Of a stretch of DNA of 37,682 bases, positions 1 to 37,682 are shown piece by piece; positions within the stretch are counted from its first letter, which is position 1, and the number at the start of each line of letters is the position of its first letter. The stretch is taken from assembly GCA_024709845.1 (NCBI GenBank), contig JANJVX010000108.1:1-37682 (forward strand), read 5' to 3'. Under the pieces are notes generated by a model. The model was not told the origin of the DNA, did not search any database, and worked only from the letters and a program-made list of their open reading frames with translations. The position numbers and the translations under genes were made by a program. The DNA comes from Burkholderiaceae bacterium. Lineage in GTDB: Bacteria; Pseudomonadota; Gammaproteobacteria; Burkholderiales; Burkholderiaceae_C.

Positions 1-49
1 GGCGTTCGGGACGTAGAGGCCGGAGGTTCGAATCCTCTCACCCCGACCA
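1..49 (+). tRNA. tRNA-Pro (probable CGG anticodon), 3' portion only, truncated by window start
   Basis: TTCGGGA anticodon loop, T-arm GGAGG-TTCGAAT-CCTCT (22-38), acceptor CACCCCG, discriminator A and encoded CCA (47-49); resembles the 3' half of bacterial tRNA-Pro. Confidence 0.85.
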
Positions 50-164
50 CTCCCGTCATCCACAGCCCACTGCAGAGCCTGTGGGTGTACGCCGCAATTT
101 ACAGCCCTCCGGCGATCGGCGATGATAGGATCGTCTCTGTACTTTCTTCACCCTATCCGGATAC

Positions 165-1901
165 ATGGCTGCTGTCGACTCCGTTCAGAAAGATTCCGCA
201 TCGGTTGCCCTCCCGGGTTTGGGACGGGCACTGATCTCTGCTGGCAAGCTGACACAAAAGGCCGCCGAAGACATCTACCGGAAGTCCCAGCTCAGCCGCA
301 CCAGTTTCATCGCTGAACTGACCGGCACCGGCGCTGTTTCTGCAGCTGACCTGGCGCATACGGTTTCCTCTGTGTTCGGGGCCCCTCTGCTGGACCTGAA
401 TGCCATTGACCCGCTGCGCCTGCCACGCGATCTGCTGGATGCGAAGATATGCCAGGCCTACCGGGTGGTCGTGCTGAGCAAGCGCAACAACCGGCTCATC
501 GTTGCCACGGCGGACCCCACCGATCAGGAAGCGGCTGAGAAAATCAAGTTCACAACCCAGATGGGCGTGGACTGGATCATTGCCGAGTTCGACAAACTGC
601 TCAAACTGGTCGATGCCAACAGCAAGTCCGTTGGAGAGAACCTGGAGACCTTCTCCAGCAGTGGCGACTTCGAATTCGACGACATCCCCGTCGAAGAGGC
701 CGCGGAAGAGGCGGACTCGGGCGCGGGCGACGTCGAAGACGCCCCCATCGTCAAATTCCTGCACAAGATGCTGCTCGATGCCTTCAACATGCGCGCATCG
801 GATTTGCATTTCGAGCCTTACGAGCACCACTACCGCGTGCGGTTTCGTATCGATGGTGAACTGCGCGAAATCGCCTCCCCTCCCATCGCCATCAAGGACA
901 AACTGGCTTCGCGCATCAAGGTCATCTCGCGTCTGGACATCTCGGAGAAACGCGTGCCCCAGGATGGCCGGATGAAGCTGAAAGTCGGCCCCAACCGGGT
1001 GATCGATTTTCGGGTCAGCACACTGCCCACGCTTTTTGGCGAAAAAATCGTGATCCGTATTCTGGATCCGAGCAGCGCCCAGATGGGTATTGAGGCCCTT
1101 GGTTACGAGCCCGAAGAGAAGGAGCGCCTGCTCCAGGCCATCGGACGCCCCTACGGCATGATCCTCGTGACAGGCCCCACCGGCTCGGGAAAAACCGTGT
1201 CGCTCTACACCTGCCTGAACTTGCTGAACAAGCCGGGGGTGAATATCGCCACGGCAGAAGACCCCTCCGAAATCAACCTGCCTGGCGTCAATCAGGTCAA
1301 TGTGAATGACAAGGCAGGACTGACCTTCGCCGTTGCGCTCAAATCCTTCCTGCGGCAAGACCCCGACATCATCATGGTGGGTGAAATCCGGGATCTGGAA
1401 ACGGCGGATATTTCAATCAAGGCGGCACAAACAGGCCACCTGGTTCTCTCCACGCTACACACCAATGATGCCCCCACCACGCTCACACGGATGCGGAACA
1501 TGGGGATTGCACCGTTCAACATCGCATCCAGCGTGATTCTGATCACCGCCCAGCGATTGGCCCGGCGGCTCTGTGGACAGTGCAAGGCCCCGGCCGACAT
1601 TCCCCATGAGGCACTGCTTGATGCGGGCTATCCGGACCATGAGATTGACGGGTCGTGGGTTCCCTACAAACCGGTAGGTTGCTCTGCGTGCAATAACGGC
1701 TACAAGGGCCGGGTCGGTATTTACCAGGTCATGCCGATCTCCGAAGAAATCCAGCGCATCATTCTTCGTGATGGCAGTGCCCTGGAGATTGCAGAACAGG
1801 CCAAACGGGAGGGGGTTCGCTCACTGCGCGATGCAGGCCTCTACAAAGCCAGACTGGGCCTCACATCCATCGAAGAAGTGCTGGCCGTCACCAACATATA
1901 A
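165..1901 (+). CDS. pilB: Type IV pilus assembly ATPase PilB (GspE/PulE family)
   Basis: 578 aa ORF; Walker A GPTGSGKT, RIDGELRE, HTNDAPTTLTRMRNMG, CxxC pair (CGQC...CSAC). Confidence 0.95.
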   Translation: MAAVDSVQKDSASVALPGLGRALISAGKLTQKAAEDIYRKSQLSRTSFIAELTGTGAVSAADLAHTVSSVFGAPLLDLNAIDPLRLPRDLLDAKICQAYRVVVLSKRNNRLIVATADPTDQEAAEKIKFTTQMGVDWIIAEFDKLLKLVDANSKSVGENLETFSSSGDFEFDDIPVEEAAEEADSGAGDVEDAPIVKFLHKMLLDAFNMRASDLHFEPYEHHYRVRFRIDGELREIASPPIAIKDKLASRIKVISRLDISEKRVPQDGRMKLKVGPNRVIDFRVSTLPTLFGEKIVIRILDPSSAQMGIEALGYEPEEKERLLQAIGRPYGMILVTGPTGSGKTVSLYTCLNLLNKPGVNIATAEDPSEINLPGVNQVNVNDKAGLTFAVALKSFLRQDPDIIMVGEIRDLETADISIKAAQTGHLVLSTLHTNDAPTTLTRMRNMGIAPFNIASSVILITAQRLARRLCGQCKAPADIPHEALLDAGYPDHEIDGSWVPYKPVGCSACNNGYKGRVGIYQVMPISEEIQRIILRDGSALEIAEQAKREGVRSLRDAGLYKARLGLTSIEEVLAVTNI

Positions 1902-1924
1902 GACAGATCAATAAGGGGAGAGCC

Positions 1925-3142
1925 ATGGCGACCGCTGCATCACGGGACATCAAGGACTTTGTCTTTGAGTGGGAAGGCAAAGACCGCAATGGAAAAATCG
2001 TCCGTGGAGAGATCCGGGCGTCGGGCGAAAACCAGGTTCAGGCCACATTGCGTCGGCAGGGCGTCTTCCCGACAAAGATCAAGAAACGCCGCATGCGTTC
2101 GGGCAAGAAGATCAAGCCGAAGGATATCGCGCTCTTCACCCGGCAGATGGCGACCATGATGAAGGCGGGTGTACCCTTGCTGCAGGCCTTTGACATCGTG
2201 GGGCGCGGGAACACCAACCCCAGCGTGGGCAAATTGCTCAACGACATCCGCGCCGACGTTGAGACAGGCACCTCGCTCAACGGTGCTTTCCGCAAGTACC
2301 CTCTCTATTTCGACAGTCTGTACTGCAACCTGGTGGAAGCCGGGGAAGCTGCCGGTATCCTGGAAGCCCTGCTGGACCGGCTGGCCATGTACATGGAAAA
2401 GACCGAAGCCATCAAGGGCAAGATCAGGTCAGCACTCATGTATCCGATCTCGGTGATCATCGTGGCCTTCGTCGTGGTCACAGTGATCATGATTTTTGTC
2501 ATTCCAGCCTTTAAAGAAGTATTCAGTTCCTTCGGCGCAGACCTTCCCGCACCCACCCTTTTCGTAATGGCAATTAGTGAAATTTTCGTTCAATGGTGGT
2601 GGCTGATCTTCGGTGTCATTGGCGGTACTATTTACTTCTTCATGCAAGCATGGCGCCGTAACGAGAAAGTGCAAATGTTCATGGACCGGCTTCTGCTGCG
2701 CATACCAATTTTTGGCGATCTCATTGAGAAGTCCGCCGTGGCCCGCTGGACACGCACCCTCTCCACGATGTTCGCGGCCGGCGTTCCCCTGGTCGAGGCA
2801 CTGGATTCCGTGGGTGGCGCAGCGGGCAACTCCGTCTACGCCATGGCAACAGACAAGATCCAGCAGGAAGTCTCTACGGGCACCAGCCTGACAGCTGCCA
2901 TGACCAATGCCAATGTGTTTCCGTCCATGGTGCTGCAGATGTGCGCCATCGGCGAGGAATCGGGCTCCATTGATCACATGCTGGGTAAAGCCGCCGACTT
3001 CTATGAAGAAGAAGTTGATGAAATGGTGGCCGGACTCTCCAGTCTGATGGAACCCATCATCATTGTGTTTCTGGGCACCCTGATTGGGGGCATCGTGGTG
3101 TCGATGTACTTGCCGATCTTCAAGCTGGGCCAAGTCGTTTGA
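1925..3142 (+). CDS. pilC: Type IV pilus inner-membrane platform protein PilC (GspF family)
   Basis: 405 aa; F-x-W-x-G-KDRNGKIVRGEI start, two T2SF domains, order pilB-pilC-pilD. Confidence 0.95.
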   Translation: MATAASRDIKDFVFEWEGKDRNGKIVRGEIRASGENQVQATLRRQGVFPTKIKKRRMRSGKKIKPKDIALFTRQMATMMKAGVPLLQAFDIVGRGNTNPSVGKLLNDIRADVETGTSLNGAFRKYPLYFDSLYCNLVEAGEAAGILEALLDRLAMYMEKTEAIKGKIRSALMYPISVIIVAFVVVTVIMIFVIPAFKEVFSSFGADLPAPTLFVMAISEIFVQWWWLIFGVIGGTIYFFMQAWRRNEKVQMFMDRLLLRIPIFGDLIEKSAVARWTRTLSTMFAAGVPLVEALDSVGGAAGNSVYAMATDKIQQEVSTGTSLTAAMTNANVFPSMVLQMCAIGEESGSIDHMLGKAADFYEEEVDEMVAGLSSLMEPIIIVFLGTLIGGIVVSMYLPIFKLGQVV

Positions 3143-4020
3143 TGGGCCCCATACCGTGGTTTGATGCTGCTCTGGCGGCCGTATTTGGCTTGCTGATTGG
3201 CAGTTTTCTGAATGTGGTGATCTACCGACTGCCCAAGATGATGGAGCGGCAATGGGCGGCCGAATGTGCCGAGTACGCAGGCACGATGGTGGAAAATGCT
3301 GCACTGCCGCCCCCCCAGGAAACCGGGAGCTTCAACCTGGCTCATCCACGTTCCCGCTGCCAGGCATGCGGGCACCAGTTGCGCTGGCATGAAAACATTC
3401 CCGTTCTGAGTTACCTGTTCTTGCGCGGACGTTGCTCGTCGTGCGAGGCATCCATCAGCATCCGTTATCCGCTGGTGGAACTGGCCACGGCAGCACTGTT
3501 TTTTTACTGCGTGCACCAATGGGGTGCCACGCTGACCGCGCTGGCATGGTGCGGCTTCTCGGCCTTGTTGGTATCTCTCGCATTGATCGACTGGGACACC
3601 ACCTTGCTTCCCGACGACCTGACTTTGCCTCTTTTGTGGGCCGGACTGCTGGCCTCGGCATTGCAGTGGATCGACGTCCCGCTCTACAGCTCCGTCATCG
3701 GAGCCGCATCCGGTTACCTGTCGCTGTGGCTGGTGTACTGGGGCTTCAAACTGGCCACAGGCAAGGAGGGCATGGGTTATGGCGACTTCAAGCTTTTTGC
3801 CGCTTTGGGGGCCTGGTTTGGCTGGCAGGCCCTCGTCCCCCTCATTCTCATGGCGTCCGTGGTAGGTGCCATCGTCGGCATCGGCATGAAGTTTGCCCAT
3901 CAGCTGCGCGAGGGCGGCTACATCCCCTTTGGACCGTTTCTGGTGGGTGCAGGTCTGCTCGCCATGATCCTCGGCCCCAACACGGTACTGCAAACCCTGC
4001 TGGGCGCACTGGGCCTGTGA
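3139..4020 (+). CDS. pilD: Prepilin peptidase / N-methyltransferase PilD
   Basis: 293 aa; GSFLNVVIYRLP, CQAC...CSSC zinc motif, GYGDFKLFAALGAW aspartic protease motif. Confidence 0.95.
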   Translation: MMGPIPWFDAALAAVFGLLIGSFLNVVIYRLPKMMERQWAAECAEYAGTMVENAALPPPQETGSFNLAHPRSRCQACGHQLRWHENIPVLSYLFLRGRCSSCEASISIRYPLVELATAALFFYCVHQWGATLTALAWCGFSALLVSLALIDWDTTLLPDDLTLPLLWAGLLASALQWIDVPLYSSVIGAASGYLSLWLVYWGFKLATGKEGMGYGDFKLFAALGAWFGWQALVPLILMASVVGAIVGIGMKFAHQLREGGYIPFGPFLVGAGLLAMILGPNTVLQTLLGALGL

Positions 4021-4640
4021 ACAACGCCTTGGCCAGGACATTCTTTCGTGTCGGGCTGACCGGCGGCATCGGCAGCGGAAAGAGCACGGTCGCCCGCATG
4101 CTGAGCGACCGGGGCGCGGCCCTGATCGATGCAGACCACGTAGCACGCGAGCTGACAGCACCGGGCGGTTTGGCCATGGCAGCCATTGCCCGGGTCTTTG
4201 GTCCCGAATTTGTCGATGCAAACGGTGCCCTGGACCGTTCCCGCATGCGGGAACGGGCATTCTCGCAACCGGATGCACGCAAACAACTCGAAGCCATCAT
4301 CCACCCCCTGGTGGCCCAGGAAACCGAGGCGCAAGCCCATGCAGCTGCGGAAGCGGGCGCACCTTTGCTGGTCTTTGACATCCCTTTGCTGGTCGAATCG
4401 GGGCAATGGCCTCGCAAACTCGATGCAGTGATCGTGGTCGATTGCCCGGAAGAAACGCAGATTGCGCGCGTGACCCAGCGCAGTGCCCTTGAGCGCAACG
4501 CCATTGAAGCGATCATCGCTTCGCAGGCCAGTCGGCAGCGCCGCCGCGCAGCAGCCGACATCGTGCTGTACAACGACAAGCTCACCCTGGACGCCCTGAA
4601 AGCCCAGGTGGGTGCGATGGCGCAAAGGTTCGGGCTATGA
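4017..4640 (+). CDS. coaE: Dephospho-CoA kinase
   Basis: VGLTGGIGSGKSTVARML P-loop; likely GTG start at 4017 overlapping the pilD stop (GTGA). Confidence 0.93.
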   Translation: MNNALARTFFRVGLTGGIGSGKSTVARMLSDRGAALIDADHVARELTAPGGLAMAAIARVFGPEFVDANGALDRSRMRERAFSQPDARKQLEAIIHPLVAQETEAQAHAAAEAGAPLLVFDIPLLVESGQWPRKLDAVIVVDCPEETQIARVTQRSALERNAIEAIIASQASRQRRRAAADIVLYNDKLTLDALKAQVGAMAQRFGL

Positions 4641-4724
4641 TTCAGCCCCGGACTGTTGCCATGGCGCCCTCCTGAATGTCCATCTCCGACAGCCTCCTTG
4701 CGCCCTTACCTGGAATCTGGCAGC

Positions 4725-5480
4725 GTGATTCTCTACGAATACCCTTTCAATGAACGCATCCGCACCTATTTGCGGCTGGAGCACCTTTTCCGGCGCCTGG
4801 GTGAACTGATTGCGCGCAGCCATGCGCTGGACCATCATTTCGCACTGACCACCATCTTTGAGATCATGGATGTGGCGGCCCGGGCCGACCTGAAGTCGGA
4901 CGTGCTCAAGGACATCGAGAAGCAAAAGCACGTGCTCGACGGCTACCGGGGCAACCCCGCCATCTCCGAAGCGGCCCTGGACGCCGTCGTGGCGCAACTC
5001 GACCGGTGTTTCAGCACCCTGAACGCCCAGATCGGCAAGACCGGCCAGACGCTGACGGAAAATGAGTGGCTGATGAGCATCCGCAGCCGCTCCGGCATTC
5101 CGGGCGGTACCTGCGGTTTCGATCTGCCCAGCTATTACGCCTGGCAACACCGGCCCGCCACGGAGCGCCAGCAGGCCCTGGAGGGCTGGGCCTCCACGCT
5201 GGCGCCGCTGGCCGAATCCATCTACCTGCTGCTCAAACTGCTGCGCGATGCGGGCGTCCCACAGAAGGTGGCCGCCGAACGCGGCCAATTGCAGCAGAAC
5301 CTGCCGCAGGGCCGTACTTTTCAATTGCTGCGTCTGCGCATTGATCCGGCGCTGGGGCTGGTGCCCGAGATCAGCGGCAATCGGCTCATGGTGTCGGTGC
5401 GACTCATGCACCAGCTTCCCGAAGGGCCCCTGCAGGCCAGCAGCGAAGACGCCGTCTTCGAGTTGACGCTCTGCGCCTGA
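4725..5480 (+). CDS. zapD: Cell division protein ZapD (YacF/DUF1342)
   Basis: [22 protein letters not shown]...[22 protein letters not shown]; probable GTG start at 4725 (the ORF track extends to 4656). Confidence 0.88.
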
Positions 5481-5493
5481 CAACACCCATCGC

Positions 5494-5715
5494 ATGAGTG
5501 AATCGGCCCCGCCCTCCGCAACCTCCCGGCAGGTGACCTGCCCCGCGTGCCGGGGCCCCAGCCTCTACGGCCCGCAAAACCCCTGGCGCCCCTTCTGCAG
5601 CGAGCGCTGCAAACAGATGGACCTCGGCGCCTGGGCCAGCGAGGGTTTTCGCGTGCCTGCCGAAGCGCCGCCCGAGGACGCCACCTTTGGCGATCCCCGC
5701 ACCAGCATTGATTAA
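5494..5715 (+). CDS. yacG: DNA gyrase inhibitor / zinc-binding protein YacG
   Basis: 73 aa, [40 protein letters not shown]. Confidence 0.9.
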
Positions 5716-5767
5716 AAAATGGCACTGGCGCTTACTGGATAAGCGCCATCAGCTATCAATTTGATAG
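5714..5767 (-). repeat. Copy A of dispersed GCGCTT-N-AAGCGC repeat, filling the yacG/NUDIX convergent gap
   Basis: Minus strand: CTATCAAATTGATAGCTGATGGCGCTTATCCAGTAAGCGCCAGTGCCATTTTTT; aligns with copies B and C. Confidence 0.7.
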
Positions 5768-6190
5768 TATTTCCGGATCGAATGGAACGCCACGCTCCTC
5801 GGCCAGCCAGCCCAGCACCGGCAACGCACCCGGTAACACGGGGCGCACCCCGATAGGCCAGTGCTGCCAGGCCATCGTCTGGCCCTCACGCATCTCGAAG
5901 TCACCCGTCCATGCGTGCACCTTGCACCAGTGCAAGCGCACCAGCGCGTGCGGATAGTCGTGCTCGGTCACCTTCCACACGGCCGCCTGACCAATGGTGA
6001 TGCCCAGCTCCTCCTGCAACTCGCGGCGCAGCGCCTGCTCCACGGTCTCGCCCGCCTCGATCTTGCCGCCGGGGAACTCCCAGTAGCCCGCGTAGACCTT
6101 GTCCGGCGGCCGCGTGGTCAGCAGCAGCGCGCCATCGGCGCGGATCAGGATGCCGACCGCAACCTCGGTGTGCTTGCGTTGCACGGGCAT
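5756..6190 (-). CDS. NUDIX hydrolase, MutT/8-oxo-dGTP diphosphatase-like
   Basis: NUDIX box GGKIEAGETVEQALRRELQEELGI; ATG (MPVQRKHTEVAVGIL) at 6190. Confidence 0.92.
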   Translation of the reverse strand: MPVQRKHTEVAVGILIRADGALLLTTRPPDKVYAGYWEFPGGKIEAGETVEQALRRELQEELGITIGQAAVWKVTEHDYPHALVRLHWCKVHAWTGDFEMREGQTMAWQHWPIGVRPVLPGALPVLGWLAEERGVPFDPEILSN

Positions 6191-6194
6191 CGCC

Positions 6195-7067
6195 TTAGCC
6201 ACCGCGCCGCCCCGCGTAATCACGCGCGAACTGGTAGGCCACGCGGCCGCTGCGCGAGCCACGCTCCAGCGCCCAGACCAGGGCCTCGGGACGCGCTGCG
6301 GCGATGGCATCGCTGCCCAGCCCGAACGAGGCCAGCCACTGACCGGCAATGGCGAGGTATTCGTCCTGGCTGAACGGGTAGAAGCTCACCCAGAGGCCGA
6401 AGCGCTCGGACAGCGAAATCTTTTCCTCCACGCCCTCGCCCGGGTGCACTTCGCCATCGTCGGTGTGGGTGTACGTGAGGTTCTCACGCATGTACTCAGG
6501 CAACAGGTGGCGCCGGTTGCTGGTGGCGTAGATCAGCACGTTGGGCGTGGCGGCGGCCACCGAGCCGTCGAGGATGGACTTGAGCGCCTTGTAGCCGGGC
6601 TCGCCGTCCTCGAAACTCAGGTCGTCGCAGAACACGATGAAGTATTCCGGTCGGCCAGCCACCACCTCGACGATGTCGGGCAGGTCGGTCAAATCGGCCT
6701 TGTCCACCTCGATCAGGCGCAGGCCCTGCGGCGCGAAAGCGTTCAGGCAGGCCTTGATGAGCGAGGACTTTCCCGTGCCGCGCGCGCCCGTGAGCAGCAC
6801 ATTGTTGGCCGGCCGGCCATGCACGAACTGCTCGGTGTTGCGCTGGATCTTTTCCTTTTGGCCGTCGATTTCCTTCAGGTCTTCCAGGCGCATCGCCGCC
6901 ACATGGCGCACGGGTTCGAGCGTGCCATGGCCACTGCTGCGCTTGCGGTAGCGCCAGGCAATCGCCGCCGACCAGTCGGGCGCCGCCAGCGACTGCGGCA
7001 GCACGGATTCGATGCGCGCGATGAGCTGCTCGGCGCGTTCGATCAGATGTTCGAATTTTTCGTTCAT
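6195..7067 (-). CDS. DUF815-family AAA ATPase
   Basis: 290 aa; NNVLLTGARGTGKSSLIKACLNAF, FCDDLSFEDGEPGYKALKSILDG, YATSNRRHLLPEYMREN. Confidence 0.9.
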   Translation of the reverse strand: MNEKFEHLIERAEQLIARIESVLPQSLAAPDWSAAIAWRYRKRSSGHGTLEPVRHVAAMRLEDLKEIDGQKEKIQRNTEQFVHGRPANNVLLTGARGTGKSSLIKACLNAFAPQGLRLIEVDKADLTDLPDIVEVVAGRPEYFIVFCDDLSFEDGEPGYKALKSILDGSVAAATPNVLIYATSNRRHLLPEYMRENLTYTHTDDGEVHPGEGVEEKISLSERFGLWVSFYPFSQDEYLAIAGQWLASFGLGSDAIAAARPEALVWALERGSRSGRVAYQFARDYAGRRGG

Positions 7068-7121
7068 TTTGGCATCTAGCGCTTACCCATCAAGCGCAAT
7101 CAGCTATCAAATCAGGAGCGA
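7067..7121 (-). repeat. Copy B of dispersed GCGCTT-N-AAGCGC repeat, argJ/DUF815 junction
   Basis: Minus strand: ATCGCTCCTGATTTGATAGCTGATTGCGCTTGATGGGTAAGCGCTAGATGCCAAAA. Confidence 0.75.
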
Positions 7122-8341
7122 TAATCGGCGTTGATGGTAACGTAATCGTGGCTCAGGTCGCAGGTCCACACCGTGTCCTGCGCCGTACCGCGGCCCAGCA
7201 GCACGCGCACCGTGATCTCGCTCTGCTTCATCACGCGCTGGCCGTCTTCCTCGCGATACTGGGGGTTGCGCCCGCCCTGCACGGCCACGTGCACGTCGTC
7301 GAGGTAGAGGTCGATGCCGGTCTGGTCCAGATCCTCGATGCCGGCATAACCCACGGCCGCCAGGATGCGGCCCAGGTTCGGGTCGCTGGCGAAGAACGCC
7401 GTCTTGACCAGTGGCGAATGGGCGATGGCGTAGGCCGCCTTGCGGCATTCCTCGCCGGTCTTGCCGCCTTCCACGCGCACGGTGATGAACTTGGTCGCGC
7501 CCTCGCCGTCGCGCACGATGGCCTGGGCCAGCTTCTGCGCCACTTCCAGCAGCGCGGCCTTCAGCGCCTGTCCCTCGGCGCTGGAAAGCGCTTCAATGGG
7601 GGCATGCGCGGCCTTCTGCGTGGCGATCAGCATGAAGCAGTCGTTGGTGGAGGTGTCGCCGTCGATGGTGATGCGGTTGAACGACTGGTCCGCCAGATCG
7701 CGCACCAGGCCTTGCAGCAGGCCGGGCGCGATGCGCGCGTCGGTGGCCACGAAGCCCAGCATGGTGGCCATGTTCGGGCGGATCATGCCCGCGCCCTTGG
7801 CGATGCCGGTCACCGTGACGGTGGCGCCGCCGATCTGCACCTGTCGGCTGAACGCCTTGCCCACCGTGTCGGTGGTCATGATGCCCTCTGCCGCGCGCGC
7901 CCAGTGGGCGGGTTGCGCGTCGGCAATGGCGGCGGGCAGGCCGGCCTCGATGCGGTCCACGGGCAGCTGTTCCATGATGACGCCGGTAGAGAACGGCAGC
8001 ACCTGCACCGCATCCACTTGCAGATGGCGCGCCAGCGCCGCGCTGGTGGCGCGCGCGCGCGCCAGGCCCTCGACGCCCGTACCGGCATTGGCGTTGCCCG
8101 TGTTCACCACCAGGGCACGAACGGCCTGGCCGCCCGCCAGGTGCTCGCGGCAGACCTGCACCGGCGCCGCGCAGAAGCGGTTCTGGGTGAACACGCCCGC
8201 CACGCTGGCGCCTTCATCAAGGAGAAAGACGGTCAGGTCCTTCCGGTTCGCCTTGCGCACGTTGGCTTCGGCAACACCGATGCGTACACCGGCCACGGGG
8301 TGCAAATCGGCAGGGTTGGGAGCGGAGAGATGAACGGGCAT
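7112..8341 (-). CDS. argJ: Bifunctional ornithine acetyltransferase / N-acetylglutamate synthase
   Basis: [60 protein letters not shown]. Confidence 0.95.
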
Positions 8342-8396
8342 GGTGTTTCCTTCGAAAAACTGGGCCGATGATACGCAGTCACCGCGCCGCCAAAAT

Positions 8397-8420
8397 GAAA
8401 ACACGGGCCGAAGCCCGTGT
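8397..8420 (-). terminator. Intrinsic terminator downstream of secA
   Basis: Perfect 8-bp stem ACACGGGC/GCCCGTGT with a TTCG tetraloop on the minus strand, followed by TTTTCATTTT. Confidence 0.85.
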
Positions 8421-8437
8421 CCGATGCGAAAGCAGGT

Positions 8438-11197
<2,760 letters not shown>

Positions 11198-11353
11198 GCG
11201 AACAGGTCCGCCCTGCATGCCAAGGGGCACGCCGAACGTCCAGAATCCCTATGAAGAAGTGAGTTCAGGTGGGGCCTTCAACCGGCATTGCAAGCGGCAC
11301 GCGCCTGGCGTGCACCGGCCCCGAAGGCGCAATTTTACCCGCCTGCGGCGAGG

Positions 11354-12304
11354 CTACGGCTGCGCCCCAGGCCGCAGCGCCAACTGACGACCGGCAGGAC
11401 TGCCAGCGGCCAGAAACTTTTGCGGGTCCTGCGGCACGCCCTGCACCAGCACCTCGAAATGCAGGTGTGGCCCGGTGGAGCGCCCCGTGGTGCCCACCTC
11501 GGCGATTTTCTGACCCCGCCGCACCAGGTCACCCCGCTTGACGAGGACCTTCGAGGCATGTGCGTAGCGCGTGACAAGCTGGTTGCCGTGGTCCAGTTCG
11601 ACCATGTTGCCGAAGGCTGGGTGAAACTCCTGGGTCACCACCACGCCACCCGCAGCGGCGACGATGTCGGTTCCCACCTCCGCCGAAAAGTCCAGGCCCA
11701 TGTGGATCGCTCGCTGTCCCGTGAGCGGGTCGATGCGCCAGCCAAAGGCGGAACCAGGGGACTTGCCCGGAACAGGCGCCTGCGTGGGCACCATATGCTT
11801 GCGGATGTGCTGATCAAACAGCCGAGACTCCAGAACGGTCATCAGGTCGGTGCGCTGCCCCACCACCAGTTCCAGTTCGCTCAGAGTCGCCTCCAGCTCC
11901 TGCAGCGTCAGCGGACGGCTGGCCACCAAGGCACCGCCCTGCCCGGGAACGCGCGCTTTTTCCGCCGGAGGGGCCATGCCCGCCAGACCCGAGACACGTT
12001 CACCAAGAGACTCCAGCTCCACCATGCGGGCCTGCATTTCACCCACTTTGCGGGCCATGGCATCGAGGTTCTGGCGCATGAAAAGGTCGCGCTGGTCAAA
12101 TTCGTCCTGCACCACCAAGCGGACCAGTGAACCCACCACGGGCCAGCCTTCGCGCGCGCCCTTGAGGAACACCAGGTGGTACAACAGGGCCGCCACACAC
12201 ATCAGCAGCAGCGACGCGGCAAAGGCAGCTGCCACCAGACGCCCCCCCGTGAGATGAATGGTCCGGCTGCGCGCCAGCCGCGTGTCCATGATAATCAGCT
12301 GCAT
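11354..12304 (-). CDS. M23-family metallopeptidase (murein hydrolase-like), N-terminal TM
   Basis: FGWRIDPLTGQRAIHMGLDFSAEVGTDIVAAAGGVV...STGPHLHFEVLVQG. Confidence 0.92.
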   Translation of the reverse strand: MQLIIMDTRLARSRTIHLTGGRLVAAAFAASLLLMCVAALLYHLVFLKGAREGWPVVGSLVRLVVQDEFDQRDLFMRQNLDAMARKVGEMQARMVELESLGERVSGLAGMAPPAEKARVPGQGGALVASRPLTLQELEATLSELELVVGQRTDLMTVLESRLFDQHIRKHMVPTQAPVPGKSPGSAFGWRIDPLTGQRAIHMGLDFSAEVGTDIVAAAGGVVVTQEFHPAFGNMVELDHGNQLVTRYAHASKVLVKRGDLVRRGQKIAEVGTTGRSTGPHLHFEVLVQGVPQDPQKFLAAGSPAGRQLALRPGAQP

Positions 12305-12329
12305 TCTTGATTTCCTGTGTCATCAGCCC

Positions 12330-12629
12330 ATGCACCGCCGCCACCACGCAGTCACGCTGCAGCAAGCCGCAGACGAGTCGCCCATGCTGGCACAGCTGGC
12401 GGCACTCACGCGTGAGTCAAGCGAACGGCTCCGGGCCGTGGAATCCCTCGTTCCGCCGGCACTGCGCCCGGCACTTCAGGCGGGCCCGATCGAAGGGCAG
12501 ACCTGGTGCATCGTGGTCAAAAGCAATGCGGCAGCGGCCAAGCTGCGTCAGTTGCTGCCTGCCATACAGGCCCATCTGCGCAGCAAAGGCTGGCAGGTTA
12601 ACGTGATTCGCCTGAAAATTCAAACCTGA
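12330..12629 (+). CDS. DciA/DUF721-like protein
   Basis: MHRRHHAVTLQQAADESPMLAQLAAL...VPPALRPALQAGPIEGQTWCIVVKSNAAAAKLRQLLPAIQAHL; usual partner locus near secA/M23 in Burkholderiales. Confidence 0.65.
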   Translation: MHRRHHAVTLQQAADESPMLAQLAALTRESSERLRAVESLVPPALRPALQAGPIEGQTWCIVVKSNAAAAKLRQLLPAIQAHLRSKGWQVNVIRLKIQT

Positions 12630-12659
12630 AACGCCAAAAAACCAGGGCAAACCCTTGAT

Positions 12660-14363
12660 TCAAGAGCGATTCCGTAGCGTGCGGCTGAGCAGTATCACCG
12701 GTACCAGCCCCACCAGCACCAGTGCCAGCGAAGGCAGAGCCGCCTCGCCCAGGCGCTCATCCCGGGCCAGCTGGTAAGCCACCACAGCCAGCGTGTCGCT
12801 GTTGAAGGGGCGCAGCACCATGGTGGCGGGCAATTCCTTCATCACATCGACAAACACCAGCAGCGCCGCCGCCGCGGTGGATCGGCGCAGCAGCGGCCAG
12901 TGCACCCGTGTCAGCAGGCGGCGGCTGCCCGCGCCCAGCATGCGCGCCGAATCATCCAGGCTGCCTGGAATACGGGCATAGCCACTCTGCACCGATTGCA
13001 ATGCCACCGCGCAAAACCGCACCAGATAGGCCCAGACGATGCCCACCGCCGTGGTGGTGACCAGCGCGCCCACCCCCCAGTGCGGCACCCGCCCCTGCAG
13101 CCAGCCCACGGGCAGCAGCAGGCCGACCACGATCACCGCACCCGGCACCGCATAGCCCACGCCTGCCAGCCGCACCACGCCGCGCGTCAGCAGATCAGGG
13201 CGCCGCCGCACGGCAAAGGCCAGCGCCAGCGCCACGGCCACGGCCAGCGCGGATGCAATGCCTCCCAGGCGCACACTGTTCCAGGCCCATTCCAGAAAGC
13301 GCTCCCAGGGCAGCACCGACCAGTCGGCGGCCAGCGGACGCAGCATGAAGACCACTGGCGCCACGAAACCCATGAGTACCGGCAGCGCACACACAACCCA
13401 GGCCAGCAAGAGCCGCCCGCCGCGCAGTGGCACAGGCTGCGCCTCGGCGCCGCCGGCATGGCCGCGCGGCGCGGCAAAGCGCATGCGGCGCTGTGCGCGG
13501 TGCTCCAGCCACAGCAGAAACAGCACCAATGCCAGCAGCATGGTCGAGAGCTGGGCCGCTGCCGTCCGGTTGTCCATGGACAGCCAGGCTTTGAGAATGC
13601 CGGTGGTGAAGGTCTGGATGCCGAAGTAGCTGGTCCCGCCAACGTCGGCCAGGGTCTCCATCAGCACCAATGCCACCCCGGCGGCCACAGCCGGGCGGGC
13701 CAGGGGCAGCGCGATGGTGGTGATGCGCCGCGACAGTGGTGCACCCAGCAGGCGCGCGGCCTCCATCAGGTGTGCTGCGCGCTCGCCCAGCGCGGTACGG
13801 GCCAGCAAATACACATACGGGTAGAGCGAGAACAGAAACACCCAGATGGCCCCCCAGAGGCTGCGCACCTCGGGCAGCAATCGCCCTTCAAGGCCGAAGG
13901 TTTCGCGCAGCCCCACCTGCAGCGGCCCGCTGAACTGCAGGAAATCGGTATAGGCATATGCCGTGACGTATGCGGGCATGGCCAAGGGCAGCAGCAGCAG
14001 CCATTCAAACACCCTGCGTCCGGGAAACTCGAACAAGGTCACGACCGCTGCGGTGGCCGTTCCGACCACGGCGGCGCCCACCCCGACCCACAACGCCAGC
14101 CAGAGCGTGGTCCACACATAGCCCGGCAACACGGTGGCCGCCATCTCGCGCAGGATGGCCCCCGCGCTGACTTCGGTCTGCCCCCAGGGCAGCCATGCAC
14201 CCAGCAACGCCAGCACCGGCAGCGACAGCATGCCAGCCAGCAGAAGCAAAGGAACAATGCGCAGGGCAGCGAGGAGGCGTGGCAAGGTAAGCGGCTCGGT
14301 CAGCAAGAAAAAATTGCAGCAGGTCTTGCCGCCAGCGCCCGCCAAGGGCGCCCACAAATACAA
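12660..14363 (-). CDS. Iron(III) ABC transporter permease (FbpB/CvtB type); true start uncertain and probably downstream of 14363
   Basis: Two tandem BPD_transp_1-type domains with many TM segments; LPLAMPAYVTAYAYTDF, SLYPYVYLLARTAL. The ORF-track start is a TTG. Confidence 0.88.
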   Translation of the reverse strand: MYLWAPLAGAGGKTCCNFFLLTEPLTLPRLLAALRIVPLLLLAGMLSLPVLALLGAWLPWGQTEVSAGAILREMAATVLPGYVWTTLWLALWVGVGAAVVGTATAAVVTLFEFPGRRVFEWLLLLPLAMPAYVTAYAYTDFLQFSGPLQVGLRETFGLEGRLLPEVRSLWGAIWVFLFSLYPYVYLLARTALGERAAHLMEAARLLGAPLSRRITTIALPLARPAVAAGVALVLMETLADVGGTSYFGIQTFTTGILKAWLSMDNRTAAAQLSTMLLALVLFLLWLEHRAQRRMRFAAPRGHAGGAEAQPVPLRGGRLLLAWVVCALPVLMGFVAPVVFMLRPLAADWSVLPWERFLEWAWNSVRLGGIASALAVAVALALAFAVRRRPDLLTRGVVRLAGVGYAVPGAVIVVGLLLPVGWLQGRVPHWGVGALVTTTAVGIVWAYLVRFCAVALQSVQSGYARIPGSLDDSARMLGAGSRRLLTRVHWPLLRRSTAAAALLVFVDVMKELPATMVLRPFNSDTLAVVAYQLARDERLGEAALPSLALVLVGLVPVILLSRTLRNRS

Positions 14364-14381
14364 ATGCGAATTCTAAGCATT
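14363..14381. promoter_or_regulatory. Candidate Fur box in the divergent permease/ATPase intergenic region
   Basis: AATGCGAATTCTAAGCATT: 19-bp interrupted palindrome with AATGC...GCATT arms; about 15/19 to a Fur-type AATGCGAATCATTCGCATT sequence from memory. Confidence 0.45.
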
Positions 14382-14407
14382 CGGGGCTGCAGACCTACAA
14401 TCGACCA

Positions 14408-15475
14408 ATGTTCCTAGAGGTTTCCCAACTTGAAGTGCGTTACGGCAACCAGCCACAGGCCGCCGTGCAAGGCGTTTCGCTGGGCCTGAGCGCGGGCCAG
14501 ATCGGCGTACTGATAGGCCCCTCGGGCTGCGGGAAGACCACACTGCTGCGCGCCGTGGCGGGGCTCGAACCCGTGGCGGCAGGCGCCATCCGCCTGAGCA
14601 AGCATACGGTGGGCAGCCCGCAGTACAGCGTGCCCCCCGAACAGCGGCGCATCGGCATGGTGTTCCAGGACTACGCCCTGTTTCCGCACCTGAGCGTGGG
14701 GCGCAACGTGGCCTTCGGCATCCACGGACTGCCCCGCGCCGAACAGGCTGCGCGCGTGGCCGAGGTGCTGCAACTGGTGGGCCTGGAAGGCAGCGAACAG
14801 CGCTACCCACACGAACTCTCGGGCGGCCAGCAGCAGCGCGTGGCCCTGGCCCGCGCCCTGGCGCCGCGCCCCCAGCTCATGCTGCTGGACGAGCCCTTCT
14901 CCAACCTCGACGTGGACCTGCGCGAGCGCCTGGCGCACGAGGTGCGCGGCATTCTGAAGGCCGCCGGGGCCACTGCGCTGTTCGTCACGCACGACCAGCT
15001 TGAAGCCTTCGCCATCGGTGATGTGATCGGCGTGATGCACCAGGGCCGGCTGCACCAGTGGGACGATGCCTACACCCTCTACCACCGACCCGCCACACGC
15101 TTCGTGGCCGACTTCATTGGCCATGGTGTGTTTGCCCCCGCCACGCTGGTGCAGCAAGGCAGCAGCGTGGTGGTGCGCACGCCGCTGGGCGACCTGGGCA
15201 ACCTCACCGAATGCCCGCTGCCGACCAGCTACCCCGCAGGTGAATGCGATGTGCTGCTGCGCGCTGACGACATCGTGCACGACGATGCAGCACCGGTGCA
15301 GGCGCAGATCGTGCGCAAGTCATTCCGGGGCTCTGAATTCCTCTACACCCTGCGCCTGGACAACGGCCAGACCCTGCTGGCCCATGTGCCCAGCCACCAC
15401 GACCACGCCATTGGCGAATGGATTGGCATCCGCGCCCTCGTGGACCATGTCGTGACCTTCGACCGATCGGTCTGA
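14408..15475 (+). CDS. Iron(III) ABC transporter ATP-binding protein (FbpC-like)
   Basis: [45 protein letters not shown]-like C-terminus. Confidence 0.92.
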
Positions 15476-15552
15476 TTTTTCATGCCAAAACGTCCAAAAA
15501 TCCCACAAACATTGCGGTTGCAGCTACTAGATCAGTAGCACCACACCGCAGG

Positions 15553-15596
15553 GGCACGGGGCGCCGGTCCTGACGTCTGCGGACCGGGGCCGTGCC
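15553..15596. terminator. Candidate bidirectional hairpin between convergent ABC ATPase and Yip1-domain genes
   Basis: GGCACGG...CCGGTCC-N10-GGACCGG...CCGTGCC: two nested perfect 7-bp arms with a small internal bulge; no long T tract. Confidence 0.5.
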
Positions 15597-15600
15597 GTCC

Positions 15601-16827
15601 TCAGGACTTGCGCTGCAGCCCCTCCAGGGCCGATAGATTGACCTGCGACATGAGGCTGCGCACCACCCCAATGCCCATGCCATCGGCATCCAGGCTGACC
15701 ACGATGCCGTTTTTCAGCATCACCCTGAATTCCGCATGGCTGCCATCCTTCTGGTAGCGCTGGTGCAGGGTCCGGCCACCTTCCTGCCATGTTTTTTCCG
15801 CATGGTGCGGGTCCTCCTTTTCACCCTGCGCCATGCCCATGGCCAGCGCGGCCATCTGACCCAGACCGCCCATGTCGGTGATCTCCAGGCGCACCTCGGT
15901 CTGGCCGTTGCTGTATTGCGCGCTGGCCTGGCTGGTGGGCAAACCCAGGGCCGCGCCATCCTGCACGTCAAAACCGGTGCGCGCCATGTCCGCCAGTTGC
16001 TCGGGCAACTCGGCCTTGAGCGACTGCGCCGGGATGACCTGCCCGCCCCCGAGCATACCTGCCGCAGCCGCGGCGGCGTTGCCCGTCGCCGCCGCGATGG
16101 CGGCCGGGTCCTGGCTTTTCTGCGCCTGTTCCATCTGGCGTGCGGCTTCCTCGATCTTTTTGCTGGCCGCTTCCAGCCCCGCCGTGTCAATGCGCACCGA
16201 GCCACCGGGAGTTTCAACCGAAATCGACGGCGCACCGGCGCTGCCCAGCAGCGCTCCACCACGGGGCATGAAGATACTGCCTACCGCGCCCATCACCAGC
16301 CCCATCACGATGGCGGCGACCAGCACCACAGCCGTGTAAGCCAGGGTTTTTTCACCCGGATTTTTCATCAGCACAGGCAACCCGGTATACAGAAGGTAGA
16401 CCGAGTACAGCGCAGCCAGCAGCCCCAGCATGGCCAGCGACGGCAGCAAGCTGAATACGCCACCCAGCATGGCGGCCGTGCTGGCATACACCACCAGCTT
16501 CAGCGCCTGAATCGTGCTCTTCTGTCCGCCAAAGGCAGGGGCCAGGGCATCGACGATCAGCGCCAGCACGAACACCCCCACCAGGCTCATCACGTACGAC
16601 ACCACCATGCCTGCAAGCCCCGAGAGCAGGGGCACGCGCAGGGACACGCCAAAGCCCCCCACGCCGATCAACGACATGCCGACGAATCCGCAAACGGCGG
16701 GGATGGCCGCCAGAATCATCACATAGCGGGTGTACAGGCCCGCTGCATCGGCCTGCTCGGCCTCGATGGTGTCCCAGGTTTGCCTGGGTTGAAGAAGAAT
16801 GCTCTTGGCGCGTTCAATGATGTCCAT
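15601..16827 (-). CDS. Yip1-domain (YIP1 family) membrane protein with long C-terminal soluble extension
   Basis: MDIIERAKSILLQPRQTWDTIEAEQAD...; 5 predicted TM stretches followed by ~200 aa Ala-rich/soluble region. Confidence 0.75.
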   Translation of the reverse strand: MDIIERAKSILLQPRQTWDTIEAEQADAAGLYTRYVMILAAIPAVCGFVGMSLIGVGGFGVSLRVPLLSGLAGMVVSYVMSLVGVFVLALIVDALAPAFGGQKSTIQALKLVVYASTAAMLGGVFSLLPSLAMLGLLAALYSVYLLYTGLPVLMKNPGEKTLAYTAVVLVAAIVMGLVMGAVGSIFMPRGGALLGSAGAPSISVETPGGSVRIDTAGLEAASKKIEEAARQMEQAQKSQDPAAIAAATGNAAAAAAGMLGGGQVIPAQSLKAELPEQLADMARTGFDVQDGAALGLPTSQASAQYSNGQTEVRLEITDMGGLGQMAALAMGMAQGEKEDPHHAEKTWQEGGRTLHQRYQKDGSHAEFRVMLKNGIVVSLDADGMGIGVVRSLMSQVNLSALEGLQRKS

Positions 16828-17005
16828 GGTGCCCTCCCGGCAGTGAAAGAAATCCGTGTGCGAGACACAGACCGGAAAGGTGCGGACGATAAGGTAATAC
16901 ATTGCCGCCATCGCGCGCCAGCGGATTCAAGACAATCCAATTCGTGCGATATGCACGCTTTTGCCGTCAGATGCCCACCCAAACGGCCATCGCTCTGGCG
17001 AACGA

Positions 17006-17794
17006 TCAGCTGCGTCGCAGGCTGTCAACCGTGCGGTGCAGATGCAGCGCCCACATGCGCCGGTCCCGGCCATTCGCCTGCTCGGACATGCCGAAATGCA
17101 CGATCGCCACGATGGGCGGCGCGCACAAGGTCCGCCAGATCGAGCCGATCAGGGTTTCGTCGCCAATATAGCTGGGGGCAAAACAGGTGGCACCGCTGGC
17201 CTGGTCCGTAAAGCGCAGGCCCACCGGCTGCACGGCCGCGTCAGCCAGCACCGCGGCCTGCAGCAGATTGGCATGGAAGGGCAGCATCTCGCGCCCGTCC
17301 CCGGTGGTGCCCTCCGGGAATACGGCCAGCACCTCGCCCTGCTCCAGGGCCTGGTGCATCGTGCGCACCAGGCGCATGGCATCGCGGCGCACGTTGCGCT
17401 CGATGTAGAGCGTGCCCGCTGCCGTGGCCAGCGCGCCGATCAGAGGCCAGCCCTGCACGTCCGACTTGGAGACAAAACGGCAGTAGCGCGCCGCGTGCAG
17501 CACCGGAATGTCCAGCCAGGAAAGGTGATTCGCCACCAGCATCACCGGCCCCCCCGCTGGCGGCTGGCCCCGGATGGCCAGCGACACCCCGGCACAGGCC
17601 AGCAGCTTCAGCGACCATGCCTGCACACGCATCTGCTGCTGCTCGGGCGACAGCGCCGGAAAACGAAACGCGACGGTCCACAGGCCCAGGAGGATGTGCG
17701 CCGCCAGACGCAGCAGACGCCAGCAGGCTTTGAAATGTTTCACGCCGGGCAGCGTTCCAGAGGTCCGTGCACCACCGCCGGGCACCATCCACAT
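17006..17794 (-). CDS. 1-acyl-sn-glycerol-3-phosphate acyltransferase-like (PlsC family)
   Basis: NHLSWLDIPVL (NHxxxxD), FPEGTTGDGREMLPFHANLL. Confidence 0.88.
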   Translation of the reverse strand: MWMVPGGGARTSGTLPGVKHFKACWRLLRLAAHILLGLWTVAFRFPALSPEQQQMRVQAWSLKLLACAGVSLAIRGQPPAGGPVMLVANHLSWLDIPVLHAARYCRFVSKSDVQGWPLIGALATAAGTLYIERNVRRDAMRLVRTMHQALEQGEVLAVFPEGTTGDGREMLPFHANLLQAAVLADAAVQPVGLRFTDQASGATCFAPSYIGDETLIGSIWRTLCAPPIVAIVHFGMSEQANGRDRRMWALHLHRTVDSLRRS

Positions 17795-17817
17795 CCGAGC
17801 CGCGCAGGCATCTCTGC

Positions 17818-19113
17818 TCAGCCCCGGTCGAAGGCGATCTGGCCGCCCACCAGGGTACAGCGCACGCGGCCAGGCAATTCGTAGCCCGAAAAAGGCGTGT
17901 GCTTTCCCTGGCTGCGCAGCGCACCGGCCTGCACGGCCCAGGCGTCCTGCGGGTCCACGATGCAGACATCCCCCACACCGCCTTCGACCAGCTGGCCCAC
18001 GCTGGCCTGCAGCGTGCCCAGGGCGCTGCCCAGCACGCGCGCGGGCTCGCTGGTGACCACGGCCAGAGCGCGTGCCAGCGGCACACCGCCGTCCTGCGAC
18101 CACTTGAGCGCCAGGCTCAGCAGCAGCTCCAGGCCCGTGGCGCCGGGCTCTGCTTCGGCAAAAGGCAGGGTCTTGGCATCCTCGTCCACGGGGGTGTGGT
18201 CGGACACCAGGGCATCGATGGTTCCATCGCGCAGGGCGGCCTGCAGGGCATCGCGGTCGCGCTGCTGCCGCAGGGGCGGTGTCAACCGGGCCCGGCTGTC
18301 AAAAAAGCCGATATCGGTATCGGTGAGCATCAGCGAGTTGACGCTGACATCGCACGTCACCTTCAGGCCTTCCGCACGGGCCTGGCGCACCAGGGCCACG
18401 CCCGCTGCGCTGGAGATGCGGCACAGATGCACGCGCGCATCGGTGCTCTTGAGCAGCTCGAAGATGGTGTGCAGCGCAATCGTTTCTGCGGCCACCGGCA
18501 CGCCGGACAGGCCCAGCCGCGTGGCCAGCGCACCGGCCGCCGCCACGCCCTTGCCCAGGTGCAGCTCCTGCGGGCGCAACCACACGGTGTAGCCATAGGT
18601 GGCGGCATATTGCAGGGCACGCTGCAGCACCTGGGTGCTGGACAGCGGCACCTCGGCCTGCCCGAAGCCCACGCAGCCCGACTCGGTGAGTTCGGCCATC
18701 TCGGTCAGCACCTCGCCAGCGAGGCCACGCGTGAGCGCGCCCAGCGGGAACAGGCGTGCCTGGTGCAGCTTTTCGGCGCGGAACTTGAGCATTTCCACCA
18801 GGCCGGGCTCGTCGAGCACCGGGTCGGTGTCGGGCGGGCAGACCAGGCTGGTCACGCCACCGGCCACGGCCGCCGCCATCTCGGATTCGAGCATGCCTTC
18901 ATGCTCGTGGCCCGGCTCGCGCAGGCGCGCTGCCAGGTCGACCAGGCCAGGCAGCACAAGGCAACCCGCGGCATCGATGCTGCGGTTGGGCGCGAAGTCG
19001 GGTGGCACGCGCCCGATGCCCACGATGCGGCCTGCCGCGAGAGCCACGTCGCACACCTTGTCAAACCCGCTGGCAGGGTCAATCACCCGGCCGCCGTGGA
19101 TCAGTATCTTCAT
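17818..19113 (-). CDS. Dihydroorotase-like protein lacking the HxH metal motif (PyrC'/PyrX type)
   Basis: MKILIHGGRVIDPASGF...; GLVDLAARLREPGHEHEG in place of D-x-H-x-H-x-REPG; directly 3' of pyrB. Confidence 0.88.
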   Translation of the reverse strand: MKILIHGGRVIDPASGFDKVCDVALAAGRIVGIGRVPPDFAPNRSIDAAGCLVLPGLVDLAARLREPGHEHEGMLESEMAAAVAGGVTSLVCPPDTDPVLDEPGLVEMLKFRAEKLHQARLFPLGALTRGLAGEVLTEMAELTESGCVGFGQAEVPLSSTQVLQRALQYAATYGYTVWLRPQELHLGKGVAAAGALATRLGLSGVPVAAETIALHTIFELLKSTDARVHLCRISSAAGVALVRQARAEGLKVTCDVSVNSLMLTDTDIGFFDSRARLTPPLRQQRDRDALQAALRDGTIDALVSDHTPVDEDAKTLPFAEAEPGATGLELLLSLALKWSQDGGVPLARALAVVTSEPARVLGSALGTLQASVGQLVEGGVGDVCIVDPQDAWAVQAGALRSQGKHTPFSGYELPGRVRCTLVGGQIAFDRG

Positions 19114-19117
19114 GATT

Positions 19118-19183
19118 TCAAGCAAAATTGGCCTCTAGCGCCCACACAGCAAGCGCAAGAAGCTATGAAAACAGGAGCAAAAC
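19118..19183 (-). repeat. Copy C of dispersed GCGCTT-N-AAGCGC-type repeat, pyrB/pyrC' junction
   Basis: Minus strand: TTTTGCTCCTGTTTTCATAGCTTCTTGCGCTTGCTGTGTGGGCGCTAGAGGCCAATTTTGCTTGAA. Confidence 0.75.
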
Positions 19184-19194
19184 TCGCCATCACC

Positions 19195-20157
19195 CTAGGC
19201 CTCGTTCCCTGCCACGATGGACATCACCGCCATGCGCACCGCGATGCCGAAGGTCACCTGCGGCAGGATCACGGCCTGCGGGCCATCGACGACGGCGGAA
19301 TCAATCTCCACGCCCCGATTGATGGGGCCCGGGTGCATGACGATGGCATCGGGCTTGGCCAGGCGCAGCTTGTCCTGCGTGAGGCCAAAGCTCTTGAAGT
19401 ACTCCTGGCTTGACGGCAGCAGCGCGCCGCTCATGCGCTCGTTCTGCAGGCGCAGGGTGATGACCACGTCGGCATCCTTGATGCCTTCTTCGAGCGTATG
19501 GCATACACGCACACCCATCTCGGACATATTCGACGGCACCAGCGTGCGCGGCCCCACCACGCGCACCTCGGCGCAGCCGAGGGTGGTGAGCGCGTGAATG
19601 TCGGAGCGCGCCACGCGCGAGTGCAGCACGTCACCGACGATGGCCACCGTGAGGTTGGCAAAGTCCTTCTTGTAGTGCCGGATGGTGTACATGTCCAGCA
19701 GGCCCTGCGTGGGGTGGGCATGCCGCCCGTCACCGGCATTGATCACATGCACATGGGGTGCCACATGCTGGGCGATCAGGTAGGGCGCACCGGACTCGCT
19801 GTGACGCACGACGAACAGGTCGGCCGCCATGGCGCTGAGGTTGGCGATGGTATCGAGCAGCGACTCGCCCTTGCTGGCCGAGCTGCGTGCGATGTCGAGG
19901 TTGAACACATCGGCCGACAGGCGCTTGGCCGCGATCTCGAAGGTGGTGCGCGTGCGCGTGCTGTTCTCGAAGAACAGGTTGAAAACGCTCTTGCCGCGCA
20001 GCAGCGGCACCTTCTTGACCTCGCGGTCATTCACCGAAACGAAGTTGACGGCAGTGTCGAGGATGTGCGTGACGATGTCGCGCGGCAGCCCCTCGATGGA
20101 CAACAGGTGGATCAGCTCGCCGTTGCTGTTGAGCTGGGGATTGCGGTGGTGCAGCAC
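19195..20157 (-). CDS. pyrB: Aspartate carbamoyltransferase catalytic subunit
   Basis: [52 protein letters not shown]. Confidence 0.96.
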
Positions 20158-20160
20158 GGC

Positions 20161-20682
20161 TCAGGCCTCTTTGACTTGAAAATGGAAGTTGCCTCCCTCG
20201 GTACGCGCCAGCGCCAGAGACTGGCTGGCGGGAAGCGCCACGCGGGCTGCGGCGAAGTCGGCCTGCACCGGCAGCTCGCGCCCGCCCCGGTCCACCAGCA
20301 CGGCCAAGCGCACGCGCGCCGGGCGTCCGTAGTCGTACAGCTCGTTGAGCACTGCACGCAGGGTGCGACCGGTGAAGAGCACATCATCGAGCACGAGGAT
20401 GTCGGCGCCGTTGACGTCGAAGGGCAGCGATGTCTGGGCGCTGGCCGCCAGGCCACGCTGCGCGAAGTCATCGCGGTGCATGGCCGACGACAGCACGCCT
20501 GCGGCGCCATCGAGCCCCAGGTCTTTCTGCAGGCGCTCGGCCAGCCAGGCACCGCCCGAGGCGATGCCTGCCAGCTGCGTATGGGGCTCGCGCAGCGTGC
20601 GTACGCCGCGCAGCAGTTCACGGTACAGGGCCTCGGCATCCAGCACCAGGCTGCCCTGGCCGCCAGTGAGGGGAGTGGTCAT
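20161..20682 (-). CDS. pyrR: PyrR bifunctional pyr regulator / uracil phosphoribosyltransferase
   Basis: LVLDDVLFTGRTLRAVLNELYDYGRPARVRLAVLVDRGGRELPVQADF. Confidence 0.92.
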   Translation of the reverse strand: MTTPLTGGQGSLVLDAEALYRELLRGVRTLREPHTQLAGIASGGAWLAERLQKDLGLDGAAGVLSSAMHRDDFAQRGLAASAQTSLPFDVNGADILVLDDVLFTGRTLRAVLNELYDYGRPARVRLAVLVDRGGRELPVQADFAAARVALPASQSLALARTEGGNFHFQVKEA

Positions 20683-21107
20683 GGGAGATTCCTCAAAAAC
20701 TGTTCCAGAATAATGCAGGCCGAAGCGGCATCGGCGTCGCGCGCACCTCCCGCCAGGGCCTCGGTGGTGCTGTAGCGCTCGTCCACCTCATAGACCGGCA
20801 GGCCAAAACGGCCCTGCAACTGGCGGGCAAAACGCTGGGCGCGGCGGGTATTGTCGTGGCTGGCTCCGTCGGGATGGTAGGGAACGCCGACCACCAGGGC
20901 GTCGGGTTGCCACGCCTTGATCCGTTCGGCCACCTGAGCAAAGCGCGCATCTCCTTCTGCCTTGATCGTCGCCTGGGGCGTGGCGCTTCGCAGCATGCGA
21001 TTGCCCACCGCCACCCCCGTGCGTTTGAGGCCGAAGTCGAAGGCAAGAAAGGTCTGGAAATGCGCAGGAACTGCAGGCGAAGGCAAGGGCATGGCCAGGG
21101 CGATCAT
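20679..21107 (-). CDS. ruvX: Holliday junction resolvase-like RuvX (YqgF)
   Basis: FLAFDFGLKRTGVAVGN, VVGVPYHPDG, VDERYSTTEA. Confidence 0.92.
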   Translation of the reverse strand: MIALAMPLPSPAVPAHFQTFLAFDFGLKRTGVAVGNRMLRSATPQATIKAEGDARFAQVAERIKAWQPDALVVGVPYHPDGASHDNTRRAQRFARQLQGRFGLPVYEVDERYSTTEALAGGARDADAASACIILEQFLRNLP

Positions 21108-21682
21108 GCGTGGCCCGCCCCGGGGGACAGCCGCCATGCTTCCAGGCCCAGCAAACCCAGCGCCGTGTCGTAGCGCTTCTCGACCGGCGTGTCAAAAATC
21201 ACGGCAAGGTCGGCCTCCACGGTCAACCAGCTGTTCTCCGCCAGTTCCGACTCCAGCTGGCCCTCCCCCCAGGCGGAATAACCCAGCGTGACGAGCACAC
21301 GCCGCGGCCCGGCACCCGTGGCCAGGGCCTCGAGGACATCCTTGGAGGTGGTCATTTCCAGCCCGCCGGGAATCACCATGGTGGAGGCATACGCAGGCTC
21401 TTCCACCACGTCGTTCTTGCCATGCAGGGATTCGTGCAGAACAAAGCCGCGCTCGGTCTGCACCGGCCCGCCCAGAAAGACAGGGGATTCCGTCAGGTCG
21501 GCCCTGCCCAGGGAGAGCTCGACCTTGTCGAACAACCCCTTGAGATTGATGTCGGTCGGCTTGTTGATGATGAGCCCCAGGGCGCCCCGTTCGCTGTGCT
21601 CGCACAGATACACCACGCTGCGCGCAAAAGACGCATCCTCCATGCCGGGCATGGCAATGAGGAAATGGTGCGTCAGATTCAT
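21104..21682 (-). CDS. YqgE/AlgH family protein (UPF0301); start 21682 or 21703
   Basis: MNLTHHFLIAMPGMEDASFARSVVYLCEHSERGALGLIINKP. Confidence 0.93.
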   Translation of the reverse strand: MNLTHHFLIAMPGMEDASFARSVVYLCEHSERGALGLIINKPTDINLKGLFDKVELSLGRADLTESPVFLGGPVQTERGFVLHESLHGKNDVVEEPAYASTMVIPGGLEMTTSKDVLEALATGAGPRRVLVTLGYSAWGEGQLESELAENSWLTVEADLAVIFDTPVEKRYDTALGLLGLEAWRLSPGAGHA

Positions 21683-21723
21683 GGGCGCAGAATGGGCAGG
21701 CATTCATAGATTTTACGGTGAAC

Positions 21724-23199
21724 ATGCCCGCCAACTACCACTCGGGACTGGTCTGGTTCCGGCGCGATCTACGCGCCAGCGACCATGCGGCCCTCCACCA
21801 TGCCCTGCGCCAATGCCAGCAGGTGCATTGCGTCTTTGTCTTCGACAAAGCCATCCTGTCTCCCCTGCCACGCGCCGACCGGCGGGTGGCATTCATCCGC
21901 GAATCGCTGGTGGAACTCGATGAGCACCTGCGCAGTCTCAGCGGACACCGGGAAGGCGGGCTGATCGTTCGCCATGGCCTGGCCTGCCACGAAATTGCCG
22001 AAGTGGCTCGAGCCCTGGGTGTGGACGCCGTGTTCACCAACCACGATGACGAACCCCTGGCCCTGGAGCGCGATTCCCAGGTCCGGTCAGCACTGGCGAC
22101 CGATCGCCGCGCCTTCCATACCTACAAGGACCACACCATTTTCGAGCGCACCGAGCTGCTCACCCAGGCTGGCGCACCGTATAGCGTGTTCACGCCTTAC
22201 AAGAATGCCTGGCTGCGCAAGGTGAATGCCTTCTATCTCGGCGCCTACCCAGTCAAAGCGCACGCCCATGCGCTGGCGCCTCGTCCCACATGGGCCCACG
22301 CGGCTGTTCCAATGCTGGAAGATCTGGGATTTGAAAGCGGCCACCTGGACCTGCGCGTCCTGCCCGCAGGCAGTCGGGGCGGAGAGCGGCTGTTCAAGGA
22401 CTTTCTCGAGCGCATCGACCGATACGACCAGGCGCGGGACTTTCCGGCCGTCAAGGGACCCAGCTATCTCAGTACGCACCTGCGCTTTGGCACCCTGTCC
22501 GTGCGCCGGGTGGCCCGTGCGGCCCATGCGCTCGCCCAGACTGGCAGCAAGGGGGCAGCGGCCTGGTTGAATGAACTCATCTGGCGTGATTTCTATTTCC
22601 AGGTGCTGTTCCACCATCCGCATGTCGTGGCACGGAGTTTCAAGCCGCCCTACGACGCCATTGCGTGGGAGCAGGGCCCTTGTGCCGATGCATTGTTCGA
22701 TGCCTGGTGCCGCGGGCGCACGGGTTATCCGCTGGTGGATGCGGCAATGGCCCAGATCAACCAGTCCGGCTACATGCACAACCGCTTGCGCATGGTGGTG
22801 GCCAGCTTCCTCACCAAGGATCTGGGCCTGGATTGGCGCCGGGGCGAGCGCTACTTTGCAGAACACCTCAACGACTACGATCTGGCCGCCAACAACGGCG
22901 GCTGGCAATGGGCCAGCTCCAGTGGGTGTGATGCCCAGCCGTATTTCCGCATATTCAACCCGGTCAGCCAGAGTCGCAAGTTCGATCCGCAGGGACGGTT
23001 CATCCGGCGTTACCTGCCCCAACTGGCGGCCTTGCCAGACGCCGCGCTGCATGCCCCCTGGCTGGCCACCCCGCTGGAGCTGCAGGCAGCGGGCGTGAAA
23101 CTCGGGGATGACTACCCGCACCCGATCGTGGACCACGACAGCGCACGCGTACGGACCCTGGAACGGTACGCCGTCGTCAAACGCTCCGTGGAGCCGTGA
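21724..23199 (+). CDS. phrB: Deoxyribodipyrimidine photolyase
   Basis: LVWFRRDLRASDHAAL, ELIWRDFYFQVL, NGGWQWASSSGCDAQPYFRIFNP. Confidence 0.95.
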   Translation: MPANYHSGLVWFRRDLRASDHAALHHALRQCQQVHCVFVFDKAILSPLPRADRRVAFIRESLVELDEHLRSLSGHREGGLIVRHGLACHEIAEVARALGVDAVFTNHDDEPLALERDSQVRSALATDRRAFHTYKDHTIFERTELLTQAGAPYSVFTPYKNAWLRKVNAFYLGAYPVKAHAHALAPRPTWAHAAVPMLEDLGFESGHLDLRVLPAGSRGGERLFKDFLERIDRYDQARDFPAVKGPSYLSTHLRFGTLSVRRVARAAHALAQTGSKGAAAWLNELIWRDFYFQVLFHHPHVVARSFKPPYDAIAWEQGPCADALFDAWCRGRTGYPLVDAAMAQINQSGYMHNRLRMVVASFLTKDLGLDWRRGERYFAEHLNDYDLAANNGGWQWASSSGCDAQPYFRIFNPVSQSRKFDPQGRFIRRYLPQLAALPDAALHAPWLATPLELQAAGVKLGDDYPHPIVDHDSARVRTLERYAVVKRSVEP

Positions 23200-23214
23200 A
23201 GGCCACCGCCTGCA

Positions 23215-23379
23215 AGGAGCCTGTCGGACTTGGGGCGTCGAAAGCGAAAATCGACCCCAGTGGGACCAGTTTTTGACGGATTTGCAGTCTAATAGCCAAG
23301 CTATTGGGCAAAAAGACGGTGAAAAATGGGCCGCTGCGGTCAATTTGCAGCCGACGATTCCCATGTCCGACAGGCTCCT
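23215..23379. repeat. ~165-bp long imperfect palindrome / hairpin element between convergent phrB and pilU
   Basis: Terminal inverted repeats AGGAGCCTGTCGGACTTGGG / CCCATGTCCGACAGGCTCCT (19/20 complementary); partly complementary arms; central AATAGC-CAA-GCTATT (23291-23305) at the geometric midpoint. Confidence 0.85.
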
Positions 23380-23430
23380 AGGCCAGGCGCAACTCGGCGA
23401 CGCCCGGTGGGACCCGCGCGTTGCTGCAGA

Positions 23431-24588
23431 TCAGTGGGGACCGGGCGGAGGAGCTTCTTCGTCGTCGCGAGCCATTTGCATGCCTTCGACGCCCAGTGAC
23501 GCCCCCGCCGCCAACCGCATGCGCAGCGTCACATCGGTCTTGTTGTCCGCGTTGGCGATAGCCTCGGCCTGCGTGATCTCGCCGCGCTCGAACAACGAAA
23601 AAATCGACTGGTCAAAGCTGCACATGCCCACCTCGCCGCTGCGCTCGATCGCGGTCTTGAGCCCCTCGATCTGTCCTTTCTGAATCAGGTCGGACACGTA
23701 ATGCGACAACAGCATCACCTCGACGGCCGGCACCAGCTTCCCCCGTGTGCCCATGATGAGCCGCTGGGCCACGACCGCCTTCAGGTTGAGAGAAAGATCC
23801 ATCAGCAGCTGGTTGTGCGCATCTTCGGGGAAAAAATTCAGGATGCGCTGCACCGCCTGGTTGGCGTTGTTCGCATGCAAGGTGGATACGCAAAGGTGCC
23901 CGGATTCGGCATAGTGCAAGGCATGTTGCATGGTGAGCCGATCCCGGATCTCTCCGATCATGATCACATTGGGTGCCTCGCGCATCGCATGGCGCAGTGC
24001 CTCGTCATAGGAAAGCGTGTCGAGCCCCACCTCCCGCTGGGTCACCAGCGACTTCTTGTGCGTATGCAGGTATTCAATGGGGTCTTCCACTGTCAGGATA
24101 TGTCCGGCCGTGTGCTCATTGCGGTAGTCGAGCATGGATGCCAGCGTGGTGGATTTGCCCGAACCGGCCGCGCCAACCGCCAGCACCAGCCCGCCCTTCA
24201 GAAAAGCCAGCTGCTTGAGCACGGGCGGCAGCCCCAGTGCCTCCAGCGACGGGATTTTCGGGGAGACATAGCGCACCACCATCCCCACCTGGCCCCGCTG
24301 CAGATGCACATTGACCCGGAAGCGGTCCGTCTGCCCGGTCTGGAACGCAAGATCGCATTCGAGGTGTGACTCGAACTCCTCGATCTGCGCCTTGCGCATG
24401 ATGGAAAAAGCCAGTTCACGCACGTCCTGTGCTGAAAGTGCACCCGAGTCCATCGGCATGAAAACACCCTGCCGCTTGAGCGTCGGAGGGGCTCCGGCTG
24501 TCAGGAACAGGTCGGACGCTCCCTCGTGCACCATCTGCGCCAGGAACGAAAGCAGCCGGGGATCTCCCGAAGGGGGCTGTTCAATCAT
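23431..24588 (-). CDS. pilU: Type IV pilus retraction ATPase, PilU-like (PilT/PilU family)
   Basis: 385 aa; GAAGSGKSTTLASMLDYRNEH, TVEDPIEYLH, REAPNVIMIGEIRD, CVSTLHANNANQAVQRI. Confidence 0.88.
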   Translation of the reverse strand: MIEQPPSGDPRLLSFLAQMVHEGASDLFLTAGAPPTLKRQGVFMPMDSGALSAQDVRELAFSIMRKAQIEEFESHLECDLAFQTGQTDRFRVNVHLQRGQVGMVVRYVSPKIPSLEALGLPPVLKQLAFLKGGLVLAVGAAGSGKSTTLASMLDYRNEHTAGHILTVEDPIEYLHTHKKSLVTQREVGLDTLSYDEALRHAMREAPNVIMIGEIRDRLTMQHALHYAESGHLCVSTLHANNANQAVQRILNFFPEDAHNQLLMDLSLNLKAVVAQRLIMGTRGKLVPAVEVMLLSHYVSDLIQKGQIEGLKTAIERSGEVGMCSFDQSIFSLFERGEITQAEAIANADNKTDVTLRMRLAAGASLGVEGMQMARDDEEAPPPGPH

Positions 24589-24635
24589 GTGCAGCCCCCT
24601 TATCGTCGCGCACCGGCCCCGTGGTCACCAGACCA

Positions 24636-27600
24636 TCAGGCCACCGCCTCACCCGCAGCCAGCTTGGCGTAATGCTGGATCAGGCTCAGCAACTCGTCAT
24701 CGGAGTAGGGCTTGCCCAGGTAGTGGTTGACACCCAGCTCCATGGCATGCTCGCGGTGCTTCTGTGCGATGCGCGATGTGATCATGATGATCGGCAGATC
24801 ACGCAGCGCGGCATCCGCACGGATGTTGCGAGCCAGATCGAAACCATCCATGCGGGGCATTTCAATGTCGGAAAGCACCACGGTGGGGCGTTCTTCCTGC
24901 AGCCGCTCCAGGGCCTGCAGGCCGTCGGCAGCCAACACCACGCGATAACCTTCGCGCTGCAGCAGGCGCTGCGTCACCCGGCGGACGGTGATGGAATCGT
25001 CCACCACCAGCACCAGCGGGACCTGCCCCGAAGCCGGGGACGCCGCCTGGATTGGCACCGAAGCACCCATCTCGGACACGATGTTGACCGACACCCCACC
25101 CAGCGGCAAGCTGCTGCCAGTGGCACGCACCTGCTCGCCATAAACGGTCGCCAAAGCCACCGGGTTGTAGATCAACACCACCGCCCCAGAGGCCAGCACA
25201 GACATGCCCGCCAGACCAGGGAGCCGCGACAGTTGGGGCCCAAGGTTCTTCACCACCACTTCACGGTTGCCCAGCACTTCGTCCACATGCATCGCGATGC
25301 GCTGCGATGCGCTGCGCAGCACCACCACTGGCCGGGTCTTGCCTGTCGCCGCTTCGTTGCTGCGTTGCGAGGCCTGGAGCAGCGCACCGGACCAGAAGAA
25401 CGGCAGGTGCTCGCCGGCAACCTCGAAGGTGCCGGTACGGTAGGCGGCTTCCAGCTCTACCGTGGGTACCCGGCGAACGATTTCCACAATATTGGCAGGC
25501 ACGCCCACCGCCAGGTCCCCTGCGCGCAGCATCACCACCTGCGTCACAGCGGTGGTCAGCGGAAGCACCATGCGGAAAGCAGCACCCTGACCCGTCTTCG
25601 TGGTGGTCTCAATACGGCCCCCGAGCGAATTGACCTCGGCACGAACCACATCCATTCCGATACCCCGGCCCGCGAGCCCCGTCACTTCGGCTGCAGTGGA
25701 GAAGCCCGGCAAAAAGATCAGATTGGCGGCGTCGGCATCGCCGAGTTCGGCCTCCGGAGCAATCAGCCCCTGCGAAATCGCCTTGGCACGGATTCCCGGC
25801 AAATTCAGGCCCGCACCGTCATCCCGGAACTCCACCGACACGTCATTGCCCTCATGGTGCAGATCAACGGTGATCGTTCCGGTGGCAGGCTTGCCCTGGG
25901 CCACCCGCTGGTCCGGAGTTTCGATGCCATGGGCCACACAGTTGCGCAGCAGGTGTTCGAAGGCTGGCGTCATCCGGTCAAGCACACCACGGTCCATTTC
26001 GATCGAACCACCCGTAATATCGAGCTTGATCTGTTTGCCGGTTTCCTTGGATGACTGGCGAACCACGGCATACAAGCGCTCGGCGATGCCTTCAAACTCC
26101 ACCATGCGCGTTCGCAGCAGATCACGCTGCAGTTCGCGTGCCTGTCGGCCCTGGGCAATCAGGTCGTCCTCGGTGCCTTCCACCGTGCGCTGAAGGTTGC
26201 GCTGGATGGTGGCCACGTCGTTGACGGACTCGGCCATCATGCGGGTCAACTCCTGCACCCGGGTGAAACGGTCGAATTCCAGGGGATCGAAACCCGCCGC
26301 CGAATCCTTGGACAACGCCAAACGCGATTGCATCTGGGATTCCGACTGGACTTCGATGTCCCGCAATTGCTGGCGCAAGCGCTCCAGGTTGCCCGTCAAA
26401 TCCGCCATGGAACCCTTGAGCTGTGCCAGCCGTGCCTCCATTCGCGAGCGGGTGATCATCACCTCGCCAGCCTGGTTGACCAGACGATCCAGCAACTGTG
26501 CACGCACACGCACCGAATGGCCTGCCGTGGCCCGGGCTGGAGCCAATTCGAGCGGCCCCTGGGGCTTGGCCACCACGGCACGCGGAACCTGCGGAGCGGG
26601 AACCTCTGTGTCTGCCGGGGCCGCCACCTCGGCTTTCACCGGAGCCACTGCCACGGGCTCGGTGGGTGCCTGGGCACTCACGGCACGCAATGCGGCGAAA
26701 GTTGCCTGAAGACCGTCAAAGCTGCCCTGCAACGGCTCGATGTCCTGGGTCTGCACACTCTCGACATCCAGCTGCTCAATGGCAGATTCCAGGCGATGGG
26801 ACAACTCCCCAAGCCGCATGGCACCAGCCAGTCGTGCGCTGCCCTTGAGCGTGTGCAAGGCCCGCAGCACCTCGGTGCGCGCAGCCAAGTTGTCAGGCCG
26901 AGCCGCCCACTGACGCAAGGCACCACCCAGGACCGGAAGCAGCTCGGCCGCTTCTTCCTCGAAAATGGGGAACAGGTCGGGATCGATCACGTCGATGGCG
27001 TCGATATCGTCGTCGATATCGGCTACGGCAGCAGATGCCTGAGAAACAGGCTCGATGGTCGCGGCCTGCTGGTGCACCGGCACCGAGAGCGCAGGCGCCA
27101 CATAGCCTCTTTCAGGTTCGGGCCGGACTGTTTCGGCAACTTCCGGCACCGCTTCGGGGGCCTCAGGTGCTGGCTCCTGGGCAGCTTCGCCCAGGTCGGG
27201 ACCGACCAGGGCGTCCTCTGCCATGGCTGTGGCAGTCTCGTCTTCGGCCAGGAACGCATCCAGAGCGCGCTCGGCATCCTCGGCGGGAGGAGACTGGGTG
27301 CTGACCACTTCCGTTTGCAGAATCCGGCGCAACTCCTCCAGCACCTGCGGATTCGACTCTTTGAGGAATCCGGCGGCAAACTGGTGCAAAAGGCGCCGGA
27401 TATCGTCGGCGGCATCCAGGAACGCACGCGCATCCTCGGGGGTTCCCTGGGACTGCAATTGCACATGCTCCAGGGCATGCTCCAGCAATCGGGCCGTATC
27501 AGACAGCGCCTCAAAACCCACCGTGGCCGAGCTGCCCGCCAGCGAGTGCGCCAAGGCTACCGCTGTATCGGGCACACGCTCGTGCAACTCCATCGACCAT

Positions 27601-30600
27601 TCCTGGAGCGATGTCACCAACCTGCGCGACCATTCATCCGCCTCGTTCAAATACACGTTGTACAACGGTATGCTGATGCGCAGGTTGTCGATGATCTTGA
27701 TGTTTTCATCGGGCACAGGCTCCGATGCCACCACAGGCTCTGCGGTCTGCAGCACCTGTGTTTCCTCCTCCGGCGGGGCATCCACAGGCGAGAGCAGGTC
27801 CTGCTCCTGCAGGGCTTCTGCCACTGGGGGCATGTCCTGCGCAAGTGGTGCCTCTGGAAGCATCGGCACATCCAGAACACCCGTATCCTGGGTCGCGTCC
27901 AGCGACACATCCACATCGGCGGGTGGTTCCCCGACCTGATCCATTGGTAGAGAAGCATCCAGGACTGCAGAAAACTCCGAGAAATCGATGTCTTCGGCCA
28001 GCGGCACCGTGCCTGCCTGAACCGGCGCGGGTGCAGGCCCATCCTCCAGCAACAAGGGCGCCGTCTCGGAGAAATCCGCGACCGGGAAACCCTCGTCCAG
28101 TCCCTGCGGCTCCGCCATCACCAGACCAGCTGGCTCGGCAGAATCCATCGCATCTACCGCCGCCGTGCGGGGGGGTGGCGACTCCAGATCCTCCATGGTC
28201 TCGTGCACCGGCAGAGACTGTGCTGCATCCGCTTCTCCGGGCAGCACCAGGGGCAGCACGGCACCATGCAGACGCATGGCATCAGCCGCATCACTGAAGG
28301 CCTTCACCTGCCAACCGCCCGCACTGCCGGCGGCAATGTCATCCGCCCAACGGCCGAACGCCTGCAACGCCTTTTCCGACAGTTGCAGCAGCGATGGCTG
28401 CATCGGCTTCTGCTCCGCCAGCCAGGCATTGAGCAGCTGCTCCATGGACCATGCCGCCTCGCCAAAATCGTTCAGTCCCACCATGCGCGAACTGCCTTTG
28501 AGCGTGTGGAATGCTCGGCGCAAGGTCGTCTGCTCGCTGAGATCCCCTGGCTCCGACACCAGCGCCTGCACCGCAGCCAGACCATTGGCCACCACTTCGC
28601 GGGCTTCTTCGAGGAAAATCTCCAGCAGCTCTTCTTCCACCTCATGGACCACGGCTGGCACAGGCAGGGGTGGCGCAGACACTTCCGCCACAAGCGCCTC
28701 TATAGGCGCCACTTCCGGCACAGCGGGAGGCTCGCTTTCCTGCGCCGCACCCGACGGCTCGGGCGCGAGCGCTGCCGTATCGATGATCTCGGTCCGTTCA
28801 AAGGCCCCCTCTTCGGGTCCGGCCACGGAGGCGCCTGCCGTCTCATCCGCAACCTGCGGCAACGGCGGGGCCACGCCCCCACCCGCATCCACAGGGGCAT
28901 ACAAAGAAGCACGTGGTACCACATCCGGCAACGGCGTGGGACTGCGCTCTTCGATGATTTGCGCAACAGCTTCCTGGCTTTCCTCGCTGTCTGATGCCCG
29001 GGCACGGGTACGCCCCATCAGAATCCGCAGCTCACCCAGTTCCTCGTCATAGACAAACAGCTTGCGCGCCATGGCACGCTGGTAGCTGAGCATGTCGATC
29101 ATGAAGCCCAAAGCACCCAGACTGTTGCCCAGCTTCTCGAAAATCGGCTTGCGCTCGTCGTCCGATCCCGCCTCATTGGCAAGCAGCCGCTCCACCGTGT
29201 CGCGCATGCGCAAAACAGCCAATGACGCCTGATCCAGCCCCAGCACCGAAAGCACGCCGCGCATCTGTGCCAACCGCCCAGGAACGGTTGCCAGAGGAGA
29301 AACGTCCTGCGGGTCTCGGAAAAACTGGTCCATGGCCCGTTCCGCCTCACCCAGTGTGGAGCGCAGTTCATCGACCACACTGCCCATGGTCTGGTTGTCG
29401 CTGACGCGCCGGTACAGCTCCTCCATCCAGGGCTCCAGCGGCTCGGGCTCACCACCTGCACTGACACTGTCAAGGCGATCAGCCAGTCGGCGCGCACGCG
29501 CAACCATCTGTTCTTCAGTGGTATCGGTTTCCTCAAGCGCAGCCTGCAGGTACAGCACGGCTGTGGCCACTTCCATGGCCAGCGCAGGTGAAGGAGGCTC
29601 CCCCGAACGGGTCGTTGTATCCAGCGCCTTTGTCAAAGCCTGGGCCAAACTTTCACTGCTGCGATGAAGCTTGCGCAACGAGTCACATACAAGGCTGAAC
29701 TGATCTGCCGCCGGCTTGAGCTTGTTGCGGTCTCCTCCAGCAAGAGCCGACCAGGTTTCCGCAGCAGCGGAAATACGCTTGCGGGCCTGAACCAGCACCG
29801 CCGGATCGAAACGGCCGAAGCGTCGCGCCTCGTAATCGACTGGCGTATTCCTGTCCAGCCCGAAAGCCGCGCGCACGGAGCGCAGGCAAGGCACCTCTTC
29901 ATTGTCCGAGGGCTGCGCCTGGGAACAGAAAAACAGCAGATCCTGCACCAGCCTGTCAGCAATGCCCGCATCGCCCCGCGCCAGCGTAGCGTATTGCATG
30001 AGAATGCGCGACGCTACCCGCTTGGCATAGACGTCCGGTGCAAACAGACCCCGGCTGAAGGCCTCGAAAAAGCCAGCACAGATTTTCCAGAACGCACGCG
30101 ATTGCCGATCAGTCTGCCCCGCCACGAACCCGAGAGAGATGTCGCGCAATTCCCGGGCGGCGTCGAAATCAGCATCCTTGACGATCCGCAGCACAGCTTG
30201 ATCAAGCCGGGCACGCGCCGCAGGGCCATATTCCAGCGGCGGCTCCTTGACGTCGATGTCTGGCTCTCGGAAACGCCGCTCTACAGGCCAGAGGTCGGCC
30301 GGATGCACACGCTCCGCACCCGTCAACGCCTGAATATCCCGGTACTGCGGAAACAGTGCCACCGGCGAAACGGCCTTGCCTGCCAGAACACTTTCCAGGT
30401 ACTCGCTCAGCGCAAAACTGGCTCGCTCCAAAGCACCTGCCGCATCGTCCGTGCACAACTCGGGGCGCTGCACGAACTTCTGCACCGCAGTTTCCATGGA
30501 GCGCAAAACCAGCGCGGGAGAGGCCATTCCGACCATCTCAAGAGCACCGCTGGCCTGGTGCAACTGTTGGCGTGCGATCCGTAGTGTGGCGACATCCAGA

Positions 30601-30776
30601 GTGGCCAGATCGGACTCGCGCGCCAGGTCGGCATCGTGCACAAAGCGGCGCAGTGCCTTGACGGCACCATCCAGGGACTTGCGCAGTTCCTCCAGCACCC
30701 ACGCCAGCGGCCCCAGATCCTGTTCGCCCGGGCCTCCTTCTGCGTTAGGTGCGTTGACAGCATCGATAGATGACAT
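24636..30776 (-). CDS. Hybrid CheA-type histidine kinase / response regulator of Pil-Chp system (ChpA/PilL), 2046 aa
   Basis: Several Hpt motifs (HTLKGSSRMVG, HTLKGSARLAG, HSLAGSSATVG), HATPase GRGIGMDVVRAEVNSLGGR, CheW-like domain, C-terminal receiver VVDDSITVRRVTQRLLQ. Confidence 0.94.
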   Translation of the reverse strand: MSSIDAVNAPNAEGGPGEQDLGPLAWVLEELRKSLDGAVKALRRFVHDADLARESDLATLDVATLRIARQQLHQASGALEMVGMASPALVLRSMETAVQKFVQRPELCTDDAAGALERASFALSEYLESVLAGKAVSPVALFPQYRDIQALTGAERVHPADLWPVERRFREPDIDVKEPPLEYGPAARARLDQAVLRIVKDADFDAARELRDISLGFVAGQTDRQSRAFWKICAGFFEAFSRGLFAPDVYAKRVASRILMQYATLARGDAGIADRLVQDLLFFCSQAQPSDNEEVPCLRSVRAAFGLDRNTPVDYEARRFGRFDPAVLVQARKRISAAAETWSALAGGDRNKLKPAADQFSLVCDSLRKLHRSSESLAQALTKALDTTTRSGEPPSPALAMEVATAVLYLQAALEETDTTEEQMVARARRLADRLDSVSAGGEPEPLEPWMEELYRRVSDNQTMGSVVDELRSTLGEAERAMDQFFRDPQDVSPLATVPGRLAQMRGVLSVLGLDQASLAVLRMRDTVERLLANEAGSDDERKPIFEKLGNSLGALGFMIDMLSYQRAMARKLFVYDEELGELRILMGRTRARASDSEESQEAVAQIIEERSPTPLPDVVPRASLYAPVDAGGGVAPPLPQVADETAGASVAGPEEGAFERTEIIDTAALAPEPSGAAQESEPPAVPEVAPIEALVAEVSAPPLPVPAVVHEVEEELLEIFLEEAREVVANGLAAVQALVSEPGDLSEQTTLRRAFHTLKGSSRMVGLNDFGEAAWSMEQLLNAWLAEQKPMQPSLLQLSEKALQAFGRWADDIAAGSAGGWQVKAFSDAADAMRLHGAVLPLVLPGEADAAQSLPVHETMEDLESPPPRTAAVDAMDSAEPAGLVMAEPQGLDEGFPVADFSETAPLLLEDGPAPAPVQAGTVPLAEDIDFSEFSAVLDASLPMDQVGEPPADVDVSLDATQDTGVLDVPMLPEAPLAQDMPPVAEALQEQDLLSPVDAPPEEETQVLQTAEPVVASEPVPDENIKIIDNLRISIPLYNVYLNEADEWSRRLVTSLQEWSMELHERVPDTAVALAHSLAGSSATVGFEALSDTARLLEHALEHVQLQSQGTPEDARAFLDAADDIRRLLHQFAAGFLKESNPQVLEELRRILQTEVVSTQSPPAEDAERALDAFLAEDETATAMAEDALVGPDLGEAAQEPAPEAPEAVPEVAETVRPEPERGYVAPALSVPVHQQAATIEPVSQASAAVADIDDDIDAIDVIDPDLFPIFEEEAAELLPVLGGALRQWAARPDNLAARTEVLRALHTLKGSARLAGAMRLGELSHRLESAIEQLDVESVQTQDIEPLQGSFDGLQATFAALRAVSAQAPTEPVAVAPVKAEVAAPADTEVPAPQVPRAVVAKPQGPLELAPARATAGHSVRVRAQLLDRLVNQAGEVMITRSRMEARLAQLKGSMADLTGNLERLRQQLRDIEVQSESQMQSRLALSKDSAAGFDPLEFDRFTRVQELTRMMAESVNDVATIQRNLQRTVEGTEDDLIAQGRQARELQRDLLRTRMVEFEGIAERLYAVVRQSSKETGKQIKLDITGGSIEMDRGVLDRMTPAFEHLLRNCVAHGIETPDQRVAQGKPATGTITVDLHHEGNDVSVEFRDDGAGLNLPGIRAKAISQGLIAPEAELGDADAANLIFLPGFSTAAEVTGLAGRGIGMDVVRAEVNSLGGRIETTTKTGQGAAFRMVLPLTTAVTQVVMLRAGDLAVGVPANIVEIVRRVPTVELEAAYRTGTFEVAGEHLPFFWSGALLQASQRSNEAATGKTRPVVVLRSASQRIAMHVDEVLGNREVVVKNLGPQLSRLPGLAGMSVLASGAVVLIYNPVALATVYGEQVRATGSSLPLGGVSVNIVSEMGASVPIQAASPASGQVPLVLVVDDSITVRRVTQRLLQREGYRVVLAADGLQALERLQEERPTVVLSDIEMPRMDGFDLARNIRADAALRDLPIIMITSRIAQKHREHAMELGVNHYLGKPYSDDELLSLIQHYAKLAAGEAVA

Positions 30777-30820
30777 GAGTTCGTTCCCGGCTGCACACAG
30801 CCCGTTCGTTGTTCGGTACG

Positions 30821-33094
30821 TCAGGCGATCTTGAACCGCGCCACGGACTGGCGCAGTTCCTCGGCCATGGTCGAGAGTTCGCGGACCTGTTGTGCCGTGG
30901 TACGCGTACCCTCACCGGTCTGCTCCGTCACCGCGAAAATATGCTGGATGTTGTCGGCCACCTCGTTGGCGAGCGTGGCTTCACGCGAGGTGGACGAAGA
31001 AATCTGCTCGATCAGTTCAGCAAGGCGGCGGGACACATGGTCAATCTCGGTCAGTGCGGTACCTGCACTGTCGGACAGCCGAGCTCCTTCCACCACACCC
31101 TGCGTCGAACGCTCCATGGCGGCAACCGCATCCTGGGTGTCCGTCTGAATGGCTTTCACAAGCGCCGAGATCTGACGCGTTGCATCTGCAGAGCGCTCAG
31201 CAAGGCGCTGCACTTCTTCCGCCACCACCGAGAAGCCGCGGCCAGCTTCACCGGCAGACGCCGCCTGAATGGCTGCATTCAGAGCCAGCACGTTCGTCTG
31301 CTCGGTAATGTCGGAAATCAGCTCGGTGATTTCACCAATCTCCTGGGACGACTCACCCAGCCGCTTGATCCGCTTGGAGGTGTCCTGGATCTGGTCGCGG
31401 ATGGAATTCATACCGCCGATGGCGTTCTGCACGGCCTGCAGGCCCGAATCGGCGGCTTGCAGCGACTGGCGAGCCACAGTGGCAGACTCTTGGGCTTGTG
31501 TGGAAACCTCATTGATTCGGGTGGCCATTTCCAGCACCGACTGACCGGTTTCACGAATTTCTCGCAGCTGTTCGGTCGATGCCGCCAGCAGCTCGGTAGA
31601 CGTGTTGTCCACCATGGCCGTCGTCTGCGCCACCCGGGTCGCTGTGTTCTGCACACTCCCCACCAGCTGGCGCAACTCTTCCACCGTGTAGTTCACCGAG
31701 TCCGCAATGGCACCCGTGATGTCTTCCGTCACAGTGGCTTCCTGTGTCAAGTCACCTTCAGCGACCGATTGAAGTTCGTTCATCAACCGTAAAATGGCGG
31801 CCTGGTTGGCGTCATTGACACGCTTGGCCTCCTGTTCCTGGCGCTGGGCATCCTTCTGCTGAACTTCAGCCATTTGCTGGCGATTCCGGCTGTCGAGCAG
31901 CTGCACACGCGAAATTCCCACACCGCACAACAACACGAAGACCGCTGCAAGAGCCAACGCTGCCAATTGTCCACCGCCGACGCCCGTCTGCGCAGACAAC
32001 TTGGTCTGCAGGCCTTCGAGCTGACGGCGCAATGGCTCGCTGTCACCCAGAATCGCCGTCTGTGCTTCACGGGCCGAAACCAGCCCCTGCAGATTGCCCA
32101 GAATAGCGCTGGCCTGGTTCCGGGTGTCTTCGTAAAGCTTGATCAGGGCATCGAGCTGTTCACGTGTCTGCGCATCCTTGGTTGCGGACAGACGCAGTTC
32201 TGGACTTCCATCGAGCAGGCCCTGCGCAATTTCCTTGAACGAATTCAAGTCCTTGCCGAGCAGAAACACGGCCTCGGGGCTCACACCCTCAGCGGTCTGG
32301 AATTCGTTGGCGGATTTGCCGATCCGCTGCGTCAACATCACCAGCTGGCCTGCCGCAGAAATCTCTGCGGCCTGCGCGTTCTGCTGCAGCTTGAGCGACG
32401 AAACGGTCTCCGCAATTTCCAGCAGATCGGACGACTGCCGGTTGATGGTGCGCAGAGCGTCACCCACCTGTGTCAGGATCTTTTGCTGACCCATCACAAC
32501 GGCCGCGTTGCGTTCTGCACGCTCCATCAGAGGGGTGATGGCATCCAGATCGGGACGGAAAGGCTCACCCAGCGACTCCACACCGAGCTCGGCGTCACCG
32601 GCATTGAGCGCCCGCACGTTGCGAGCCAGAACCCCGGAGCTCTCGACCACGTCAGGGAACGCCTGAGGGCTGCCGACCAACGCCTGCGACACCGATTTGG
32701 CAAGCCGCTGCGACTGCATCAGCGACTGCCCGGTGGCCGCCAGCTGCTGGGCCGAACGGTCTGCCTGCTGCAGCACCCAGAAGGCGATGACCGCCAGAAC
32801 GGCCACACCCAGACCAAGCAAAATCAACAGCCGCCGCTGGTGCGTGGCGGCTGAGGCCTCCCCCAGCAGAGGCAGGGCGATAAGGTCTTCTGATTCCGTT
32901 TCGGAACTATCCAATACCGCCGAACTGGCAACCGCACCCTGAGGATCGCCCTGAACGCTGTTCAGGGCCTCGGCGGGATATTGCGGCATATCGTCAATGG
33001 ACAGATTATTCTGATCCATGGAGGGCCCGGCATCTGCCTGCTGGCTTTCGGGCTTGCGGTTGAACAGATTTCCAATTTGTTTGACGACAGACAT
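30821..33094 (-). CDS. pilJ: Methyl-accepting chemotaxis protein PilJ
   Basis: Two TM, GEAGRGFSVVAEEVQRLAERSADATRQI signature, position in the pil-chp cluster. Confidence 0.93.
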   Translation of the reverse strand: MSVVKQIGNLFNRKPESQQADAGPSMDQNNLSIDDMPQYPAEALNSVQGDPQGAVASSAVLDSSETESEDLIALPLLGEASAATHQRRLLILLGLGVAVLAVIAFWVLQQADRSAQQLAATGQSLMQSQRLAKSVSQALVGSPQAFPDVVESSGVLARNVRALNAGDAELGVESLGEPFRPDLDAITPLMERAERNAAVVMGQQKILTQVGDALRTINRQSSDLLEIAETVSSLKLQQNAQAAEISAAGQLVMLTQRIGKSANEFQTAEGVSPEAVFLLGKDLNSFKEIAQGLLDGSPELRLSATKDAQTREQLDALIKLYEDTRNQASAILGNLQGLVSAREAQTAILGDSEPLRRQLEGLQTKLSAQTGVGGGQLAALALAAVFVLLCGVGISRVQLLDSRNRQQMAEVQQKDAQRQEQEAKRVNDANQAAILRLMNELQSVAEGDLTQEATVTEDITGAIADSVNYTVEELRQLVGSVQNTATRVAQTTAMVDNTSTELLAASTEQLREIRETGQSVLEMATRINEVSTQAQESATVARQSLQAADSGLQAVQNAIGGMNSIRDQIQDTSKRIKRLGESSQEIGEITELISDITEQTNVLALNAAIQAASAGEAGRGFSVVAEEVQRLAERSADATRQISALVKAIQTDTQDAVAAMERSTQGVVEGARLSDSAGTALTEIDHVSRRLAELIEQISSSTSREATLANEVADNIQHIFAVTEQTGEGTRTTAQQVRELSTMAEELRQSVARFKIA

Positions 33095-33115
33095 GGGACA
33101 GCCTTACAGAAGAAC

Positions 33116-33643
33116 TCAAGCACTGATGCTCAGAAATGCGGTGTGTTGAGACAGGGCCTGCAAATTCAGCTCCTGCCAGCGTGTACCGTCGGAATCGATA
33201 TAGGTCGTACCAAAAAACGCCGGAGCGTCTTCCGCCGGGGGCTCGGACGAAACAAATGCATCCGTGCTGCGCAGCCCCGCCAGCCGGTCCACCAGCAAAG
33301 CGGCATTGACTTCCAGCGCGGCATTGAAGGCCAGCAAGCTGGACTCCGAGAGCGCCTGCTCGGTACGCACAGGAGCGTCACCGAGCAAACCCGCCAGATC
33401 GACCACCCCGGTCAGCCCGCCACGCAGATTGGCAACGCCCATGAACCATTTCTGGGTATAGGGCACATGCTGCACGACGGTCCACGGGAAAATTTCGCCT
33501 GCATGCCCGAGGGGCAAAAGGTAGTGCTTCCCGGCAGACTCCACGGCCAGCCAGGAAGAAACGGACAAACCCTCGGTCCTTGCCGCCTGGAGGCGGCTGG
33601 CGAGTCGTATCTGGAGCTCTCTGAGCGCTTCGCGATTGGCCAT
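33116..33643 (-). CDS. pilI: CheW-like adaptor PilI
   Basis: 175 aa; YLLPLGHAGEIFPWTVVQHVPYTQKWFMGVANLRGGLTGVVDLAGLLG. Confidence 0.9.
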   Translation of the reverse strand: MANREALRELQIRLASRLQAARTEGLSVSSWLAVESAGKHYLLPLGHAGEIFPWTVVQHVPYTQKWFMGVANLRGGLTGVVDLAGLLGDAPVRTEQALSESSLLAFNAALEVNAALLVDRLAGLRSTDAFVSSEPPAEDAPAFFGTTYIDSDGTRWQELNLQALSQHTAFLSISA

Positions 33644-33659
33644 AGAAGATGCCGGACTC

Positions 33660-34025
33660 TCAGTTCAGCGCATCAATCTTGGCTTGCAACTCGGCTGCAT
33701 CCACCGGCTTGGTGATATAGCCGCGGGCACCCTGGCGCATGCCCCAGACGCGGTCGGTTTCCTGATTCTTGCTGGTGCACATGATGATCGGGACATCGGC
33801 ATAGAGCGGATCACGCGAAATGGCGCGCGTGAGCTGGAAACCGTTCTGGCCGGGCATGACCACATCCATGAGAATCAGGTCCGGTTTTTCTTCTGCCAGA
33901 CGGCGGAACGCCTCATCTGCGTTTTCCGCCGTGCGCACCTGCATGCCTTTTTTTTGCAGCAGATCGGTCAGGAACATCAATTCGGTCTTGGAATCATCCA
34001 CGACCAGCACTTTCTGAATCGGCAT
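33660..34025 (-). CDS. pilH: Response regulator PilH
   Basis: MPIQKVLVVDDSKTELMFLTDLL...DLILMDVVMPGQNGFQ...CTSKNQETDRVWGMRQGARGYITKP. Confidence 0.92.
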   Translation of the reverse strand: MPIQKVLVVDDSKTELMFLTDLLQKKGMQVRTAENADEAFRRLAEEKPDLILMDVVMPGQNGFQLTRAISRDPLYADVPIIMCTSKNQETDRVWGMRQGARGYITKPVDAAELQAKIDALN

Positions 34026-34423
34026 TACATCGCTCCTTGATCGGGATTGCCAAACTGCTGCACCGCTTGCAACAGCTGGTCTTTGGTAAAGGGTTTGGTG
34101 AGATATTCCTGGCACCCCACCATACGCCCGCGCGCCTTGTCGAAAACACCATCCTTGGATGAAAGCATCACCACGGGAGTGTCTGCGAAACGCGCATTGC
34201 GTTTAATGATGGCCACCGTCTGGTAACCATCAAGTTTGGGCATGAGAATGTCGCAAAAAATCAGCTGCGGATGGTAATCGTTGACCTTGGCCAGTGCGTC
34301 AAAACCATCGTCAGCCAATAAAACTTCGTGCCCGCCCTGTTTGAGAAATATCTCAGCGCTGCGTCGAATGGTATTGCTGTCATCCACCACGAGCACTTTG
34401 AAAGATGCGCCGGTTGTAGTCAA
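34025..34423 (-). CDS. pilG: Response regulator PilG (TTG start)
   Basis: FKVLVVDDSNTIRRSAEIFLKQGG...LIFCDILMPKLDGYQTVAIIKRN...LSSKDGVFDKARGRMVGCQEYLTKPF; in-frame TGA two codons before the TTG. Confidence 0.92.
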   Translation of the reverse strand: MTTTGASFKVLVVDDSNTIRRSAEIFLKQGGHEVLLADDGFDALAKVNDYHPQLIFCDILMPKLDGYQTVAIIKRNARFADTPVVMLSSKDGVFDKARGRMVGCQEYLTKPFTKDQLLQAVQQFGNPDQGAM

Positions 34424-34474
34424 TTGTCACTGCTCCCGATGGGAAAAATAAACAACGCAGGCCATTGCCGCGCT

Positions 34475-34634
34475 TCAGGTCCGAACCATCTCAAAATCAT
34501 CCTTGCCTGCACCGCATTCCGGGCTGGGCCAACGGGTAAGCGCCAGATCCCAGGATGTAATGGCAGTGATGCAGTTTTCGGGGAAAACCCTCGGATTCAT
34601 CCTAAATCCAGCCGCGCCACCCGTACATCCAAGT
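34475..34634 (-). pseudogene. Decayed rubredoxin gene (un-annotated)
   Basis: Minus-strand translation: TWMYGWRGWI*DESEGFP in one frame, then (+1 frame) ITAITSWDLALTRWPSPECGAGKDDFEMVRT* ; aligns with rubredoxin pattern TWMCxxCGWIYDExEGxP..GI.xGTxWxxxPxxWxCPxCGAxKxDFEMV. Confidence 0.85.
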
Positions 34635-34743
34635 TAATGAGCCGGTCACAGCTTAAGGGGCCTTCACTTAGAATGCAATGATTGTATCTAGACACCATCG
34701 CTGGTTGCCGTTTTCGCGCCACCACCCGCAACGCAACGGGCCC

Positions 34744-35691
34744 ATGTCACACCAGTCGTCTCCTCCTCCTTCCGACGAAGCCAGTTCCCTGGTCAGCCAG
34801 ACACAGTCCAACCCCGCCTGCGTCATGGTGTTCAACGCCAGCGACCCCAGTGGAGCGGGCGGACTGACCGCCGATATCGCCACCGTGGCCTCCGTGGGCG
34901 GCCATCCGATGGCCGTGGTCACCGGGGCCTACATCCGTGATACCGCTGAGATTTTCGACCACTTCTGCATGGACGACGAGGCCGTGACCGACCAGGCACG
35001 CGCCGCACTGGAAGACCTGCCCGTGCAGGTCATCAAGATCGGTTTTGTGGGCAGCCCCGAGAACATCAGCGCCATTGCCGAACTGGCCGCGGACTACGAC
35101 GAACTTCCGGTGGTCAGCTATATGCCCAATCTCTCCTGGTGGCAGGACGGCCTGATTGACCAGTATCTGGACGCCTTCCGCGAACTCATGCTGCCGCAGA
35201 CCACGGTGTTGGTTGGAAACCACAGCACCCTGTGGCGCTGGCTGCTGCCGGACTGGAGCGGCGACCGCAGCCCCACCGCACGCGACATCGCAGCGGCCGC
35301 TGCCGAAGTGGGCGTGCCCTACACCCTGGTGACCGGCATCCCTTTGCCCGAACAGTTCATCGAGAACACCCTCGCGTCTCCAGAGTCCGTGCTGTGCAGC
35401 GGCCGGTTCGAACTGTTCGATGCCACCTTCACAGGGGCCGGAGACACCCTCTCCGCCGCCCTGGCCTCCCTGCTGGCCTGCGGCAGCGACCTGGCCGAAG
35501 CGTGCAACGAGGCCCTGGGCTACCTGGACCACTGCCTGGACGCCGGCTTCCGTCCCGGCATGGGCCATGTGGTGCCCGACCGCATGTTCTGGGCCGAGCC
35601 CGAAGACGCCGACGATTCCACCCCCGACGACAAAGACGACCAACCCAGCCTCGAAGGCTTTGGCTTCCCCTCCCATGACACCAAACACTGA
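34744..35691 (+). CDS. ThiD-like phosphomethylpyrimidine/pyridoxal kinase family (ribokinase-like fold)
   Basis: [32 protein letters not shown] ... [11 protein letters not shown] ... [17 protein letters not shown]. Confidence 0.85.
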
Positions 35692-36985
35692 CCTCAACAT
35701 TCCCCTGTTCGAACGCGCCAAGGCCGTGATCCCCGGCGGCGTCAACTCTCCCGTGCGCGCCTTCCGTGCCGTCGGCGGCACGCCCCGTTTCGTCAAGCGC
35801 GCCCAGGGTGCCTATTTCTGGGACGCGAACGGCAAGCAGCACATCGACTACATCGGCTCCTGGGGACCGATGATCCTGGGCCACGGCCACCCGGCCGTGC
35901 TCGAAGCCGTGCAAAAAGCCGTGCTCGAAGGCTTCTCGTTCGGAGCTCCCACCGAGCGCGAGGTCGAACTGGCCGAGGAAATCCTCTCGATCATGCCGTC
36001 CATGGACATGGTGCGCCTGGTCAGCTCGGGCACCGAAGCCGGCATGAGCGCCATCCGCCTGGCGCGCGGCGCCACGGGCCGCAGCAAGATCATCAAGTTC
36101 GAGGGCTGCTACCACGGCCACGCCGACGCGCTGCTGGTCAAGGCCGGCTCGGGCCTCGCCACCTTCGGCAACGCCACCAGCGCCGGCGTGCCGCCCGAGG
36201 TGGTGCAGCACACCCTGGTGCTCGAATACAACAACGTGCAGCAGCTCGAAGAGGCCTTCGCCCTGCATGGCAAGGACGTGGCCTGCCTGATGATCGAGCC
36301 CATCGCCGGCAACATGAACTTCGTGCGCGCCAGCGTCGAATTCACCCGCCGCTGCCGCGAGCTGTGCACGCAGCACGGCGCCCTGCTGGTGTACGACGAA
36401 GTCATGACGGGCTTCCGCGTGGCGCTGGGCGGCGCGCAGAGCGTCTATGCCCAGGCCATTCCCGGCTTCGAGCCCGACCTCACCGTGATGGGCAAGGTCA
36501 TCGGCGGCGGCATGCCGCTGGCGGCCTTCGGCGGCAAGCGCGCGATTATGGAACACTTGGCGCCGCTGGGCGGCGTCTACCAGGCGGGCACGCTGTCGGG
36601 CAACCCCGTGGCCACGGCCTGCGGCCTGGCCACGCTGCGCGAGATCCGCAAGCCCGGCTTCTACGAGGCCCTCTCGGCCTCCACGCGCTCGCTGGTGGAT
36701 GGCCTCAAGGCCGCCGCCGACGCCGAGGGCGTGCCCTTCAGCGTGGACTGCCAGGGCGGCATGTTCGGCTTCTTCCTGATGCCCGAGCTGCCGCAGAACT
36801 ACCCGCAGGTCATGCGCACCGACAACGCGCGCTTCAACCAGCTGTTCCACGGCCTGCTCGACCGCGGCGTATACATCGCGCCCGCGCTCTATGAAGCCGG
36901 TTTCGTCAGTGCGGCGCACACCGCCGACGACATCGCGGCCACGGTGGCCGCCGCGCGCGAAGTGTTCAAGACGCTCTCAAAATAA
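35675..36985 (+). CDS. hemL: Glutamate-1-semialdehyde 2,1-aminomutase
   Basis: [57 protein letters not shown] (PLP Lys); ATG at 35675 overlaps the upstream gene end by 17 nt. Confidence 0.97.
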
Positions 36986-37025
36986 GAGCTGGCAGCGCTT
37001 GCCCTGCAAGCGCTGCACCCCGAAA
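36980..37025 (+). repeat. Copy D (divergent) of the GCGCTT-N-AAGCGC repeat; strong hairpin and likely hemL terminator
   Basis: CAGCGCTTGC-CCT-GCAAGCGCTG perfect 10-bp stem (36993-37015) immediately after the hemL stop; same core and orientation relative to the upstream gene as copies A-C. Confidence 0.6.
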
Positions 37026-37063
37026 ACACCCTTATTTCTACCGCACCCGCCTCCCTTCCTCCC

Positions 37064-37682
37064 ATGCTTGCTGCACCCAAGTTCCTGTTTGCCGCGCTGA
37101 TCCTGGCGATCAACACCCTCGTGCTGTGCAGCTCGATGATCCCGTTCGCCCTGGCCAAGCTCATCCTGCCCATCACCCCAGTGCGCCATATCTGCGACCG
37201 CGCCCTCATGGGCATCGCCGCGCTGTGGATGGACATCAACGCCTTCTGGCTTGGCGCCGTCAACCCGGTACGCTGGCAGGTCAGCGGCGTGGACGGGCTC
37301 GACCCGCGCGGCTGGTACCTCGTGGCCAGCAACCACCAGACCTGGGTGGACATCCTGGTGCTGCAGCGCGTGTTCAACCGCCGCATCCCCATGCTCAAGT
37401 TCTTCACCAAGAAAGAGCTGATCTACGTGCCCGTGATCGGCCTGGCCTGGTGGGCGCTCGACTTTCCGTTCATGCAGCGCAAGGGCGGCGCCAGCGCGCG
37501 CGCCGACCTTGAAGCCGGACGCAAGGCCTGCGAGAAATTCCGCCTCGTGCCCACCTCGGTGATGAGCTTCGTCGAGGGCACACGCTTCACGCCCGCAAAG
37601 CACGCGCAGCAGAAATCGCCCTACAGCCACCTGCTCAAGCCCAAGGTGGGCAGAATCGGCATGGCGCTGGAGTCCCTGGGCG
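37064..37682 (+). CDS. PlsC/YihG-type acyltransferase, truncated by window end
   Basis: MLAAPKFLFAALILAINTLV...VASNHQTWVDILVLQRVF...PTSVMSFVEGTRFTPAKH. Confidence 0.88.
   Translation, partial: MLAAPKFLFAALILAINTLVLCSSMIPFALAKLILPITPVRHICDRALMGIAALWMDINAFWLGAVNPVRWQVSGVDGLDPRGWYLVASNHQTWVDILVLQRVFNRRIPMLKFFTKKELIYVPVIGLAWWALDFPFMQRKGGASARADLEAGRKACEKFRLVPTSVMSFVEGTRFTPAKHAQQKSPYSHLLKPKVGRIGMALESLG

Follow-up and report, generated by a model that had tools for sequence, protein, structure and literature searches.

The closest known MITE to the element described here is MITEPye1 of Paracoccus yeei, and the closest known behavior is that of the Rickettsia palindromic elements (RPE). MITEPye1 is a 159-bp element without a transposase gene, with a long stem-loop and flanking direct repeats, and its 18-bp ends resemble those of IS1182-family ISs (PMC11578231). 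The IS1182 family includes IS1272, and some of its members target inverted repeats (PMC5678879). RPE are ~150-bp elements that encode a peptide segment and lie in frame in unrelated metabolic genes (PMC10969869). Here, we analyzed a palindrome in a 37,682-nt stretch of Burkholderiaceae DNA (hereafter the window). By its ends and flank, which are those of IS1182-family ISs, it is an IS1182-type MITE, close to MITEPye1. Our best explanation, in which we have considerable confidence, is a non-autonomous MITE that would be recognized by IS1182-family transposases and that lengthens genes in frame. The boundaries, the copy families, the empty sites and the shared ends are established at the level of the DNA sequence.

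The palindrome between phrB and pilU and its hairpin

The first-pass annotation placed a 165-bp palindrome between convergent phrB and pilU genes. Pfam domains and strands agree with this setting: phrB (DNA photolyase; PF03441 and PF00875) occupies 21718..23199 on the + strand, its stop codon preceding the element by 16 bp, and a convergent gene for a pilU/pilT-type twitching ATPase (T2SSE; PF00437) occupies 23431..24588 on the - strand, with its stop codon 52 bp past it. Re-reading the sequence also bore out the palindrome, whose ends AGGAGCCTGTCGGACTTGGG / CCCATGTCCGACAGGCTCCT are 19/20 complementary and whose center, AATAGC-CAA-GCTATT (23291..23305), is perfect, with apical pairs that covary across the family. 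Its extent had to be trimmed, since the outermost A/T pair is flank. Alignments of 43 and of 143 copies, together with empty sites, delimit a 163-bp element (GGAGCC...GGCTCC; 23216..23378, + strand in the family's coding orientation). The left terminal inverted repeat, GGAGCCTGTCGGACTT (23216..23231, + strand), has the same 16 bp as IS1182-family ends, with G or C at position 2; the right one, which reads GGAGCCTGTCGGACAT on the - strand (23363..23378), has one mismatch to it (15/16). On the right side, the duplicated TA of the target lies at 23379..23380. The left flank is AA (23214..23215), presumably a decayed TA copy, TA being found here in 123 of the 143 copies. Elsewhere in the window, AGGAGGCTGTCGGAGAT (4682..4698, - strand) could be a decayed solo end, or a chance match, with 2 mismatches.

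The element is short and encodes nothing transposase-like, as in a MITE. The earlier statement that no ORF explains the palindrome was correct as far as genes in the window are concerned, but it overlooked an open 55-codon cassette, GACRTWGVESENRPQWDQFLTDLQSNSQAIGQKDGEKWAAAVNLQPTIPMSDRLL (23216..23380, + strand), in the frame used by the family members that lie inside genes. An ORF at 23108..23683 (+ strand) spans the whole element unbroken and is not a gene here. Searching a plasmid collection with the element gave no match, and Rfam returned, for 23205-23393, only MIR4240 at 33.8 bits against a gathering threshold of 200. We rejected this identity as a perfect-hairpin artefact, far below threshold.

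Folding both strands agrees with the proposal of one long hairpin. As RNA, 23205-23390 folds at -102.7 kcal/mol on the + strand, against -60.8 +/- 4.1 for shuffled sequences (z -10.3), and at -93.4 kcal/mol on the - strand (z -7.4); none of 200 shuffles matched the native fold on either strand. The hairpin is also conserved from end to end. Across 40 diverse copies, standard pairs fill 96.9% of the pair cells, 29 of the 63 hairpin pairs have changed on both sides, and the covariation score is 0.213, versus 0.099 for shuffles and at most 0.065 for slid partners. Non-Watson-Crick cells read on the + strand are G-U rather than A-C by 206:53 (about 17:4 per variable pair), and in 93 of 101 copies the + strand gives the better fold of the two. 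One reservation is that structure prediction used the + strand, which favors + in the G-U/A-C comparison. These observations suggest that a single strand, the + strand, matters, as sense RNA or as single-stranded DNA. For copies that stay active, we infer either selection on the transcribed strand or a single-stranded step.

Such stability, covariation and G-U bias, at a site between convergent genes, could also indicate a functional RNA hairpin at gene ends (a bidirectional terminator, an mRNA 3' stabilizer or an RNase III site for phrB and pilU), with mobility being incidental. We regard this as improbable. The bidirectional terminator proposed in the first-pass annotation did not hold up: a scan for intrinsic terminators found one weak internal site, about what is expected by chance (shuffle mean of 0.6), without the combination of a GC stem and a U-tract. 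The two genes are adjacent in many relatives of the genus, and wherever the whole junction was recovered (gaps of 30-121 bp) the element is absent. Besides, family copies occupy convergent, tandem and divergent gaps, with no orientation bias among the intergenic ones, as well as gene interiors. The structured RNA of the earlier proposal survives as a possible by-product, with some support from covariation and G-U bias. The window copy itself is a lineage-specific intergenic insertion that is most likely neutral, probably inert, and at most a 3' hairpin on both convergent mRNAs.

Copies, target sites and a candidate helper

We found matches to the element in 34 of 300 sampled genomes of the family, the full-length ones at 74-91% identity. 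Extensimonas genomes have roughly 90-105 copies each. Three of them (G136, G222 and G293, which our data indicate to be Extensimonas sp. H3M7-6, E. vulgaris and E. perlucida) have, respectively, 90 and 84 ends on the two strands (~87 elements), 106/109 and 109/104. Five genus-mates of the window genome have roughly 5-23 ends per strand. In the genome to which the window belongs, 79% complete and assembled as 302 contigs totalling 3.04 Mb, we found a single full copy along with isolated ends; among the latter, those at L005:1940-2000 and L073 (G000:C186 and C249) are apparently decayed copies. Among the matches listed in a pattern scan are Acidovorax, Polaromonas, Giesbergeria, Simplicispira, Alicycliphilus, Ottowia, Rhodoferax, Hydrogenophaga and Comamonas, and also MAGs labelled Nitrosomonas, Tepidiphilus and Hydrogenophilales. 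In a review, the genome paper of Polaromonas JS666 is given as a source on a MITE.

The family element has 163 bp, 16-bp terminal inverted repeats and usual flanks C-TA / TA-G, with C at -3 in 131 of 143 copies and G at +3 in 134 of 143 (~92% of sides). Of these non-redundant copies, 101 have exactly 163 bp and the others 100, 109, 181, 184, 202 bp and more, one route to such variants being a 63-bp deletion between directly repeated copies of GATTTGCAGCC. Two tandem copies have one TA in common. More complex arrangements include a composite 238-bp copy (a full element and a partial second one) in frame within a TamB gene (L120:5674-5912) and nested copies, one MITE having landed close to the apical TA of a second (L069:700-960, G136:C3).

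Empty alleles reveal how the element is inserted. G222 has an empty site, ...CGGC-CTAT-GATG, where the filled Extensimonas orthologue reads C-TA-[GGAG..CTCC]-TA-T, and G293 has ...CC-ATAG-AAAT where the filled orthologue reads A-TA-[..]-TA-A. Comparing the CTAT and ATAG empty targets with the filled flanks hence gives TA as the target duplication, which answers the question of target-site duplications raised by the first-pass annotation, and CTAG as the preferred target. The duplication is seen at two sites with orthologous empty alleles, and again for a third insertion, which lies within another repeat. A 4-bp CTAG duplication was ruled out, because these targets give the flanks C-TA-G...C-TA-T and A-TA-G...C-TA-A. 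We also noticed a second family of palindromic repeats, of ~165 bp and with ends CTAGTGTAGTGTTCGACGCT, at L077:2818-2983 (G136) and at L052, L069, L070, L078, L079, L091, L156, L176 and L246. It is precisely missing at orthologous sites of G222 and G293. The 163-bp MITE inserts into one of these repeats (L083) and often adjoins them.

Which transposase could move the element? In G136, we identified a 1528-bp element with the MITE's ends and its C-TA / TA-G flank. It encodes a 452-aa transposase that matches the NCBIfam IS1182 model NF033551 at 383.8 bits (cut-off of 270) and has DDE_Tnp_1 and DUF772 domains. Copies of this IS are 97-100% identical in G136 and G222, and relatives with the same terminal repeats occur at 63% in G293 and at 62% in G225, which belongs to the window's genus. 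In all, five IS copies, whose transposases are 62-100% identical, bear the MITE's ends, with both ends seen on four of them and one recognized in G225. Close helpers occur only in the three Extensimonas genomes and G225; most sampled MITE-bearing genomes have none, and no close IS1182 transposase was found in the assembled part of the window genome. In two of three near-identical IS copies (L202:1230-1400 and L205:2950-3121), the IS abuts a MITE at one shared TA, which could perhaps reflect insertion at the hairpin foot, as reported for IS1272. We propose that IS1182-family transposases recognize the 16-bp ends of the MITE, that a transposase acting in trans would move it, and that insertion at CTAG-like sites would duplicate TA.

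These results bear out the MITE-like architecture suggested in the first-pass annotation: dispersed copies are numerous in relatives, even if the incomplete window genome has a single full one, and they come with TA duplications, empty sites and an IS with the same ends. The same annotation suggested a BIME-like repeat, and a REP/BIME-type repeat mobilized by a RAYT (TnpA-REP) transposase would likewise be palindromic and often extragenic. This reading, already disfavored, seems to us scarcely credible. We found a single 163-bp unit rather than clusters of 20-40-bp REPs, and its 16-bp terminal inverted repeats, TA duplication and ends in common with IS1182 elements speak against it.

Insertions inside genes

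The length of the element has consequences for coding sequences. Together with the TA, 163 bp make 165 bp, that is, 55 codons, and 97 of 101 copies have no stop in the + frame (xTA-GGA-GCC...). Hence, an insertion in + orientation at an xTA codon would lengthen the host protein by 55 residues rather than truncate it. When 80 or more open codons were required on each side, 27 copies were in the + frame, 26 of which read through. Pfam domains on both sides or across the insertion identify the hosts as Mpl, UvrA, GloB, CysN-like, MltB, Mfd, CysH, PanE and PfkB proteins and a KefB-like antiporter, and also as PMT_2, SSF, TamB, AMP-binding and MFS proteins, a DinG-like helicase and an EcoO109I-type nuclease. 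We count about 20 real + frame cases inside conserved genes, some other candidates being spurious by eye; these calls rest on open frames and Pfam and were partly judged by eye. A codon-likelihood classifier was dropped because it mixed up the coding frame with its antisense shadow. As a control, we took 38 flank pairs from the remaining five frames; there were two Pfam hits among them, each at the end of a gene. By eye, one other-frame case looks real (L142, NAD(P)HX dehydratase-like).

Comparisons with solved structures and with an empty allele are consistent with lengthening. PanE aligns to a solved PanE, 3hwr, over residues 53-167 and 226-405; residue 167 falls opposite 133 of the structure and residue 226 opposite 137, which leaves only three structure residues in between. 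Since 3hwr lacks just that segment, the extra 55 residues predicted for PanE are the MITE. The MITE segment of GloB is likewise extra relative to 8ewo. One in-frame insertion is polymorphic within Extensimonas, with an empty allele in the same reading frame in G293. For about 20 genes, lengthening by 55 residues is thus shown in the sequences, and its expression is inferred. If the inserts are translated, peptides such as GQFLPDSQPHSGAMGQEDGK would be joined to the sequence of the host protein.

Is the element adapted to coding DNA? It may not be: in the version of our explanation without such adaptation, the MITE is passive, the open frame and the 165 bp are accidental, and purifying selection has left the harmless in-frame insertions. 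We put the chances of this version at about even. Substitutions between near neighbors show no bias against amino acid change, and we found no amino-acid-level selection on the frame. Avoidance of stops specific to the coding strand was considered and rejected, as the shortage of new stops is present in other frames too. Two of the six frames are open, which is fairly easy in GC-rich sequence. Frame compatibility may therefore be a passive, lucky property filtered by the host. Against this, the + frame outnumbers the other open frame (- frame 2) inside genes by about 20:1 (binomial P of about 0.001, ignoring the shared ancestry of copies). Site availability alone is unlikely to produce this bias, because the CTAG phases in genes are 47 for CTA-G and 27 for xCT-AGx. 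Moreover, where copies differ in length by larger amounts, the difference is divisible by 3 in 24 of 32 copies and in 11 of 18 distinct sizes (P = 0.014, shared ancestry again ignored). The + frame peptide is hydrophilic (GRAVY of -0.88, one Cys), whereas the second open frame encodes a neutral peptide rich in Cys; this is a plausible reason why host proteins tolerate the insert. A more ambitious version of the MITE explanation is that these are gene-invading palindromes that arose independently of those of Rickettsia: a whole-codon MITE mobilized by IS1182 elements, whose hydrophilic frame stays open and whose hairpin is under selection on the sense strand, could colonize coding sequences without killing genes. 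We hold this version tentatively, at somewhat less than even chances.

Comparison with described mobile palindromes

In-frame mobile palindromes are best known from Rickettsia, and here they occur in Comamonadaceae and neighboring taxa, including some cultured isolates. A candidate transposase and a target site make the spread of a transposon inside coding DNA testable, as are the effect of a 55-residue insert on core enzymes and whether it is the frame or the hairpin that is selected. There is also a warning for annotation, since proteins of these genera may contain a transposon-derived segment. We found no description of the 163-bp family in a literature search limited to papers outside subscription.

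The family resembles MITEPye1 in size class, lack of a transposase gene, IS1182-like ends, stem-loop and direct repeats. MITEPye1 is described as having 1-3 chromosomal copies, mainly intergenic, with 4-bp repeats, and in-frame gene insertions are not mentioned in that description (PMC11578231). In contrast, the 163-bp MITE reaches about 100 copies, duplicates TA and occurs in many genera. IS1272 replaces stem-loops without duplication (PMC5678879), whereas the 163-bp MITE and its ISs add TA. ERIC and QMITE are also hairpin MITEs that are sometimes intragenic with open frames; likened here by description only, they have rarer in-frame intragenic copies in the cited accounts (PMC10969869, PMC5896051).

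In behavior, the family is like RPE, with in-frame insertion in about 20 unrelated genes in one fixed frame. It differs from them in sequence and lineage, and in having an identified target, a duplication and a candidate helper IS. Searching NCBIfam with two consensus peptides gave no match up to an E-value of 5, in a release that may lack RPE models. We classify the family among the IS1182-associated MITEs, with gene insertion of the RPE kind, rather than as an RPE.
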